DNA of 64,000 nucleotides from Parasphingorhabdus flavimaris (lineage in GTDB: Bacteria > Pseudomonadota > Alphaproteobacteria > Sphingomonadales > Sphingomonadaceae), in contig NZ_JABWMH010000004.1 of the NCBI RefSeq assembly GCF_013371215.1, positions 1 through 64,000 on the forward strand. The letters run 5' to 3'. Of the stretch, positions 1-64,000 are shown piece by piece. The notes under the pieces are model-generated. The model worked only from the letters and a program-made list of their open reading frames with translations. It ran no database searches and was not told where the DNA came from. The translations under genes were made by a program, and so were the position numbers. Position 1 is the first letter of the stretch. Each line of letters starts with the position of its first letter.

Positions 1-169
1 AAGACCATTGAACATCGGCGCTTGCAACACCGCAAGCTAGCCGCCTAATATCAACCAATAAGACGAGGCCGATGCTCCGCTAATTTACGCAGCCATCTGT
101 GCCAAATGTTCTGACGACGGACAGGCTGCCCATCCGGAAAATCCTTTTCCAGAGGCGCTCAAACCGGTC

Positions 170-1159
170 ATGCCGGCCGAACTGCCCTTTGTTCTGCTCG
201 GCAAGAACCCGCCGATCGATGACTGGACCAAATGGTGTGATCCGGCAAACGCAGCGCTCGACAAGCCGTTCGCCGAATTTCTTGCGCAGCAGGGTTTGAA
301 CGAGGAAGCGATCCGGCTGGGCTATGATCTTGCGCCCTATCACGGACGAAATTCGCGCGACGTCTCCACGATGATGATGAGCTTTAACAGCGGTTTCGTG
401 CAAAACCAGATCGCCGCGGGGCCGGAATCATTCGCGGCAAAGGGTGGCAACATAAAATTGCCGGAGGCCATGGCGGCGCAGTTAAAGGGTGACGTGATTC
501 TGGGAAAACCGGTGGCCGCGATCGAACAAAATGCCGGCGGGGTTATCGTGTCCTGTCGCGATGGTTCGCGCTTTCAGGCGGCAAAACTGGTCTGTTCCCT
601 GCCGCTTGCGGCGTTGCGGAACGTCGATATTACGCCCGGGCTTCCGGCGCTGCAGGCAAAGGCCGTTGAAGAAGTCAGCTATCAGCCGATCTCGATAGCA
701 TTCCTGACCGCCAAAGCGCCTTTCTGGGAAGAAGACGGTTTCGCACCCGGCATGTGGAGCGACAGTTTCTCCAGCACCGTAATTCCCCAGCGATACGGAG
801 CAACCGACGAAGAAGTGACCGGACTGATGGTACAGGCGCGCGGCGACCTCGCGCTTGAATGGGACAGGCTCGGGGCGGAAACCGCCATGGCAAAGATCGT
901 CGCCGATATCGAAGCAATGCGTCCGGCGGCAAAAGGAAAACTGGAGACACGCCATTATCACAGCTGGGCTCAAGAAGAATTTTCAGGCGGAGCTTGGGCC
1001 TATCATGGCGCTGGCCAAGCGACGACATTACCGAATGTGATCGCCGACAGGGCCGGGCCGATCAGCTTCTGTGGCGAGCACACGGAAAATGTTTCCCGGG
1101 GCGTCGAGGGCGCACTGGCGTCAGCCGAACGCGTTGCGCTGGAAATTCTTGCCGGATAA
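170..1159 (+). CDS. Flavin monoamine oxidase family protein, C-terminal part (5'-truncated, probable pseudogene)
   Basis: The protein resembles the substrate-binding and C-terminal part of FAD-dependent amine oxidases. The C-terminal FAD-contacting segment is visible as GPISFCGEHTENVSRG near residue 300, followed by GALASAER. The N-terminal dinucleotide-binding motif (GxGxxG), which should precede this by roughly 150 residues, is missing. The same frame stays open and family-like back to about base 62 (HPENPFPEALKP is just upstream of the ATG), but stops TAG at 38-40 and TAA at 59-61 close it. The ATG at 170 has no clear ribosome binding site. I infer a remnant whose 5' half was lost or shifted out of frame. 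Without the FAD site it is unlikely to be an active oxidase. Confidence 0.6.
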   Translation: MPAELPFVLLGKNPPIDDWTKWCDPANAALDKPFAEFLAQQGLNEEAIRLGYDLAPYHGRNSRDVSTMMMSFNSGFVQNQIAAGPESFAAKGGNIKLPEAMAAQLKGDVILGKPVAAIEQNAGGVIVSCRDGSRFQAAKLVCSLPLAALRNVDITPGLPALQAKAVEEVSYQPISIAFLTAKAPFWEEDGFAPGMWSDSFSSTVIPQRYGATDEEVTGLMVQARGDLALEWDRLGAETAMAKIVADIEAMRPAAKGKLETRHYHSWAQEEFSGGAWAYHGAGQATTLPNVIADRAGPISFCGEHTENVSRGVEGALASAERVALEILAG

Positions 1160-1484
1160 GGTCGCCAGTCCCTGTTCGCATGATGGATGTGCCTTGAGTA
1201 TCGGGACTGCCCTAATCTGCAGCTGCTTTGGGCCGGACGATGTTAGATCAATGGAGCTGGCCAGCAGAAGATGATCGTCATCACTGTTTTGCGAAACAAA
1301 TCCCATTGTTTTAGAACCCATCGACATGGATCATTATAGACGCTTCCATTGTCCGAAGACAAAAAGCCTGTTTTCAAATCCTTAGCCTTTGTGATATCGC
1401 GTCCGTTCACCCGATAATCGCGGTTTATTATCATGCTGTGACGCAATGCTTCGCCACGAAAGCATGGTCTTCTAGGAGAGAAAA
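1160..1484. other. Intergenic region upstream of the beta-oxidation operon
   Basis: These 325 bases hold no convincing gene. Toward the right end there is a weak 6-bp inverted repeat (ATGCTT/AAGCAT, about 1446-1465) and then the ribosome binding site AGGAGAG just before the next ATG. The promoter of the downstream operon should lie here, but I cannot assign -35 and -10 boxes with confidence. Confidence 0.5.
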
Positions 1485-3521
1485 ATGTCTGTCGTAACCA
1501 CTGAAAAACATGACAATATTCTGGTCATCATTTCCAACAATCCTCCGGTAAACGCGCTCGGCGCCGCGGTTCGCCAGGGTTTGGTCGACGGCATCAACGA
1601 GGCGCTCTCCGATGAAAGCGTAGAGGCCGTGGTCATCCGCTGCGACGGACGGACTTTTTTTGCAGGCGCTGATATCACCGAATTTGGCAAGCCGATGAAG
1701 GGACCGAATCTGGGCGAGGCGCTTGACCAGCTGGAGGCGAGCAACAAGCCGGTCGTTGCAGCCATCCACGGCACCGCGCTCGGCGGTGGCTGCGAGGTTG
1801 CCTTGGCCTGCCACTACCGGGTGGCGGTTCCGTCGGCGAAAATCGGTCTGCCCGAAGTCAAATTGGGTCTGATCCCCGGCGCTGCAGGAACCCAGCGCCT
1901 GCCGCGCGTGGTTGGCGCAGAAGCCGCCTTGCCGATGGTCGTGATCGGCAACCCGGTTTCGGCCAAAAAGGCCCATGGCATCGGCCTGATCGACAAGATC
2001 GTCGGCGAAGACAGTCTGGCTGAAGACGCGATGGCTTTCGCCCGCGAGCAGATTGGCAAGGCGCCCCCGCGCTCTTCGGAAGGCACGGCAAATCAGGACG
2101 GCGTCCGGAACCCGGCCATATTCGACGATTTCCGCCAGCAAAGCGGTCGCAAGATTCGTGGCTTCGACGCCCCGGAAGCCGGTATCCAGGCGGTCAAGGC
2201 AGCGGGCGAAATGTCCTATGCCGATGGCGTGGCCAAAGAACGCGAACTGTTCACCAAATTGATGACCGGCACCCAGGCGGCTGCGATGCAACATTATTTC
2301 TTTGCCGAACGGGCGGCCAACAAGATTGACGGTATCGATCCCAAGATCGACCTGATCCCGATCAGGAAAGTCGGCATTCTGGGTGCGGGCACCATGGGCG
2401 GCGGCATCGGCATGAACTTCTTGTCCGCCGGCATACCGGTGACGATTGTCGAGCTGAAAGAAGAAGCGCTCGACCGCGGCGTCGGCGTCATCCGCAAGAA
2501 TTACGAGAATACCGCCAAGCGCGGCCGCATGACCGAGCAGCAGGTCGAAGACGCCATGAGCATCTTGACGCCCAGCCTGTCCTACGACGATCTCGCCGAC
2601 TGCGATCTAGTGATCGAGGCGGTGTTCGAGAATATGGACGTCAAAAAGGAAGTGTTCACCAAGCTTGATGCCATCGTCAAACAGGGCGCAATCCTTGCCA
2701 GCAACACCAGCTATCTCAATATCGACGAGATAGCGGCAGTAACCAAGCGTCCCGAATATGTTCTGGGACTCCATTTTTTCTCTCCGGCCAATGTGATGAA
2801 ATTGCTGGAAATCGTACGCGGCGAAAAAACCGCCGACGATGTGCTGATGACCGCGATGAAGCTGTCGAAAAAAATCGGCAAGGTCGCAGCGGTGTCGGGC
2901 GTCTGCCCCGGCTTCATCGGCAACCGGATGCTCAGCCCGCGTCAGGAACAGGCCAATGCGATGCTCATGGAGGGCGCCAATTACTGGGAAGTAGACGATG
3001 TCCTGCTCGAATTTGGTTTCCCGATGGGACCCTTCCAGATGTCCGATCTCGCCGGTGTCGATATCGGATGGCATCGTGATCCGGAACGCATCGAAACAAT
3101 GCGCGATGCTTTGTGCGCGGTCGGGCGCTGGGGCCAGAAAGTCGGCAAGGGATTTTACGATTATGACCAGGCGCGTCAACGGACGCCTGCTGACGAGGTC
3201 AAACAGATCATCGCCGAATTTGCTGCCAAGGCAGGCAAGGAACAGCGCGAGATTTCAAAGGACGAAATTCGCGAGCGGCTGCTCTATCCGATGGTCAATG
3301 AAGGTGCCAAAATCCTCGAAGAAGGCATGGCACAGCGGGCCAGCGATATCGATGTCGTCTGGATCAACGGCTATGGCTGGCCGCTTTATACCGGTGGCCC
3401 GATGTTCTGGGCCGATACCGTCGGTCTCGACAAGGTCGTCGCCGGACTCGAGAAGCACAATCTACCGGTTGCCGATATGCTCCGGGACAAGGCGAGCAAA
3501 GGCGAAAAGTTCAACGGATAG
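1485..3521 (+). CDS. Bifunctional enoyl-CoA hydratase / 3-hydroxyacyl-CoA dehydrogenase (FadB/FadJ type)
   Basis: This 678-residue fusion catalyses the second and third steps of fatty-acid beta-oxidation: hydration of trans-2-enoyl-CoA and NAD-dependent oxidation of 3-hydroxyacyl-CoA. The crotonase domain (about 1-190) has the oxyanion segment GADITEFG and [13 protein letters not shown], with the two catalytic glutamates at about 104 and 124. The dehydrogenase domain begins near 295 with [10 protein letters not shown] and continues through [13 protein letters not shown] and [10 protein letters not shown]; two C-terminal 3HCDH repeats follow. AGGAGAG precedes the ATG. An acyl-CoA synthetase gene follows after 31 bases, and the thiolase for the last step is encoded nearby on the other strand. 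The function is clear; the choice between fadB and fadJ is not. Confidence 0.95.
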
Positions 3522-3552
3522 GTTTTAGGTTTATCGAATAGGAGAGAATAAA

Positions 3553-5295
3553 TTGGCAACTCAAGCTATAGATCCACTGGAAAAGTGGACGCCGAGCAAT
3601 GGATGGCCCCTGCGGTCGCGTGATGAAATCGAAACCTTGTTATGCGCACCGGGTGAACCATTTGAAATGGAGATGGTCGATATTGAAGGCGTCGCCACCC
3701 GCGTCTGGAAAAACGCCCATCCCAGCCTGGCGGCTCTCGCCGAGCATGCCCGCGGTCATGGTGATAGCGAATTTCTGATATTCGAAGACGAGCGCGTCAC
3801 CTATGCCAACTGGTATCGTGCCGTCGCCGCTCTCGCGGTGGAGCTGCAGAACATCGGTGTCGCCAAGGGTGACCGGGTATCGCTCGCGATGCGCAACCTC
3901 CCGGAATGGCCGGTGATCTTCTTTGCTGCCGCTTCTATCGGCGCCATTGTTGTGCCACTCAATGCCTGGTGGACAGATCAGGAACTGGTCTTCGGACTGG
4001 AAAATTCACAGACCAGCGTCTTGCTCTGCGACGCCGAACGATGGGACCGGATTTCGCCACATCTGGCTGAACTGCCCGACCTCAAACATGTCATAGTGGC
4101 CCGTAGCCAAAGCGAACTGGCCACAGCGGCCCGGCCGCTGGAAGCGATTATCGGACGGCCCAATGATTATGGCAATCTTCCGGATCAGGACTTGCCCGCG
4201 GTCGATATTGCACCGGATGACGCGGCGACGATTTTCTATACCAGCGGTACAACCGGACAACCCAAAGGCGCACTCGGCAGCCATCGCAACCTGACAACCA
4301 ATGCGATTTCTTCCGGCTATGCCGGAACGGTCGCGGCATTGCGCCGGGGAAATGAACTGCCCGAGCCTACCGTCCGGGTTGGCCTGACAGTCATACCCAT
4401 GTTCCATTGCACCGCCTGTTCCGCAACCATGATGCCAACGGTTCATGGCGGCCACAAGATGATATTCCTGCACAAGTGGGACACGGTGAAAGCGATGGAG
4501 ATCATCGAACGGGAAAAGGTCAACGCGACCGGCGGTGTTCCGTTTATCGCGTGGCAATTGATCGAACATCCGGACCGCGAGAAATATGATCTGAGCTCGA
4601 TCGACTCGATCAGCTATGGTGGAGCGCCCTCAGCGCCCGAACTGGCCCGAAAGATCTTTGAAGTCTTTGGCGCACTGCCCGGCAACGGCTGGGGCATGAC
4701 CGAAACAACGGCGACGGTTACAGGCCATAGCGCCGAGGATTATCTCAATCGCCCGACCAGTTGCGGCCCGCCGGTGGCGGCTGCCGACCTGAAGGTCATG
4801 AGCGAGGATGGCAGCACCGAAATGCCGATCGGCGAGGTCGGTGAACTATGGGCGCGCGGACCGATGGTCGTCAAAGGCTATTGGAGACGACCCGACGCAA
4901 CCGCCGAAACCTTTGTCGATGGCTGGGTGCGAACCGGCGATCTGGCGCGACTGGATGACGAGGGCTTCTGCTATATCGTCGACCGTGCGAAGGACATGAT
5001 CATCCGCGGAGGCGAGAATATCTACTCGTCTGAAGTCGAGAATGTGCTCTACGATCATCCTGCGGTGATGGATGCTGCGCTGGTTGGCATCGATCACAAG
5101 ATGCTGGGCGAAGAACCCGCCGCCATTGTGCAACTGGTTCCGGGACAGAAAGCCAGCGAGGCGGAATTGCAGGCCTGGGTGCGCGAACGACTGGCCAATT
5201 TCAAAGTGCCGGTGAAAATCCTGTTCAGAACGGACAGCCTGCCGCGCAACGCCAATGGCAAGATCCTGAAGAAGGACCTCAAGTCGCTTTTCTGA
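3553..5295 (+). CDS. AMP-dependent long-chain acyl-CoA synthetase (AMP-binding family)
   Basis: This 580-residue ANL-superfamily enzyme would activate a carboxylic acid, probably a fatty acid, to its CoA thioester through an acyl-adenylate. Motifs appear in the usual order: FYTSGTTGQPKGA (P-loop, about 230-245), GWGMTET (about 375), DGWVRTGDL and RAKDMIIRGGENIYSSEVE (hinge, about 455-495), and the C-terminal catalytic lysine in PRNANGKILKKDL. The start is TTG, set by a well-placed GGAGAG about 6 bases upstream; the frame has no better ATG. It probably forms an operon with the preceding beta-oxidation gene, supplying its acyl-CoA substrates. Chain-length preference cannot be read from the sequence. 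Confidence 0.93.
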   Translation: MATQAIDPLEKWTPSNGWPLRSRDEIETLLCAPGEPFEMEMVDIEGVATRVWKNAHPSLAALAEHARGHGDSEFLIFEDERVTYANWYRAVAALAVELQNIGVAKGDRVSLAMRNLPEWPVIFFAAASIGAIVVPLNAWWTDQELVFGLENSQTSVLLCDAERWDRISPHLAELPDLKHVIVARSQSELATAARPLEAIIGRPNDYGNLPDQDLPAVDIAPDDAATIFYTSGTTGQPKGALGSHRNLTTNAISSGYAGTVAALRRGNELPEPTVRVGLTVIPMFHCTACSATMMPTVHGGHKMIFLHKWDTVKAMEIIEREKVNATGGVPFIAWQLIEHPDREKYDLSSIDSISYGGAPSAPELARKIFEVFGALPGNGWGMTETTATVTGHSAEDYLNRPTSCGPPVAAADLKVMSEDGSTEMPIGEVGELWARGPMVVKGYWRRPDATAETFVDGWVRTGDLARLDDEGFCYIVDRAKDMIIRGGENIYSSEVENVLYDHPAVMDAALVGIDHKMLGEEPAAIVQLVPGQKASEAELQAWVRERLANFKVPVKILFRTDSLPRNANGKILKKDLKSLF

Positions 5296-5301
5296 GACCC
5301 G

Positions 5302-6228
5302 CTAGGCTTTTGGTGTCAGGCGGATCATGCCTTCCTGCACGGCCGTCGCCACCAGAAGCCCGTCCTGCGTAAACAGGGACCCGCGATTGAGGCCGCGCGT
5401 ATTGCCGGTCCAGTCGCTGTCCATGACATAGCAGATCCACTGGTCGACCCTGAAATCGTCATGGAACCACATCGCATGGTCGAGGCTGGTCGAGAACAGG
5501 CCCGGCGTGGTCCAGTGCAGCCCGTGGGGGATCATCGACGTCGAGAGCAGTCCCATGTCCGACGCAAAGGCCAGAGCGGCGCGATGGGTCAGCGGGTCAT
5601 CCGGGAGCGGTGCCACGGTTTTGAACCATTGATATTGGCGCGCATCCGGATTCTTGCCTTCCGGACGAAAGCTACGCATTTCAAAGGGTCTCGGCACGCT
5701 CATCCGTTCGATATGCTCGTCCGATATCAGCGGATTGCAGGCGATTTGTTCCATCGCGCTCATACATTGCTCGGGCGGCAAGACGTCGGGCATCGCGATC
5801 TGATGCTCGAGCCCCTCGGCCGCTTTCTGGAAGGATGCGGTCAGGTTGAAAATGACCTTGTCATCCTGCCGGACGACAACCCTGCGGTTGGAAATGCTGC
5901 GGCCGTCAAAGTCCCGGTGCACCCGGAAATGCAGCGGCTTGGTTTCATCCCCGGCCCGCAGGAAATAGGAATGGAGCGAATGGATATTCTTCTCATCATC
6001 CACCGTGCGATCCGCCGCGACGATCGCCTGGGCAATCACCTGACCACCGAAAATCCGTTCCCGCGCCGTTGAATTGAGGGCCGGAAAGATGAATTCGTCA
6101 TCATCTTCCGCCGTCAAATCAAAGGTGCGAAGCAATCGCGATATCAGCTTCTCTGCGGGCACGGAGGACCGATGGGCCAAGGCATCCGACAACCGGCGCT
6201 CGACTTGTGCGTCTGTTAATTTTTTCAA
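5302..6228 (-). CDS. tesB: Acyl-CoA thioesterase II (TesB family)
   Basis: This 308-residue double-hotdog thioesterase hydrolyses acyl-CoA to free acid and CoA. Family signatures are GGQVIAQA (about residue 62), HSLHSYFLRAGDE, ASDMGLLST and LDHAMWFHDDFRVDQW near 255-272, which contain the Asp and neighbouring active-site residues of the TesB fold. The length matches the family. The start is TTG (MKKLTDAQ), with AGGAACAG about 12 bases upstream, so initiation may be weak. The gene ends six bases from the convergent acyl-CoA synthetase and lies downstream of the thiolase on the same strand, which suggests a beta-oxidation-linked role in relieving acyl-CoA build-up. Confidence 0.93.
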   Translation of the reverse strand: MKKLTDAQVERRLSDALAHRSSVPAEKLISRLLRTFDLTAEDDDEFIFPALNSTARERIFGGQVIAQAIVAADRTVDDEKNIHSLHSYFLRAGDETKPLHFRVHRDFDGRSISNRRVVVRQDDKVIFNLTASFQKAAEGLEHQIAMPDVLPPEQCMSAMEQIACNPLISDEHIERMSVPRPFEMRSFRPEGKNPDARQYQWFKTVAPLPDDPLTHRAALAFASDMGLLSTSMIPHGLHWTTPGLFSTSLDHAMWFHDDFRVDQWICYVMDSDWTGNTRGLNRGSLFTQDGLLVATAVQEGMIRLTPKA

Positions 6229-6277
6229 AACTGCTTCTGTTCCTTGCTATGCGCCAGGCCCGAATGGACGCGCGCGA

Positions 6278-7450
6278 TCAGGGATAAATTTCGAACAGGC
6301 CGGCACCGCCCTGTCCACCGCCAATGCACATGGTAACCACGCCCCATTTTGCGCCACGACGGCGGCCTTCTTGCAACAAATGGCCGGCACAGCGTGCACC
6401 GGTCATGCCGAACGGATGGCCGATCGAGATCGAGCCGCCGTTGACATTATATTTCGCCGGATCAATTCCGAGACGGTCACGGCTGTAAAGACACTGGCTG
6501 GCGAATGCTTCGTTCAGTTCCCAGATATCGATATCATCAACGGTCAGCCCCTGCCGTTCCAGCAGTTTGGGAACCGCAAATACCGGGCCGATGCCCATTT
6601 CATCCGGCTCGCAGCCGGCCACGGCCCAGGACACAAAACGTCCCAGTGGTTTCAGTCCGCGGCGTTCCGCTTCCTTGGCTTCCATCAGCACGAGAGCTGC
6701 CGCGCCGTCGGACAACTGGCTGGCATTGCCGGCCGTGATGAACTTGTCTTCGCCCATGATCGGCTTCAGGCTGGCAAGGCCTTCCAATGTCGTTGACGGC
6801 CGATTGCACTCGTCGCGGTCGACGGTGTAGTCGACAATGGTTTCTTCCTTGGTTTCCCGGTCGACCATTTTCATCTTGGTCTGCATCGGCACGATTTCAT
6901 CGTCAAACAGCCCGGCTTCCTGCGCCGCCGCGATCCGCTGCTGCGATTGCAGGGAATATTCATCCTGATACTCGCGGCTGATATTATACCGTTCCGCGAC
7001 GATATCGGCGGTTTCGATCATCGGCATGAAGATGGCCGGCGCAATTTTCAGGATTTCCTGGTCAATGCTGCCTTCTTCTGCCCGTGTCCCCTGCATCGAG
7101 ATACTCTCGACGCCGCCCGCTACGACACAGTCTGCACCGTCGCCCCGGATATGGTTGGCCGCAATGGCGATCGACTGCATGCCCGAAGAACAGAAGCGAT
7201 TGACCGTCGCCCCCGCAGTTGTCTTGGGGAGACCCGCGAGAAGCGCCGCGTTGCGTCCGATATTCGGGGCCGCATGCGCCACATTGCCGAATATGCAATC
7301 ATCGACAAAATCGCCTTCAACACCGGACTTGGCAACCGCATGTTTGACGGCATGGGCAGCCATGGTCATCGGAGGCGTGATATTGAAGCCACCACGACCA
7401 GCTTTGGCAAGCCCGGTACGGGCATAGGATACGATGACTGCTTCACGCAT
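6278..7450 (-). CDS. Acetyl-CoA C-acyltransferase (thiolase)
   Basis: A 390-residue thiolase, catalysing CoA-dependent cleavage of 3-ketoacyl-CoA (or the reverse condensation). The nucleophilic cysteine is C87 in NRFCSSGMQS. The C-terminal catalytic pair is in ISIGHPFGMTGAR and VTMCIGGGQGGAG. An upstream in-frame ATG (7507) would add 19 non-conserved residues; the ATG at 7450 is preferred because GGAGAAAT precedes it and MREAVIVSYARTG is the normal thiolase beginning. It is transcribed toward tesB, 49 bases away. With the bifunctional enzyme and synthetase on the other strand it completes a beta-oxidation set. It is more likely a degradative than a biosynthetic thiolase, but this is inference. 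Confidence 0.93.
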   Translation of the reverse strand: MREAVIVSYARTGLAKAGRGGFNITPPMTMAAHAVKHAVAKSGVEGDFVDDCIFGNVAHAAPNIGRNAALLAGLPKTTAGATVNRFCSSGMQSIAIAANHIRGDGADCVVAGGVESISMQGTRAEEGSIDQEILKIAPAIFMPMIETADIVAERYNISREYQDEYSLQSQQRIAAAQEAGLFDDEIVPMQTKMKMVDRETKEETIVDYTVDRDECNRPSTTLEGLASLKPIMGEDKFITAGNASQLSDGAAALVLMEAKEAERRGLKPLGRFVSWAVAGCEPDEMGIGPVFAVPKLLERQGLTVDDIDIWELNEAFASQCLYSRDRLGIDPAKYNVNGGSISIGHPFGMTGARCAGHLLQEGRRRGAKWGVVTMCIGGGQGGAGLFEIYP

Positions 7451-7735
7451 TTGATTTCTCCGGTTGATGCTCAAAGCCGATGCTTTGATTGAATGGCATT
7501 TGAACAAGACGGCCTAAGATTATTTGGAACCTTGTCAAGATATCCGCGGTTGGACATCGCGCGCCTTTGCGGCTGGACATCGGGAATATCTGCCACGGGC
7601 ACGACTTTCCTGCCGGCGCTCCGGCAAAAAGAAATCTTTTCATGAAAATGTCGGCGGTCTGCGCGAATGTCGATGTTCGTCCACGCAGACCGCGGCCTGC
7701 AGATTCCGGGAAACCGGTATCTGCCTATATTTTTT

Positions 7736-8914
7736 TCACTCGCCGGATCGTGCGATCGATTCCAGAGCGGCAAGATCAATCTCGTCAAGCACGGCACGGA
7801 GATCCGCTACGGAATCGGCGTCACCGTCGACCTGCACATTGAAACGGTCGCCAACGATTACCCCGTAGCGGCCATCCCTGCTGGCGCTGTCGTAGCGGAT
7901 TGTGGTCAGACGGCCGTCAATCTTGCCCATTTTTTCGATCACGGTGCCATTCTGGCTTTCCGATTCCATATTCATCGCGTTGCCCAGCGTCGCGAGGCTC
8001 CCGGCAATACCCAGGTCGGTGATGGTCAGCTCGATGCTCTTTTCGTCATCGCCATAGCTGGCCGATGCGCTGGATGCTCCGACGCCGGCAACCGATGTTC
8101 CGCTGGACCGCGACCTGGTCTGTTCCAGCCCGCCTGGCAAGCTGGCCGGAAGCATCGCGGCGAGCTGCTTTGATGGCAATGTCGTGGCCTGGCCGCTTTG
8201 CGCCCGTTCGTTCGCAGCCGCCATTTTCTCGCCGGCTTTTTCCAGCTCGCTCAAATCCAGGGATCCGACACCGGGCACATTGACGCTGCCGGACAGGCTG
8301 CCGTCGCTGGTGTCCGGCACGCTGCTGGTCAAGAGCATCAGCGGAGCCAGAATGACGCTGAAAATCATCCCCGCAATGGCGCCGATGACGACGATCGCCA
8401 CGGTGTAGATCACCGCCTTGTCTTCCGGCGCCTTCATCATCACCGGGATGCCGACATAGAGCAGATATAATCCATATAGCCCGAGAACCGTGAGCATCCC
8501 AAGACCGGGAACAAGCTGGAAAGCGCCCGCCACCCATGCCGCGGTTGCGCTATAGGCGGCGAGCTTGAAAGCATTGGTGCGATTGGCCGTTCCGCCGAAA
8601 CGGGGGGCCAGAAAGTCGATCACCAGCGCCATCAGGAAAACCCCGATCAGCGTGAAAATGTAACTGACCACTGCGGTCGACAGCGCCGACAGGAAAGACG
8701 GCCGGTGCGTAATACCGAAAAAGCTGTTGCCGAACAGGACCGCGTGGATGAAGCCTGCCACTGGCCCGATCGCAGCCAGCGGAATGATGTAGGATTTGTA
8801 GATTGAAGCGATGCTAGCTGCTTCGCCTTCGATAATTGGCCATTCCTGGCGTGGTTGCAATAATATGGCCTTGGCCCGCTGCAACAATGTTGTTCCGATA
8901 TGCCCTTCGTTCAT
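7736..8914 (-). CDS. Yip1-domain membrane protein
   Basis: A 392-residue integral membrane protein. The N-terminal half (to about residue 195) has several hydrophobic helices and opens with LLQRAKAILLQPRQEWPII, the start typical of bacterial Yip1/YIF1 family proteins. After the last helix comes a polar region of about 190 residues, rich in Ser, Ala and Asp, with no cysteine or catalytic motif I can recognise; it probably lies on one face of the membrane. No biochemical role is established for bacterial members, and the neighbours (thiolase downstream, methyltransferase upstream) give no functional clue. I propose no function. Confidence 0.8.
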   Translation of the reverse strand: MNEGHIGTTLLQRAKAILLQPRQEWPIIEGEAASIASIYKSYIIPLAAIGPVAGFIHAVLFGNSFFGITHRPSFLSALSTAVVSYIFTLIGVFLMALVIDFLAPRFGGTANRTNAFKLAAYSATAAWVAGAFQLVPGLGMLTVLGLYGLYLLYVGIPVMMKAPEDKAVIYTVAIVVIGAIAGMIFSVILAPLMLLTSSVPDTSDGSLSGSVNVPGVGSLDLSELEKAGEKMAAANERAQSGQATTLPSKQLAAMLPASLPGGLEQTRSRSSGTSVAGVGASSASASYGDDEKSIELTITDLGIAGSLATLGNAMNMESESQNGTVIEKMGKIDGRLTTIRYDSASRDGRYGVIVGDRFNVQVDGDADSVADLRAVLDEIDLAALESIARSGE

Positions 8915-9172
8915 ATAACCACCTCGTAAACTTGACTGGTTACAACCCGGGCAACAGAATGGTCACAAAAGCAGTTAAAGTAAATGCCAATATTTCCGCA
9001 GTTTATCTGGCAAGGCAATTGCTGGTCACGGTACAGTTTAGTGCGGTTCGTGACGAACAAGGCCAAGGTGGCTTGAATATACCACAATGCAGACGGTTCA
9101 AAAGGCGCTACCCCGATTCAAGGGCAATCCATGGCCCGGCCAATATCGACGCAGCGGGCGTTGCCGCGTTTT

Positions 9173-10048
9173 TCAGGCGATGGCGGAGACCAGCCAGACC
9201 TTGCCCTGCATCATCACGCCTTTTCCCGGTACATGGTGGGTAGCAAAAAGGCTGACCAGATCCTTGTGGGCGGCTGCAACGACCGCCTCGCCCTGGTCAC
9301 GCAGCAATCGGCCGGTGGCCATCGCGGCCGACGCAAAGTCGGCCGCCTGCTCCGGCGTTGCCCCGACACCACCAACGGGTTGCAGGGATTCATAGGCAGC
9401 AACATCAACATCGGAAAACCCTCCACGGCTCAATATCTCGCCGAGATATTCCAGATCCTCGAAGGCAAACGGCCCCGGCGCGCGCGGCACCGCCGGCGGA
9501 ACTTCAACATGGTTTCTGACCACGCCCATCATCTCCATCATCCAGAGATTATCGCGCGGTGGCCCCCAGACCGCCAGATCAACGCGGCCGCCCTTTCGCA
9601 GAAGACCATGGAGATTTTGAAAAGCAGCAAACGGATCTTCAAAAAACATGCTGCCGAAACGGGAGAAAAGGCGATCATATGGAGAATCCGGCAAATTGAC
9701 GGTCGCGGCATCGGCGCAGGTAAATTCCATATTTGTCGCGCCAGCCTGCGTTGCGCGCTGCCGGGCTGCTGCCACAAGGTCCGGCGAAATATCGACTCCC
9801 CTGACCCTGCCCGAAGGAGCAATTTTCTGCGCGATCGCAAGCGTTGTCGCGCCGCCACCGCACCCCAGATCGATCACCGTTTCGCCGGGCTGGAAATCGG
9901 CCCGAGCGAGCAACGCGTCACCGATCGGTGCTATCATCTCCTCGAATGCGTCGAGGTTGGCCAGCCATTTCAACCCCATTTCACCCGCCCAGTCTTCCGG
10001 TTTCACCGTGTCGGGCTGCGGGTCTTTGCGAGAACTGTCATCGTTCAT
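9173..10048 (-). CDS. Class I SAM-dependent methyltransferase
   Basis: A 291-residue Rossmann-fold methyltransferase. Motif I (VIDLGCGGGATTLAIA, about 60-75) binds S-adenosylmethionine, followed by GVDISPDLVAAARQRA and the acidic CADAATVNLP segment. The substrate is not predictable. It is the third gene of the leftward peroxiredoxin-arsR operon, beginning 15 bases after the repressor gene, so it is probably expressed with the sulfide-response genes. A thiol, quinone or small-molecule substrate would fit that context, but this is speculation. Confidence 0.85.
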   Translation of the reverse strand: MNDDSSRKDPQPDTVKPEDWAGEMGLKWLANLDAFEEMIAPIGDALLARADFQPGETVIDLGCGGGATTLAIAQKIAPSGRVRGVDISPDLVAAARQRATQAGATNMEFTCADAATVNLPDSPYDRLFSRFGSMFFEDPFAAFQNLHGLLRKGGRVDLAVWGPPRDNLWMMEMMGVVRNHVEVPPAVPRAPGPFAFEDLEYLGEILSRGGFSDVDVAAYESLQPVGGVGATPEQAADFASAAMATGRLLRDQGEAVVAAAHKDLVSLFATHHVPGKGVMMQGKVWLVSAIA

Positions 10049-10063
10049 GGAAATGGTCCTGTC

Positions 10064-10474
10064 CTATAATATTTTCGCGAAGCCCGCCGTTCCCGAGCGG
10101 GCGTTTTCTCTATCGGTTGCCGATTGTGCCGCAGGGTCAGCCTCTTTCGCGGCCTTCATCACCTGCGCCGGGTCGGGCCGGTCAACCAGCAAGGCCTCCA
10201 TCGTTCTGACACACAGACGCGAGGCGTCATCGGCAAGATCATACCAAATCTGCTTTCCATCCCGGCGCGTTTTCACGACGTCTGCCTGTCGCAAGGCCGC
10301 CAGTTGCTGGCTGAGCGCCGGCTGGCCAATGCTCGTCGCCATATCGATGTCGCTGACGCTGCTTTCGCCGCGCAGCAGGTAGGACAGGATCATCAGCCGC
10401 TGGGGCTGGGCAAAGATTTTCAGCTTCTCGGTCGCCGCATCTGCCTGTTCCCGGCTTTCAAAAATGGCCGTCAC
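10064..10474 (-). CDS. ArsR/SmtB-family repressor (BigR/SqrR-like)
   Basis: A 136-residue winged-helix regulator: FAQPQRLMILSYLLRGESSVSDI leads into the recognition segment QPALSQQLAALRQADVVKTRRDGKQIWYDL. It resembles the persulfide-sensing BigR/SqrR branch, and it sits beside the persulfide dioxygenase and SQR genes that such repressors control. The two cysteines that form the sensor disulfide/tetrasulfide in SqrR (Cys41 and Cys107) have no counterparts here: the first aligned position is Ser31, and the only cysteine is C88 in the C-terminal helix. The start is GTG, overlapping the peroxiredoxin stop (GTGA), so translation is probably coupled. Likely autoregulated through the divergent promoter near 11.16 kb. 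Confidence 0.88.
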   Translation of the reverse strand: MTAIFESREQADAATEKLKIFAQPQRLMILSYLLRGESSVSDIDMATSIGQPALSQQLAALRQADVVKTRRDGKQIWYDLADDASRLCVRTMEALLVDRPDPAQVMKAAKEADPAAQSATDRENARSGTAGFAKIL

Positions 10475-11103
10475 GGGGCCTTCACCTTGTGGCAGAACCA
10501 GTCGTCTTCGCGGCTGATATTTCCCGCAGCTATCGGCGGTGCGGCGAGCACGTCATCGCCGGGCTGCCATCCTTCCGGGATCAGGACGTCAGCCTTTTCG
10601 GTGAGTTGCAGGGCGGCCAACAGACGGATCATCTCGTCGACCGAGCGCCCGACATTGTGCGGATAGCAGGTTGTCGCCCGGATGATGCCGGCGGGATCGA
10701 TAAAATAGCTGGTCCGCATCGCCGCAGAATCGGCGGCATTTTCGTCGATCATGCCAAAGGCGCGACCCACCGCCATGCTCGGATCTTCCACGATCGGAAA
10801 GGGTATCTGGACGTCGAACCGCTCCTCGATGGCGCGAGCCCAGGCAAGATGGGCATAGAGACTGTCGACGGACAGGCCCAGCAGCGCGCAGTCCATCGCT
10901 TCAAACTGGTCCTGATGGCGCGCCAGCGCGACAAATTCGGTCGTGCAGACCGGGGTGAAATCGGCGGGGTGCGAAAAGAAGATCAGCCACCGGCCGCGAT
11001 AGTCGGACAGCTTGACCGGGCCGTGGGTTGTCCGCGCCTCGAAATCGGGCGCACTGTCACCGATACGCAATGACCCTGACTTTACCTGCAACGCGTCTGA
11101 CAT
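10471..11103 (-). CDS. Peroxiredoxin (Prx6/AhpC-TSA family)
   Basis: A 210-residue thiol peroxidase of the Prx6/1-Cys-like group. The peroxidatic cysteine is C53 in HPADFTPVC (the PxxxTxxC motif). The C-terminal extension ending DDWFCHKV, and the spacing PEGWQPGDDV, fit the Prx6 C-terminal domain. Further cysteines near the C-terminus could act as resolving residues. It is the first gene of the leftward operon and overlaps arsR by four bases. Peroxiredoxins of this group reduce peroxides; removal of oxidant or persulfide products during sulfide oxidation is a reasonable inferred role. Confidence 0.9.
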   Translation of the reverse strand: MSDALQVKSGSLRIGDSAPDFEARTTHGPVKLSDYRGRWLIFFSHPADFTPVCTTEFVALARHQDQFEAMDCALLGLSVDSLYAHLAWARAIEERFDVQIPFPIVEDPSMAVGRAFGMIDENAADSAAMRTSYFIDPAGIIRATTCYPHNVGRSVDEMIRLLAALQLTEKADVLIPEGWQPGDDVLAAPPIAAGNISREDDWFCHKVKAP

Positions 11104-11142
11104 TAATTTTCACCTCTCCCGAGAATTGGCAGTATTGGCATA

Positions 11143-11181
11143 TTGACGCAACACATATAATGTATTACATAGTTTATGTAA
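11143..11181 (+). promoter_or_regulatory. Candidate promoter and ArsR operator for the persulfide operon
   Basis: The 100-base region between the divergent peroxiredoxin and hydrolase genes contains TTGACG (11143-11148), a 17-base spacer and TACATA (11166-11171). The -10 lies within a perfect 7-bp inverted repeat: TTACATA (11165-11171), three bases, TATGTAA (11175-11181). An operator over the -10 fits repression by the adjacent ArsR protein. An alternative -10, TATAAT at 11156, pairs with TTGGCA at 11135 over only 15 bases. The dyad is seen directly; its role is inferred. Confidence 0.55.
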
Positions 11182-11203
11182 ATATGAATTTGAGGAATTA
11201 TCC

Positions 11204-12121
11204 ATGACTGATTCGACACTGATTCATGCAACGGAACAAATCTCCCGCGCGCAGCAGCAGCTCCCTGTTATCAAGGCTTTCTTTGATCAGCCGACCTACA
11301 CGGTGACCTATGTGGTGCATGACAAGAAAACAAAATGCGCCGCGATCATCGACAGCGTATTCGATTTCGACCCGGCTTCCGGTCGAACCTCCTTCGATTC
11401 CGCTGACGAAGTCATTGCCTATGTCAAGGAACAGGACCTGACGGTCCAGTGGTTGCTCGAAACCCACGCCCACGCCGACCATCTGTCGGCTGCGCCCTAT
11501 CTGCAGGAAAAGCTCGGTGGCAAGATTGCCATTGGCGAGCATATCGTGACGGTGCAGGACGTGTTCGGCAAATTGTTCAACGCCGGCACCGATTTCCAGC
11601 GCGACGGATCGGATTTTGACCGTCTGTTCGCCGACGGAGACACGTTCAAGATCGGCGATCTCGATGTGACGGTAATGCACGTGCCCGGACATACACCGGC
11701 CGATATCGCCTATGTCATCGGCGATGCGGTCTTCGTTGGCGATACGATGTTCATGCCGGATTACGGAACCGCCCGGGCCGATTTTCCCGGCGGTGATGCG
11801 CGCAAGCTCTACCAGTCGATGCGGCGGCTGTTGTCGCTACCCGATACCACCCGCCTGTTCATGTGCCATGATTATCTGCCGGCTGGCCGGACCGAATATG
11901 TCTGGGAAACCACCGTCGCCGAGCAGCGGAAGAATAATATCCATGCCCATGACGGCGTGACCGAGGACGAGTTTGTCAAAATGCGGACCGAGCGGGACAA
12001 GACGCTGGATATGCCGCGACTGATCCTGCCCTCGGTGCAGGTCAACATGCGGGCCGGCCATTTGCCGCCCGAGGAAGACAATGGCGTGCGTTATCTCAAA
12101 GTTCCGTTGAACGGCGTCTGA
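11204..12121 (+). CDS. Metallo-beta-lactamase-fold persulfide dioxygenase-like hydrolase (Blh/ETHE1 type)
   Basis: A 305-residue MBL-fold protein with the metal-binding signature THAHADH (H88, H90, D92, H93), a further histidine in HVPGHTPADIAY, aspartate in VGDTMF and histidine in FMCHDYLPAG. This pattern is typical of ETHE1/Blh persulfide dioxygenases, which use mononuclear iron to oxidise glutathione persulfide to sulfite. There is no fused rhodanese domain. It is the first gene of the rightward sulfide operon, opposite an ArsR repressor, as in bigR-blh loci. It overlaps the next gene by one base (TGATG). A glyoxalase II-like role is the main alternative but fits the context less well. Confidence 0.9.
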   Translation: MTDSTLIHATEQISRAQQQLPVIKAFFDQPTYTVTYVVHDKKTKCAAIIDSVFDFDPASGRTSFDSADEVIAYVKEQDLTVQWLLETHAHADHLSAAPYLQEKLGGKIAIGEHIVTVQDVFGKLFNAGTDFQRDGSDFDRLFADGDTFKIGDLDVTVMHVPGHTPADIAYVIGDAVFVGDTMFMPDYGTARADFPGGDARKLYQSMRRLLSLPDTTRLFMCHDYLPAGRTEYVWETTVAEQRKNNIHAHDGVTEDEFVKMRTERDKTLDMPRLILPSVQVNMRAGHLPPEEDNGVRYLKVPLNGV

Positions 12122-12561
12122 TGCTCGCTGCTTTTCCTCATGCCATGCCGCTGGAAGGCCTGATCGGCGGACTGATGATCGGTGTCGCCGCAGCAGTGAT
12201 GCTGCTTGGCCTCGGCCGTATCGCCGGGGTCAGCGGCCTCGCCGCACGGGCCACCGGAATCGCCGACAGTGGCACCCCGCGCGGCATTGCCATCGCCTTC
12301 ATCATCGGCGTGCCGCTCGGCGCTCTGCTGATATCCCTGATCACCGGCGGGATTGAAACCCGCTTTCCGCCATCGGTCATTCCCCTGGTCATCGGCGGTT
12401 TGCTGGTCGGCTATGGCACCCGCCTTGGCTCGGGCTGCACCAGCGGCCACGGCGTCTGCGGCATGTCGCGCCTGTCCCCGCGATCGCTGATCGCCACCGC
12501 CATCTTCATGGCGAGCGGCTTCGTCACGGTTGCGCTGATGCGTGCGGGAGGCTTTCTATGA
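12121..12561 (+). CDS. YeeE/YedE family sulfur-transport protein, first half (PmpA-like)
   Basis: A 146-residue membrane protein with about four helices. The motif GSGCTSGHGVCGMSRLSPRS near 100-120 is the cysteine-bearing signature of the Sulf_transp (YeeE/YedE) family; characterised relatives import thiosulfate. Here the fold is split over two genes, as in the pmpA/pmpB pairs next to bigR-blh. Its start overlaps the hydrolase stop and its stop overlaps the start of the second half (ATGA), so the three are translationally coupled. Direction and substrate (a sulfane-sulfur or thiosulfate species) are inferred. Confidence 0.9.
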   Translation: MLAAFPHAMPLEGLIGGLMIGVAAAVMLLGLGRIAGVSGLAARATGIADSGTPRGIAIAFIIGVPLGALLISLITGGIETRFPPSVIPLVIGGLLVGYGTRLGSGCTSGHGVCGMSRLSPRSLIATAIFMASGFVTVALMRAGGFL

Positions 12562-12965
12562 AACAGCTTTTGGTCGCTCTGATCGCCGGATCTTTATTTG
12601 GTGCTGGCCTCGCCTTTTCCGGCATGGCCGATCCTGCGCGGGTCCAGGGCTTTCTCGATCTCTTCGGCCGCTGGGACCCGACCCTTGCCTTCGTGATGGG
12701 TGGAGCGATGACCCCCATGGCCATCGCCTGGATTATCCAGCGGCGCCTCGAAAAGCCTTTCGCCGGCGAACAATTCTCGCTCCCGGGCACGACGTTGATC
12801 GACCGCAAGCTGACGATCGGTGCGGTCCTGTTCGGGACCGGCTGGGGCATCAGCGGCCTCTGCCCGGGACCAGGCTTCGCCGACCTGGCGATCAACCCCC
12901 TGCCTGCCCTCGCATTTGTAGCAGCCCTGCTGGCGGGCATGATCGCACATCGCGTTACGAGTTAG
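12558..12965 (+). CDS. YeeE/YedE family sulfur-transport protein, second half (PmpB-like)
   Basis: A 135-residue membrane protein with about four helices, companion of the preceding gene. It carries GAGLAFSGMADPARVQGF near the N-terminus and GTGWGISGLCPGPGFADLA near 95-115, the second half-signature of the family, with its single conserved cysteine in LCPGP. The two short proteins together should form one YeeE/YedE-type pore, each contributing one cysteine-lined re-entrant segment. Four-base overlap with the upstream gene; 28 bases to the sulfide:quinone oxidoreductase. Confidence 0.9.
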   Translation: MKQLLVALIAGSLFGAGLAFSGMADPARVQGFLDLFGRWDPTLAFVMGGAMTPMAIAWIIQRRLEKPFAGEQFSLPGTTLIDRKLTIGAVLFGTGWGISGLCPGPGFADLAINPLPALAFVAALLAGMIAHRVTS

Positions 12966-12993
12966 GCAATGATATGAGCACGAGGGATATAGG

Positions 12994-14265
12994 ATGACGA
13001 ACATGGCAGAAAACAACGACTCAGAGGCCCCGGCCAACCGGTTTAATGTCGTCATCGTCGGCGGTGGATCTGCCGGCATCGCGACCGCCGCAAGCATGTT
13101 GAAGCGAGACGGAAAAATCTCGCTGGCGATCATCGACCCGGCTGATGACCATTATTACCAGCCCGGCTGGACGATGGTCGGGGGCGGTGCTTTTTCAGCG
13201 GAGTTCACGCACCGCAAGGAAAAGGATCTGATCCCGGCGGGGGCACAATGGATTCAGGCTGCGGTCAGCTCCTTCGATCCTGAAAACAATGCCGTCCTCA
13301 CCGCCGACGGGCAGAAGATCGGCTATGACGTGCTGATCGTCTGTCCGGGCATCAAGCTCGACTGGGAAGCCATTGACGGCCTGCCGGAGACCCTGGGAAA
13401 GAATGGTGTCACCTCCAACTACCGCTATGATCTCGCGCCCTATACCTTCCGGCTGGTCAAGGAAATGACCGGCGGAACGGCCTTGTTCACCCAGCCGCCA
13501 ATGCCGATCAAATGCGCCGGCGCGCCGCAAAAGGCGATGTATCTGTCCTGCAGCAAGTGGGAGAAACAGGGGGTGCTGGGCAATATCGACGTGCAGTTTC
13601 ACAACACCGGCGCCGTGCTCTTCGGCGTCAAGGAATATGTGCCCGCGTTGATGGAATATATCGAGCGCTACGACGCGCATCTGAACCTCGAATCCAGACT
13701 GGTCGCGATCGACGGTCCGGCAAAGGTCGCGACATTCGAACAGAAACAGGGCGAGAAAACCAAAAGGGTCGAAGTGAAGTTCGACATGATCCATGTGGTT
13801 CCGCCGCAAGTGGCGCCTGATTTCGTCCGCTCCAGCCCGCTGGCCGCCGAAAGCGGCTTTGTCGATGTCGATCCGGCCACGCTGCGGCACACGAAATATG
13901 CCAATATATTCGCACTCGGCGATGCCTGCAGCGCTCCCAATGCCAAGACGATGGCAGCAGTTCGCAAACAGGCGCCGATTGTTGCGGTCAATGCGCTCGC
14001 AGCCCTCGATGGCAAACCGCCGGTCGCCGATTATGACGGCTATGGCAGTTGCCCGCTAACCGTCGAGCGCGGCAAAGTGGTGCTGGCCGAATTCGGCTAT
14101 GGCGGCAAATTGCTCCCGAGCTTCCCCAACTGGCTGATCGACGGCACGCGGCCATCGCGGCTTTCGTGGCTGTTGAAGGACACGATCCTGCCGCCGGTCT
14201 ACTGGCATGGCATGCTCAAGGGCCGCGAGTGGATGGTCAAGCCCCACCGGATCGGTGCGGACTGA
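12994..14265 (+). CDS. sqr: Sulfide:quinone oxidoreductase, type II
   Basis: A 423-residue FAD enzyme that oxidises sulfide to a persulfide or polysulfide and passes electrons to the quinone pool. The FAD motif VVIVGGGSAGIATAASM is at about 19-35, and the second FAD segment is NIFALGDACSAPNAKT near 305-319. The two redox cysteines of type II SQR are present: C174 in PIKCAGAPQKA and C353 in YGSCPLT. The third cysteine of type I enzymes is absent, as expected. The start at 12994 gives MTNMAENN; an ATG three codons later is equally possible. It lies between the YeeE/YedE pair and SulP. It would supply the persulfide consumed by the hydrolase of this operon. Confidence 0.94.
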   Translation: MTNMAENNDSEAPANRFNVVIVGGGSAGIATAASMLKRDGKISLAIIDPADDHYYQPGWTMVGGGAFSAEFTHRKEKDLIPAGAQWIQAAVSSFDPENNAVLTADGQKIGYDVLIVCPGIKLDWEAIDGLPETLGKNGVTSNYRYDLAPYTFRLVKEMTGGTALFTQPPMPIKCAGAPQKAMYLSCSKWEKQGVLGNIDVQFHNTGAVLFGVKEYVPALMEYIERYDAHLNLESRLVAIDGPAKVATFEQKQGEKTKRVEVKFDMIHVVPPQVAPDFVRSSPLAAESGFVDVDPATLRHTKYANIFALGDACSAPNAKTMAAVRKQAPIVAVNALAALDGKPPVADYDGYGSCPLTVERGKVVLAEFGYGGKLLPSFPNWLIDGTRPSRLSWLLKDTILPPVYWHGMLKGREWMVKPHRIGAD

Positions 14266-14274
14266 GCCGGTCCC

Positions 14275-16044
14275 ATGAAAATCGCCCGCTATTTGCCGAT
14301 CCTCGATTGGGGCAGCCGCTATAACAGCACCACGCTGACCAATGACGGCGTCGCCGCAATCATTGTCACGATCATGCTGATCCCGCAAAGCCTGGCTTAT
14401 GCCATGCTCGCAGGGCTGCCACCCGAAATCGGCCTCTATGCCTCGATCCTGCCGCTGATCGCCTATGCGATATTCGGGACCAGCCGGACATTGGCAGTTG
14501 GACCGGTTGCGGTGGTATCGCTGATGACCCTCACCGCCGCCAGCGCGATAGCGCCGCCCGGCAGCGCGGACTTTATTGCGGCCGCCTTGGTTCTGGCGTT
14601 GCTGTCAGGCCTGTTCCTCTTGCTCATGGGCATATTCAAGCTAGGATTCCTGGCCAATCTGCTCTCCCACCCCGTCGTTTCCGGCTTCATCACCGCCAGC
14701 GGCATCATCATCGCGACCAGCCAGCTTAAATCGATCTTCGGTATCAAGGCGAGCGGCGCCGCCATGCCCGAACTGGTCTCCAGCATAGCCGCGACAATCG
14801 GGACGACCAATATCCCGACGCTGATCATCGGCGTTTCCGCCACCGCCTTTCTCTTCTGGGTCCGCAAGGGTCTCAAGCCGCTGTTAATGCGCATTGGCCT
14901 CCCTGCGCGGCCAGCTGAACTGATTGCTAAGGCAGGACCGATTGCTGCCGTTGCCGTCTCGACAATTGCAACGATAGCCCTCGGACTGGAAGCCAAAGGC
15001 GTCAGCGTGGTCGGTGATATCCCGCAAAGCTTGCCGCCATTTTCCGTACCGCTTATTGATCTGGAATTATGGACAACACTCGCCATTCCGGCTCTGTTGT
15101 TGAGCATTATCGGATTTGTCGAATCTGTCTCCGTCGGCCAGACCTTGGCGGCCAAGCGCCGCCAGCGGATCGACCCGGATCAGGAACTGATCGGCCTTGG
15201 CGCAGCCAATATCTCGGCGGCTTTTTCCGGCGGCTATCCGGTGACTGGCGGCTTTGCCCGTTCGGTCGTCAATTTCGATGCCGGTGCCGAGACGCCGGCC
15301 GCCGGCGCCTTCACCGCGATCGGAATCGCCCTGGCGGCACTTTTCCTGACACCGCTGCTGGCCTCCCTTCCGATCGCCACGCTGGCCGCGACCATCATTG
15401 TTGCCGTGCTCAGCCTCGTCGATCTCAAGACCCCGCTAACAATCTGGCGCTATTCCAAAGCCGATTTCGCGGCAATGGCGGCCACCATTGGCGTGACGCT
15501 GCTCGCCGGTGTCGAACCGGGCGTGATCGCGGGTGTCGGGTTGAGTCTCGCCCTGTTCCTGTGGCGCAGTTCGCGGCCCCACGCGGCGATTGTCGGTCGG
15601 GTCCCCGAATCCGAGCATTTTCGCAATGTCGACCGGCACAAGGTTTTCACCGATCCCCGCATATTGACGATCCGGATCGACGAAAGCCTGACCTATCTCA
15701 ACGCGCGCTGGCTGGAAGAATTCATCCTCGAACAAGTGGCGGAGCAAAAGACCGTGCGCCACGTCATCCTGATGTGCTCGGCGGTCAACGCAATCGACGC
15801 ATCGGCACTGGAAAGCATCGAGGCGATCAACCACCGGCTCGACGACGGCGGCATCTCGCTCCATCTTTCCGAGGTCAAGGGTCCGGTGATGGACCGGCTC
15901 AAACGCTCGCACTTCCTCGACCAATTGTCTGGGAAAGTATATCTTTCGCAAAATGCAGCTTATTCCGCGCTAATTGCAATTGCGGACAATGAAGACAAAG
16001 CCGACAGTCCGGTTGATATTTGGAACGCAAGGGGCCTGATATGA
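14275..16044 (+). CDS. SulP family inorganic anion transporter with STAS domain
   Basis: A 589-residue secondary transporter. The membrane domain (about 20-410) begins IPQSLAYAMLAGLPPEIGLYAS, the SulP signature, and a cytoplasmic STAS domain occupies about 450-570. Family members carry sulfate, bicarbonate or other anions. Nine bases separate it from sqr, and its stop overlaps the cydA start by four bases (ATGA), so it is locked into the sulfide operon. Sulfite or sulfate export after persulfide oxidation is an attractive role, but no residue I can see fixes the substrate. Confidence 0.92.
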   Translation: MKIARYLPILDWGSRYNSTTLTNDGVAAIIVTIMLIPQSLAYAMLAGLPPEIGLYASILPLIAYAIFGTSRTLAVGPVAVVSLMTLTAASAIAPPGSADFIAAALVLALLSGLFLLLMGIFKLGFLANLLSHPVVSGFITASGIIIATSQLKSIFGIKASGAAMPELVSSIAATIGTTNIPTLIIGVSATAFLFWVRKGLKPLLMRIGLPARPAELIAKAGPIAAVAVSTIATIALGLEAKGVSVVGDIPQSLPPFSVPLIDLELWTTLAIPALLLSIIGFVESVSVGQTLAAKRRQRIDPDQELIGLGAANISAAFSGGYPVTGGFARSVVNFDAGAETPAAGAFTAIGIALAALFLTPLLASLPIATLAATIIVAVLSLVDLKTPLTIWRYSKADFAAMAATIGVTLLAGVEPGVIAGVGLSLALFLWRSSRPHAAIVGRVPESEHFRNVDRHKVFTDPRILTIRIDESLTYLNARWLEEFILEQVAEQKTVRHVILMCSAVNAIDASALESIEAINHRLDDGGISLHLSEVKGPVMDRLKRSHFLDQLSGKVYLSQNAAYSALIAIADNEDKADSPVDIWNARGLI

Positions 16045-17462
16045 TGGAAAATGATCTCGCAATCAATTTGGCGCGGATCCAGTTCGCGTTTACCGTCAGC
16101 TTCCATTTCCTGTTCCCGGCATTTACCATCGGCATCGCCAGCTATCTCGCGGTACTCGAGGGACTCTGGCTGAAAACCGACAATGGCGTCTACGCCAACC
16201 TCTACCGTTACTGGCTCAAGATTTTCTCCATTGTCTTTGCGATGGGCGTCGTCTCCGGCATCGTCATGTCCTACCAGTTCGGGACAAACTGGTCGGTATT
16301 TTCCGACAAGGCCGGACCGGTTATCGGACCGCTCATGGCCTATGAGGTGCTGACCGCCTTCTTCCTCGAGGCCGGGTTTCTGGGCGTGATGCTGTTCGGC
16401 ATCAACAAGGTTGGCCGCAAACTGCATTTCGTTGCCACATTGGCCGTCGCCATCGGGACATTCATTTCCGCTTTCTGGATATTGTCGGTGAACAGCTGGA
16501 TGCAGACGCCGGTCGGCTTTGCGATCAACGATGTCGGACAATATGTGCCCGCTGCCGGCTGGTGGGATATCGTCTGGAACCCCAGCTTCCCTTACCGTCT
16601 GGTGCACACCGTGCTCGCGGCCTATCTGACCACGGCCTTTGCGGTCGGCGCGGTCGGGGCATGGCATTTGCTCAAGGACAAGACCAACCCGGGCGCCCGC
16701 AAGATGTTCTCGATGGCAATGTGGATGGCCGCCATTGTGGCGCCGACCCAGATATTCATGGGCGACCTGCACGGCCTCAATACGCTCGAGCATCAGCCGG
16801 CCAAGGTGATGGCGATGGAAGGCCATTACGAAAGTCATCCCGACGGCGCGCCGCTGATCCTGTTCGGAATTCCCAACAGCAAGGAAAAGCGCATCGATTA
16901 TGCGATTGAAATCCCCAATGCATCATCGCTGATCCTGAAGCATGACATGAATGCGCCGCTAGCCGGGCTTGATACCATCCCCGACGAGGACGAGCCGCCG
17001 GTCGGCATCGTATTCTGGGCGTTCCGGATCATGGTCGGCCTGGGCTTCGCGATGCTCGGCATCGGCATGTGGAGCCTGCTCGCGCGGTCGCGCAAGAAAC
17101 TCTACGACTGGCCCCTGCTGCATCGCGCCGCCGTGGTGATGGGGCCATCGGGCTTCATCGCCGTCCTCGCCGGCTGGGTAACCACCGAAGTCGGACGCCA
17201 GCCGTTCACCATCTATGGCCTGCTGCGCACCAGCGAGAGCGCCGCACCACTCGACGCTCCGGCGGTCGCAGCATCGCTGCTCGCCTTCGTGGTGGTCTAT
17301 TTCATCGTCTTCGGCGCCGGCATCGTCTATATCTTCAAACTGGCGGCGAAAACGCCCGAAGCTCACGAACCGACGCCCGACGATGCGCCCATCCGCACCG
17401 CTGGTATCACCCCGGCGGCGGCGGTGCTCGAAGGGGATCATGAGGAAGGAGCAGCGACATGA
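16041..17462 (+). CDS. cydA: Cytochrome bd-type quinol oxidase subunit I (cyanide-insensitive CioA type)
   Basis: A 473-residue integral membrane subunit that oxidises quinol and holds the b- and d-type hemes. H22 in SFHFLFPAFT is the conserved N-terminal heme ligand; VHTVLAAYLTTAF carries the second histidine region, and GWVTTEVGRQPF is the quinol-oxidase signature. The Q-loop is short, as in cyanide-insensitive (CIO) enzymes. The start at 16041 was chosen because it makes an ATGA overlap with the SulP stop and follows AAGGGG; an upstream ATG at 16020 would add seven unlikely residues. bd oxidases resist sulfide, so pairing with SQR gives a sulfide-tolerant route from sulfide to oxygen. Confidence 0.94.
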   Translation: MMENDLAINLARIQFAFTVSFHFLFPAFTIGIASYLAVLEGLWLKTDNGVYANLYRYWLKIFSIVFAMGVVSGIVMSYQFGTNWSVFSDKAGPVIGPLMAYEVLTAFFLEAGFLGVMLFGINKVGRKLHFVATLAVAIGTFISAFWILSVNSWMQTPVGFAINDVGQYVPAAGWWDIVWNPSFPYRLVHTVLAAYLTTAFAVGAVGAWHLLKDKTNPGARKMFSMAMWMAAIVAPTQIFMGDLHGLNTLEHQPAKVMAMEGHYESHPDGAPLILFGIPNSKEKRIDYAIEIPNASSLILKHDMNAPLAGLDTIPDEDEPPVGIVFWAFRIMVGLGFAMLGIGMWSLLARSRKKLYDWPLLHRAAVVMGPSGFIAVLAGWVTTEVGRQPFTIYGLLRTSESAAPLDAPAVAASLLAFVVVYFIVFGAGIVYIFKLAAKTPEAHEPTPDDAPIRTAGITPAAAVLEGDHEEGAAT

Positions 17463-18463
17463 GCGGCACCGAACTGACCGTCATCTGGGCGGGCATCATC
17501 GCCTTTGCGGTCGTCGTCTATGTGATCATGGACGGCTTTGACCTCGGCATCGGCATATTGTTTCCCAATTTCAAAGTGGGTCCGGATCGCGACACCGCGA
17601 TGAACAGTATCGCACCGGTATGGGATGGCAATGAAACCTGGCTGGTGCTGGGCGGGGGCGGACTATTGGCCGCTTTCCCGCTCGCTTATGCGATCATCCT
17701 GCCGGCGCTTTATGCGCCGCTGATCGCGATGCTGCTGGGTCTTGTCCTGCGCGGCGTCGCCTTTGAATTTCGCTGGCGCGACCCGGCCCACCGCGCGCGC
17801 TGGGATTTTGGTTTTACCGCAGGGTCGGTCATCGCGACCTTTGCCCAGGGCGTCACGCTTGGCGCATTGCTTCAGGGAATCACGGTCGAAGGCCGCGCCT
17901 ATGCCGGCGGCTGGTGGGAATGGCTGACTCCGTTCAGCCTGTTGACCGGCTTTGCTTTGTTGGCGGGCTATGCCCTGCTCGGCTGCTGCTGGCTGATCTG
18001 GAAAACAGAAGGCCGTTTGCAGCGCCAATGCTACAGCTATGCCGGCCGTCTCGGCATCTTGCTGCTGCTGGCGATCATCGCGGTCAGCGCCGCCACGCCC
18101 TTTCTCGAGGAAGAATATTATACCCGCTGGCTCGCCTATCCCGGCGTTATCGCCACGGCGCAGATTCCGCTGGCCACACTGGTCATCTCGGTGCTGTTCT
18201 TCCGCAGCCTGTCAAAAAAGCAGGAAGCAGCTCCCTTCTTCTACGCGCTCGGTCTGTTCGGTCTCAGCCTCGTCGGCCTCGCGGTCTCGATGTGGCCGGA
18301 TGTGATCCCCGGCCGGATCACGATCTGGGAAGCAGCCGCTCCCTATGAAAGCCAGATGTTCATGCTGATCGGCGCGGCGATCATGGTGCCGGTCATCCTC
18401 GCCTACACCGGCTGGGCCTATTGGGTGTTTCGCGGGAAGGTCGGAACGGACGGTTATCACTAA
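17459..18463 (+). CDS. cydB: Cytochrome bd-type quinol oxidase subunit II
   Basis: A 334-residue membrane protein of the CydB family. It begins WAGIIAFAVVVYVIMDGFDLGIGILFP, typical of the first helix, followed by the conserved WDGNETWLVLGGGGLLAAFP (about 55-75). Eight to nine helices are visible. It overlaps cydA by four bases (ATGA), and its stop overlaps the start of the next small gene by one base (TAATG). It pairs with CydA as the structural second subunit. Confidence 0.94.
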   Translation: MSGTELTVIWAGIIAFAVVVYVIMDGFDLGIGILFPNFKVGPDRDTAMNSIAPVWDGNETWLVLGGGGLLAAFPLAYAIILPALYAPLIAMLLGLVLRGVAFEFRWRDPAHRARWDFGFTAGSVIATFAQGVTLGALLQGITVEGRAYAGGWWEWLTPFSLLTGFALLAGYALLGCCWLIWKTEGRLQRQCYSYAGRLGILLLLAIIAVSAATPFLEEEYYTRWLAYPGVIATAQIPLATLVISVLFFRSLSKKQEAAPFFYALGLFGLSLVGLAVSMWPDVIPGRITIWEAAAPYESQMFMLIGAAIMVPVILAYTGWAYWVFRGKVGTDGYH

Positions 18464-18612
18464 TGGCTTTTGATCCGCTCTCGACCAATGGCAAAAGCGC
18501 GGACGACGCGCCTCTGCCAAAGCGCTTGCTCTGGATGATGGCCTATTGGGCGATGGGCGTTCTGGCGATCGGCACGGTCGGCTTTTTCATCCGGCTCTGG
18601 ATCAAGACCTGA
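18463..18612 (+). CDS. DUF2474 family small membrane protein, cytochrome bd accessory
   Basis: A 49-residue protein with a polar N-terminus and one transmembrane helix (about 24-46, LWMMAYWAMGVLAIGTVGFF), ending RLWIKT. DUF2474 proteins are regularly encoded directly after CIO-type cydAB and are thought to be small accessory subunits comparable to CydX. The ATG at 18463 overlaps the cydB stop (TAATG). A longer reading from 18421 would run into the cydB end and add non-family sequence. The gene ends the sulfide operon; the next gene is convergent. Confidence 0.85.
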   Translation: MAFDPLSTNGKSADDAPLPKRLLWMMAYWAMGVLAIGTVGFFIRLWIKT

Positions 18613-18650
18613 AGAACAAGCCGCAAGGCCCTTACTATTTCGTCCTCGAC

Positions 18651-21467
18651 CTAATGGGCTTCGTCCCAGTTCTTGCCGGTCCCGATATCGACATCCAGCG
18701 GCACCGATAATTTCACCGCCGGTTCCGCCGCGCCCGACATCACCGTGCGGATCACCGCGCTTGCGGCCTCCACGTCGCCTTCGGGCAATTCGAACACCAG
18801 TTCATCGTGCACCTGCATCAGCATCCGGACATCGTCCAGCCCCGCCTCGACCAGCGCAGGCAGCATTCTTGCCATCGCGCGCTTGATGATGTCGGCGCTG
18901 GTACCCTGGATCGGCGCGTTGATCGCGGCGCGTTCGCTGCCCTGCCGTTCGGCCTGGTTGGACGACTTGATCCGCTCGAACCACGTCTTGCGGCCAAACA
19001 GGGTCTCGGTATAGCCGGTCTCGCGAACCGATTGCAGAGTGGTGGAGATATATTGATTGATGCCCGGGAAACGCTCGAAATAGGTATCGATCATCGCCTG
19101 CGCTTCATCCGGGTCTACTTCCAGCCGCTTGGCCAGACCCCAGCGCGAGATGCCATAGAGGATTGCGAAATTGATCGTCTTGGCGCGGGCGCGGGCGTCG
19201 CGGTCTTCGGCGCCGAACAGTTCGCGCGCGGTGCGGTTATGGATGTCCTCGCCATGGGCAAAGGCCTCTTTCAGGCTCGCCACATCGGCGATATGCGCGG
19301 CCAGCCTGAGCTCGATCTGGCTATAGTCGGCGGCAAGGATGACATTGCCGGGCGCGGCGACAAATGCCTGCCGGATCTGCCGCCCGATCTCGCTGCGGAT
19401 CGGGATATTCTGCAGATTCGGTTCGGTCGATGACAGACGCCCAGTCTGCGCGCCACTGAGACTGTATGAGGTGTGCACGCGACCGGTCTTCGCGTTGATC
19501 TGTTCCTGCAGCGCGTCGGTATAGGTGGATTTCAGCTTCGCCAGCTGGCGCCAGTCGACGACCTTCTGCGCGATCGGTTCGCCGTCACCGGCCAGCCGTT
19601 CGAGCACGGTAACGTCGGTCGAATATTGACCTGACTTGCCCTTCTTGCCACCCTTCAGGCCAAGCTTGCCGAACAGAATTTCACCGAGCTGCTTGGGACT
19701 GCCAATGGAAAAAGGCTCTCCGGCCAACTCGTGAATCTGTGCTTCCAGCTTTTCCATTTCCTCGGCAAATGTCTTGGACAATCGCGCGAGTTCCTCGCGG
19801 TCGACGAGCACGCCGGTGGCCTCCATCCCGGCAATCACCGGCACCAGCGGACGGTCGACCATCTGATAGATGCGCGTTGCCCGTTCGGGCACCATCCGCA
19901 GGCGCAATATCTCCCACAGACGAAGCGTGACGTCGGCGTCCTCCGCGCCATATTCGGTCGCCTTCTCCAGCGGCACTTCGGCAAAGCCGATCGCCTTCTT
20001 GCCGGTGCCGGTGAGCGACTTGAAGCTGATACATTCATGACCCAGATGCAGCTTGGACAGTTCATCCATGCCGTGGCCGTGCAAGCCGGCGTCAAGGTTG
20101 AAGCTCATCACCAATGTGTCGTCAAACGGCGCAATCCTGATGTCATGCTGGGCCAGCACGCCCATGTCATATTTCAGATTCTGGCCGACTTTCAGCACCG
20201 CATCATCCTCGAGCAGCGGCGTGAGTCTGGCGAGCGCGTCATCGAAGCCGATCTGATCCGGCGTTTCGCCAAACATATCGCCGCTGCCGTGGCCGAGCGG
20301 AATATAACAAGCCTCGTTGGGACCTGTAGCAAGGCAGACCCCGACGATCCGCGCGGTCACGCTTTCAAGACTGTCTGTCTCCAGATCAATAGCGCAGACT
20401 CCTTTTGCGGTAGCGCGCTCTATCCACTGATCCAGCGCTGCCATCGTCTGCACACATTCATATGATGACCGGTCGATGGCCGGCGAATCTGCCGCCTTGA
20501 CCGCCGACCGCGCCGAGGCCTTGTCATCGACATCGGGGTTCTGCGGCTCCGCCTGGCCATTGCCGCCGAGCTTTTTGAGCAGGCTGTTGAAACCGTGGTG
20601 CGACAGAAATTCGTGCAGCGGCTCGTGGGGGATATCCTGAATCAGGAAACTGTCCAGAGTGTCCGGCAACGGACAATCTTCCCTCAGCGTCACCAATATC
20701 CGCGACAGACGGGCCTGTTCGGCAAATTCGAGCAGATTATCCCGCATCTTGGATTTTTTCATCTTCGGCGCTGCGGCGAGCACGCTTTCAATATCGCCAA
20801 ATTCGTTGATCAGCTTCGACGCCGTTTTCGGCCCGATCCCGGGGACCCCGGGAATATTATCGGAACTGTCACCCATCAGCCCCAGCACATCGCCCAGCTT
20901 CTCGGGACCGACACCGAATTTTTCCTCGACCGTCGCCCGGTTCATCCGCGCGTTCTTCATCGTGTCGAGCATGTCGACGCGACCTTCATCATTGGGCTCG
21001 ATCAGCTGCATCAGATCCTTGTCAGACGATACGATCGTGACTTTCCAGCCCTCGGCCAGCGCCGCCCTGGTATAGGAGGCGATCATATCGTCGGCCTCGA
21101 CATTCTCCTCCTCGATTAGCGGCAGCGAGAAAGCGCGCGTGGCATCGCGGATCATCGGGAATTGCGGCCTCAGGTCCTCGGGCGCTTCCGGACGATTGGC
21201 CTTGTACTGGTCGTAGAGATCGTTGCGGAAACTGGTACCCGCCTTGTCCAGAACCACCGCCATATGGGTGGGGCCATCGGCCTTGTTGAGCTCGTCGGCC
21301 AGCTTCCACAGCATCGTCGTATAGCCGTAGACTGCGCCAACCGGCTCGCCATGGACGTTGGTCAGCGGCGGGAGACGATGATAGGCCCGGAAAATATAGG
21401 CCGAGCCGTCCACGAGATAGAGATGATTGGGTTTGCTGTCAGGAGAATTGGTCATAGCCGCGAGCAT
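18651..21467 (-). CDS. polA: DNA polymerase I
   Basis: A 938-residue family A polymerase used for Okazaki fragment processing and repair synthesis. The 5'-3' exonuclease domain spans about 1-300 (LYLVDGSAYIFRAYH). The 3'-5' proofreading domain (about 335-510) keeps its acidic motifs: CAIDLETDSLES, GQNLKYDMG and YGAEDADVTL. The polymerase domain is C-terminal, with DYSQIELR, the O-helix region RAKTINFAILYG and MQVHDELVFE near the end. MTNSPDSK (ATG at 21455) is a possible alternative start four codons in; neither start has a strong ribosome binding site. Confidence 0.97.
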   Translation of the reverse strand: MLAAMTNSPDSKPNHLYLVDGSAYIFRAYHRLPPLTNVHGEPVGAVYGYTTMLWKLADELNKADGPTHMAVVLDKAGTSFRNDLYDQYKANRPEAPEDLRPQFPMIRDATRAFSLPLIEEENVEADDMIASYTRAALAEGWKVTIVSSDKDLMQLIEPNDEGRVDMLDTMKNARMNRATVEEKFGVGPEKLGDVLGLMGDSSDNIPGVPGIGPKTASKLINEFGDIESVLAAAPKMKKSKMRDNLLEFAEQARLSRILVTLREDCPLPDTLDSFLIQDIPHEPLHEFLSHHGFNSLLKKLGGNGQAEPQNPDVDDKASARSAVKAADSPAIDRSSYECVQTMAALDQWIERATAKGVCAIDLETDSLESVTARIVGVCLATGPNEACYIPLGHGSGDMFGETPDQIGFDDALARLTPLLEDDAVLKVGQNLKYDMGVLAQHDIRIAPFDDTLVMSFNLDAGLHGHGMDELSKLHLGHECISFKSLTGTGKKAIGFAEVPLEKATEYGAEDADVTLRLWEILRLRMVPERATRIYQMVDRPLVPVIAGMEATGVLVDREELARLSKTFAEEMEKLEAQIHELAGEPFSIGSPKQLGEILFGKLGLKGGKKGKSGQYSTDVTVLERLAGDGEPIAQKVVDWRQLAKLKSTYTDALQEQINAKTGRVHTSYSLSGAQTGRLSSTEPNLQNIPIRSEIGRQIRQAFVAAPGNVILAADYSQIELRLAAHIADVASLKEAFAHGEDIHNRTARELFGAEDRDARARAKTINFAILYGISRWGLAKRLEVDPDEAQAMIDTYFERFPGINQYISTTLQSVRETGYTETLFGRKTWFERIKSSNQAERQGSERAAINAPIQGTSADIIKRAMARMLPALVEAGLDDVRMLMQVHDELVFELPEGDVEAASAVIRTVMSGAAEPAVKLSVPLDVDIGTGKNWDEAH

Positions 21468-21505
21468 TAGCAGCGCCCGTCGCCTTCGTCATTTCAAATT
21501 CTGAC

Positions 21506-22357
21506 TTATCGGAAATTTGAATCGGACATGGTCAGCCTCAGATTACGCGACTGTTCACGGCCCGGAAGAGAGCTGTTGGCGCGCATACCCGGTTCGTACA
21601 ATACCACCTGATTGCGCCCGCGGCGTTTGGCGGTGAACAGAGCGGCATCGGCGTTTTTCATCGCCGCCGAATCCTTATGGTCCGGGGCCATGCCGGTCAC
21701 GCCAATGCTCACGGTGATGACATGACGTATATTGTGGCAGGGCTCAAATATTATACTCTCTATCTCGTGGCGCACCATCTCGCCGATGATCTGCCCCTCC
21801 AGCGCGCTGGTGTCAGGCAGAAAGATACCGAATTCTTCACCACCGATGCGTCCCGCTATATCATTTTTGCGCAAAATCCTGTGGAAAACCTTGCCGAGCA
21901 GGTTCAGCGCCTGATCCCCGACCGGATGGCCGAAATTGTCGTTGATATCCTTGAAATGGTCGACGTCGACAATCAGCAGCGCATTGCTGTCTTGGTCGCC
22001 GCGTAATTTGCTGAGCTGGCTCAGGAAACTGTCCCGATTGAGCAGGCCGGTCATCCCGTCAAAATTGGCCCGCAGTTCAAGCGCCTTGTTGGCCTTGCGC
22101 AATTTCCCTTGCGTGTCTTTGAGCCGGTTGGTGAGCTGGATTAGCTTGAACCGCTGCTTCGACATGTAGAGACCGAGCGGGATGCTGATTCCCCAGGGAA
22201 CCACGATCGCCATGGTCATTGCTTGCCAGAACCGGCCGTCCACCCCGTAGAATAGCAGATAGAAAAATCCGGTGAGCGTGAAAGACAGTAGCACCGCGAT
22301 TGCCGATATGATGGCCGTCTGCCGGATCGGCGAGATGCTTTGCACTGGTTCGGTCAT
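21506..22357 (-). CDS. Membrane-anchored diguanylate cyclase (GGDEF domain)
   Basis: From the chosen ATG this is 283 residues: two transmembrane helices near the N-terminus, a short coiled linker (RLKDTQGKLRKANKALELRA), then a GGDEF domain with RIGGEEFGIFLP as active site and DVDHFKDINDNFGHPVGDQAL as the metal and substrate segment. It should make cyclic di-GMP. There is no separate sensor domain beyond the membrane segment. The frame opens from a TTG at 22435, but that start has no ribosome binding site, so ATG 22357 (MTEPVQS) is preferred. The last 30 residues after the domain are polar and not conserved. Confidence 0.88.
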   Translation of the reverse strand: MTEPVQSISPIRQTAIISAIAVLLSFTLTGFFYLLFYGVDGRFWQAMTMAIVVPWGISIPLGLYMSKQRFKLIQLTNRLKDTQGKLRKANKALELRANFDGMTGLLNRDSFLSQLSKLRGDQDSNALLIVDVDHFKDINDNFGHPVGDQALNLLGKVFHRILRKNDIAGRIGGEEFGIFLPDTSALEGQIIGEMVRHEIESIIFEPCHNIRHVITVSIGVTGMAPDHKDSAAMKNADAALFTAKRRGRNQVVLYEPGMRANSSLPGREQSRNLRLTMSDSNFR

Positions 22358-22665
22358 GATCCGTTGCTGTAACGGAAATTGGTTGATCGGATGTGCATTG
22401 CCGTGGTTAACAGGCTGCAATGGCAAATCGCTCAATCCATCGGAAAACCGGTAAATTGTGGCTGATTTCCGGCGCGGTTCAGCCTGGATCAGCGTTAAGT
22501 TCCGCAGTGCAGACGAACCATTCCGCTAACCATGTTGCATTGCGCCGATGGCGTTCAATATCTTCTTTCGTGCCTGATTTTTTCACCGCAAATAGCCTTG
22601 CACTCACCGGTCAACTGCCGCAGGCTCAGAGCAGTCTAAAAATAGTCGACAAGGAGGAGTCCAGC

Positions 22666-23082
22666 ATGACGATACCGATAATTGCAGCGGTCACTGGTGC
22701 CATATTGATCATAATGCAGGCACTGTTGATGATCCTTGTCGGCACTCACCGTATCCGCAACCGGATCAATCTCGGCACCGGTGACGATCCGGCGCTGGAA
22801 CGCAAAATCCGCCGCCACGGCAATCTGGCGGAGAATGCCGCGCTGTTCGTCGTGGTACTGGCGCTGGCGGAAATGACCGTCGTGCCGAATATTGTCGTGC
22901 AGATCATCGCCCTTGTCTTCGTCATCGGTCGAATCTTTCACGCCGTCGCCTTGTCGACCATAGCCGGCTCGCATGGCGCCAAAACCGGCAGGATTTTCGC
23001 TGCCCTTCGCGCCATCGGCGCGATGACGACCTTCGGCAGCTTTGTCGCGCTCGGCGGCTATCTGCTAGCCGGCATATTCTAG
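22666..23082 (+). CDS. MAPEG family membrane protein
   Basis: A 138-residue protein with four hydrophobic helices and a MAPEG-like core: RIRNRINLGTGDDPALERKI, then RHGNLAENAALFVVVLALAE. Eukaryotic relatives conjugate glutathione or make leukotrienes; the bacterial role is mostly unknown. The start at 22666 is fixed by a near-perfect AAGGAGGAG; the frame is open further upstream without conserved sequence. Followed after 35 bases by a DUF1993 gene on the same strand. Confidence 0.88.
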   Translation: MTIPIIAAVTGAILIIMQALLMILVGTHRIRNRINLGTGDDPALERKIRRHGNLAENAALFVVVLALAEMTVVPNIVVQIIALVFVIGRIFHAVALSTIAGSHGAKTGRIFAALRAIGAMTTFGSFVALGGYLLAGIF

Positions 23083-23117
23083 CGTCCATATTTATCCCGC
23101 TCATCGAAAGAAAATAT

Positions 23118-23633
23118 ATGACCACCAACCTCTCGTTCATTCTCAAAGGCTCCGCCGCCCAGGCCTTCCGCGGTCTGACCAAGGTTCTCACCAAGGCCAA
23201 GGCAACAGCAGAAGCAGCCGGAACAGCCGAGGAATCCTATCTCGGCGCGCGCCTGTTTCCCGACATGAGCGATCTCAAATGGCAGGTGCAAATGATCACC
23301 GAATTCGCGGTGCGCGGCGCTGCGCGGATGAACGGCACAGCCCCGGATGCGCTGCCCAACATGCCGATGGAAGGCGATACATTTGACGCCCTGATCGCCC
23401 GCATCGCCGAATGTGCCGAGACTATCGCAGCCACCGATGATGCCGCAATCGATGGCAATGCCGATCTGAAAATCTCGATGCCGGTTGGGCCGGAACAGAC
23501 GATGGAACTGGACGGCCAGACCTATGTGCTCAGCTTCTTCCTGCCCAACCTGTTTTTCCACGTCACCACAGCCTATAATCTGCTCCGCATGCAGGGCGTC
23601 GCGATTGGCAAACGCGATTATATGGGATTGTAA
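23118..23633 (+). CDS. DUF1993 family protein
   Basis: A 171-residue soluble protein matching DUF1993: LYLGARL-like segment SYLGARLFPDMSDLKWQVQM at about 39-58, then a central helical region and FFLPNLFFHVTTAYNLLRMQG near the C-terminus, with final KRDYMGL. The predicted fold is a four-helix bundle of the DinB/YfiT type. No enzymatic activity is established. AAAGAAAAT precedes the ATG. Possibly co-transcribed with the upstream MAPEG gene. Confidence 0.88.
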   Translation: MTTNLSFILKGSAAQAFRGLTKVLTKAKATAEAAGTAEESYLGARLFPDMSDLKWQVQMITEFAVRGAARMNGTAPDALPNMPMEGDTFDALIARIAECAETIAATDDAAIDGNADLKISMPVGPEQTMELDGQTYVLSFFLPNLFFHVTTAYNLLRMQGVAIGKRDYMGL

Positions 23634-23640
23634 GCCGGAT

Positions 23641-24366
23641 TCATTCGGCCCGCTGCGGGCCACGGCCGTCCTGCCACCATTCCTGTAGCCAGCCATAGGG
23701 GCGCGCAACCGCCTGGCCGCGCGCGTCCCTTGCCGGTTCGAAGCGGAAGCGCTGTTCGATCAGACGACAGGTAGCGGCATCGAGTACCGGATGGCCGCTG
23801 GACTGTCGCACGGCGCAATCGCTGGCACGGCCATCGACCCCGACCGTGAAATGGGCCACGACATTGCCGCGGTTTCCGGCCTTCCAGACCCCACGCGGAA
23901 TATCCCTGCGGGTGATCGCCCCGGAGAGATGGCGCGGACCGGAGACGATTCCGCCACTTCCGAAACCGTCCCCCTGCCCGCCGCCGCCATGTCCGGCGCC
24001 CGGCCGGTCGGAAGCGCCGGCATCATTGTCATTTCCCGCACCTGCAACCGGCGCAGCAACGACCGGAGTGATAATATCCAGTCTGACCACCGGCTCAGGC
24101 ACCACGATCTGGGTCGCCTCGGCTTTCACATTCTTGGGAGAAGCGGCCTGTTTTCCGGCTTCGACCGGCTCCTTGTCCGGGACCGGCTTTGGCGGTGGCG
24201 GGGCAGTGATATTGATGACCTTGAATCCTGCCGCGACAGTCCTGGTCATCTCCATTCCCAACCCGCTCACCAGCGCGTAGCCGATCGCGGCATGGATGAC
24301 GATCACCGCGGCCAGCGATTTGAGGCGATCCTGCCGATCATGTTCGGTCACAAATTCCATATTCAT
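23641..24366 (-). CDS. TonB family energy transducer
   Basis: A 241-residue protein with a short cytoplasmic N-terminus, one membrane helix (about 16-36), a proline-rich spacer (PPPPKPVPDKEPVEAGK), a glycine-rich stretch and a C-terminal TonB fold (about 160-235: GNVVAHFTVGVDGRASDCAV, LIEQRFRFEPARDARGQ). Such proteins link the ExbB/ExbD motor to outer-membrane receptors. No exbB, exbD or receptor gene is adjacent. The two cysteines in the C-terminal domain (DCAV and ATCRL) could form a periplasmic disulfide. Confidence 0.88.
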   Translation of the reverse strand: MNMEFVTEHDRQDRLKSLAAVIVIHAAIGYALVSGLGMEMTRTVAAGFKVINITAPPPPKPVPDKEPVEAGKQAASPKNVKAEATQIVVPEPVVRLDIITPVVAAPVAGAGNDNDAGASDRPGAGHGGGGQGDGFGSGGIVSGPRHLSGAITRRDIPRGVWKAGNRGNVVAHFTVGVDGRASDCAVRQSSGHPVLDAATCRLIEQRFRFEPARDARGQAVARPYGWLQEWWQDGRGPQRAE

Positions 24367-24545
24367 CTTCTAGCAGCAGGCGCATGAATATTCGCTGGCA
24401 CGCAAGCAGGTCCCGATTGATCGCGCGCCCCAACACTGGTAGCAGGATGTTGTCCGTAACTGGCGAGATCAAGATGGAACACCATCGGGGAGCGGACATA
24501 GTTACAGCCGATCGCCTGGGCGTTTCTCTAAGCTGGAGCCACCCC

Positions 24546-25229
24546 ATGACCGATAGTCCAAAATCTTTCCACATCGTCTTCCTGCTGTTCGACGGCATTA
24601 CCCAGCTCGATTTCACCGGACCCGCCCAGTTTCTCGCGCGGATTCCCGGAGCAATTGTCCACACCGCCGCCAGGCGTCCCGAACCGATAGAAACCGACAG
24701 CGGCTTTGCCATCTTGCCGAACAGGACTTTCGCCGACTGCCCCCAGGCCGACCTGCTGTGCGTGCCCGGTGGTTTCGGCACCAGGGACGTGATCGTCGAC
24801 GCTGAAACATTGCAGTTTCTGCGCGATCAGGCAGCCGGAGCGCGCTACATCACCTCTGTCTGCACCGGTTCGCTGGTCCTCGGCGCGGCAGGATTGCTGA
24901 AAGGCAAACGGGCAACCAGTCATTGGGCCTATACCGCATTGCTGGAAAAATTCGGCGCGACTTTTGAAAAGGCGCGGGTGGTAAAGGACGGCAATATCAT
25001 CACCGCGGGCGGCGTCACATCCGGAATCGACTTTGCGCTGACCGTCATCGCGGAGATTGCCGGTCAGGAATTTGCGCAATCCATCCAGCTGGGACTCGAA
25101 TATGATCCCCAACCCCCGTTCCGTAGCGGCCACCCTGATCTCGCGGATCCGAAACTGGTCAAGCTGCTGCACGACCGGATTTATGGAGAGAAGGCTGCCG
25201 ACATAGCGGCGATCATTGACCGGCTATAA
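24546..25229 (+). CDS. DJ-1/PfpI family protein, isocyanide hydratase-like
   Basis: A 227-residue cysteine-dependent hydrolase-fold protein. The nucleophile elbow is SVCTGSLVLGAAGLL with C106, followed by GKRATSHWAY. The N-terminal FDGITQLDFTGP carries D16 and the Asp-Phe-Thr-Gly-Pro segment typical of isocyanide hydratase and its relatives. The start at 24546 follows GGAG at 8 bases; an upstream in-frame ATG (24384) adds 54 unrelated residues. Isocyanide hydration to N-formamide is the best guess; an AraC-fused relative is excluded because there is no DNA-binding domain. Confidence 0.85.
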   Translation: MTDSPKSFHIVFLLFDGITQLDFTGPAQFLARIPGAIVHTAARRPEPIETDSGFAILPNRTFADCPQADLLCVPGGFGTRDVIVDAETLQFLRDQAAGARYITSVCTGSLVLGAAGLLKGKRATSHWAYTALLEKFGATFEKARVVKDGNIITAGGVTSGIDFALTVIAEIAGQEFAQSIQLGLEYDPQPPFRSGHPDLADPKLVKLLHDRIYGEKAADIAAIIDRL

Positions 25230-25281
25230 TGTCGGAATTTTGATTTGCGCTTACATCGTTATCGCGTAGGCCAAGACGTAA

Positions 25282-26505
25282 ATGGACAATCCCGCGCAAA
25301 TCAGCGAGCTCAAGCTTTTCCTCTTCGCCCTGTCTTCGGCGGCGGTGGTCGCCAACGGCTATTATATTCACCCCCTGGTCACACCGGTGGCAGAAGAATT
25401 CGGGGTCAGCGGCGCGACCATCGGACTGGTTCCCGCGCTCAACCAGATCGCTCTGGCGCTCGGGATATTATTGCTGCTGCCGCTCGGCGACCGGATCAAC
25501 AACCGCAAGCTGGTGACAATATTCGTGGCGGGCCAGTTTCTCGCGATGCTGGCGATGGCGCTGTCCGGCAGCTTCCTCCTGTTCGCCACCGCTTCGTCGC
25601 TGCTCGGCTTTGTTACCATCGCGCCCTATCTGTTGCCCGCTTATGTTACCCGGCGCGTCGCGCCCGGTCGGATCGGCCATGTCACAGGCATAATGACCGC
25701 AGGCGTGACGCTGGGCATATTGGGCAGCCGGGTTGGCGGCGGCTTGCTCGGTCATTATTTCGGCTGGCGCTCGGCCTACTGGGTCGGCGTGGCTTGCATG
25801 GGATTGCTGGTGGTCCTCCTGCCTTCGATCATGGAGCGCAGACAGGACGAAAAGCCCTCAGACGTCGAGCCCCCGCGTTACAGCGAATTGCTCCGGTCCT
25901 TGTGGCCGATCATGAAATCGATGCCGGAAGTGCCTCTCGGCGGTATGATCCAGGCGCTCTCGTTCGGACTGTTCCTCGCGCTCTGGCTGGCAATCGGCCT
26001 GCATCTGCCGCGCAATGGTTATGGCGTCGATACGGTCGGTTATCTTGCGATCATCGCCATCGTCAATGTTTTCGGCTCGCCTTATGCTGGCCGGTTCGCG
26101 GACCATATCGGAGCGGAACGCGCCCGCATCTATTTCTGCATGGTACAGCTCGCCGGCGTCTCCCTGCTCCCCTTTGCCGGCAATAATCTCTGGTTGCTGG
26201 TCGTCGCGGTCATTTTCAACAGCATTGGCGGCGCATCGGTTGATATCTGCAGCCGCACGATATTGTTCAGCCGCGCCCCGGAAATCCGGACCCGGCTGAT
26301 GACCATCTATATCGTGATCATGTTTATCGGCGGCGGCATATCGAGTTGGCTGGGCGCCGCCACTTATGAATTTGCCGGATGGCCGGGCATTTCGATCATG
26401 GCGATCTGCTATGCGGTGACGATCATGGGACTTTCGCTCTGGGGCTTGCGTTTCAAGCCAGCCAGAGACGAAAATCAGTCATCGCTGGCTCGACACAAGG
26501 CATGA
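25282..26505 (+). CDS. MFS transporter
   Basis: A 407-residue major facilitator with about twelve membrane helices. The loop after helix 2 reads PLGDRINNRKLVT, close to the MFS loop 2-3 motif, and ADHIGAERAR is the matching loop of the second half. The ligand is unknown. It begins 52 bases after the DJ-1-like gene on the same strand and may share its transcript. There is no strong ribosome binding site (GGCCAAGACGTAA). Confidence 0.88.
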   Translation: MDNPAQISELKLFLFALSSAAVVANGYYIHPLVTPVAEEFGVSGATIGLVPALNQIALALGILLLLPLGDRINNRKLVTIFVAGQFLAMLAMALSGSFLLFATASSLLGFVTIAPYLLPAYVTRRVAPGRIGHVTGIMTAGVTLGILGSRVGGGLLGHYFGWRSAYWVGVACMGLLVVLLPSIMERRQDEKPSDVEPPRYSELLRSLWPIMKSMPEVPLGGMIQALSFGLFLALWLAIGLHLPRNGYGVDTVGYLAIIAIVNVFGSPYAGRFADHIGAERARIYFCMVQLAGVSLLPFAGNNLWLLVVAVIFNSIGGASVDICSRTILFSRAPEIRTRLMTIYIVIMFIGGGISSWLGAATYEFAGWPGISIMAICYAVTIMGLSLWGLRFKPARDENQSSLARHKA

Positions 26506-26515
26506 CCGGACAACG

Positions 26516-27589
26516 CTAGAGCAAACTGTCCCGCTCGATCCTGTCCTCTTTGGCGGGCAGGCTGAACAACATGCCGTCCTTCCCGAGAACTACTGGCCCT
26601 TCGAAAGCGCCAGCGACGCCCTTCATGAAATACCCCTCGAGATAGTCGAGCGGCAGCGCCGGAACGATATGGGAGAAGACGAGCATCTTCGCCCCGGCCG
26701 CCCGCGCCGCTTTCGCCGCTTCGACCGGCGTCGTGTGATAATCCGGAATGTCCGACATGATCTTGACCATCCGCGTGCGACCGGCTTTGTCAAAAGCCGC
26801 TTCCACGGTGCCGACCATCTCTGCATTCAACACTTCGTGCACCAGCAGGTCGCATCCGTTGCAGGCTTTTTCCACGGCGGTCTGCCTGACCGTATCCCCG
26901 CTGAACACGACCGATCGGCCCTTGTAATCGAAACGATAGCCGACCGCCGGCGAGATCGGCTTGTGGGACACCGGAAATGCGGTAATCTTGATACCGTCCT
27001 GCTGATAGACAATGACTTGGTCCTGCCCCTGTGGAGCGGGAAATGATCTGGCTTCGCCACCGGCGCCGGACGGCGGCATCGTCGCTTCTCCATGATGGGC
27101 GATGCGATATTGCACGTCGGCCGCATAGGCCGCGTTCAGACCGTCGACGATCGCTGCCACGCCCTCTGGTGCAATCACCGGCAGGGGCGCGTCCCGGCCA
27201 CCGCCGGCCCAGCGCTGCAGCATCAATTCTCCCATGCCGTCGATATGATCGCTGTGGAAATGGGTGAGCAGCAAGGCTTCCACCGCGCCGGGATTGAGAC
27301 CCATCAGCCCGAGATTGCGCACGGCGCCACCGCCGATATCGACAATGAACATCCTGCCATCGATGATCACCGCCGAACAGGGACCGGCCCGGGTCGGATC
27401 GGGAAGCGGCGAACCCGAACCGCATAGCGCGACGTGCATTCCGTCGGGCAGACCGCCGATCACGTCGCGCACGACTCCGGTCGCGACCGCACGTGCAAAC
27501 ATGCGTTCGCCGATTGGCTCACGAAACATTATCCCGGCGCCGACCAGCAGCAACACCAATATCACCAGTCCGATACCCAGTTTCTTCAT
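26516..27589 (-). CDS. Membrane-anchored metallo-beta-lactamase-fold hydrolase (RNase Z/arylsulfatase-like)
   Basis: A 357-residue protein with an N-terminal signal or anchor (KKLGIGLVILVLLLVGAGIMF) and an MBL domain. The metal motif is THFHSDHIDGMGEL near 110; further ligands lie in PVSHKPISPAVGYRFDY, VFSGDT and near the C-terminus in LVFSHIVPAL. This arrangement belongs to the RNase Z-like branch, but an exported location argues against tRNA processing and toward an arylsulfatase or phosphodiesterase-type activity. The gene lies 21 bases downstream of sdaA. Substrate unknown. Confidence 0.85.
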   Translation of the reverse strand: MKKLGIGLVILVLLLVGAGIMFREPIGERMFARAVATGVVRDVIGGLPDGMHVALCGSGSPLPDPTRAGPCSAVIIDGRMFIVDIGGGAVRNLGLMGLNPGAVEALLLTHFHSDHIDGMGELMLQRWAGGGRDAPLPVIAPEGVAAIVDGLNAAYAADVQYRIAHHGEATMPPSGAGGEARSFPAPQGQDQVIVYQQDGIKITAFPVSHKPISPAVGYRFDYKGRSVVFSGDTVRQTAVEKACNGCDLLVHEVLNAEMVGTVEAAFDKAGRTRMVKIMSDIPDYHTTPVEAAKAARAAGAKMLVFSHIVPALPLDYLEGYFMKGVAGAFEGPVVLGKDGMLFSLPAKEDRIERDSLL

Positions 27590-27610
27590 GACAAACTCCC
27601 ATTGTCCGGT

Positions 27611-28987
27611 TCAGCATTCTACCAGATTGACGGCCAAACCGCCTTGCGAGGTTTCCTTGTAACGGTCGCTCATGTCCAGCCCCGTCTTGCGCATGGTTTC
27701 GATCACTTCATCGAGACTGACCCGATGCGTGCCATCGCCGAGAATCGCGAGCCGCGCCGCCTCGATCGCCTTGACCGCGCCCACTGCATTGCGTTCAATA
27801 CACGGGACCTGCACCAGTCCGCCGACCGGATCACAGGTCAGGCCGAGATTATGCTCCATCCCGATCTCGGCGGCATTTTCGACCTGCAGCGGAGTCCCGC
27901 CCCAGGCGGCCGTCAGACCGGCGGCGGCCATCGAGCAGGCGACCCCGACCTCGCCCTGGCAGCCGACTTCTGCACCGGAGATCGAGGCATTTTCCTTGAA
28001 CAGCGATCCAATCGCGGCAGCGGTCAGCAGGAATGTCTCGACGCCCGCTGCATCCGCCTTGGGCGCGAACCGCTCGTAAAAGCGCAGCACCGACGGGACG
28101 ATGCCGGCGGCACCATTGGTCGGAGCGGTCACCACCTTGCCGCCCGCGGCATTTTCTTCGTTGACCGCCAGCGCCCAGAGATTGACCCAGTCCAATATGG
28201 TCAGCGGATCGGACAGCGATCGTTCCTGTCGCTCCATCAGTCGCGCGTGGATCAGCGGGGCGCGGCGCTTGACCCGCAGCCCGCCGGGCAAGATGCCACC
28301 CTGCAATATCCCGCGGTCGATGCAGGCCGACATCGCATCGGCAATCTCGCGGATCGCGACACTGGTCTGTTCATCGGTCTGGCGAGTGCGCTCGTTGGCG
28401 CGCATGATGTCGGCGATGGAGATATTCTCGTCCGCCGCGATCCTGAGCAGATCAGCGCCCGAGCAAAAACTGTAAGGCACGTCCCACAGGCCGCTTTCCG
28501 GATTGTTGCTGCCGATCTGGTCCTCGTCGAGAATCGCGCCGCCGCCGACCGAATAATAGACCCGGGTTGCGAGCAGTTCATCACCATGGAACGCATTGAA
28601 CCGCATCGCATTGCTGTGGAAGTCGAGCCGCTTTTTCTGGTCGAAGATCACGTCGTTTGCTTCATCGAAAGCGATGACATGGGCATCGTTCAACCTGATC
28701 TGCATCGACTCCCGTATCGTGTCGACGAGCAAATCGGCTGCATCCGGCTCGATATCTTCCGGGCGCTGGCCACTAAGACCCAGCAGGATCGCCCGGTCGG
28801 TCGCGTGGCCCTTGCCGGTCAGCGCCAGCGAACCGAACAGCAATGTCTCGAGACGGGTGACCTCGCTCAACCGCCCGCTATCGGCCACCCGCTCGACAAA
28901 TTGCGCCCCCGCCAGCATCGGTCCCATCGTGTGAGAACTGGACGGCCCTACGCCGATCTTGAACAGCTCGAATGTGCTACAGACCAT
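27611..28987 (-). CDS. sdaA: L-serine ammonia-lyase, iron-sulfur dependent
   Basis: A 458-residue single-chain serine dehydratase converting L-serine to pyruvate and ammonia. The N-terminal beta domain begins FKIGVGPSSSHTMGPM. The alpha domain has the cysteines expected to hold the 4Fe-4S cluster, in GCQGEVGVACSMAAAGL and LTCDPVGGLVQVPCIERN; one cluster iron is the Lewis acid. A C-terminal cysteine (final residues LVEC) matches the family's inserted tail residue. AGGATG lies before the ATG. It shares direction with the DUF885 gene upstream (15 bases) and the MBL protein downstream (21 bases), so they may be co-transcribed. Confidence 0.95.
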   Translation of the reverse strand: MVCSTFELFKIGVGPSSSHTMGPMLAGAQFVERVADSGRLSEVTRLETLLFGSLALTGKGHATDRAILLGLSGQRPEDIEPDAADLLVDTIRESMQIRLNDAHVIAFDEANDVIFDQKKRLDFHSNAMRFNAFHGDELLATRVYYSVGGGAILDEDQIGSNNPESGLWDVPYSFCSGADLLRIAADENISIADIMRANERTRQTDEQTSVAIREIADAMSACIDRGILQGGILPGGLRVKRRAPLIHARLMERQERSLSDPLTILDWVNLWALAVNEENAAGGKVVTAPTNGAAGIVPSVLRFYERFAPKADAAGVETFLLTAAAIGSLFKENASISGAEVGCQGEVGVACSMAAAGLTAAWGGTPLQVENAAEIGMEHNLGLTCDPVGGLVQVPCIERNAVGAVKAIEAARLAILGDGTHRVSLDEVIETMRKTGLDMSDRYKETSQGGLAVNLVEC

Positions 28988-29002
28988 CTCGCATCCTGAC
29001 CT

Positions 29003-30859
29003 TTAAGACACCAGCGTTTCGGCGATCCACTGGTCGACGCGCTGTTCCAATATGCCGAGCGGCAGAGCGCCACCGCCAAGGATGACATCGTGAAAAGCCC
29101 TGATATCGAACTGGTCACCCAGTTTCTCCTGAGCCCGGGCACGCAGTTCGAGGATCTTGATCATGCCGATCTTGTAGCTGGTCGCCTGGCCCGGATTGAC
29201 CAGATAGCGGCGGACTTCAGAACGCACCGCCGCTTCGGGAATCGAACTGTTTTCAAGGAAATAGGCCACCGCCTGCTCCTCGCTCCAGCCCTTGCTGTGC
29301 AGACCGGTATCGACCACCAGCCGGATCGCCCGCCAGATCTCGCTGGTGAGCCGTCCGAATTCGGAATAGGGATCCTGATAGCCGCCCATTTCCTTGGCGA
29401 GCTTCTCCGAATAGAGACCCCAGCCTTCGCTATAGGCGGTATAACCCGCCTGGGTGCGGAACACCGGAATGCCGGTGAGTTCCTGAGCGATTGAAATCTG
29501 CATATGATGCCCGGGCAGGCCTTCGTGATAGGCAATCACCTCAAGCGTCGGGATCGGCATCGCCCGCATGTCGGAAAGATGGGCATAATAGATGCCCGGC
29601 CGCGATCCGTCCGGCGTGCCGCTGCGATAATGCTGGGCCGCGCCGTCCCGCTCGCGGAAGGATTCGACCCGGCGCACCTCGAGATCGGCCTTGGGCAATA
29701 TGCCGAAATAATCCGGCAGTTTTTCCTTCAGCGCCTCGATATGCCCCTTGGCCGCCGCAATATATTGGTCCGCTCCGGCATCGTCGTCGGAGAAATAAAA
29801 GCGGTCGTCCTCACGGATGAACTTGAAGAAAGCCTTCAGATCGCCGTCAAATTCCACCTGATCCTTGACCGCTTCCATGTCGGCCCGCAACCGGGCCACT
29901 TCGCTGAGACCCAGATTGTGAATCTCGTCGGCGGTCAATTGCGTCGTTGTCTGGTTGGCAAGGCGGTAATCGTAGAAAGCCGTTCCGTTCGCCAGAGTGC
30001 CCGCGCCTTTTGGCGCCGCGTCGGTGTTGGGCAGGTCGGCTTCATACCAGGCGATGATCCGCTGATAGGCTGGTGCAAACGTGCCGGTCAGGGCCGCCCG
30101 CGCTTCGCCGCGCAGCACATCCGCGCGCGCTGCGTTGATGATCTCCTCGTCGACCAGCCCCTGCAACTTCTCTTCGGTCGCAGTCCAGATTGCCGAAGGC
30201 TCTCCATCGTCGAAGGGCGCGCCGCTGATGATCTTGCGCGACTGGTCGATCACGCCTTCATAGGCGAAACGTGGCGGCCGGGTTCCGGCTGCGGCATTGG
30301 TTTTTGCGCGCGCCAGAAGCTGATCGAGCGCAGTAGCAACCCCCGACAGCCGCTGGATAAACCCGAGCATATCCGCTTCGGATTCGACCTTGTGGGTGTT
30401 GATCAGAAATGTCGGGAAAAATGACTGCAGCCCATTATGCTGGTGCAGCGCATAGCGGTTCGTCCGGAACGCCAGACCGGCTTCGGCCTGTTCGAGATTA
30501 TAGACCCAGATATCATAAGAGATTTTGGCGTCCTGCGAGAGCTTCTCATAGTCAAAGCGGCTTTTCATTTCCGCAACCGCAGCGCGTCGCCACGCCAGTT
30601 CGCGATCCGCGCCGGCGTCGCTGAAATCGTCGATCAGACCATAGCTGGTCTTGCGCCCGATGAACGTCTGTTCGATCGGGCTGAACGCGAGTTCTTCTTC
30701 ATATTTCTCGTCGAACCACCGGTTGATGCGATCGGTCTCGCTCGCCGCTTCGGTTGCCGCTTGCTCTGTTGCCAGTGCCGCGGCTGGCACCATCGGGAGA
30801 GCGGCCAGTCCGCTCAATAAAGCCGTGCTCAAAAGAAAAGACCGGATCCGCATGTTCAT
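29003..30859 (-). CDS. DUF885 family secreted putative metallopeptidase
   Basis: A 618-residue protein with an N-terminal signal peptide (LLSTALLSGLAALPMVPAAALA, cleavage near residue 30). The central signature EVIAYHEGLPGHHMQI is the HExxPGHH motif of DUF885 proteins, presumed to bind zinc as in HExxH peptidases, and a downstream AYSEGWGLYSEKLA supplies a likely third ligand. Members are periplasmic and behave as peptidases in the few studied cases. The exact substrate is unknown. First gene of the leftward DUF885-sdaA-MBL run. Confidence 0.9.
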   Translation of the reverse strand: MNMRIRSFLLSTALLSGLAALPMVPAAALATEQAATEAASETDRINRWFDEKYEEELAFSPIEQTFIGRKTSYGLIDDFSDAGADRELAWRRAAVAEMKSRFDYEKLSQDAKISYDIWVYNLEQAEAGLAFRTNRYALHQHNGLQSFFPTFLINTHKVESEADMLGFIQRLSGVATALDQLLARAKTNAAAGTRPPRFAYEGVIDQSRKIISGAPFDDGEPSAIWTATEEKLQGLVDEEIINAARADVLRGEARAALTGTFAPAYQRIIAWYEADLPNTDAAPKGAGTLANGTAFYDYRLANQTTTQLTADEIHNLGLSEVARLRADMEAVKDQVEFDGDLKAFFKFIREDDRFYFSDDDAGADQYIAAAKGHIEALKEKLPDYFGILPKADLEVRRVESFRERDGAAQHYRSGTPDGSRPGIYYAHLSDMRAMPIPTLEVIAYHEGLPGHHMQISIAQELTGIPVFRTQAGYTAYSEGWGLYSEKLAKEMGGYQDPYSEFGRLTSEIWRAIRLVVDTGLHSKGWSEEQAVAYFLENSSIPEAAVRSEVRRYLVNPGQATSYKIGMIKILELRARAQEKLGDQFDIRAFHDVILGGGALPLGILEQRVDQWIAETLVS

Positions 30860-30935
30860 TCATCCTCTCGTCATATTATTCAATGGAACTTCCATTGCAC
30901 ATGTAACGGAATTTGGAAACGCATCTGGCGTTGAT

Positions 30936-30966
30936 AAAAAAAGGGCCGGAAGTTTCCTTCCAGCCC
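30936..30966 (-). terminator. Rho-independent terminator of groESL
   Basis: On the minus strand, 37 bases past the groL stop, a 10-bp stem (GGGCTGGAAG / CTTCCGGCCC, one G-U pair) closes a GAAA tetraloop and is followed by a run of seven or more Ts. This is a textbook intrinsic terminator for the chaperonin operon. Confidence 0.9.
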
Positions 30967-31002
30967 CTCTTGTTTGGTTCAGCCTTAGCTGGGTGGTTGG
31001 GT

Positions 31003-32673
<1,671 letters not shown>

Positions 32674-32705
32674 TTAGTTGATTGAAATTATGATGGGGGA
32701 AGCAA

Positions 32706-32996
32706 TTACTTCTCGATAATACCGAGAATATCGCTTTCCTTCATGATGATCAGCTCTTCGCCGTCAACGGTGACTTCGGTGCCGGACCATTTGCCGAACA
32801 GGATCTTGTCGCCTTTTTTGACGTCAAGCGCTGTGGTCTTGCCATTGTCGTCTTTCAGGCCATTGCCGACAGCGACAACCTTGCCTTCTGATGGCTTTTC
32901 CTGTGCGCTATCCGGAATGATGATGCCGCCCGCAGTTTTGGTATCCGCTTCTACGCGGCGCACCAGTACACGGTCATGTAATGGACGAAATTTCAT
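32706..32996 (-). CDS. groS: Co-chaperonin GroES (10 kDa)
   Basis: A 96-residue heptameric lid for GroEL. It begins [18 protein letters not shown] and contains the mobile loop around [16 protein letters not shown]. The start at 32996 follows AAAGGGAAATCT; an upstream in-frame ATG at 33032 would add 12 basic residues not seen in the family. First gene of the groESL operon. Confidence 0.97.
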
Positions 32997-33075
32997 AGAT
33001 TTCCCTTTCTTGCCCAATCCAAATCTCTTCATGCCAGCGGTTCGCCGCCGACCGGAAGAGCAGAATATATGTGAA

Positions 33076-33102
33076 TTAGCACTCTATGCTTCCGAGTGCT
33101 AA
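33076..33102 (-). promoter_or_regulatory. CIRCE operator (HrcA-binding inverted repeat)
   Basis: TTAGCACTC at 33076-33084 and GAGTGCTAA at 33094-33102 form a perfect 9-bp inverted repeat with a 9-base spacer, the exact CIRCE consensus bound by the HrcA heat-shock repressor. It lies 80 bases upstream of groS, in the likely 5' leader or promoter. hrcA is not in this window. Confidence 0.97.
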
Positions 33103-33232
33103 CAGGCCCCATGTAGTCCTTATTCATCCACCGTCAAGGGAAAGGACAGAAATTATTTTGGTTAATTTTTGTTGGATTTCCAAGGCATTCCGATTCTTTT
33201 TTCTGCAATACGCAATGCTACGGAAGCGCTGT

Positions 33233-33258
33233 GTAACCGGATCGCCAGCGCCGCCGAA
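33233..33258 (+). promoter_or_regulatory. ECF-sigma type promoter for the bufferin operon
   Basis: GTAACC (33233-33238), a 16-base spacer and CGAA (33255-33258) form an ECF-type promoter with the usual AAC-containing -35 element. It lies 66 bases upstream of the bufferin precursor ATG. From memory, this is very close to the motif described for Caulobacter SigF, the ECF factor paired with NrsF, whose homologues are encoded at the end of this operon. The site is seen directly; recognition by that sigma factor is inferred. Confidence 0.65.
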
Positions 33259-33323
33259 TATCATCACGAGCCCGCATTGGCAGGCTCGCACCTGTTCCCC
33301 CATATACAAGAGAGGAAAATTTC

Positions 33324-33617
33324 ATGTCTGTTCTAATGAAAACCACCGCCGCCGCTGCATCACTGGCTGCCGCCGCGACACTGTCCCTTTCCGCCACCGC
33401 TGCTGAAGCCGCCGGGGCCAAGGAGAAATGCTATGGCGTCGCGCTTGCCGGCAAGAATGACTGCGCCGCCGGGCCGGGCACGAGCTGCGCCGGAACATCG
33501 ACCGTGAATTATCAGGGCAATGCCTGGAACTATGTCGCCAAGGGCGCCTGCGTCAAAATGGGCGGCACGCTGACCGCGCACGAGGGCAATGCGAAACCGG
33601 TTCCTAAAAAGGGCTGA
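33324..33617 (+). CDS. bufA1: Bufferin-type RiPP precursor (BufA1, DUF2282)
   Basis: A 97-residue secreted precursor. Residues 1-30 are a signal peptide (charged start, Ala/Leu core, AEAA). The mature part has four cysteines, C36, C47, C55 and C76, in the DUF2282 spacing ([30 protein letters not shown]). In characterised bufferins the central pair is converted to thiooxazole groups by a DUF692 enzyme, and the product protects against copper; that chemistry is known for the family and inferred here. AGAGGAAAAT precedes the ATG. It is the first gene behind the ECF-type promoter and is followed after 18 bases by its presumed modifying enzyme. Confidence 0.92.
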
Positions 33618-33635
33618 ACGCGCTAGATTCCGTGG

Positions 33636-34550
33636 ATGATTCCGATTTCTGATCCCGACGCTTCGCCAGCCACGCCTGTGCCATGTTCCCTCCCTCCATT
33701 GAGTGGCATAGGCCTTAAATCGGTGCATTACACCCATGTGCTCGACGATGACACGGCGGCGAAACGACCTTCCTGGGTTGAGGTTCATCCACAGAATTAC
33801 TTCGGCGATGGCGGCCCGGCACACCGCTGGCTCACCGCCATCGCCGGGGTTTATCCCCTGAGCTTTCACAGCGTCGGCCTGTCCCTCGGCAGCGCGGACG
33901 GGCTCAACCGCGACGATCTGGAAAATATCGCCGCACTTTGTGACCGGTACCAGCCGGCGATGGTGTCCGACCATCTCAGCTGGAGCGGCAATGCCCATGA
34001 CCGCTATCCCGATCTGCTCCCCATTCCCTACACGCAAGAAGCGCTGCATCATTTTGCCGGCGAGATCGGCAAGGTCCAGGACCGGCTGCAACGCGCCATC
34101 CTGATCGAGAATCCGTCCCGCTATCTCTCCTATCGCGACGACGAAATGGGCGAGACCGACTTCATCCACGCCTTGTGCAGGACATCGGGCTGCGGACTGC
34201 TGTTCGATATCAACAATGTCGAGGTCAGCGCCACCAATGTCGGACTAGACATGCAGGACTATATCGACGCGATCGACCCGGGAATCGTCGGCGAGATCCA
34301 TCTGGCCGGCCATGCGAGGGAAGAACATGACAGCGGGCCGCTGCTGATCGACGATCATGGCTCGATTGTCAGCGATATCACCTGGAACCTCTACCGCCGC
34401 TTTGTCGAACGGGCCGGTCCCAAACCGACCCTGATCGAATGGGACAGCAATATTCCCGAATATGATGTGCTGATGGCCGAGGTCGCCAAGGCAGACGCTG
34501 TTCTGACCAATGCTTCGCTGGAAGAGTCCCGCCATGCCCTCGCTCGCTGA
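33636..34550 (+). CDS. bufB: MNIO-family multinuclear iron oxygenase (BufB, DUF692)
   Basis: A 304-residue TIM-barrel enzyme of the DUF692 family, homologous to MbnB of methanobactin synthesis. Acidic and histidine residues that can bind two or three irons are in EVHPQNYFGDGG (49-60), FHSVGLSLG (78-85), SDHLSW (111-116), IENPSRYLS (158-165), DINNVEVSATN (191-201), EIHLAGH (220-226) and DDHGS (239-243). It should oxidatively modify cysteines of the adjacent precursor. The ATG has little ribosome binding site; conserved sequence starts near residue 22 (LSGIGLKSVHY). Its stop lies inside the next gene (17-base overlap). Confidence 0.92.
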   Translation: MIPISDPDASPATPVPCSLPPLSGIGLKSVHYTHVLDDDTAAKRPSWVEVHPQNYFGDGGPAHRWLTAIAGVYPLSFHSVGLSLGSADGLNRDDLENIAALCDRYQPAMVSDHLSWSGNAHDRYPDLLPIPYTQEALHHFAGEIGKVQDRLQRAILIENPSRYLSYRDDEMGETDFIHALCRTSGCGLLFDINNVEVSATNVGLDMQDYIDAIDPGIVGEIHLAGHAREEHDSGPLLIDDHGSIVSDITWNLYRRFVERAGPKPTLIEWDSNIPEYDVLMAEVAKADAVLTNASLEESRHALAR

Positions 34551-35262
34551 CGGCCAGTCGCGCTTCATCGCCTGCCTTCAGAAGGGCCCCGGGCATTTTC
34601 CCGACGACCTGTTCGCGCAGGATGCGGAACGCGCGTTGCTTGGCCTGAAGGCGCATGCGAACAACATCTCGCACGCCCGTCTGGTGTCGCTGGAGGACAG
34701 TTTTCCGCGACTGCACGCCCATATGGGCCATGAAACCTTCCACGCCATTTCCCGCGATTATGTCGATCAGGGCCATGTCATGGCCTGCGACATCAATCAC
34801 ATTGCCGCCGATTTCCCGAATTTTCTGGTGACTCGCGAACAGGCAGGCACCGCAATCGATCTCGCCCGGATCGAATGGGCGTGGATCGAGAGCTATCGCG
34901 CCGCAGAGGCCACGCCGGTTGCGCTGACCGACATTGCCGCCCTGCCCGAAGACGCGCTGCTCGCTTTCCCGGTCGCCGCCCATCCGGCCATGCGACTGAT
35001 AAAGATCACCGGGCCGATGTCGCCGGAACTCGGCGAACTGGTCGAGACGGACCCGAGCGCGCTGATGGTCGCCCGCCCGGAAGCGCTGGTTTCTCTCCAC
35101 CCGCTCGATACAGTGGAACAGGCGATTGCCGAAAAAATTGCCGATAGCGGAACCATGGGTAACCTTTTGGCGCATGCGCTCGAACTGGGGGATGAAACAA
35201 CGGCAATGCAGCATATTATCACGCTGATCCAGGCCGGGGCGATGACGCGCATTCAGGGGTAG
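34534..35262 (+). CDS. bufC1: BufC1-type partner protein (DUF2063)
   Basis: A 242-residue protein. The N-terminal part (RFIACLQKG through HAHMGHETFHAISRDYV) is a DUF2063 domain, and the C-terminal region is a divergent winged-helix-like segment. In bufferin and methanobactin pathways proteins at this position bind the MNIO enzyme and recruit the precursor. The ATG at 34534, preceded by GGAAGAG, is preferred over 34510, which would add eight residues from within bufB. It overlaps bufB by 17 bases, indicating translational coupling. Confidence 0.9.
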   Translation: MPSLADGQSRFIACLQKGPGHFPDDLFAQDAERALLGLKAHANNISHARLVSLEDSFPRLHAHMGHETFHAISRDYVDQGHVMACDINHIAADFPNFLVTREQAGTAIDLARIEWAWIESYRAAEATPVALTDIAALPEDALLAFPVAAHPAMRLIKITGPMSPELGELVETDPSALMVARPEALVSLHPLDTVEQAIAEKIADSGTMGNLLAHALELGDETTAMQHIITLIQAGAMTRIQG

Positions 35263-35268
35263 AAGAAC

Positions 35269-35730
35269 ATGAACAAGAAGATGACAAAGAAACTGGTCGG
35301 CCTGATCGGCGGCACCATTCCCGAGGGCATCGCGCTTCTGGTTACCCGTATCGCCCTCGCCGGAATATTCTGGCGGTCGGCCCGTACCAAGGTTGAAGAA
35401 GGCAGCATCCTGACGATCAAGGACACGACATTCTACCAGTTTTCGGACGCCCCGTTCAACCAGGTGCCGATACTCAACGGCGACCTGGGTGCCTATGTGA
35501 CCACCTATATGGAGCATTTGCTGCCGGTCCTGCTGGTTCTCGGGTTGGCAACGCGGCTTGGAGCACTCGGCATATTGGCGATGACCATGGTGATCCAGAT
35601 ATTCGTGTTCCCGGAAATGATCATCTGGTGGCAGACCCATATCCTCTGGGTCGCGATGGCGCTTGTCCTGATCGTGCGAGGCGGCGGCATATTCTCGCTG
35701 GACCGGCTGACCGGTCACAAACTGGGCTGA
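35269..35730 (+). CDS. DoxX family membrane protein
   Basis: A 153-residue protein with four helices of the DoxX type (ALLVTRIALAGIFWRSARTKV in the first; YVTTYMEHLLPVLLVLGLATRLGA in the second). It begins seven bases after the DUF2063 gene and ends five bases before the sigma factor gene. DoxX genes commonly accompany DUF2282-DUF692-DUF2063 operons; their role there is not established. A membrane redox or stress function is assumed. Confidence 0.9.
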   Translation: MNKKMTKKLVGLIGGTIPEGIALLVTRIALAGIFWRSARTKVEEGSILTIKDTTFYQFSDAPFNQVPILNGDLGAYVTTYMEHLLPVLLVLGLATRLGALGILAMTMVIQIFVFPEMIIWWQTHILWVAMALVLIVRGGGIFSLDRLTGHKLG

Positions 35731-35734
35731 TCCG

Positions 35735-36259
35735 GTGATCGCGAACGAGGAAACCTTTCGTCATCTGATGATCAGGGCACAGGGCGGCGACAAGCTTTGC
35801 TATGCCAGTCTGCTCACCGAATGCGAAAAATGGCTGCGCCGCTATTATGGTCGAAAGATCAACCCGTCGGCGATCGATGATCTGGTGCAGGAAACATTGA
35901 TCTCGCTCCACCGCAAGCGCGCCAGCTACGATCCGACAAAAGCGTTCCTGCCCTGGCTGGCCGCCATCGGACGCTACCGCTGGATCGACAGTTTGCGCAA
36001 AATATACCGGCACGAACATGACCAGCTGTTTGAAGAAATGGTCGCCGATCCGCAGGACGAGGACATGACCGCCAGGGTCAGCCTGGCACGGTTGCTGGGG
36101 ATGCTCCCCGAAAAACAGGCCGAAGTGATCAGTCTGGTCAAGATTGAGGGCCTCAGCATCAACGAGGCCTCGGCGATGACCGGGCAGTCGGAATCACTGG
36201 TCAAAGTGAATATCCATCGCGGTCTCAAAAAGCTCTCATCGATGGTTGAGACCGAATGA
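35735..36259 (+). CDS. ECF RNA polymerase sigma factor (SigF-like)
   Basis: A 174-residue sigma-70 family protein with only regions 2 and 4. Region 2 contains INPSAIDDLVQETLISLHR and the -10 helix AIGRYRWIDSLRK; region 4 has LPEKQAEVISLVKIEGLSI and the helix-turn-helix ASAMTGQSESLVKVNIHRGL. The start is GTG, four bases after the doxX stop; ATG at 35768 is an alternative. The NrsF-like anti-sigma gene follows after 16 bases. Together they resemble the Caulobacter SigF-NrsF pair, which answers to chromium, cadmium and copper. It probably drives the promoter at 33233-33258, and thus its own operon. Confidence 0.92.
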   Translation: MIANEETFRHLMIRAQGGDKLCYASLLTECEKWLRRYYGRKINPSAIDDLVQETLISLHRKRASYDPTKAFLPWLAAIGRYRWIDSLRKIYRHEHDQLFEEMVADPQDEDMTARVSLARLLGMLPEKQAEVISLVKIEGLSINEASAMTGQSESLVKVNIHRGLKKLSSMVETE

Positions 36260-36275
36260 AAATAGAAGAGTTTAA

Positions 36276-36914
36276 ATGATGTCAGACAAGATGATAGATA
36301 GCCTGGTCGATGACCTGACACCGGTCAAACCGTTGAAGGCCCGGAGCGGGCTGGCACTGACTCTGGTGATCGCTGCTGTTTTTGCGGTCGCCGTTGCAGT
36401 GTTCGGCGGGCTCCGTGGCGACATATTGATGGGCATACCGCACCCGATGTTCTTTCTGCGCGCCGGCGCCTTGCTTTTGCTTGGCGTGACCAGCAGCTAT
36501 GCGGTCATCGCGATGAGCCAGCCCGCCGTCGGCAACAGCTTCAAGGGCTGGGTCTGGGCATTGCTGGCCGCCTTGCTCTTTCCGGCCACAGCCATCGTCA
36601 TGGCGATGATGGCCGCGCCGGATAATATGGCGATACTGGTGCCGCGCTATGGCCTCGAATGTCTGGGCATCAGCATGCTGCTGGGGACCGGTATAGCCGC
36701 AACCCAGATCATGTGGCTCCGGCGCGGCGCGCCGGTCGCGCTTAATCGCGCCGGATGGCTGGTCGGCATGTCTTCTGGCGCTCTGGGCGCAGCCGCCTAT
36801 AGCCTGCATTGCCCGTTCAACAGCATATTCTATGTCGGGCTGTGGTATTCGCTGGCGGTGGTCCTGTGCGCCGTGGTCGGCCGCCTGGTCGTTCCGCACC
36901 TTATCCGCTGGTAA
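36276..36914 (+). CDS. nrsF: NrsF family membrane anti-sigma factor (DUF1109)
   Basis: A 212-residue protein with a short cytoplasmic N-terminus and six predicted membrane helices. Two cysteines stand out: C129 in RYGLECLGISML and C179 in YSLHCPFNSIFYV. They match, nearly to the residue number, the two conserved cysteines of Caulobacter NrsF (131 and 181) that are needed for metal response. It should hold the sigma factor at the membrane and release it on metal or thiol stress. It is the last gene of the operon; AGAAGAG precedes the ATG. A third cysteine (C198) lies in the last helix. Confidence 0.92.
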   Translation: MMSDKMIDSLVDDLTPVKPLKARSGLALTLVIAAVFAVAVAVFGGLRGDILMGIPHPMFFLRAGALLLLGVTSSYAVIAMSQPAVGNSFKGWVWALLAALLFPATAIVMAMMAAPDNMAILVPRYGLECLGISMLLGTGIAATQIMWLRRGAPVALNRAGWLVGMSSGALGAAAYSLHCPFNSIFYVGLWYSLAVVLCAVVGRLVVPHLIRW

Positions 36915-36964
36915 TCTCCCGATCCGATCCCATATAGGGCAGGTAATCCAGTCAACGCAGGGAC

Positions 36965-38857
36965 ATGAATATGCAATTTGCACGGGCAGCATGGAGATTT
37001 CTGGTCGCCATCAAGGACGGCATGGTCCTGATCGCCATGCTGCTGTTCTTCGGTCTGCTCTATTCCCTGTTGTCAGCGCAGCCGAACAGCGCGTCGATCC
37101 GCGACGGCGCCTTCTTGCTCGACCTGAACGGCGTGATTGTCGAAGAACCGGCCGCACCGACGTTCGAAGACCTACTCGCCAGCAATAGTGACAGTCCGCG
37201 CGAATATCGCCTGCGCGACGTCGTCCGCGCGATCGATGCAACGGTCGAGGATGACCGCGTCAAAGCCATCGTTCTTGACCTCAGCCGTTTCATCGGCGGG
37301 GGCCAGACCAGCCTGACCGATGTCGGCGAAGCGCTCGACCGGGCCAGGAAGGCAGGAAAGCCCGTCTATGCCTTTGCCAATTTCTTCGGCGATGACGGCT
37401 ATCAGCTGGCGGCCCATGCCACCGAAATCTGGATGGACCCGATGGGCGGAATTATCTTCGCCGGCCCCGGCGGCAACCGCCTCTATTACAAGGGCCTGAT
37501 CGATCAGCTCGGCGTGACCGCCAATATCTACCGCGTCGGCACCTACAAGAGCGCCGTCGAACCCTATATGCGCGCCGACCAGTCGCCGGAATCGCGGGAA
37601 GCATCCGAAGCGCTCTACGGCGTGCTGTGGGACAGCTGGCTTGCCGAAGTGAAAAAGGCGCGGCCCCAGGCTGTGATCCAGCCCTTTGCCGATGATCCTG
37701 CCGCTTTCATCACCGCAGCAGGTGGCGATATTGCTTCGGTCGCGATCAGGCAGAAACTGGTCGACAAGCTCGCCGACAAGACCGCTTTTGACCGGTTTGT
37801 TGCGGACAAGGTCGGCGTGGACGAGACCCCCGCACCCGACAGTTTCAAAAGCATCAACTATGACGACTATGTTGCCGCAAATCCGGTTGAGACCAAGGGT
37901 TCGCCCATCGGTGTGATCACAGTCGCCGGCGAAATCATCGGCGGCAAGAGCGGAACGGGCAAGGCCGCCAGCGGCCGCATCGCCGAACAGATTTACAAGG
38001 CGCTGGACGAAGACGAGATCAGGGCGCTGGTGGTCCGGGTCGATTCACCCGGTGGCTCAGCCTTTGCCAGCGAGGAAATCCGCCTGGCGCTGCTGCAAGC
38101 AAAGAAAAAGAAGCTGCCGATCGTCATTTCGATGGGCGATGTCGCGGCCAGCGGCGGCTACTGGATTGCCGCTGCCGGCGACCATATTTTCGCCGAGCCG
38201 GATACGATTACCGGGTCGATCGGTGTGTTCGCGGTTCTGCCCAGCTTTGAAAAAGCGCTCGCCAAATGGGGTGTCACCGCCGACGGCGTCCAGACCACCC
38301 CCTTGTCCGGCGAACCGGATTTTGTCGGCGGCTTCAGCGAGGATCTCAATCTGGTCCTGCAGTCGGGCGTGGAAAACAGCTATCGCGATTTCGTGACGCT
38401 GGTTTCCGAAGCACGCGGCAAGACGCCGGCCGAGGTCGACAGCATCGGACAGGGCCGCGTCTGGGACGGCGGCACCGCGCGGCAGCTCGGCCTGGTCGAC
38501 GGCTTTGGCGGCATGACCGAGGCCCTTGCGGAAGCGGCCAAACGGGCGGGTCTCGAAAAGGGCGAATATCATGCGCAATATCTCGACCCGAAGGTCGGCC
38601 TCTCCTGGCTCCCCTTTGATGGCATTCCCTTTGTCCGGCAGGAAGGCGCTCCGGTAACCGGCGTCATCGGCTGGGCTGCCCAACGCCAGAAGGCGATTGT
38701 CGGCCAGGCAATGGCCGCCGCCCAGGGTCTGCTGGTGCGCGAAGATGTCCAGGCCCTGTGCCTCGAATGCGGCACCGGCGTGCACCGGAACAGCCAGGCA
38801 TCTGCCAAATGGATAGATCGGCTGCTCGCTTATTCCTTCTCTTCGGCGCCGCGATAG
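36965..38857 (+). CDS. sppA: Signal peptide peptidase SppA, 67K type
   Basis: A 630-residue inner-membrane serine peptidase that degrades cleaved signal peptides. An N-terminal anchor helix (about 18-37) is followed by two tandem S49 domains. The catalytic lysine is K195 in VGTYKSAVEP, in the first domain, and the serine is S396 in VAASGGYWIAAAGD, in the second; this split site is the hallmark of the long form. An alternative start is ATG two codons later (MQFARAAW). The last 28 bases overlap the convergent TRIC-like gene. Confidence 0.95.
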   Translation: MNMQFARAAWRFLVAIKDGMVLIAMLLFFGLLYSLLSAQPNSASIRDGAFLLDLNGVIVEEPAAPTFEDLLASNSDSPREYRLRDVVRAIDATVEDDRVKAIVLDLSRFIGGGQTSLTDVGEALDRARKAGKPVYAFANFFGDDGYQLAAHATEIWMDPMGGIIFAGPGGNRLYYKGLIDQLGVTANIYRVGTYKSAVEPYMRADQSPESREASEALYGVLWDSWLAEVKKARPQAVIQPFADDPAAFITAAGGDIASVAIRQKLVDKLADKTAFDRFVADKVGVDETPAPDSFKSINYDDYVAANPVETKGSPIGVITVAGEIIGGKSGTGKAASGRIAEQIYKALDEDEIRALVVRVDSPGGSAFASEEIRLALLQAKKKKLPIVISMGDVAASGGYWIAAAGDHIFAEPDTITGSIGVFAVLPSFEKALAKWGVTADGVQTTPLSGEPDFVGGFSEDLNLVLQSGVENSYRDFVTLVSEARGKTPAEVDSIGQGRVWDGGTARQLGLVDGFGGMTEALAEAAKRAGLEKGEYHAQYLDPKVGLSWLPFDGIPFVRQEGAPVTGVIGWAAQRQKAIVGQAMAAAQGLLVREDVQALCLECGTGVHRNSQASAKWIDRLLAYSFSSAPR

Positions 38858-39462
38858 GCGGGTAGCGACAGACCCTTGACGATTGCCAGGGCGCGCAACG
38901 CAAATCCGGCGGTAAAGGCGATCAGCGCGGCGACAAATCCCTGCACCCCGGTCTGCACCAGCAGGACGAATACCGAAGCAGCGAGCGCGCCGGCGGTCAC
39001 ATAAAGCTCCGGCCGGATAATGATCGACGGTTCTCCCGAGATCAGGTCACGGATCACCCCGCCGACGCTCGCGGTGATGATCCCCATGATCGCGGCGGGA
39101 ACCGGGTCGATGCCCAGTTGCATCGCCTTGGCCGCACCGAAAACCGAATAAGCCGCCAGTCCGATCGCGTCGAACCAGTCGACCGCCGCGGGTCGCCAGA
39201 ATTTGACCGGTGTCAGCCAGACCAGCAGGGCAATCCCCAGACACAGGATGGGTACGCGGGCGTCCTGGACCCAGAAGACTGGCGCACCGATCAACAAATC
39301 GCGGACCGTACCGCCGCCAACGCCTGTAACGAGCGCGAAAAAGCCGAAGGTAACCAAGGTCTGGCGGTTGCGCGCTGCGACCAGCGCACCGGAAATCGCG
39401 AATACCGCGATACCGAACAGGTCGAGCCATCCCAGCGCGCTATATAAAATGGTGGAATTCAT
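38830..39462 (-). CDS. TRIC-like cation channel protein (UPF0126)
   Basis: A 210-residue membrane protein of two repeated three-helix units plus a final helix. The first unit begins DLFGIAVFAISGALVAARN and has FALVTGVGGGTVRDLLIG; the second repeats with DAIGLAAYSVFGAAKA and MGIITASVGGVIRDLISGEP. These Gly-Gly kinked repeats define prokaryotic TRIC (trimeric intracellular cation) channels. The start at 39462 was preferred over 39609, which adds 49 non-hydrophobic residues and reads through most of the upstream gene's end. It overlaps the PepSY gene by four bases (ATGA). Confidence 0.9.
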   Translation of the reverse strand: MNSTILYSALGWLDLFGIAVFAISGALVAARNRQTLVTFGFFALVTGVGGGTVRDLLIGAPVFWVQDARVPILCLGIALLVWLTPVKFWRPAAVDWFDAIGLAAYSVFGAAKAMQLGIDPVPAAIMGIITASVGGVIRDLISGEPSIIIRPELYVTAGALAASVFVLLVQTGVQGFVAALIAFTAGFALRALAIVKGLSLPAYRGAEEKE

Positions 39463-40139
39463 GACGATATGCTCCGCTTGCGCCTGCGCCGGGTGAACAG
39501 CAGGACAAATCCGAGAATTGATCCCGTCAGGGCGAGCGCAGCCGATCCGATCAATATCGGGTGGCTGGTATCTTCGCGCGTCTGCAGGTCCATGATATGC
39601 AGGCCCCACATGAAATCGAACACCCGCCAGAATTTCGTCCGCACCGCAAGCAGCTCGCCGGTATCGGCATCGATATAGAAGCGCGCATCATCGTCGAACG
39701 CGACCTGCCAAGCGGGCCGCCCGCTGCGCTGGTCGCTCGGTGCGTTGCCGGCATCGAAGCGTGTCACCGAGCGGATTGCAGCGCTGTCCGCTCGCGCCGC
39801 CCGGGCGATGGCATCCGCCTCGGCAGCTGAAACCGGCGGCAGCAACGCTCCGGTCAGAGCATCCGCCCGCCGCTTGCCGCCGTCTGCATAGGCAATCACC
39901 CAGAACGGACCGGCATCATTTTGCTGCAAGGTCAGGCTCTTGGCCGTGCGGCCCTCCAGCAGGGGCACGACCGGCCGGATCGCATCCAGCATGGGTGCTT
40001 CGCTACGCAAATGATTGCCACGGACATTTTCGATCGGCTGGGCCACCATCAGCAATCCGCTCGCGGTCCAGATGATGATCGGCACCCCGATCAGCCACCC
40101 GAGCCAAACGTGCCAGCGCATGAGTTTATGATGCTTCAT
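39459..40139 (-). CDS. PepSY domain-containing membrane protein
   Basis: A 226-residue protein with a membrane helix near residues 10-30 (HVWLGWLIGVPIIIWTASGLLM), an extracytoplasmic PepSY region (to about 160, including DDDARFYIDADTGELLAVRTKFWR), and a second helix near the C-terminus. It resembles the PepSY_TM iron-reductase or regulator group in reduced form. It overlaps both neighbours by four bases (TRIC downstream, unknown gene upstream). No metal-binding residues decide the role. Confidence 0.85.
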   Translation of the reverse strand: MKHHKLMRWHVWLGWLIGVPIIIWTASGLLMVAQPIENVRGNHLRSEAPMLDAIRPVVPLLEGRTAKSLTLQQNDAGPFWVIAYADGGKRRADALTGALLPPVSAAEADAIARAARADSAAIRSVTRFDAGNAPSDQRSGRPAWQVAFDDDARFYIDADTGELLAVRTKFWRVFDFMWGLHIMDLQTREDTSHPILIGSAALALTGSILGFVLLFTRRRRKRSISS

Positions 40140-40711
40140 GGAAGTCCAGCGAGCAAGGCTTTGCGCTCCGACAAAGCCTCACGAATATCAAAGGCAGGAT
40201 CGGCGATCTTGGTGGACGCGATCACATCGATGGCAGCGTCCAGTTCCGCTATGGCCGCTTCCCGGGATTGCCTGGATTCGAAGACGAGCGCCCGAATGAG
40301 ATGCGTATGAACGATGGCGACATCAGCCGCCGGATATCGTCGTCCCTCCGTCAGGGCAAAAAACCGCTGCGACTTTATGGCAAAATCCTTGCTCACCAGG
40401 CTGTCAGGATCGCGCAGACATTCTCTGGTCATGACGTTCAGACGCATCGGCTCAAAAGCGTGAAAAATCTCCAATAACGGCAAGCAACTATAGAGCGCGC
40501 GAGCCATTTCTTTCCCGCCTCGCGACTGACAGCTGTCGGATTCGGCCCGGTGAGCCGATGTTTGCGCTATCAGGCTTGCGTCGATGCGGGCCAATTTTCC
40601 GATGGCGCCCGCCCAGGCACCCGATATCTCCAGCAGATTGCTCGACAGCGTGACGGGCGGAGATGCGGCCAGCAATAGCGGCAGGGAAAGGAAGAGGGTA
40701 AGCCGATGCAT
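40136..40711 (-). CDS. Unknown exported protein
   Basis: A 191-residue protein I do not recognise. Residues 1-17 form a signal peptide (MHRLTLFLSLPLLLAAS). The mature part is mostly helical, with cysteines in SDSCQS, YSCLP and RECLR, and a C-terminal region (LIRALVFESRQSREAAIAEL) resembling a single TPR-like helical pair. It overlaps the PepSY gene by four bases and begins 22 bases after the lpd stop on the same strand, so it is probably the next gene in that transcript. Reality is supported by the overlap and signal peptide rather than by a known family. Confidence 0.6.
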   Translation of the reverse strand: MHRLTLFLSLPLLLAASPPVTLSSNLLEISGAWAGAIGKLARIDASLIAQTSAHRAESDSCQSRGGKEMARALYSCLPLLEIFHAFEPMRLNVMTRECLRDPDSLVSKDFAIKSQRFFALTEGRRYPAADVAIVHTHLIRALVFESRQSREAAIAELDAAIDVIASTKIADPAFDIREALSERKALLAGLP

Positions 40712-40733
40712 CTTTTTCCCCTCCGCTCGTCGA

Positions 40734-42140
40734 CTAGATATGGATCGGCTTGCCCTGCACCGCCATTGCCGCTTCCTTGATCGCTTCCGAATGGGTCGGA
40801 TGGGCGTGGCAGGTATAGGCGATATCCTCGCTGGTCGCGCCGAATTCCATCGCCTGGGTGACCTGGGCGATCATCGTGCCGGCGAGCGACGAGATGATAT
40901 GGGCGCCCAGCACGCGATCGGTTTCCGCGTCCGCAATGACCTTCACATAGCCGTCAGTATCGCGGTTGGTCTTGGCGCGGCTGTTGCCGGCGAAGGGGAA
41001 TTTCCCGACCTTATATTCGGTGCCACTGTCCTTTACCTCTTCCTCGGTCTTGCCGATGCTGGCAATTTCGGGATAGGTATAGACGACACCGGGGATCAGG
41101 TCGTGATTGACGATGCCCTGCTGTCCGGCGATAAATTCGGCCGCCGCAATGCCTTCATCCTCGGCCTTGTGCGCGAGCATCGGGCCGGGAGTTACATCAC
41201 CGATCGCATAGACACCGGCAACATCCGTCTGGAAATCATGGCCGACCTCGATCTGGCCGCGGTCGTTGGTTTCGACGCCGGATTTTTCGAGTGCGAGCCC
41301 GTCGATATTCGGCTTGCGGCCAATCGCCACCAGCACGACATCGGCCTCCAGCGTCTCGCTGTCGCCGCCCTTGGCCGGTTCCATGGTGAGGGTCGCCTTC
41401 TTGCCCTTGACGGTGCAGCCGGTGACCTTGGTCCCGGTCCTGATATCAAAGCCCTGTTTCTTGAAAATGCGCGCCGCATCCTTGCGGATATCGCCATCCA
41501 TGCCGGGCAATATCTGGTCGAGATATTCCACCACCGTGACTTTCGCGCCAAGCCGCAGCCAGACCGAACCCAGTTCCAGCCCGATCACGCCGCCGCCGAT
41601 CACGACCATATGGCCGGGAACCTTGGGCAGTTCGAGCGCGCCGGTGGAATCGACCACGACATGCTTGTCATTGTCGATCTCGACGCCCGGCAACGGGGTG
41701 ACCGAAGAACCGGTGGCGATCAGGATATTCTTGGCCGTGTAGCTCTTTTCTCCGACCTTGACTGTATTGGCATTTTCAAACGCGCCGCGGCCCTTGATCC
41801 AGTCGACCTTGTTCTTCTTGAACAGGAACGCGATACCGCCGGTCAGTTCTTCAACCGCCTTCAGCTTCTCGGACAACATCTGCTTCAGGTCCAGCTTCGC
41901 GCCGGTCAGCTTGACGCCGAATTTCTCGAGCGCGCCGCTATGGGCTTCGTGATAGAGTTCGGACGCGTGCAGCATCGCCTTGGACGGGATACAGCCGACA
42001 TTGAGGCAGGTGCCGCCCAGTGTCTCGCGGCTCTCGATGCAGCCGGTCTTCAAACCGAGCTGAGCCGCCCGGATAGCCGCGACATAACCGCCGGGCCCGG
42101 AGCCGATTACCAGAAGATCATAGTCAAAATTGTCGGTCAT
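40734..42140 (-). CDS. lpdA: Dihydrolipoyl dehydrogenase (E3)
   Basis: A 468-residue FAD disulfide reductase that reoxidises the lipoyl groups of 2-oxoacid dehydrogenase complexes. It has the FAD motif VIGSGPGGYVAAIRAAQLG, the redox disulfide in GGTCLNVGCIPSK (about 40-50), the NAD motif VVIGGGVIGLELGSV, and the C-terminal catalytic HAHPTHSEA. It is the last of the sucD-sucA-sucB-lpd series, so it most likely serves oxoglutarate dehydrogenase. Confidence 0.96.
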   Translation of the reverse strand: MTDNFDYDLLVIGSGPGGYVAAIRAAQLGLKTGCIESRETLGGTCLNVGCIPSKAMLHASELYHEAHSGALEKFGVKLTGAKLDLKQMLSEKLKAVEELTGGIAFLFKKNKVDWIKGRGAFENANTVKVGEKSYTAKNILIATGSSVTPLPGVEIDNDKHVVVDSTGALELPKVPGHMVVIGGGVIGLELGSVWLRLGAKVTVVEYLDQILPGMDGDIRKDAARIFKKQGFDIRTGTKVTGCTVKGKKATLTMEPAKGGDSETLEADVVLVAIGRKPNIDGLALEKSGVETNDRGQIEVGHDFQTDVAGVYAIGDVTPGPMLAHKAEDEGIAAAEFIAGQQGIVNHDLIPGVVYTYPEIASIGKTEEEVKDSGTEYKVGKFPFAGNSRAKTNRDTDGYVKVIADAETDRVLGAHIISSLAGTMIAQVTQAMEFGATSEDIAYTCHAHPTHSEAIKEAAMAVQGKPIHI

Positions 42141-42156
42141 ATTCTGTCTCTCATTC

Positions 42157-42214
42157 CGTCATCCTGAACTTGTTTCAGGACCTCCCGAGATGCTGAATCT
42201 GGTTCAGCATGACG
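42157..42214. repeat. Dispersed inverted repeat, imperfect copy
   Basis: The left arm (42157-42183) is identical, for about 27 bases, to the left arm of the perfect repeat at 48480-48553, beginning CGTCATCCTGAACTTG. The right arm (about 42193-42214, ending CAGCATGACG) pairs only imperfectly. It lies in the 91-base gap between sucB and lpd. Two copies in one window indicate a dispersed, REP-like intergenic element. Confidence 0.8.
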
Positions 42215-42231
42215 AGCAATGGTTTGTCGTC

Positions 42232-43476
42232 TTACAAATCAATCAAAAGCCGCGCCGGATCCTCGATCGCTTCCTTTATCCGCACCAGGAAGGTCACCGC
42301 CTCGCGACCGTCGATCAGACGATGGTCATAGCTGAGCGCCATGTACATCATCGGACGGATAACAATCTCGCCATCCACGACCACGGCGCGATCCTCGATC
42401 CGGTGCAGGCCGAGCACCGCTGACTGCGGCGGGTTGATGATCGGCGTCGACATCAGCGAGCCGAACACACCACCGTTGGAGATGGTGAAGGTCCCGCCCT
42501 GCATGTCGGCCATCGTCAGCGATCCGTCCTTGGCGCGCTTGCCGAAATCACCGATCGTGTTCTCGACATCGGCAAAGTTCATCGCTTCGGCGTTGCGGAT
42601 CACCGGAACGACCAGACCGTTGGGCGCGCTGACCGCGACCGAAATATCGGCATAATCATGATAGACGATTTCGTCGCCATCGATCTGCGCGTTGACCGAA
42701 GGCACGTCTTTCAGGGCCATGCAGGCCGCCTTGACGAAAAAGCCCATGAAGCCGAGCTTCACGCCGTGTTTCTTGGCGAACAGGTCCTTGTACTTGCTGC
42801 GGGTTTCGATCACCGCGGTCATGTCGACATCGTTGAACGTGGTCAGCAGCGCCGCCGTATCCTGCGCCTCTTTCAGCCGCCGTGCGACGGTCTGGCGCAA
42901 GCGGGTCATGCGGACACGCTCTTCGTTGCGGTTGCCGGTCGATGAGGTTTCCGGCGGGGTCTGGGCTCCCTTTGCCGTTCCCTTTTCCGCGAGCGGGGCC
43001 TGCTGACTGCTCTGGGCACCGGATTTCACATATTGTTCGACATCGGCCTTGGTCAGGCGGCCATCCTTGCCGGTCCCGCTGATCTGGCTCGGATCGACAC
43101 CATGTTCGAGCACCAGACGGCGCACCGATGGTGACAGGGTGATCGATGCATCGGGCTCGCCCGCTTTTGCCTCGCTCCTGGTTTCTGCCTTGGCCGGGGC
43201 CGGAGCCGGAGCGGATTTGGCTGCGCTCGCCGCGCCGCTTCCTGCCTCGATCGTCGCGATGATCGCGCCGACTTCGACGGTATCGCCCACAGCAACCTGA
43301 TGCGCGCCCATCACGCCAGCTTCCGGCGCGGGTACTTCCAGCGCGACCTTGTCGGTTTCGAGGCTGGCAATCGGTTCGTCGGCGGCAACCGCATCGCCGG
43401 GCTGCTTGAGCCATTCGCCCAAGGTTGCTTCGGTAATCGATTCGCCCAGAACCGGGACTTTTACTTCTATTGCCAT
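42232..43476 (-). CDS. sucB: Dihydrolipoyl succinyltransferase, E2 of the 2-oxoglutarate dehydrogenase complex
   Basis: A 414-residue E2 subunit. It has one lipoyl domain (1-80; lysine in [12 protein letters not shown]), an Ala/Pro/Lys-rich linker, a peripheral-subunit-binding domain (about 115-150) and the catalytic domain, with [16 protein letters not shown] near the end. It transfers the succinyl group to CoA. Start at 43476 ([14 protein letters not shown]) is the family norm; the frame's upstream ATG at 43506 adds ten residues. Lies 64 bases after sucA. Confidence 0.96.
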
Positions 43477-43540
43477 AATATTCACTCTGCTTTCGTAGCT
43501 TGTCATGTTCCTGCCGAGACAGGAGAACGGCCCTTACATC

Positions 43541-46324
43541 TTATTGCGCTTCATGCCCCAGGGCCTCGGCGATCAGCTGCTCCTGCTGCTGCTTGTGGCG
43601 GCTTGCCAGTCCGGTTGCCGGCGAAGCCGAGGCGGCGCGTCCGGCATAGACCGGGTCGCGTGGCCCGACGTCGGCCAGGGTCAGGGCCTTTTCCAGATAA
43701 CGGCGGACGAAATGCCAGCTGCCGTTATTCTTTGGCTCTTCCTGCGCCCAGACCATCGTCTCGAGATTTTTCATCCGCTTGAGACGGACCACCAGAGGTT
43801 CGCCGGGGAACGGATAAAGCTGTTCGATGCGGATGATCGCGGTATTCTTGTCGCCGGCGGCATCGCGCGCCTCGATAAGGTCATAGGCGACCTTGCCCGA
43901 GCAGAGCACCAGACGTTTCACATCCTTGTCCGCGGGTGGATTGGTATCGGACAATATCCGCATGAAATGATGATCGCCCTGGAAATCCTCCGCCTTCGAC
44001 ACCGCCATCTTGTGCCGCAACAGCGACTTCGGCGTCATGATGATCAAAGGCTTGCGGAAGCTACGCAGCATCTGGCGGCGCAGGACATGGAAATAATTGG
44101 CCGGCGTGGTGATATTGGCGACCTGGATATTATCCTGCGCGCAAAGCTGCAGGAACCGTTCCAGCCGCGCCGAACTATGCTCCGGCCCCTGGCCTTCATA
44201 GCCATGGGGCAGCAGCATCACCAGCCCGTTCGCGCGCAGCCATTTGGCTTCGCCGGAGGCAATGAACTGGTCGATCATGATCTGCGCGCCATTGGCGAAA
44301 TCGCCAAATTGCGCTTCCCACAACACGAGTGTTTTCGGATCGGCGCCGGCATAGCCATATTCGAAACCGAGCACGCCATATTCGGAAAGCGGGCTGTCGA
44401 GCACTTCAAACCGGCCGTGACGCACGGTGCTGAGCGGCACATATTTTTCTTCGGTTTCCTGATCGACCCAGACCGCGTGGCGCTGGGAAAAGGTTCCGCG
44501 CCCGCTGTCCTGCCCGGACAGGCGGACATTATAGCCTTCCGAAACCAGCGCGCCATAAGCCAGCGCTTCGCCGGTTGCCCAGTCGAAATTCTCTCCGGTC
44601 TTGAACATCGCAGCCTTGGCTTCGAGTACGCGGCCGAGAGTCTTGTGAATCTTGTGACCTTCGGGAACCGTGGTCAGCGTCCGGCCAAGACTGTCGAACA
44701 ATTTCGTGTCGATCGCGGTGTCGGCGTTGCGACGAGCGGTTTCCGGATCGGCCGGAATATGCAGCCCCTGCCAGCGACCGCCAAACCAGTCGGCCTTGTC
44801 GGCCTTGTAGGTCGCTGCCGCCTGGAATTCGGTTTCGAGATGTTCGGCAAAAGCGTTGCGGGTGCTGTCACCCCAATCGGCATCGATCACGCCTTCCTCG
44901 ACCAGCCGCGCTTCGTAAAGCTTGCTGACCTTGGGGTGTTTCTTGATCGCTGCATACATGATCGGCTGGGTGAAGCTTGGCTCGTCGCCTTCATTGTGAC
45001 CAAAGCGGCGATAGCACCACATGTCGATGACGATATCCCGGCCGAAACGCTGGCGGAATTCTATCGCGATCTTGCAGGCAAAGGTCACCGCTTCCGGATC
45101 GTCGCCGTTGACGTGGAAAATCGGTGCCTGCACGCCCTTGGCGACATCCGACGGATAAGGCGAGGAGCGCGCGAATTGCGGGCTGGTGGTGAAACCGATC
45201 TGGTTGTTGATCACGAAATGGATGCAACCGCCGGTATTATAGCCGCGGATGCCGGAGAAGCCGAGACATTCCCAGACAATGCCCTGTCCGGCAAAGGCGG
45301 CGTCGCCGTGGATCAGAACCGGCAGAACCTGGTCATGCTTTTCGAGATCGTCGCGCGCAACCTGCTGGGCGCGGACCTTGCCGAGCACCACCGGATCGAC
45401 CGCTTCGAGATGCGACGGATTGGGCACCAGGCTCATATGGACATTGATACCGTCAAATTCGCGGTCGGAGGATGTTCCGAGATGATATTTCACATCGCCG
45501 GAGCCGCCGACATCATCGGGATTGGCCGATCCGCCGTGGAATTCGTGGAAGATGACCTTGTAAGGCTTGGCCATGACATTGGCGAGAATGTTCAGCCGGC
45601 CGCGATGGGCCATGCCGTAGACGATATCGCGCACGCCGGACTGGCCGCCATATTTGATGACATTTTCCAGCGCCGGCAGCATCGATTCGCCACCATCGAG
45701 ACCGAAGCGCTTGGTGCCGACATATTTCTTGCCGAGGAAATTCTCATATTCCTCGCCCTCGATCACCTTGTTGAGGATCGCCTTCTTGCCTTCCGGTGTG
45801 AAGTGGATCTCGGCGTCCTTGCCTTCCATCCGGTCCTGCAGGAAGCGCCGTTCCTCGATATCGGCAATGTGCATATATTCCAGCCCGACCGAGCCGCAAT
45901 AATTGGCGCGCAGCACCGCTTCGATTTCCCGGATGGTCGCGGTTTCAAATCCCAATACGCCGCCGAGGAAAATCGGCTTGTCCATTTCAGCAGCGGTGAA
46001 GCCGTGGAATTCGGGGGTCAGGTCAGCCGGTTCTTCCAGCTTGGACAGGCCCAGGGGATCAAGATTGGCACCGAGATGCCCGCGCACCCGATAGGTCCGG
46101 ATCAGCATCATCGCCCGAATCGATTTTTCGGCTGCGAGCGCCACTTCGGCGTCGGACATCGATTTGCCGGATTTCTCGGCGGCTGCCTTGATCTCGACGC
46201 CCATTTGCGTGGGATCGAGCGCGCTGTTCAGCTCGTCGGCATCATCGAGCGGCCAATGTTTGCGCTGCCAGCTGGGGCCTGCTTCTTTTTCGGATTGGAG
46301 AAACTCTTGACCTTCAAAACCCAT
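43541..46324 (-). CDS. sucA: 2-oxoglutarate dehydrogenase E1 component
   Basis: A 927-residue thiamine-diphosphate enzyme that decarboxylates 2-oxoglutarate and succinylates the E2 lipoyl arm. N-terminal DSEFA-like tail (QEFLQSEKEAGPSWQ), then MAHRGRLNILANVMAKP and the ThDP segment GDAAFAGQGIVWECLGFS near 325. The C-terminal domain contains QDSGRGTFSQRHAVW and VLPHGYEGQGPEHSSARLERFLQLC. The start is set by AAGGA placed 7 bases before the ATG at 46324; the ATG two codons upstream overlaps that site. A 10-bp hairpin lies in the gap before it. Confidence 0.97.
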   Translation of the reverse strand: MGFEGQEFLQSEKEAGPSWQRKHWPLDDADELNSALDPTQMGVEIKAAAEKSGKSMSDAEVALAAEKSIRAMMLIRTYRVRGHLGANLDPLGLSKLEEPADLTPEFHGFTAAEMDKPIFLGGVLGFETATIREIEAVLRANYCGSVGLEYMHIADIEERRFLQDRMEGKDAEIHFTPEGKKAILNKVIEGEEYENFLGKKYVGTKRFGLDGGESMLPALENVIKYGGQSGVRDIVYGMAHRGRLNILANVMAKPYKVIFHEFHGGSANPDDVGGSGDVKYHLGTSSDREFDGINVHMSLVPNPSHLEAVDPVVLGKVRAQQVARDDLEKHDQVLPVLIHGDAAFAGQGIVWECLGFSGIRGYNTGGCIHFVINNQIGFTTSPQFARSSPYPSDVAKGVQAPIFHVNGDDPEAVTFACKIAIEFRQRFGRDIVIDMWCYRRFGHNEGDEPSFTQPIMYAAIKKHPKVSKLYEARLVEEGVIDADWGDSTRNAFAEHLETEFQAAATYKADKADWFGGRWQGLHIPADPETARRNADTAIDTKLFDSLGRTLTTVPEGHKIHKTLGRVLEAKAAMFKTGENFDWATGEALAYGALVSEGYNVRLSGQDSGRGTFSQRHAVWVDQETEEKYVPLSTVRHGRFEVLDSPLSEYGVLGFEYGYAGADPKTLVLWEAQFGDFANGAQIMIDQFIASGEAKWLRANGLVMLLPHGYEGQGPEHSSARLERFLQLCAQDNIQVANITTPANYFHVLRRQMLRSFRKPLIIMTPKSLLRHKMAVSKAEDFQGDHHFMRILSDTNPPADKDVKRLVLCSGKVAYDLIEARDAAGDKNTAIIRIEQLYPFPGEPLVVRLKRMKNLETMVWAQEEPKNNGSWHFVRRYLEKALTLADVGPRDPVYAGRAASASPATGLASRHKQQQEQLIAEALGHEAQ

Positions 46325-46347
46325 GATCATTTCCTTGGGGGGAGGGT

Positions 46348-46371
46348 GGCCCTCTGCTTGCGCAGAGGGCC
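46348..46371 (-). other. Intercistronic RNA hairpin between sucD and sucA
   Basis: GGCCCTCTGC (46348-46357), a four-base loop and GCAGAGGGCC (46362-46371) make a perfect 10-bp GC-rich stem in the 54-base gap, 23 bases upstream of sucA. No T run follows on the minus strand, so it is not a standard terminator. It may stabilise an mRNA end or tune sucA relative to sucD expression. Confidence 0.7.
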
Positions 46372-46378
46372 CAGTAAT

Positions 46379-47269
46379 CTAGACCAGCTCTTTCAGCATC
46401 GCATCAAGCGTCGTGCCCAATTCGCTCGGTGAAGGCGAAACGCGGATGCCCGCGGCTTCCATCGCCGCGATCTTGTCTTCCGCGCCGCCCTGGCCGCCCG
46501 AAACAATCGCGCCGGCATGGCCCATGCGGCGTCCCGGAGGTGCGGTGAGACCGGCGATAAAGCCGACCATCGGCTTGCTGCGGCCCTTCTTGGCTTCGTC
46601 AGCAATGAACTGCGCCGCTTCTTCTTCCGCGCTGCCGCCGATTTCACCGATCATGATGATCGACTTGGTTTCGTCGTCGGCCAGGAACAGTTCGAGCACG
46701 TCGATGAAGTTGGTGCCGTTGACCGGATCACCGCCAATGCCGACCGCTGTGGTCTGGCCAAGGCCAACCGCTGTGGTCTGGTGCACCGCTTCATAGGTCA
46801 AGGTACCGGAACGCGAGACCACGCCGACCGAGCCCTTCATGAAGATGCTGCCGGGCATGATGCCGATCTTGCATTCGTCGGGGGTCAGGACGCCGGGGCA
46901 ATTGGGGCCGATCAGGCGCGACTTGCTGCCCTGCAGCGCGCGCTTTACGCGGACCATATCAAGCACCGGAACGCCCTCGGTAATCGCAACAATCAGCTCG
47001 ATTTCGGCATCGATTGCCTCGAGGATCGAGTCCGCCGCGAACGGAGGTGGAACATAGACAACCGAAGCCGTCGCGCCGGTAGCATCCTTGGCTTCCGCCA
47101 CGGTGTTATAGTTCGGCAATCCGATATGGGTCGTGCCGCCCTTGCCCGGCGTAACGCCCGCAACCATCTGCGTGCCATAAGCCAAAGCCTGTTCGGTGTG
47201 GAACGTGCCAGTGTTGCCGGTCATGCCCTGGGTGATGACCTTGGTATTCTTGTCGATCAAAATGCTCAT
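46379..47269 (-). CDS. sucD: Succinyl-CoA synthetase alpha subunit
   Basis: A 296-residue subunit carrying the CoA-binding Rossmann domain ([19 protein letters not shown], residues 12-30) and the phosphorylated histidine in [15 protein letters not shown] near 250. It needs the beta subunit SucC for activity, but no sucC lies beside it: mdh is immediately upstream and sucA downstream. The partner must be encoded elsewhere. Confidence 0.97.
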
Positions 47270-47332
47270 AAAATTACTTTCTCGTCATTCCAGCGAAAGC
47301 TGGAACAATCTTCCCAGCGCGCTGCGTTGTAG

Positions 47333-47357
47333 CAAAAATCCCGATTTTTACCGGGAT
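47333..47357 (-). terminator. Probable intrinsic terminator downstream of mdh
   Basis: Read on the minus strand, ATCCCG, an eight-base loop and CGGGAT are followed directly by TTTT, 12 bases past the mdh stop. The 6-bp stem is modest, so it could be a partial terminator that reduces read-through from mdh into sucD. Confidence 0.6.
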
Positions 47358-47368
47358 GCAATTTGCCC

Positions 47369-48394
<1,026 letters not shown>

Positions 48395-48479
48395 TTAAGA
48401 CAAATTCAACCGGAGAAAGCATCATTTTACCTGCTATCTTTGCAATTAGTTCTCAATAGCAATTGTAGTGGCTTAGCCT

Positions 48480-48553
48480 CGTCATCCTGAACTTGTTTCA
48501 GGACCTCCAACGGCTCTCCGTCTCCCGGGTCCTGAAACAAGTTCAGGATGACG
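48480..48553. repeat. Perfect 26-bp inverted repeat (dispersed REP-like element)
   Basis: The arms at 48480-48505 and 48528-48553 are exact reverse complements over 26 bases, separated by a 22-base loop. The left arm also occurs at 42157. It lies in the 312-base gap between divergent mdh and the lipocalin-like gene, the rest of which holds only promoter-like sequence. No T run follows, so a terminator role is less likely than a repetitive palindromic element. It could form a large hairpin in either transcript. Confidence 0.9.
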
Positions 48554-48643
48554 CAGAACAGTAAACATGCTTCCAATTCTTCCAATCTTTTGCGTTGCAA
48601 AGCGAAATTGAAATGCCATGATGCAAGAAAAAGAGGATGCAAC

Positions 48644-49738
48644 ATGCTGACAAAAGGCGACGACTATCCGCTGCACCAGACGCCCGAACCAATGGCGCTA
48701 TCGGGCGGAAACCGGAACTTCTACGACCGCTATTTCTTCAACGGCTATTCGCCTGACGGCAAGATATTCTTCGCTGCAGCACTCGGTGCCTACCCCCAGC
48801 TGGACATCATGGACGCCGCCTTTTGTGTCTCAATCGACGGCAAGCAGCACAATCTCCGCGCCTCGAAGAGAATGTCCAGCGAGCGGCTTGATCTGACCGT
48901 CGGCCCCATCACGATCACGATCGTCGAACCGCTCCAGCGGCTCCACCTGACAGTCGCAGGCAACGACAGCGCGATCACCGCCGACATCCGCTTCACTGCC
49001 CGCCACCAGCCGATCGAAGAACCCCGCTTCATCCGGCGCGACGGCCCGCGACTGCAGATGGACTATACCAGAATGACCCAGAACGGCGACTGGTCGGGGA
49101 CGATCACCGTCGATGGTCAGGATATCGATATCGCCAGTTGCCGCGGCACCCGGGACCGCAGCTGGGGGATCAGGGCGATCGGCGCCGCGGAGTCGCAGCC
49201 GCCGCCAGCCGGAGCCTTTCCGCAATTCTGGTGGCTATGGACCCCGCTCAATTTTGACCAGCACGCCTGCTTTTTCCACAGCAACGACGACGGCGAAGGA
49301 AAGGCCTGGAACCGCCGCGGGGTGGTCGATTCGATTGGAGGAAGCGCAATCGAGTTCGAACCCGAGACGATCGATCTCGCCTATCACAGCGGCTCTCGCC
49401 GCATCAGGCAGGTGCGGCTTGAGACCGGCAACGGATCGCTCTCGATCACGCCCCGCACGGGCGATGCCGCCCGGACATTCTATATGTCGGGCCTCGGCTA
49501 TCTCCACCCGGTCTGGGGCCACGGGATGGATCACGGCGATCTCGAGGTCGCCCACGATGTCATCACCCTCGACCCCGCTCCGGCGATCGACATGACCACT
49601 ATCCATATCCAGGCGCTCAGCGACACCGTGCTGACGGTTGACGGCACCGAACATCGGGGCATCGGTGTGGTCGAGCAATTGTTCATCGGTCCCCACGCAA
49701 CCAGCGGCCTGACCGGGCTGATGGACCCCGCAGCATGA
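48644..49738 (+). CDS. Uncharacterised lipocalin/AttH-like protein
   Basis: A 364-residue soluble protein with no signal peptide, rich in beta-strand patterns. It reads FYDRYFFNGYSPDGKIFFAA near the start, RGTRDRSWGIRAIG at about 160-175 and GHGMDHGDLEVAHD near 305, and resembles the DUF7064/AttH lipocalin-like group (related to carotenoid hydratase CrtC folds). No activity is known to me. The ATG at 48644 follows AGAGG; the frame runs upstream into the inverted repeat without conserved sequence. Its stop overlaps the next gene by four bases, so the two are probably functional partners. Confidence 0.72.
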   Translation: MLTKGDDYPLHQTPEPMALSGGNRNFYDRYFFNGYSPDGKIFFAAALGAYPQLDIMDAAFCVSIDGKQHNLRASKRMSSERLDLTVGPITITIVEPLQRLHLTVAGNDSAITADIRFTARHQPIEEPRFIRRDGPRLQMDYTRMTQNGDWSGTITVDGQDIDIASCRGTRDRSWGIRAIGAAESQPPPAGAFPQFWWLWTPLNFDQHACFFHSNDDGEGKAWNRRGVVDSIGGSAIEFEPETIDLAYHSGSRRIRQVRLETGNGSLSITPRTGDAARTFYMSGLGYLHPVWGHGMDHGDLEVAHDVITLDPAPAIDMTTIHIQALSDTVLTVDGTEHRGIGVVEQLFIGPHATSGLTGLMDPAA

Positions 49739-50775
49739 GCCGCCGCTTCCCCGTCCGTCCCGAAGAATTCGATACCGCCTTTGTCGAGCAGGTTTTCGAC
49801 GCCGCCCCGGGGTCGCTTATATCCCTGAGCCACGAACCGGTCGGCACCGGCCAGGTCTGCGACAGCTATCGGTTCACCTGCGACTGGACAGAAGGCAGCC
49901 ATCCCGCGACTTTCATCGCCAAATGCCCGAGCGCCGACCCGGTCAGCCGGGGAGCCGCCGCGATCTTTCATCTCTATGATATGGAGGTCGGCTGGTATCG
50001 GGACGTCGCGGACCATTGCGATGCACTCTGCCCGAAATCCTATCACGCCGACATTGCCGAGAATGAACAGGAATTCGTCCTGCTGCTCGAGGACATGGCC
50101 CCCGCGTCGCAGGGCGACCAACTGGCGGGAGCATTGCTGATCCAGGTGGAAACGTCACTGGCCGAAGCCGCCGCTCTCCACAGTTTCAAACCGCCAGCCG
50201 GCTTCGAAAATCTTCCATGGCTCGGTCATGGCGAAGGCAATGCCCAGTTTCTCGAGAAAAGTCTGGCGGCCGGCTATCCGCTGTTTCGCGAGCGCTTCTC
50301 GTCCTTGCTGTCGCCCGATATACTGGACCTCGGCCAGCAGCTGGTTGACGGGATCGGGACCTATATCGCGCATCCTCCCGAACAGCAGGCGATCACACAC
50401 GGCGACATGCGGCTCGACAACATCCTCTTCCACGATGACGGCCGTATCGCGGCCCTGGTCGACTGGCAAACCTGCTCTCTGGGCAACCCGGCCAATGACG
50501 TCGCCTATCTGACCGGGACCAGCTTTGCCGACCCGGCCGACCGGCGGCGGCATGAGGAAAATCTGGTCCGGGCCTATTTGGCCCTGCGGCCCGACGCGCC
50601 CGATTTCGACAAATTCTGGACCGAATATCGCCGTCACGCCTTTTCCGGCTTCATCATGGCGATCAACGCCTCGCTCCACGTCGAACGGACCGAGCGCGGA
50701 GACCGGATGTTTGCGGCGATGGCCGAGCGGCCGGCCCAGATGGCCATCGATCTGGACAGCCTGAGTCTGCTCTAG
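49735..50775 (+). CDS. Aminoglycoside phosphotransferase-like kinase (APH/choline kinase fold)
   Basis: A 346-residue kinase-fold protein. The catalytic loop is THGDMRLDNILF (about 222-233) with the Brenner Asp and Asn, and the metal-binding aspartate is in ALVDWQTCSLGNP. Family members phosphorylate small molecules, acyl-linked substrates or antibiotics; nothing here points to resistance. It overlaps the lipocalin-like gene by four bases (ATGA) and the convergent zapE stop by four bases. Substrate unknown. Confidence 0.85.
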   Translation: MSRRFPVRPEEFDTAFVEQVFDAAPGSLISLSHEPVGTGQVCDSYRFTCDWTEGSHPATFIAKCPSADPVSRGAAAIFHLYDMEVGWYRDVADHCDALCPKSYHADIAENEQEFVLLLEDMAPASQGDQLAGALLIQVETSLAEAAALHSFKPPAGFENLPWLGHGEGNAQFLEKSLAAGYPLFRERFSSLLSPDILDLGQQLVDGIGTYIAHPPEQQAITHGDMRLDNILFHDDGRIAALVDWQTCSLGNPANDVAYLTGTSFADPADRRRHEENLVRAYLALRPDAPDFDKFWTEYRRHAFSGFIMAINASLHVERTERGDRMFAAMAERPAQMAIDLDSLSLL

Positions 50776-51887
50776 ACGCCCGCTCCGTGGCCCAGGGCAA
50801 GATATTCGTCCGATTGCATTTCCAGCAACCGCGAAGCAGTGCGTTCAAACTCGAAGGAACCGTCACCCGCAGGGTATAGCGCATCGGGCTCTGCGTCGGC
50901 GCTGGCGAGCAGCTTGACCCGATATTCGTAGAGTGCGTCGATTAGAGTGACAAAGCGCGCGGCCTCGTTGCGATTCTCCTTGGACAGCACCGGTATTCCG
51001 ACGATGATGACGCTGTGATAATGGCGCGCAATCGCCAGATAGTCCTGCGCACCGCGCGCCTCAGCGCATAAACGCTTGAACGAAAACACACCCACGCCTT
51101 TCAGCGATTTCGGAACGGTCAGCAACCGGCCGCCCGGCACCGCGATTTCTGCGGAGGGAACATGCTCACGGTCCTCGGGCGGATAGTCGGTGAGGCGGAA
51201 AAAGGCCTCGCTCAACGCCTTTGTTGCGGCCTCTCCGTTGGGCACATGCCAAAGATCGACATCGCCCAGACGCTCGCGCCGGTAATCGGTCGGACCGTTC
51301 AGTGATATTACTTCGAGCCGGGTCTTGAGCAGTTCGATAAACGGCAAAAAATGCTCGCGGTTGAGACCGTCCTTGTAAAGGTCGTCCGGCGGACGGTTCG
51401 AAGTGGTGACAATCGTCACGCCCGCCTCGACCAGCCCGGTAAACAGCCGCGACATGATCATCGCGTCGGCGCTGTTGTTGACCACCATTTCGTCAAAGGC
51501 GAGAAAGCGCGCCTCGCTGGCCAAGGCAGCGGCAACCGGCAATATCGGATCGCCAAGTTCCTTCTTGCGCTCCTCCCTGATTCTCGCGTGAACATCGAGC
51601 ATGAACTCATGGAAATGGGCGCGTTTCTTCCGGCGGATGTCGAGATTGTTGTAAAATAGATCCATCAGCATCGACTTGCCACGACCGACCCCGCCCCACA
51701 TATAGATGCCCTTGGGAGCGGGCGGCTTCTTGCCAAAGGTGCGCCACAGAATGCTGCCCCGAGGCGGCACGGCTTCGAGCTCTTTCTGCAGCCGGGCGAG
51801 TTGTTTCGCGCAATCGTCCTGATCGGCATCAGGCTTGAGTTCGCCTTGCGCAATCAGCGCCTGATAGCGCTGGTAGAATGCGCTCAT
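50772..51887 (-). CDS. zapE: Cell division ATPase ZapE (AFG1-like)
   Basis: A 371-residue P-loop ATPase. Walker A is GGVGRGKSMLMDLFY (about 65-80), Walker B is FLAFDEMVVNNSADAMI, and sensor 1 lies in IVTTSNRPPDDLY. ZapE/AFG1 members associate with the division ring in bacteria and with respiratory complex quality control in mitochondria. The gene is downstream of a PaaI thioesterase and sdhB on the same strand, overlapping the former by four bases. A respiratory link is conceivable but not shown. Confidence 0.94.
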   Translation of the reverse strand: MSAFYQRYQALIAQGELKPDADQDDCAKQLARLQKELEAVPPRGSILWRTFGKKPPAPKGIYMWGGVGRGKSMLMDLFYNNLDIRRKKRAHFHEFMLDVHARIREERKKELGDPILPVAAALASEARFLAFDEMVVNNSADAMIMSRLFTGLVEAGVTIVTTSNRPPDDLYKDGLNREHFLPFIELLKTRLEVISLNGPTDYRRERLGDVDLWHVPNGEAATKALSEAFFRLTDYPPEDREHVPSAEIAVPGGRLLTVPKSLKGVGVFSFKRLCAEARGAQDYLAIARHYHSVIIVGIPVLSKENRNEAARFVTLIDALYEYRVKLLASADAEPDALYPAGDGSFEFERTASRLLEMQSDEYLALGHGAGV

Positions 51888-52378
51888 TGCATATCTGTTT
51901 TCTGGCGCGGCGCCTTTTTGACGATGGCGGTGAACGAAGCCATATTGTCCTCACCCTCTGCGCCCTGCACCACCAGTCCGCGCATGAACAGAAAACGGCC
52001 GGTTTCCCGGGTTATTTCCACCTGCGCTTCCAGTGGTTCGGTCATTCGCGCGGCACCGATAAAATGGGTCTGCAATTCCAGCGTCACGGCATAGCCGGAT
52101 GGTCCGAGTTCGAAGACCCGCATCGCGGCGAACAGCGAACAGTCGATAAAGCCCATCATCGTGCCGCCATGCACGACATCGCCCAGATTGCGGTGCTTGC
52201 GTTCCGGGAACATGCGGACCCGCGCGATATCATCGCCCAGCCCGTCGCCACCGCGCCGGACAATCAATTTTCCGAGAAAACTATTATAGCAATCGGGATC
52301 GTTCAGCACCCATGTGTACCAACCCGGATAGTCCGGATCGGGATTGCTGATTTCAAAATTACGCTCCGCTTCAGTCAT
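51884..52378 (-). CDS. PaaI family hotdog thioesterase
   Basis: A 164-residue single-hotdog protein. The core is GDVVHGGTMMGFIDCSLFAAM (about 70-90), with the His-Gly-Gly and Asp positions of the PaaI/YdiI group, followed by TLELQTHFIGAARMTEPLEAQVEI. It probably hydrolyses an acyl-CoA. It starts 18 bases after sdhB and overlaps zapE by four bases (ATGA). Confidence 0.88.
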   Translation of the reverse strand: MTEAERNFEISNPDPDYPGWYTWVLNDPDCYNSFLGKLIVRRGGDGLGDDIARVRMFPERKHRNLGDVVHGGTMMGFIDCSLFAAMRVFELGPSGYAVTLELQTHFIGAARMTEPLEAQVEITRETGRFLFMRGLVVQGAEGEDNMASFTAIVKKAPRQKTDMQ

Positions 52379-52396
52379 GAACAGCCTGCCAGCGGT

Positions 52397-53179
52397 TCAA
52401 ACTGCGCGCGCGGCGGTCATCTTCTTGATTTCGGCAATTGCCTTGGCCGGGGACAGACCCTTGGGGCAGGCATTGGCGCAGTTCATGATTGTGTGGCAAC
52501 GATAGAGCCGGAACGGATCTTCCAGTTCGTCGAGCCGCTCACCGGTCATTTCGTCGCGGCTGTCCGCCAGCCAGCGATAGGCTTGCAACAGGATGGCGGG
52601 ACCAAGGAACTTGTCGCTGTTCCACCAATAGCTCGGGCAGCTGGTCTGGCAACAGGCGCACAATATGCACTCGTACAGTCCGTCCAGCTTGTTACGATCT
52701 TCCGGCGATTGCAGCCGTTCCTTGCCCGAAGGGGTCGGCGTGACCGTCTTGAGCCAGGGCTCGATCGAAGCATATTGGGCGTAGAAATGGGTGAAATCCG
52801 GCACCAAATCCTTGATCACTTCCATGTGAGGCAATGGCGTGATCGTGACCTTGTTCCCGCAATCTTCGATCGCGGTGGTGCAGGCCAGGCCATTTTTGCC
52901 GTTGATATTCATCGCGCAGGACCCGCAGATCCCTTCGCGGCAAGAGCGGCGGAAGGTCAGAGTGGCGTCCTGCTCCGACTTCATCTTGATCAGGGCGTCG
53001 AGAACCATCGGACCGCATTCGTCGGTGTCGATCTCGAACGTGTCGTAGCGCGGATTTTCGCCCTTGTCGGGGTCATAGCGATAGACTTTGAACGGCCGTT
53101 TCTTTCCGCCGGTCAGCGCCTGGTGCAACTCGCCCGTTTTGCGAATCTTGCTGTTCTTGGGGAGCGTGAAAGTGGCCAT
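52397..53179 (-). CDS. sdhB: Succinate dehydrogenase iron-sulfur subunit
   Basis: A 260-residue subunit that carries electrons from the flavin to quinone. It holds the three clusters: 2Fe-2S in [11 protein letters not shown] plus [10 protein letters not shown] (about 60-90), 4Fe-4S in [12 protein letters not shown] and 3Fe-4S in [14 protein letters not shown]. The ATG at 53179 starts [12 protein letters not shown]. No sdhA, sdhC or sdhD is adjacent; a paaI-like gene follows and an esterase precedes it on the same strand. Confidence 0.97.
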
Positions 53180-53283
53180 GTCTGTCGGATTCCCTTGTTC
53201 TGCGGATCGGCATAACCAAGAAGTGCCATTATCTCAACCGTTTTGCGCAGCAAAAACAACGGCGAGCCTATCATTTCATGCGA

Positions 53284-54168
53284 TCACTTGTGGCGTTCGA
53301 AAAAGGCCACCATGTCATCCAGCACCGGCGCCTTGTGGCGAAACGGCTTGGCCACCGCCATCATGATCTCGAGATGGTCGATATCGGGATATTCGACATA
53401 TTCCGCATCGCCACCCGCCTCGAGGATTTTGTCCCGCAAGGTCTTGCTGTTGCGCGGCTTGACCTTGGTGTCGTTATCGCCGCTGGAGAGCCAGAGTGGC
53501 GGCGCATCGGGCCGCACGAAATTGACCGGCTGAGTCATCTCCGGCCTGTGAAATTCGCCAAAGCTCTGCTTGGTGGTTTCGGAATCAAACGGATAGAAAT
53601 CATAGGGCCCGGCCAGCGCCGCGACGCCCCTGATCAGGTCCGGTGACTTGCCTTCGCGCCCCAGCCATTGCCGGTCGAGCGCGAGCATCATGACATTATA
53701 GGCTCCGGCGGATTGGCCGGAGAGGAATATCCGCCGGCTGTCACCGCCATGTTCGCCAATATTGTCGTGGACCCAGGCAAGAGCCTTGGCGCTGTCTTCG
53801 AGAAAGCCGGGAAAGCGGGTTTTGGGGAACAGCCGGTAATCCGGCAGCACCACAATATACCCGCGACTGGCCAGCGCCCTGCCGGTGAATGCATAATGAT
53901 CCTTGGCGCCGTCACGCCATCCACCACCATAGATGAACATGATGACCGGAAGCGGTTCGGTCGTCATGCCTTTGGGCGTCCAGATATTAAGCCCCAGGCC
54001 CAGTTCCTGATCATAGATCTGGTTCTCGACCAGCAGCTTCGCATCGCTGTCGCCGGGCATGATATTATTGGCGATATCAAGCTGCTTCGGTCCTGGTTGC
54101 GAGACGAACCACCAGCCAAGGCCAGCGCAGGCCAGCAACAAAACAGAGATTATGACAAGCCACTTCAT
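53284..54168 (-). CDS. Alpha/beta hydrolase (carboxylesterase type)
   Basis: A 294-residue exported or membrane-anchored esterase. Residues 2-22 form a hydrophobic anchor (WLVIISVLLLACAGLGWWF). Oxyanion region VIMFIYGGGWRDG (the HGGG-like motif, here YGGG), nucleophile elbow FLSGQSAGAYNVMM, and C-terminal YPDIDHLEIMMAV with the likely catalytic histidine. The substrate is not predictable. It lies 22 bases after thrC, same strand. Confidence 0.88.
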   Translation of the reverse strand: MKWLVIISVLLLACAGLGWWFVSQPGPKQLDIANNIMPGDSDAKLLVENQIYDQELGLGLNIWTPKGMTTEPLPVIMFIYGGGWRDGAKDHYAFTGRALASRGYIVVLPDYRLFPKTRFPGFLEDSAKALAWVHDNIGEHGGDSRRIFLSGQSAGAYNVMMLALDRQWLGREGKSPDLIRGVAALAGPYDFYPFDSETTKQSFGEFHRPEMTQPVNFVRPDAPPLWLSSGDNDTKVKPRNSKTLRDKILEAGGDAEYVEYPDIDHLEIMMAVAKPFRHKAPVLDDMVAFFERHK

Positions 54169-54190
54169 ATTCTAAGCCTTAACCAGCCGG

Positions 54191-55426
54191 TCAGGCGCTG
54201 GCAATGGCGCTCCAGTCGATCGGCTGATGGCGGTCCAGCGCAGCATCAGCAGCGGGCATGGGATATTTGAGACCATTGCCGCAGTTGAACAGCACGGCGC
54301 GGTCGGACTTTCCGATCAGCCCGTCCTCAAGCGCCTTCAGATAGGCAGCGGCGGTCGCTGCACCTTCAGGACAGAGCAAAAGCCCGTCTTCCTGCCCGAT
54401 CCTCTGTTGCGCCGCGATGATCGCTTCATCCTCGACCGCAATCGCGAAACCACCGGACTCGCGCACCGCCTGCAATATCAGAAAGTCGCCAATCGCCACC
54501 GGCACGCGGATACCGGCGGCGACCGTACTGGCATTTTCCCACAATGGCGCGTGGTCGAGCCCCTTTTCCCAGGCATCGACAATCGGCGCGCAACCGGTAG
54601 CCTGCACCGCAACCATCCGCGGCCGCCGGGATCCGATAAAGCCGATCGCTTCGAGTTCGTCAAAAGCCTTCCACATGCCGATAAGGCCGGTGCCGCCGCC
54701 GGTCGGATAGAAAATCACATCCGGCATTTCCCAGCCCAGTTGTTCGACCAGTTCGAGTCCCATCGTCTTCTTGCCTTCGATCCGGTAAGGCTCTTTCAGG
54801 GTCGAGAGATTGAACCAGCCCATTTCCGCTTCGCCGTCAGCGACAATCTTGCCGCAGTCGTTGATCAGGCCGTTCACTCGCCAGACCTTGCCTCCCTGCA
54901 ACGCGATCTCCCGGACATTCACCTCGGGCGTGTCGTCGGGGCAAAAGACAAAGGCTTCCATTCCGGCTCGCCGGGCATAAGCGGCCATTGCCGCTCCGGC
55001 ATTGCCATTGGTCGGCATCGCGAGCCGCTTCAGCCCGAGTTCCTTCGCCATCGACACCGCCATGACCAGCCCGCGAGCCTTGAATGAACCGGTCGGCAGA
55101 CGGCCTTCGTCCTTGACGATCACATTGGACCCGAGAGAATTGTCGAGCGCGACGAGTGGCGTCATATCCTCGCCCAGCGAAACGATATTGGTCGCGCTGG
55201 CGACCGGCAATAGTTCGCGATAGCGCCAGAGGTCGGCAGGCCTGCTGGCGAGCTTTTCCTTGGTCAATTCGCCGGCAACCGCGTCCAGATCATAGCGCAC
55301 CAATATCGGCGCACCCGCTGGTGACAGGTTTTGCACGGTTCCGGCGGGCAAGGCCTCTCCGGTTTTGGAACATTCCAGATGGGTGACGAAATTGGTGATG
55401 TCTGCGGATCGGTTATCTTGGTTCAT
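54191..55426 (-). CDS. thrC: Threonine synthase
   Basis: A 411-residue PLP enzyme that converts O-phosphohomoserine to threonine. The PLP lysine is in GRLPTGSFKARGLVMA (about 115-130), the Gly-rich phosphate loop is YPTGGGTGLIGMWKAF, and a cysteine pair is missing, as in the compact bacterial/archaeal form. An N-terminal motif FVTHLECSKTGEALPAG is like the zinc-finger-less leader of this type. The main alternative is a related threonine dehydratase-fold enzyme, which is less likely given the N-terminal signature. Confidence 0.88.
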   Translation of the reverse strand: MNQDNRSADITNFVTHLECSKTGEALPAGTVQNLSPAGAPILVRYDLDAVAGELTKEKLASRPADLWRYRELLPVASATNIVSLGEDMTPLVALDNSLGSNVIVKDEGRLPTGSFKARGLVMAVSMAKELGLKRLAMPTNGNAGAAMAAYARRAGMEAFVFCPDDTPEVNVREIALQGGKVWRVNGLINDCGKIVADGEAEMGWFNLSTLKEPYRIEGKKTMGLELVEQLGWEMPDVIFYPTGGGTGLIGMWKAFDELEAIGFIGSRRPRMVAVQATGCAPIVDAWEKGLDHAPLWENASTVAAGIRVPVAIGDFLILQAVRESGGFAIAVEDEAIIAAQQRIGQEDGLLLCPEGAATAAAYLKALEDGLIGKSDRAVLFNCGNGLKYPMPAADAALDRHQPIDWSAIASA

Positions 55427-55484
55427 GATGCCGAGCTAGCATCCCCCGCTCGGCAATCCACCCAATAATTCCATTGTCGGTTGA

Positions 55485-56498
55485 TCAAGCAATCAGGCCG
55501 TTGCGCTTCAAGCCTTCCGCAATGATCGTTTCGAGCAGTTGCGCATGACTGAAGCCCGCGGCCGCAGCCGATTTGGCCACGACCTTCTCGGACCATAGAT
55601 TGCAGTTGAGATTGATCTCGATAAAATTGACTTCGCCGGTCTTCTTGTCCAGCCGAAACTCGATCCGTCCATAGTCAAACGGCTCGAATTCACGGGCAAT
55701 CCGCTCCGCCATCTCCTGAACCCGCGGAGCAAATTCCGGATCGTCAAAGCGTTTCAGAGTCGCTTTCTCTGTATTGGGCACCAAATCGCGCTTTTCATAA
55801 TAGGTCCAGAGCTTCTGCGTATCTTCCCGTTCATAGATCAGCATCGGCAACGCTTTGGGTCCGTCGGAACTGATGAAGGCAGCCTGCACGTCATATCCAT
55901 CGAGATAGGGTTCAACAATCGCATCGTGACCCTGGCCATGAATTCCGGCAACGGCGTTGGCGACGCCGGCCCAATCAAAGGCATCCGAAATCCCCCAGCT
56001 CGCCGAACTGGCATTCGGCTTGATGACCCAGCGCTCGGCTGTTGGACAGTCAGCCTCCAGCACCGGGGCGCCGCGCCGGTAGCAAAACCAGGGCGCGGTC
56101 GGAACGCCGGCATGGGTTGCGACGAGCTTGGATACCGATTTGTCATCCCCCACGCCGCGAATGAAGGGCATCGCACCGACATAGGCGATCCGGTGCATGT
56201 TGCACAGCAGCGGAATCATCATTTCGCTGTTCACGAAGCCGCCCCGATTCAACAATGGAAAGACAAAATCCACGCCCGGATGATCGAACAATATGTCGTA
56301 CTTGTCCTCGACCGCGAGATTTATGCCAAGACTTTCGAGACTGGTTCTAACCTCGTGATGATATATGGCGTGATTGCCATCTTCGGGATGCATCCCGCCG
56401 CCCCAATGGGCATGTTTCGCTAGATATAAGAATTTCAGCCGCTCTTTGGCTTCATCGGGAATCGCAAGCGGCAGCACATCGGGAGATTTTGACATCAT
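55485..56498 (-). CDS. ATP-grasp protein resembling D-alanine-D-alanine ligase
   Basis: A 337-residue ATP-grasp fold protein. The N-terminal domain has DHPGVDFVFPLLNRGG; the ATP lid region is RWVIKPNASSASWGI (about 165-180), followed by IVEPYLDGYDVQAAFI, and the metal segment is NFIEINLNCNLWSEKVVAKSAAAAG near 300. The general plan is that of Ddl enzymes, but the usual KP..GSS.G loop and the N-x-x-P-G-x-T active-site segment are altered, so peptidoglycan dipeptide synthesis is unlikely. A different carboxylate-amine ligase activity is suggested. Followed by a nucleotidyltransferase on the same strand upstream. Confidence 0.8.
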   Translation of the reverse strand: MMSKSPDVLPLAIPDEAKERLKFLYLAKHAHWGGGMHPEDGNHAIYHHEVRTSLESLGINLAVEDKYDILFDHPGVDFVFPLLNRGGFVNSEMMIPLLCNMHRIAYVGAMPFIRGVGDDKSVSKLVATHAGVPTAPWFCYRRGAPVLEADCPTAERWVIKPNASSASWGISDAFDWAGVANAVAGIHGQGHDAIVEPYLDGYDVQAAFISSDGPKALPMLIYEREDTQKLWTYYEKRDLVPNTEKATLKRFDDPEFAPRVQEMAERIAREFEPFDYGRIEFRLDKKTGEVNFIEINLNCNLWSEKVVAKSAAAAGFSHAQLLETIIAEGLKRNGLIA

Positions 56499-56553
56499 AC
56501 TGATTCTCTTGGCTATGTTCTGGAATATAATTCAAAAATCTAGGGCAAAACAA

Positions 56554-57357
56554 TCAAATTTTGAGATCGTCGATGCGGTTTTGTAACACCGCTTCAACGA
56601 TCCGATATGTGCGATCATTGTCGACATCGATGGCCTGCGTACCATCGCTTATCGGTGCCCGGCGCATGGTGATGCCAAAGCGTTTTGACATTCTCTGGAA
56701 GGCATTATCAACGGTTACCCAGCCAAAGCGCATCAACAGGATGTTGAACAGGCCAAAGGCGTTCACCAGACGCCGGGGGTGGTTCATGAACTGACCGCCT
56801 TCGCGGAATATTTCCACCGCGTGTAGTGCCCGCTCGCTGGCGATCCCATAGAGGTTGCAATTTGCATAGCCGTGATCGCGAAACTCGTAAAAGAACCGCT
56901 GGGCCGCAGGATGGATGCTGCGAACATCATCTTTATTGGCCAGCGCAGCGACCGCATCAGCCCCTGCGGCCATGATTTCCACGACCCGATCGATACTCTC
57001 GTGCTTGATGAGTACATTGTCTGCGGTTGTAATAACAAAGGGCCCTGTCCCGTTTTCACAACCAAGCAGCACGCTACCGGCAATATTACTGTCCGAAGCG
57101 ATGAAATATATCGGCAGGTCCGCTTTCGCGAACGCTTCTGCGACGGGCCGGACCGCAAGCTCGCCGTCCGGTTCGATCAGAATATGGATGGCCCGGCACC
57201 CAGGGTGAGACGAGACCGATGCCAATGTGCGGCTGATCAGGATTTGGTCTGCGATTGGAATAAGACATTTATGGCTGACGCCATGGACCTCCGCGAGTGG
57301 GTTGGTGACGCCCACGCGTTGCGCTGCAAGCAGAATCACATCAAATCGAGTGCTCAT
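56554..57357 (-). CDS. Nucleotidyltransferase (MobA-like NTP transferase domain)
   Basis: A 267-residue GT-A-fold protein. The N-terminal loop reads VILLAAQRVGVTNPLAEVHG, then SHKCLIPIADQILISRTL, which matches the NTP-binding loop and lysine of MobA-like transferases, although the usual Gly-rich GG.GxR motif is altered to AAQR. The metal aspartate is in ITTADNVLI near 110. Expected role: making a nucleotide-activated sugar or polyol. It is divergent from a flippase gene and close to an ATP-grasp gene, suggesting a small surface-polymer or envelope cluster. Confidence 0.78.
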   Translation of the reverse strand: MSTRFDVILLAAQRVGVTNPLAEVHGVSHKCLIPIADQILISRTLASVSSHPGCRAIHILIEPDGELAVRPVAEAFAKADLPIYFIASDSNIAGSVLLGCENGTGPFVITTADNVLIKHESIDRVVEIMAAGADAVAALANKDDVRSIHPAAQRFFYEFRDHGYANCNLYGIASERALHAVEIFREGGQFMNHPRRLVNAFGLFNILLMRFGWVTVDNAFQRMSKRFGITMRRAPISDGTQAIDVDNDRTYRIVEAVLQNRIDDLKI

Positions 57358-57484
57358 CCTGTTCTTGTGAGGATTGGATATGACTTTTTCAAGACAGGCT
57401 TGGCAATTGAAACATGGAAATCGCTGGATTTTAAGATAAAGACAGGCTCAGCCGCCGGATCATATATTCGAAAAGTGGAAACCT

Positions 57485-58831
57485 GTGTCGCGAAATTTGC
57501 TCTCCAAATGGTCCCGCAGCGAAGATTCGCTTGTCCGCGTCTTTCGTAACAGCAGCTGGCTGTTTTCTGCCAAGGGCGTCGGCGCGATATTGAGCATCTT
57601 CTATCTCGCCATTTTGACCCGCACCCTGGGCGTCGCCGGTTTTGGCGAGTTCATGGTGATTGTCGGCGCGGTCCAGGTTCTCGCTGCAATATTGAAGCTC
57701 CAGACCTGGCAGGCGGTGGTGCAATTTGGTGTACCCTATCTCTTGGCCGGTCAGGACCGGAAATTCCGGAAACTGTCATGGCAGAGCTTCTGGATCGAAT
57801 TGCTGGGCGGTATTGCGGCCTGTGTTGCCTTGTGGCTGATGCTGCCCTTTGGGGCCTCCCAGTTCAACTGGTCCGCCCCCGTTGTGCAGGCAATCATGGG
57901 CTATGGCCTGATCATCTTTCTATCGGTCCGCTCGACGCCCATTGGCATTTTGCGTGCGCAGGACCGCTATCGCGGCAACGCCTTTGGCGACGCGATAATC
58001 CCCATTGTCCGCTTCGTCGGCGCGTTGATATTATATCTGACCCTGCCCTCGATGACGGGTTTTCTGGTCGTCTGGGGATTGTCTGAATTTATCAGCTTTG
58101 TAGTGATGTGGGTGATGGTGTGGCGCCGCCATGACATGCATCCGCTGCAAGCCTCGACCGTTGCCGTCGAAGCGCCTGACCGGAAAGAATTTCTGGCATT
58201 TCTGCTGTTCACCAACCTCGCCTATCTGGTCAACGTCGTGCGCGAGCGACTGGTGGTGGTCATTGTCGGCTTCTTCGTAGGCCCGGCTGCCGCTGGCCTG
58301 TTCCGGTTGGCGGACCAGATCGCCAACAGCCTCAACCGCCTCTCCGAAGTATTCGCCCGCCCGTTGTTTGCGGAACTGTCGCGACTATTCGCGATCGGCC
58401 AGTCACGGGAATTGCGCGGCTTGTTCTGGCGATCGCTGCGCGTCTCCGCGATCAGCGGCGCGGTGCTGTTCCTCGGCCTGCTGCTGCTGGGCAAATATAT
58501 GATAGCCCTGATATCCGGACCCGAATATCTTGCCGCTTTCCCCATTTTGCTGCTGCTCGGTGCAGCGACCATTATCAGTCTGGCCGGACTTGGGCTGGAA
58601 CCCATGCTCCAGGCAGCTGGCCGCGCGCGCAATGCGCTGTTCGCCAGACTCGCCGGACTGGTCGCTCTTGGCGCGCTATTGGCGGTTTTCCTGCCAAGAT
58701 TCGGGACAATCGGCGCCGCCTGGGTGATGCTGATCTCTGCGATCCTCACGACCGTAATTCTTTTCATCTCGAGCCGGGCAGCAATCATCCAACCCCGGGC
58801 CCGCACGCAAAGACCGCGCCCGCCTCAATAG
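57485..58831 (+). CDS. Oligosaccharide flippase family protein (Wzx/MATE-like)
   Basis: A 448-residue membrane protein with about twelve to fourteen helices. It begins with SAKGVGAILSIFYLAILTRTLGVAGFGEF, typical of polysaccharide_synt/Wzx proteins, and has a basic C-terminal tail. It probably moves lipid-linked glycans across the inner membrane. The start is GTG with GTGGAAA 6 bases before it. It diverges from the nucleotidyltransferase, with 127 bases between for both promoters. Confidence 0.88.
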   Translation: MSRNLLSKWSRSEDSLVRVFRNSSWLFSAKGVGAILSIFYLAILTRTLGVAGFGEFMVIVGAVQVLAAILKLQTWQAVVQFGVPYLLAGQDRKFRKLSWQSFWIELLGGIAACVALWLMLPFGASQFNWSAPVVQAIMGYGLIIFLSVRSTPIGILRAQDRYRGNAFGDAIIPIVRFVGALILYLTLPSMTGFLVVWGLSEFISFVVMWVMVWRRHDMHPLQASTVAVEAPDRKEFLAFLLFTNLAYLVNVVRERLVVVIVGFFVGPAAAGLFRLADQIANSLNRLSEVFARPLFAELSRLFAIGQSRELRGLFWRSLRVSAISGAVLFLGLLLLGKYMIALISGPEYLAAFPILLLLGAATIISLAGLGLEPMLQAAGRARNALFARLAGLVALGALLAVFLPRFGTIGAAWVMLISAILTTVILFISSRAAIIQPRARTQRPRPPQ

Positions 58832-58837
58832 CCGAGC

Positions 58838-58868
58838 AAAAAAAAAGGCGACCCGCAGGCCGCCTTTT
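58838..58868. terminator. Bidirectional intrinsic terminator
   Basis: AAAAGGCG and CGCCTTTT arms (58843-58850 and 58861-58868) with a ten-base loop sit between the convergent flippase and rpsI genes. On the minus strand a run of nine Ts follows the stem, ending the rplM-rpsI transcript. On the plus strand four Ts make a weaker exit for the flippase. Confidence 0.85.
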
Positions 58869-58889
58869 CGAATATCGATCTGGTTTCGC

Positions 58890-59429
58890 TTAACGCTTGG
58901 AGAACTGGAAGCTCTTACGCGCTTTTGCCTTACCATATTTCTTGCGTTCAACCTTGCGGCTGTCACGGGTAAGAAAGCCTTCGGCTTTCACTGCCGACCG
59001 CAAAGCCGGTTCATATTTGGTCAGGGCTTGCGAAATGCCGTGCTTGACTGCTCCGGCCTGTCCTGAAAGACCGCCGCCCTTGACGGTTGCTTCGACGTCA
59101 TATTGACCTTCACGCTCGGTGATGGCGAAAACCTGGTTGAGGACCAGACGCAGGGTCGGGCGCGCAAAATAGGTTTCCTGATCGCGGCCATTGACCGTGA
59201 TCTTGCCTTTGCCAGGCTTCAGCCAAACGCGGGCAACCGCGTCTTTCCGACGACCGGTCGCATAGGCACGTCCGAACTTGTCCAGCTCTTGCTCGCGCAA
59301 AGGCATGGTCGAGACGGGCGGTTCAGCAACCACGGTTTCAGCTTCGGCGTCTGCAGCAACTGGTGCATCCACAACAGCCGGGCCAGCGATATCTTTTAGA
59401 TCAGCGAGATCGGTTTTTACGTCAGACAT
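58890..59429 (-). CDS. rpsI: 30S ribosomal protein S9
   Basis: A 179-residue S9 protein. The conserved domain starts near residue 50 ([19 protein letters not shown]) and ends with the basic tail [19 protein letters not shown]. The first 45 residues are an acidic, Ala/Val-rich extension absent from enterobacterial S9 (about 130 residues). The start overlaps the rplM stop by one base (TAATG), so the two are coupled. Confidence 0.98.
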
Positions 59430-59908
59430 TATGAGCCCACCTTGTTCTTACGGTTCATCGAAGCGACGTCGAGCGCCACCGGGTTCTGGCCGGCATAAGG
59501 ATGCTCGGTACCAGCGAAAACATGCAGCGCGCGCATCTGGGCGAAGCCAAGCGGGCCTTTCGGAATCATCCGCTCGACAGCTTTTTCGATGATACGCTCC
59601 GGGAAACGACCTTCGAGGATCTTTTCCGCAGTGGTACCGCTGATGCCGCCGGGGTGGCCGGAGTGCTTGTAATAGGTTTTCTGCTTGGTCTTGTTGCCGG
59701 TGAACTTCACCTTTTCAGCATTGATCACGATGACGTGATCGCCGCAATCAACGTGCGGGGTGTAGCTTGGCTTGTGCTTGCCGCGCAGAATATTGGCAAT
59801 AATCGACGAAACCCGGCCAACGACCAGATCTGTGGCATCAACGATATGCCATTTTTTTTCGACTTCAGCAGGCTTCGCCGACTGGGTCTGTTTGGTGATA
59901 CCCTTCAT
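59429..59908 (-). CDS. rplM: 50S ribosomal protein L13
   Basis: A 159-residue L13 protein. It contains [33 protein letters not shown] and ends in the [15 protein letters not shown] region. The ATG at 59908 follows AAGGAG; the frame opens upstream from 60010 without conserved sequence. A short N-terminal extension of about 15 residues precedes the core. First gene of the L13-S9 operon. Confidence 0.97.
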
Positions 59909-59951
59909 GGGGTTTGCTCCTTCTGGGAGAATGATGTGATTTAGAAATGAT

Positions 59952-60015
59952 AAAAGCCGGACGCGATGATCCGGCCGACTGGGGCGCCAATGGCGTTGTT
60001 TTTGCGGCAAGTCAA
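59952..60015 (-). promoter_or_regulatory. rplM promoter and leader hairpin
   Basis: On the minus strand TTGACT (plus coordinates 60010-60015) lies 17 bases from a weak CATTGG (59987-59992). Just downstream a 6-bp stem GCCGGA / TCCGGC (59956-59961 and 59970-59975) with an eight-base loop is followed by TTTTAT, 44 bases ahead of the rplM ATG. It could be an attenuator for ribosomal-protein control or simply the terminator of the upstream cutA transcript. Confidence 0.5.
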
Positions 60016-60064
60016 GCGAAAGCGGGGCTTAGCCGACGGGTATAATATTACCGAAGGGGGTTTT

Positions 60065-60379
60065 TCAATTGCCTCGACAATCATTTTCATAGCCCGGATT
60101 CGAAGCCTCGGCCTTCCAGTGAAGAATGGCAGGCGTCTCGAAACCATGCAGGGCCAGCAAGCGGTCTCCCGCCGGTTTTGCAAGCTTTCCTGAGGTTTTG
60201 AAGAGTACGGGGAACTCACGATCTTCGTGAAACTCCCCCTGATATTCATATTGCGACACTATCGGAGGGAAATGATTGGCGCAGGCGATCAGCTTTTCCT
60301 GCAGCAATATCTTCGCGACGTCCCGCGCTTCCTCCTCGGAACCAAAGGTCGAATAGATCAGCGATAGCGAGCGGGTCAT
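60065..60379 (-). CDS. cutA: Divalent cation tolerance protein CutA
   Basis: A 104-residue trimeric protein of the CutA1 family. The core reads SLIYSTFGSEEEARDVAKIL, then EKLIACANHFPPIVSQYEYQG and EFPVLFKTSG. The cysteine in ACANHFP is the proposed metal-binding position. The ATG at 60379 overlaps the ctaA stop by four bases; upstream frame extension is not conserved. Its role in copper tolerance is debated. Confidence 0.92.
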   Translation of the reverse strand: MTRSLSLIYSTFGSEEEARDVAKILLQEKLIACANHFPPIVSQYEYQGEFHEDREFPVLFKTSGKLAKPAGDRLLALHGFETPAILHWKAEASNPGYENDCRGN

Positions 60380-61428
60380 CGTGATTCGCGGCCGATCAGA
60401 TGGACGCCCCAGACGGTGGAAGCGACGACCAGAGCACCGACCGCCTGATGAAGCACCGCGAGATGGATGTTGATCCCGGTCATCACGGTTGCGATGCCCA
60501 GCAATATCTGGGTGCCGAACGCAATGTGAACAGCGACCGAAGCCCTTCGGTCGATAGGTCGCACCTTTCGCGCGAGAAACACGAGGAATCCCACAGCGAC
60601 CCATGCCCACCAGCGGTGGATGAAATGCACCAGATAGGGATCATTATTCAGCGCAGCCCACCAGCCGCTATCCCAGCCAATCCCGCCGGGGACAAAATAG
60701 TCGTTCATCAACGGCCACGTATTGGACACGTAGCCAGCATTCAGACCTGCCGTATATGCGCCAAACAGCAACTGGATGAACAGAACGGCCAATACCGTCC
60801 AGCCGAGGCCCGTCACCCGGGCCGGCCTTGCATTTCCCGCCGCCAATTGACGCAGGTCGAGCGCGGTCCAGACCAGACCGCCGAGGATGAACAGCGCGGT
60901 CAGCAAATGCACCGCCAGCCGGAAGTGGCTGACATCGGTCCGTTCACTCAGGCCCGAGCTGACCATCCACCAGCCGATTGTGCCCTGAAGCCCGCCGAGC
61001 GCGAGCAAGGCGAGCAATCGCCAGCCATAGCCCGATGGTATGGCCCGCTTGACCGCGAACCAGAGCAGCGGCAACGCGAAGGCCAGGCCAATCACCCGTC
61101 CGAGCAGCCGGTGAACCCATTCCCAGAAATAGATGAATTTGAAATCCGCCAGCGTCATGCCGGCCGGACCGTTGATTTCGAGATATTCGGGAATTTGCTT
61201 ATATTTGGCAAATTCCGACAACCAGTCCGCTTCGCTAAGCGGCGGCAACGCTCCGGTGACCGGCTTCCACTCGGTTATCGACAGCCCCGACTCGGTCAGC
61301 CGGGTGATGCCGCCGACAACGACCATGATGAATACCAGAAAGGCGACCGAATAAAGCCAGTTTGCGATAGCTATCGGGCGGGCGGTGGCCATATCATTTG
61401 GCTGTTTCGAGGAGCTCTGGTCCGTCAT
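60376..61428 (-). CDS. ctaA: Heme A synthase (CtaA/COX15)
   Basis: A 350-residue membrane protein with eight helices. It oxidises the methyl group of heme O to make heme A for aa3-type oxidase. Histidine pairs lie in EWVHRLLGRVIG, VSHFRLAVHLL, YLVHFIHRWWAWV and VLHQAVGALV. The N-terminal helix motif VVVGGITRLTESGLSITEWKP is diagnostic. Translation is coupled to cutA by overlap. Its presence implies that an aa3-type oxidase exists besides the bd-type encoded earlier. Confidence 0.95.
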   Translation of the reverse strand: MTDQSSSKQPNDMATARPIAIANWLYSVAFLVFIMVVVGGITRLTESGLSITEWKPVTGALPPLSEADWLSEFAKYKQIPEYLEINGPAGMTLADFKFIYFWEWVHRLLGRVIGLAFALPLLWFAVKRAIPSGYGWRLLALLALGGLQGTIGWWMVSSGLSERTDVSHFRLAVHLLTALFILGGLVWTALDLRQLAAGNARPARVTGLGWTVLAVLFIQLLFGAYTAGLNAGYVSNTWPLMNDYFVPGGIGWDSGWWAALNNDPYLVHFIHRWWAWVAVGFLVFLARKVRPIDRRASVAVHIAFGTQILLGIATVMTGINIHLAVLHQAVGALVVASTVWGVHLIGRESR

Positions 61429-61509
61429 CGGCCGCTATTTGCGATTAAAACCGGGTTCTGACAACCGGAAACGGGGACCCCGGCCGGAAAAAGCCACAAA
61501 CTTCAAAAA

Positions 61510-61529
61510 TGTTATGTTGTATCTTAACA
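61510..61529 (+). promoter_or_regulatory. Candidate Zur operator upstream of merC-zur
   Basis: TGTTA (61510-61514) and TAACA (61525-61529) form a 5-bp dyad with a ten-base AT-rich spacer, preceded by AAAA. This resembles the Zur box of alphaproteobacteria (ATGTTAT...ATAACAT). It lies 50 bases before the merC start. Autoregulation of the merC-zur pair is inferred. Confidence 0.4.
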
Positions 61530-61579
61530 CGCATCTCCCTATATCGCTCATACGCAAGCAACAAGTGAGACAGTGAGTC

Positions 61580-61987
61580 GTGTTTACGGCAGCAAAATTG
61601 TGGAACAAAGATGGTCTTTTGGTCAGGGATGGCCTGTGGGATCGTGTGGCCGTGCTCGTGTCCGGCCTGTGTCTTGTCCACTGCGTCTCGACAATTGCTA
61701 TAGTCGCCATCCTTTCCTCGGCGGGCGGCATGCTGCTCGACCCGCTGGTTCATGAAATCGGTCTGGGAATCGCGATTGCGCTCGGCCTGTTCACCCTCGG
61801 TCGCGGTGTTCTGGATCATGGTTATATGATGCCAGCGGCGATCGGCGGTCTGGGACTGGGAATCATGATCGGAGCGATCTCGCTCGGGCACGAGAACGGG
61901 CATAACGGAGCTGAGGTGCTTTATACCATGCTCGGTGTGGGCATATTGGCACTTGCCCATGATCTGAATTACCGCGCCACCCATTAA
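61580..61987 (+). CDS. MerC domain-containing membrane protein
   Basis: A 135-residue protein with four helices. The first helix carries CLVHC (C31, C35), the metal-binding pair of MerC mercury transporters. Beside a Fur-family gene, a zinc or general metal import role fits better than mercury resistance; no other mer gene is present. The start is GTG at 61580; there is no in-frame ATG before the helix. Confidence 0.85.
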   Translation: MFTAAKLWNKDGLLVRDGLWDRVAVLVSGLCLVHCVSTIAIVAILSSAGGMLLDPLVHEIGLGIAIALGLFTLGRGVLDHGYMMPAAIGGLGLGIMIGAISLGHENGHNGAEVLYTMLGVGILALAHDLNYRATH

Positions 61988-62033
61988 ACTGCTCCCCATT
62001 GCCCTTGCGGCCAAACATCCCTAAATTATCCCT

Positions 62034-62492
62034 ATGGGAAAACATGATCATCATGAGCATCACGGCGAATCTCTAGCAGATGCCGCACGTGACAATCTGG
62101 AAAAATCCGGCGAGAAATGGACCGATACAAGGGCGGCTATCTTTGATGCGCTTGCAGGTTTCTCCCGCCCGGCCTCTGCCTATGACATAGCCGAGCTCGT
62201 TTCTACCGCACGCGGCAAACGCGTCGCCCCGAACAGCGTGTACCGGATTCTCGACCTATTCGTGACCAACAATCTCGCGATGCGGGTCGAAAGCGCCAAT
62301 GCCTATCTTGCCAATAGCCACCCGGGCTGCGCGCATGATTGTATTTTCCTCGTTTGCGACACCTGCGGCGAAGCAACCCATATCGACGACGACCCTCTGT
62401 CCCAGCAAGTGCGCACGGTGGCAAAAAGCGAGGGCTTTAACTCCATCCGCCCGGTGATCGAGGTGCGCGGCATTTGCCAGAAATGCAGCTAA
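62034..62492 (+). CDS. zur: Fur-family regulator, probably zinc-responsive Zur
   Basis: A 152-residue Fur-family repressor. The DNA-binding domain spans about 28-90 (WTDTRAAIFDALAGFSRP, VAPNSVYRILDLFV). The structural zinc site is CxxC at C108/C111 and C148/C151. HPGCAHD (97-102) is the likely regulatory site. The N-terminus is histidine-rich (KHDHHEHHG), unusual for the family. It follows merC on the same strand. Zur is preferred over Fur because of the pairing with merC and the absence of the long Fur HHDH motif. Confidence 0.85.
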   Translation: MGKHDHHEHHGESLADAARDNLEKSGEKWTDTRAAIFDALAGFSRPASAYDIAELVSTARGKRVAPNSVYRILDLFVTNNLAMRVESANAYLANSHPGCAHDCIFLVCDTCGEATHIDDDPLSQQVRTVAKSEGFNSIRPVIEVRGICQKCS

Positions 62493-62589
62493 CCAATCCG
62501 ATTTGTCAGCATAGGTTCACAGGCAGGCTGCTGAAAGTTCGACAGACCGCCGCGATGGCGTTAAAGCTGGGACCAATCAGGGAGTGAAT

Positions 62590-64000
62590 ATGCCAGTTTC
62601 GAATACACCATTGCTGGATGACGTCTCCTATCCAGCAGATTTGCGTAAGTTAAAACCTGCCCAGCTCCGCCAATTTGCCGACGAGCTGCGCGCCGAGGTT
62701 ATCGACACGGTGTCTACCACCGGTGGCCATCTGGGTGCCGGTCTCGGCGTGGTCGAACTGACCACCGCAATCCATTATGTTTTCAATACTCCCGAAGATC
62801 GCCTGATCTGGGATGTCGGCCATCAATGCTATCCGCACAAGATCATCACCGGTCGTCGCGACCGGATCAGAACCCTGCGCCAGAGCGGCGGATTATCCGG
62901 CTTCACCAAACGGTCGGAAAGCGAATATGATCCCTTTGGTGCGGCGCATAGCTCGACCTCGATCAGCGCCGCGCTCGGCTTTGCGATCGCCAACAAGCTG
63001 AACGATAAGCCAGGCCGGGGCATTGCGGTCATCGGCGACGGCGCGATGAGCGCCGGCATGGCCTATGAAGCGATGAATAATGCCGAGGCCGCGGGCAACC
63101 GGCTGGTCGTCATCCTCAATGACAATGACATGTCGATTGCACCGCCGGTCGGCGGGCTTTCGGCCTATCTCGCCCGCATCGTGTCTTCCCGCGAATTTCT
63201 CGGCGTGCGCCAACTGGCGCGGCGCATCGCGCGCAAGCTGCCCAAGGGTCTTTACGACGCGGCGCGCAAGACCGACGAATATGCCCGCGGCATGACCATG
63301 GGCGGGACCCTGTTCGAGGAACTCGGCTTCTATTATGTCGGGCCGATCGACGGTCATAATCTGGAACATCTGATCCCGGTCCTGGAAAATGTACGCGATG
63401 CCGGAGAAGGCCCTTGTCTGATCCATGTCGTGACCGAAAAGGGCAAAGGCTATAAATTTGCCGAGGAAGCCGCTGACAAATATCACGGTGTCGCCCAGTT
63501 TGACGTTGTTTCCGGCAAGCAGAACAAGGGTCCGGGCGGCGGACCGCCCGCCTATCAGAATGTTTTCGGCGAAACTCTTGCCAAACTGGCCGACAGCGAT
63601 TCGCGTATCTGTGCGATTACCGCAGCCATGCCGACCGGCACGGGTGTCGACAGATTTGCCAAGGCCCACCCAGAGAAGGCATTTGATGTCGGCATCGCCG
63701 AACAACATGGGGTGACCTTTGCTGCCGGCCTTGCCGCGCAGGGCATGCGTCCCTTCTGCGCCATCTATTCTACATTCCTCCAGCGCGCTTATGACCAGGT
63801 TGTCCACGACGTGGCCATCCAGAATCTGCCCGTCCGCTTTGCGATCGACCGTGCCGGACTGGTCGGTGCCGACGGCAGCACCCACGCCGGCAGCTTCGAT
63901 GTCACCTATCTCGCAACCCTGCCGAATATGGTGGTAATGGCTGCAGCGGATGAAGCCGAACTCGCCCACATGACCTACACCGCAGCGGAATATGACGAAG
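62590..64000 (+). CDS. dxs: 1-deoxy-D-xylulose-5-phosphate synthase, truncated by window edge
   Basis: The first 470 residues of the ThDP enzyme that starts the MEP isoprenoid pathway, condensing pyruvate with glyceraldehyde 3-phosphate. Visible segments are [18 protein letters not shown], the [15 protein letters not shown] active-site region, [17 protein letters not shown] with the ThDP motif, and [15 protein letters not shown], followed by [17 protein letters not shown]. The ATG at 62590 follows AGGGAGTGAAT. About 170 residues of the C-terminus lie outside the window. The open frame runs cleanly to the edge. Confidence 0.96.

Follow-up and report, generated by a model that had tools for sequence, protein, structure and literature searches.

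We report that a 64,000-nucleotide stretch of Parasphingorhabdus flavimaris DNA (hereafter the window) carries a Buf1 bufferin operon with its own SigF/NrsF switch, and that this operon very probably forms part of a sigma-F envelope programme that couples copper chelation to methionine repair. The operon itself is a Buf1 cluster under SigF/NrsF, a kind already known. A second sigma-F promoter motif lies inside the coding sequence of bufC, and the same motif precedes a lone lipoprotein-type DUF2282 precursor gene as well as genes for exported methionine sulfoxide reductases elsewhere in the genome.

The six genes are contiguous in the order bufA-bufB-bufC-doxX-sigF-nrsF (33324-36914, all on the + strand). 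The first, bufA (33324-33617), encodes a DUF2282 (Buf1) bufferin precursor of 97 amino acids (PF10048, 82 bits), bufB (33636-34550) an MNIO (DUF692) bufferin maturase (PF05114, MbnB_TglH_ChrH, 314 bits) and bufC, which starts at 34510 or, more likely, at 34534 and ends at 35262, a DUF2063 partner protein (PF09836, 41 bits, cut-off 27.2). They are followed by doxX (35269-35730; DoxX-family membrane protein, PF07681, 53 bits), sigF (35735-36259; SigF-like ECF sigma factor with a GTG start, region 2 PF04542 at 45 bits and region 4_2 PF08281 at 50 bits) and nrsF (36276-36914; NrsF-family anti-sigma factor, PF06532, 151 bits, covering 1-204 of 204). The spacing in operon order is +18 bp, an overlap of 41 or 17 bp depending on the bufC start, +6, +4 and +16 bp. 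All six genes exceed the curated cut-offs of their Pfam families, and BufB is also assigned to NCBIfam NF050167 (MNIO_BufB, 344 bits vs a cut-off of 310); for bufA, bufC, doxX and nrsF the cut-offs of the nearest NCBIfam models were not reached. Among PDB sequences BufB matches 3bww (E 5.4e-39), while the best match for BufC was to unrelated proteins (E 0.045). Rfam gave zero families at gathering score over 32600-37000. Gene order and Pfam families thus bear out the six-gene contiguous bufferin operon with a sigma/anti-sigma pair that had been proposed in the initial annotation.

Assignment to the Buf1 class follows from the four-cysteine DUF2282 precursor, the bufferin-type MNIO, the DUF2063 partner and the bufA-bufB-bufC order. 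A Buf2 identity of bufA was ruled out (27 of the 60 bits of the BufA2 cut-off, NF050166), and BufA2 matches above this cut-off were found in 0/32 genomes of the genus. The BufA cysteines at positions 36, 47, 55 and 76 show at least 98% conservation each across 41 aligned rows, and the N-terminus, as judged by eye only, is hydrophobic and Ala-rich. For Buf1 the accessible text of PMC12452194 describes modified central cysteines and a disulphide bond between the outer two, with which the earlier prediction of modification at C47 and C55 is consistent.

Upstream of bufA the window contains an exact match to GTAACC-N16-CGAA, a predicted sigma-F promoter motif (P1, 33233-33258, + strand, 65 bp 5' of bufA). 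An ECF promoter at this place had been claimed before; its sequence is identical to the Caulobacter crescentus SigF consensus as given in the available part of PMC3511200. Among sphingomonad loci with a bufA match P1 is exact in 34/38 and deviates by one mismatch in 4/38, located 53-90 bp before bufA; the opposite strand of these regions, scored in 58 loci from all taxa, gave 0 exact matches and 2 with one mismatch. The window holds two exact copies, as compared to 0.04 expected from shuffles. Across the whole genome the motif is not enriched (180 matches with at most one mismatch vs 253 for the reversed pattern), and it is therefore meaningful only together with position and conservation.

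The second exact copy, which the initial annotation does not list, is positioned within bufC (P2, 35159-35184, + strand, 84 bp 5' of doxX). P2 is exact in 39/39 sphingomonad loci, and the other 18 loci scored show at least three mismatches. Might P2 be no promoter, with constraint on the protein sequence, or locally on codons or RNA, preserving its GTAACC and CGAA blocks? We consider this improbable. The coding sequence around P2 does specify conserved residues (NLL...E), and chance does produce exact matches, given that five of the 12 in the genome are without an assigned target; yet the residue of the GT codon and the residue before GAA differ among loci with the bases remaining invariant in 39/39, and consensus and spacing are exactly those of P1. 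Moreover, only 4 of 238 bufC codon columns have a near-invariant third base where variation is expected; all four are P2 codons, and no further bufC codons pass the threshold. The same scan of synonymous positions gave 3/285 columns in bufB, 0/140 in doxX, 1/174 in sigF and 0/205 in nrsF. Hence we favour P2 as a predicted sigma-F promoter, which may nevertheless be inactive or a relic retained for another reason. In titles and the beginnings of abstracts, an internal sigma-F promoter in such an operon was not described. A promoter directly 5' of sigF was also considered and rejected; the best match within 300 bp has at least two mismatches in all 41 loci scored. A GTAACA-N16-CGTA variant is present before sigF in two loci, from Ancylobacter (L080) and Rhizobium (L087).

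The regulatory pair is of the SigF/NrsF (ECF16) type, with sigma regions 2 and 4 encoded next to a PF06532 anti-sigma factor that has two cysteines, and the motif located before the predicted targets. NrsF C129 and C179 are conserved in 40/40 aligned rows. The assignment of NrsF is by Pfam only, the score against the NCBIfam equivalog AntiSigF_NrsF (NF042994) being 81 bits vs a cut-off of 300. A self-amplifying loop, in which the released sigma factor raises its own synthesis, had been predicted; it is plausible and not proven, and the feedback is better supported because a second conserved motif, P2, stands upstream of sigF. In C. crescentus, sigF has a weak effect on its own expression under chromate, according to the accessible text of PMC3511200.

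Seven of the 12 exact genome matches could be assigned: to the operon start, the bufC interior, the lone precursor, a microprotein-MsrA unit, MsrB, a DUF1223 protein and gor (glutathione reductase). The others (L002, L003, L005, L007 and L008, the last before a MerT-like gene) are probably chance. Across the genus the motif before the exported msrB has at most one mismatch in 29/30 loci, and is exact in the two genomes outside that set, while five short MsrB paralogues lack it. Before the gene for a 52-residue microprotein and the exported msrA it is exact in 30/30 loci, and before the DUF1223 protein gene in all 27 loci with upstream sequence. The gor motif (at most one mismatch in 28/30 loci) lies within the 3' end of the preceding reading frame, where the codon scan gave weaker support than for P2: 15/226 columns stand out, six of them in residues 210-218, and four of these six are the motif codons; gor was consequently dropped as a claimed sigma-F target. 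As a loss control we used a single genome, G110 (97% complete), the only one of at least 90% completeness in which the operon genes queried (nrsF, the MNIO and the DUF2282 precursors) gave no match. A DUF1223 orthologue and any relative of the DUF2282 precursors were likewise not found there, and the motif is lost before msrB, gor and msrA. In G113 (87% complete), queried for NrsF and the MNIO, neither was found, yet exact msrA and msrB motifs are kept.

The genome encodes one MNIO (the sole PF05114 match) vs two DUF2282 precursors. The second precursor gene stands alone on another contig, with a lipoprotein-type signal, its own sigma-F motif and no MNIO in its neighbourhood. It was found in 31/32 genomes of the genus, and its motif is exact in 22/30 loci and one off in 3/30. 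With three mismatches in G102, G113, G114 and G126 and two in G118, sigma-F control of this gene does not extend to the whole genus. A lipobox pattern ([LVIAM][ASTVIGL][GAS]C within residues 11-40) is matched in 28/30 genus loci; in one exception the start was chosen too far upstream (L170) and in the other the frame is broken (L173). According to the available part of PMC12452194, lone bufferin precursors may be served by a distant locus or go unmodified. In the second case the lone protein would be no RiPP substrate but a metal-binding lipoprotein that is left unmodified and shares the regulation of the operon. This is a serious possibility, if somewhat below an even chance: the sole MNIO is encoded elsewhere, and of the 4/32 genomes in which no MNIO was found three (82-89% complete) still have the lone gene, one of them broken by stops. 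Against it, the lone protein retains the four-cysteine core of BufA and its flanks, and G110, the only genome of at least 90% completeness in which no MNIO was found, is also without the lone gene. A lone lipoprotein-type Buf1 was not described in the titles and starts of abstracts covered.

The inducer is most likely copper in the first place, by analogy with Caulobacter, where the SigF regulon is reported as copper-induced and a sigF::Tn5 mutant as copper-sensitive in the published text available. Alternatively, an oxidising stress such as hypochlorous acid might act on the NrsF cysteines, with methionine repair as the core of the response and the bufferin as a thiol-type scavenger. Under hypochlorous acid, other bacteria induce periplasmic methionine repair through NrsF-type systems (as far as the accessible text of PMC8315932 and PMC4623255 goes), and exported MsrA and MsrB belong to the putative regulon here; hypochlorous acid is, however, absent from the agents listed for C. 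crescentus in the text available, and we regard oxidant sensing as rather unlikely and copper as the preferred inducer.

Compared with published systems, as far as their accessible texts go, the C. crescentus SigF/NrsF regulon (CC3252-CC3257, CC2905-CC2907 and CC2748/MsrPQ) shares six families and the promoter consensus with the set described here, and also the two conserved NrsF cysteines and a periplasmic methionine sulfoxide repair enzyme. In C. crescentus, however, sigF-nrsF is a separate unit with its own SigF promoter, in contrast to the second motif inside bufC, and two bufferin operons and MsrPQ are replaced here by one operon, a lone lipoprotein-type precursor, MsrA/MsrB, the microprotein and DUF1223. 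Buf1 clusters (Microb Genom 2025, PMC12452194) have the same bufABC order, four-cysteine DUF2282 precursor, DUF2063 partner and DoxX, and sigma and NrsF genes are reported for them; the accessible text is silent on internal sigma promoters, of which P2 is predicted to be one, and on lone lipoprotein-type Buf1 genes such as the one found here, and it refers to lipoproteins once, for approximately 16% of Buf2. The lone precursor resembles the DAG-RiPPs (lipidated MNIO products, PMC12636315) in having a lipobox pattern, here known from sequence, on a presumptive MNIO substrate; that paper also notes a subset of bufferins with lipoprotein signals. For the DAG-RiPPs DybA and NedA, the enzymes used (DybH; NedB and NedC) come from the cluster of the precursor itself, whereas the precursor here is alone on another contig. 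For its EGKCG products the same paper reports a mass loss of 4 Da per cysteine. Finally, the hypochlorite-responsive SigF/NrsF systems (yedYZ-mrpX; bcrXQP) likewise use an NrsF-type switch to drive periplasmic methionine repair, but with MsrPQ-type enzymes and a methionine-rich peptide, and without mention of bufferin genes in the text available, instead of MsrA/MsrB and bufferins.

From the observed gene content, the motifs and their conservation, and the single MNIO we infer the following model. Envelope stress, most likely excess copper, would be sensed by membrane-bound NrsF through Cys129 and Cys179, and SigF thereby freed. SigF would then transcribe the operon from P1, and from P2 in the bufC codons doxX-sigF-nrsF, so that the level of the switch could be increased independently of the peptide genes. 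BufB and BufC are predicted to convert Cys47 and Cys55 of BufA to thiooxazoles prior to Sec export, a change that in Buf1 amounts to 4 Da lost per cysteine, and the mature product would bind periplasmic copper. SigF would also serve the lone precursor, the exported MsrB, the 52-residue membrane microprotein with the exported MsrA, and the secreted DUF1223 protein, and copper chelation would in this way be joined to repair of oxidised envelope methionines. Since the BufBC pair is single, the lone precursor, if modified, would need it in trans. We put it at slightly under an even chance that the full arrangement holds: one sigma-F-controlled BufBC pair maturing a soluble bufferin in cis and a lipoprotein in trans within a copper/methionine-repair programme, with a feedback promoter in the bufC codons, so that across these sphingomonads one DNA stretch would be selected for its protein as well as for its promoter function.

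With its conserved internal motif, bufC is a clean candidate for a gene that encodes a protein and an ECF promoter in the same bases, and the putative regulon would link copper-chelating peptides to methionine repair via an enzyme set unlike that of Caulobacter. Maturation of lone bufferin precursors by a distant maturase is an open matter in the literature, judging from the accessible text of PMC12452194, and with one MNIO and two DUF2282 precursors under the same motif in most genomes of the genus the question of trans-maturation becomes directly testable.

The initial annotation described a contiguous, tightly spaced operon, and the six genes bufA-bufB-bufC-doxX-sigF-nrsF are indeed found on one (the plus) strand at positions 33324-36914. 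Its family assignments are likewise borne out, with each gene scoring above its Pfam cut-off and the bufB product also exceeding the NCBIfam BufB cut-off. The operon is flanked upstream by the divergent groES-groL genes and downstream by sppA, and Sphingorhabdus and Parasphingorhabdus genomes are the nearest named relatives. A perfect inverted repeat, TTAGCACTC-N9-GAGTGCTAA (33076-33102), of the CIRCE type, precedes groES-groL, 130 bp from the motif before bufA.

This motif, GTAACC-N16-CGAA at 33233-33258 (P1), had been proposed as an ECF promoter, and it is identical to the sequence reported to bind SigF in C. crescentus (PMC3511200). Among 63 related loci the 58 having a bufA match were scored (five had none): in the 38 sphingomonad loci P1 is exact in 34 and has one mismatch in four, 53-90 bp 5' of the estimated bufA start, it is exact in Magnetovibrio (L079), and the remaining 19 non-sphingomonad loci show two or three mismatches. 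On the opposite strand of the same 58 regions we found no exact match and two with one mismatch.

A second exact sigma-F motif (P2, 35159-35184) is located inside bufC, 84 bp 5' of doxX. A doxX match was present at 57 loci: P2 is exact in all 39 sphingomonad ones, and the other 18 have at least three mismatches. The motif is read as xGT-AAC-C.. and ..C-GAA, and its bases are invariant across the 39 loci despite changes in the encoded residues, the first being Gly (32), Cys (4), Arg (2) or Ser (1) and the one preceding GAA being Ile, Leu, Thr, Val, Ala, Cys or Asp. In a codon scan of 40 rows, in which third-base conservation was compared with codon usage (one base in 97% or more of the rows, against an expectation below 80%), 4/238 bufC columns pass, residues 217, 218, 224 and 225, which are exactly the four P2 codons; the corresponding numbers are 3/285 for bufB, 1/174 for sigF, 0/140 for doxX and 0/205 for nrsF. 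Because the aligned rows are related the scan z-scores are not readable as probabilities, but the contrast within bufC holds. The sigF-nrsF pair of C. crescentus has its own SigF promoter (PMC3511200); here a sigma-F motif for sigF seems to be retained as part of an upstream gene's coding sequence. In Ancylobacter (L080) and Rhizobium (L087) a variant, GTAACA-N16-CGTA, is present approximately 20 bp 5' of sigF.

In C. crescentus, SigF is kept membrane-bound by NrsF and set free once the two conserved cysteines of this anti-sigma factor are disturbed (PMC3511200). The conserved NrsF cysteines are here C129 and C179 (40/40 rows), and by analogy their disturbance would free SigF. The C. crescentus SigF regulon, including sigF and MsrPQ, is copper-induced and loss of sigF gives copper sensitivity (PMC8224329), and in other bacteria hypochlorous acid triggers NrsF-type switches leading to methionine repair (PMC8315932, PMC4623255); given these precedents copper or an oxidant, or the two together, may act as the inducer here. 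Central Buf1 cysteines are converted to copper-binding thiooxazoles (PMC12452194), and in BufA these would be C47 and C55.

Exact sigma-F motifs in the source genome also precede genes for MsrB, MsrA and a DUF1223 protein (export of the former two and secretion of the latter were judged by eye). Within the genus set, the msrB motif is exact in 23 and one off in six of 30 loci, 28-32 bp 5' of the start in these 29, and exact in two further genomes; short MsrB paralogues in five genomes are without it. The DUF1223 motif is exact at 27/28 loci; in the 28th the gene is a fragment at the end of its contig, and the available sequence lacks the upstream part. For msrA it is exact in 30/30 loci (G110, a genus genome, was examined separately), and a 52-residue microprotein of single-helix type (KSDLTYSL...; L204 1339-1497, contig C1) is encoded between motif and exported msrA. 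Such a leader-encoded protein, 51-57 residues with one hydrophobic stretch, occurs in 31/31 loci including G110, starts 25-28 bp 3' of the motif in all 30 motif-bearing loci, and has no Pfam or NCBIfam match above a cut-off. Before gor (glutathione reductase; L262-L291) a sigma-F motif with at most one mismatch is present in 28/30 loci, within the 3'-terminal coding part of the gene ahead of it; third-base conservation is elevated there, but at other codons too.

In G110 (97% complete) NrsF and MNIO were not found, a protein search gave no relative of BufA or the lone precursor described below, no DUF1223 orthologue was detected at E 1e-30, and the motif is absent before msrB, gor and msrA. 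G110 is a natural control, if the only one; G113 (87% complete) speaks against it, as NrsF and MNIO were not found there either but the msrA and msrB motifs are retained.

The source genome has two DUF2282 genes and one MNIO. The second gene (contig C5, 121567-121923) encodes a lipoprotein-type signal ending LSAC and the same four-Cys core as BufA, and an exact sigma-F motif is positioned 60 bp 5' of its start; MNIO, bufC, doxX, sigF and nrsF gave no match within 1.5 kb on either side. This lone precursor is present in 31/32 genus genomes, and among 30 loci its motif has no mismatch in 22, one in three, two in one and three in four. A single MNIO match was obtained in 27 of the 32 genomes and none in four (three of these 82-89% complete), and G100 has one full match plus a 39-position match 1.3 bits above cut-off; Buf2 had no match above cut-off in the 32. 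Since no MNIO is nearby and the genome has only one, we infer that the lone precursor, if modified, needs BufBC in trans. Other genera of the family have lipoprotein-type DUF2282 proteins as well, some behind the motif (G041, G037, G077) and others without it (G001, G095, G068, G087). At L136 (G077) bufB follows a tandem pair of DUF2282 precursors, one lipoprotein-type and one soluble, both having a sigma-F motif of their own, one exact and one with one mismatch. At L097, L100, L102 and L110, also in other family genera, bufA-doxX-sigF-nrsF faces a divergent Cys-Lys-rich precursor gene, Buf2-like by eye, with an exact sigma-F motif, although PMC12452194 reports sigma genes for Buf1 clusters only.

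The six-gene operon type is already known, sigma and NrsF genes having been reported in Buf1 clusters (PMC12452194), as are lipidated MNIO products (PMC12636315). New within the literature searched are the conserved sigma-F motif inside bufC, MsrA, MsrB, the DUF1223 protein and the microprotein as putative members of the sigma-F regulon, and a genus-wide lone lipoprotein-type Buf1 having the same sigma-F motif, with one MNIO in most genomes.
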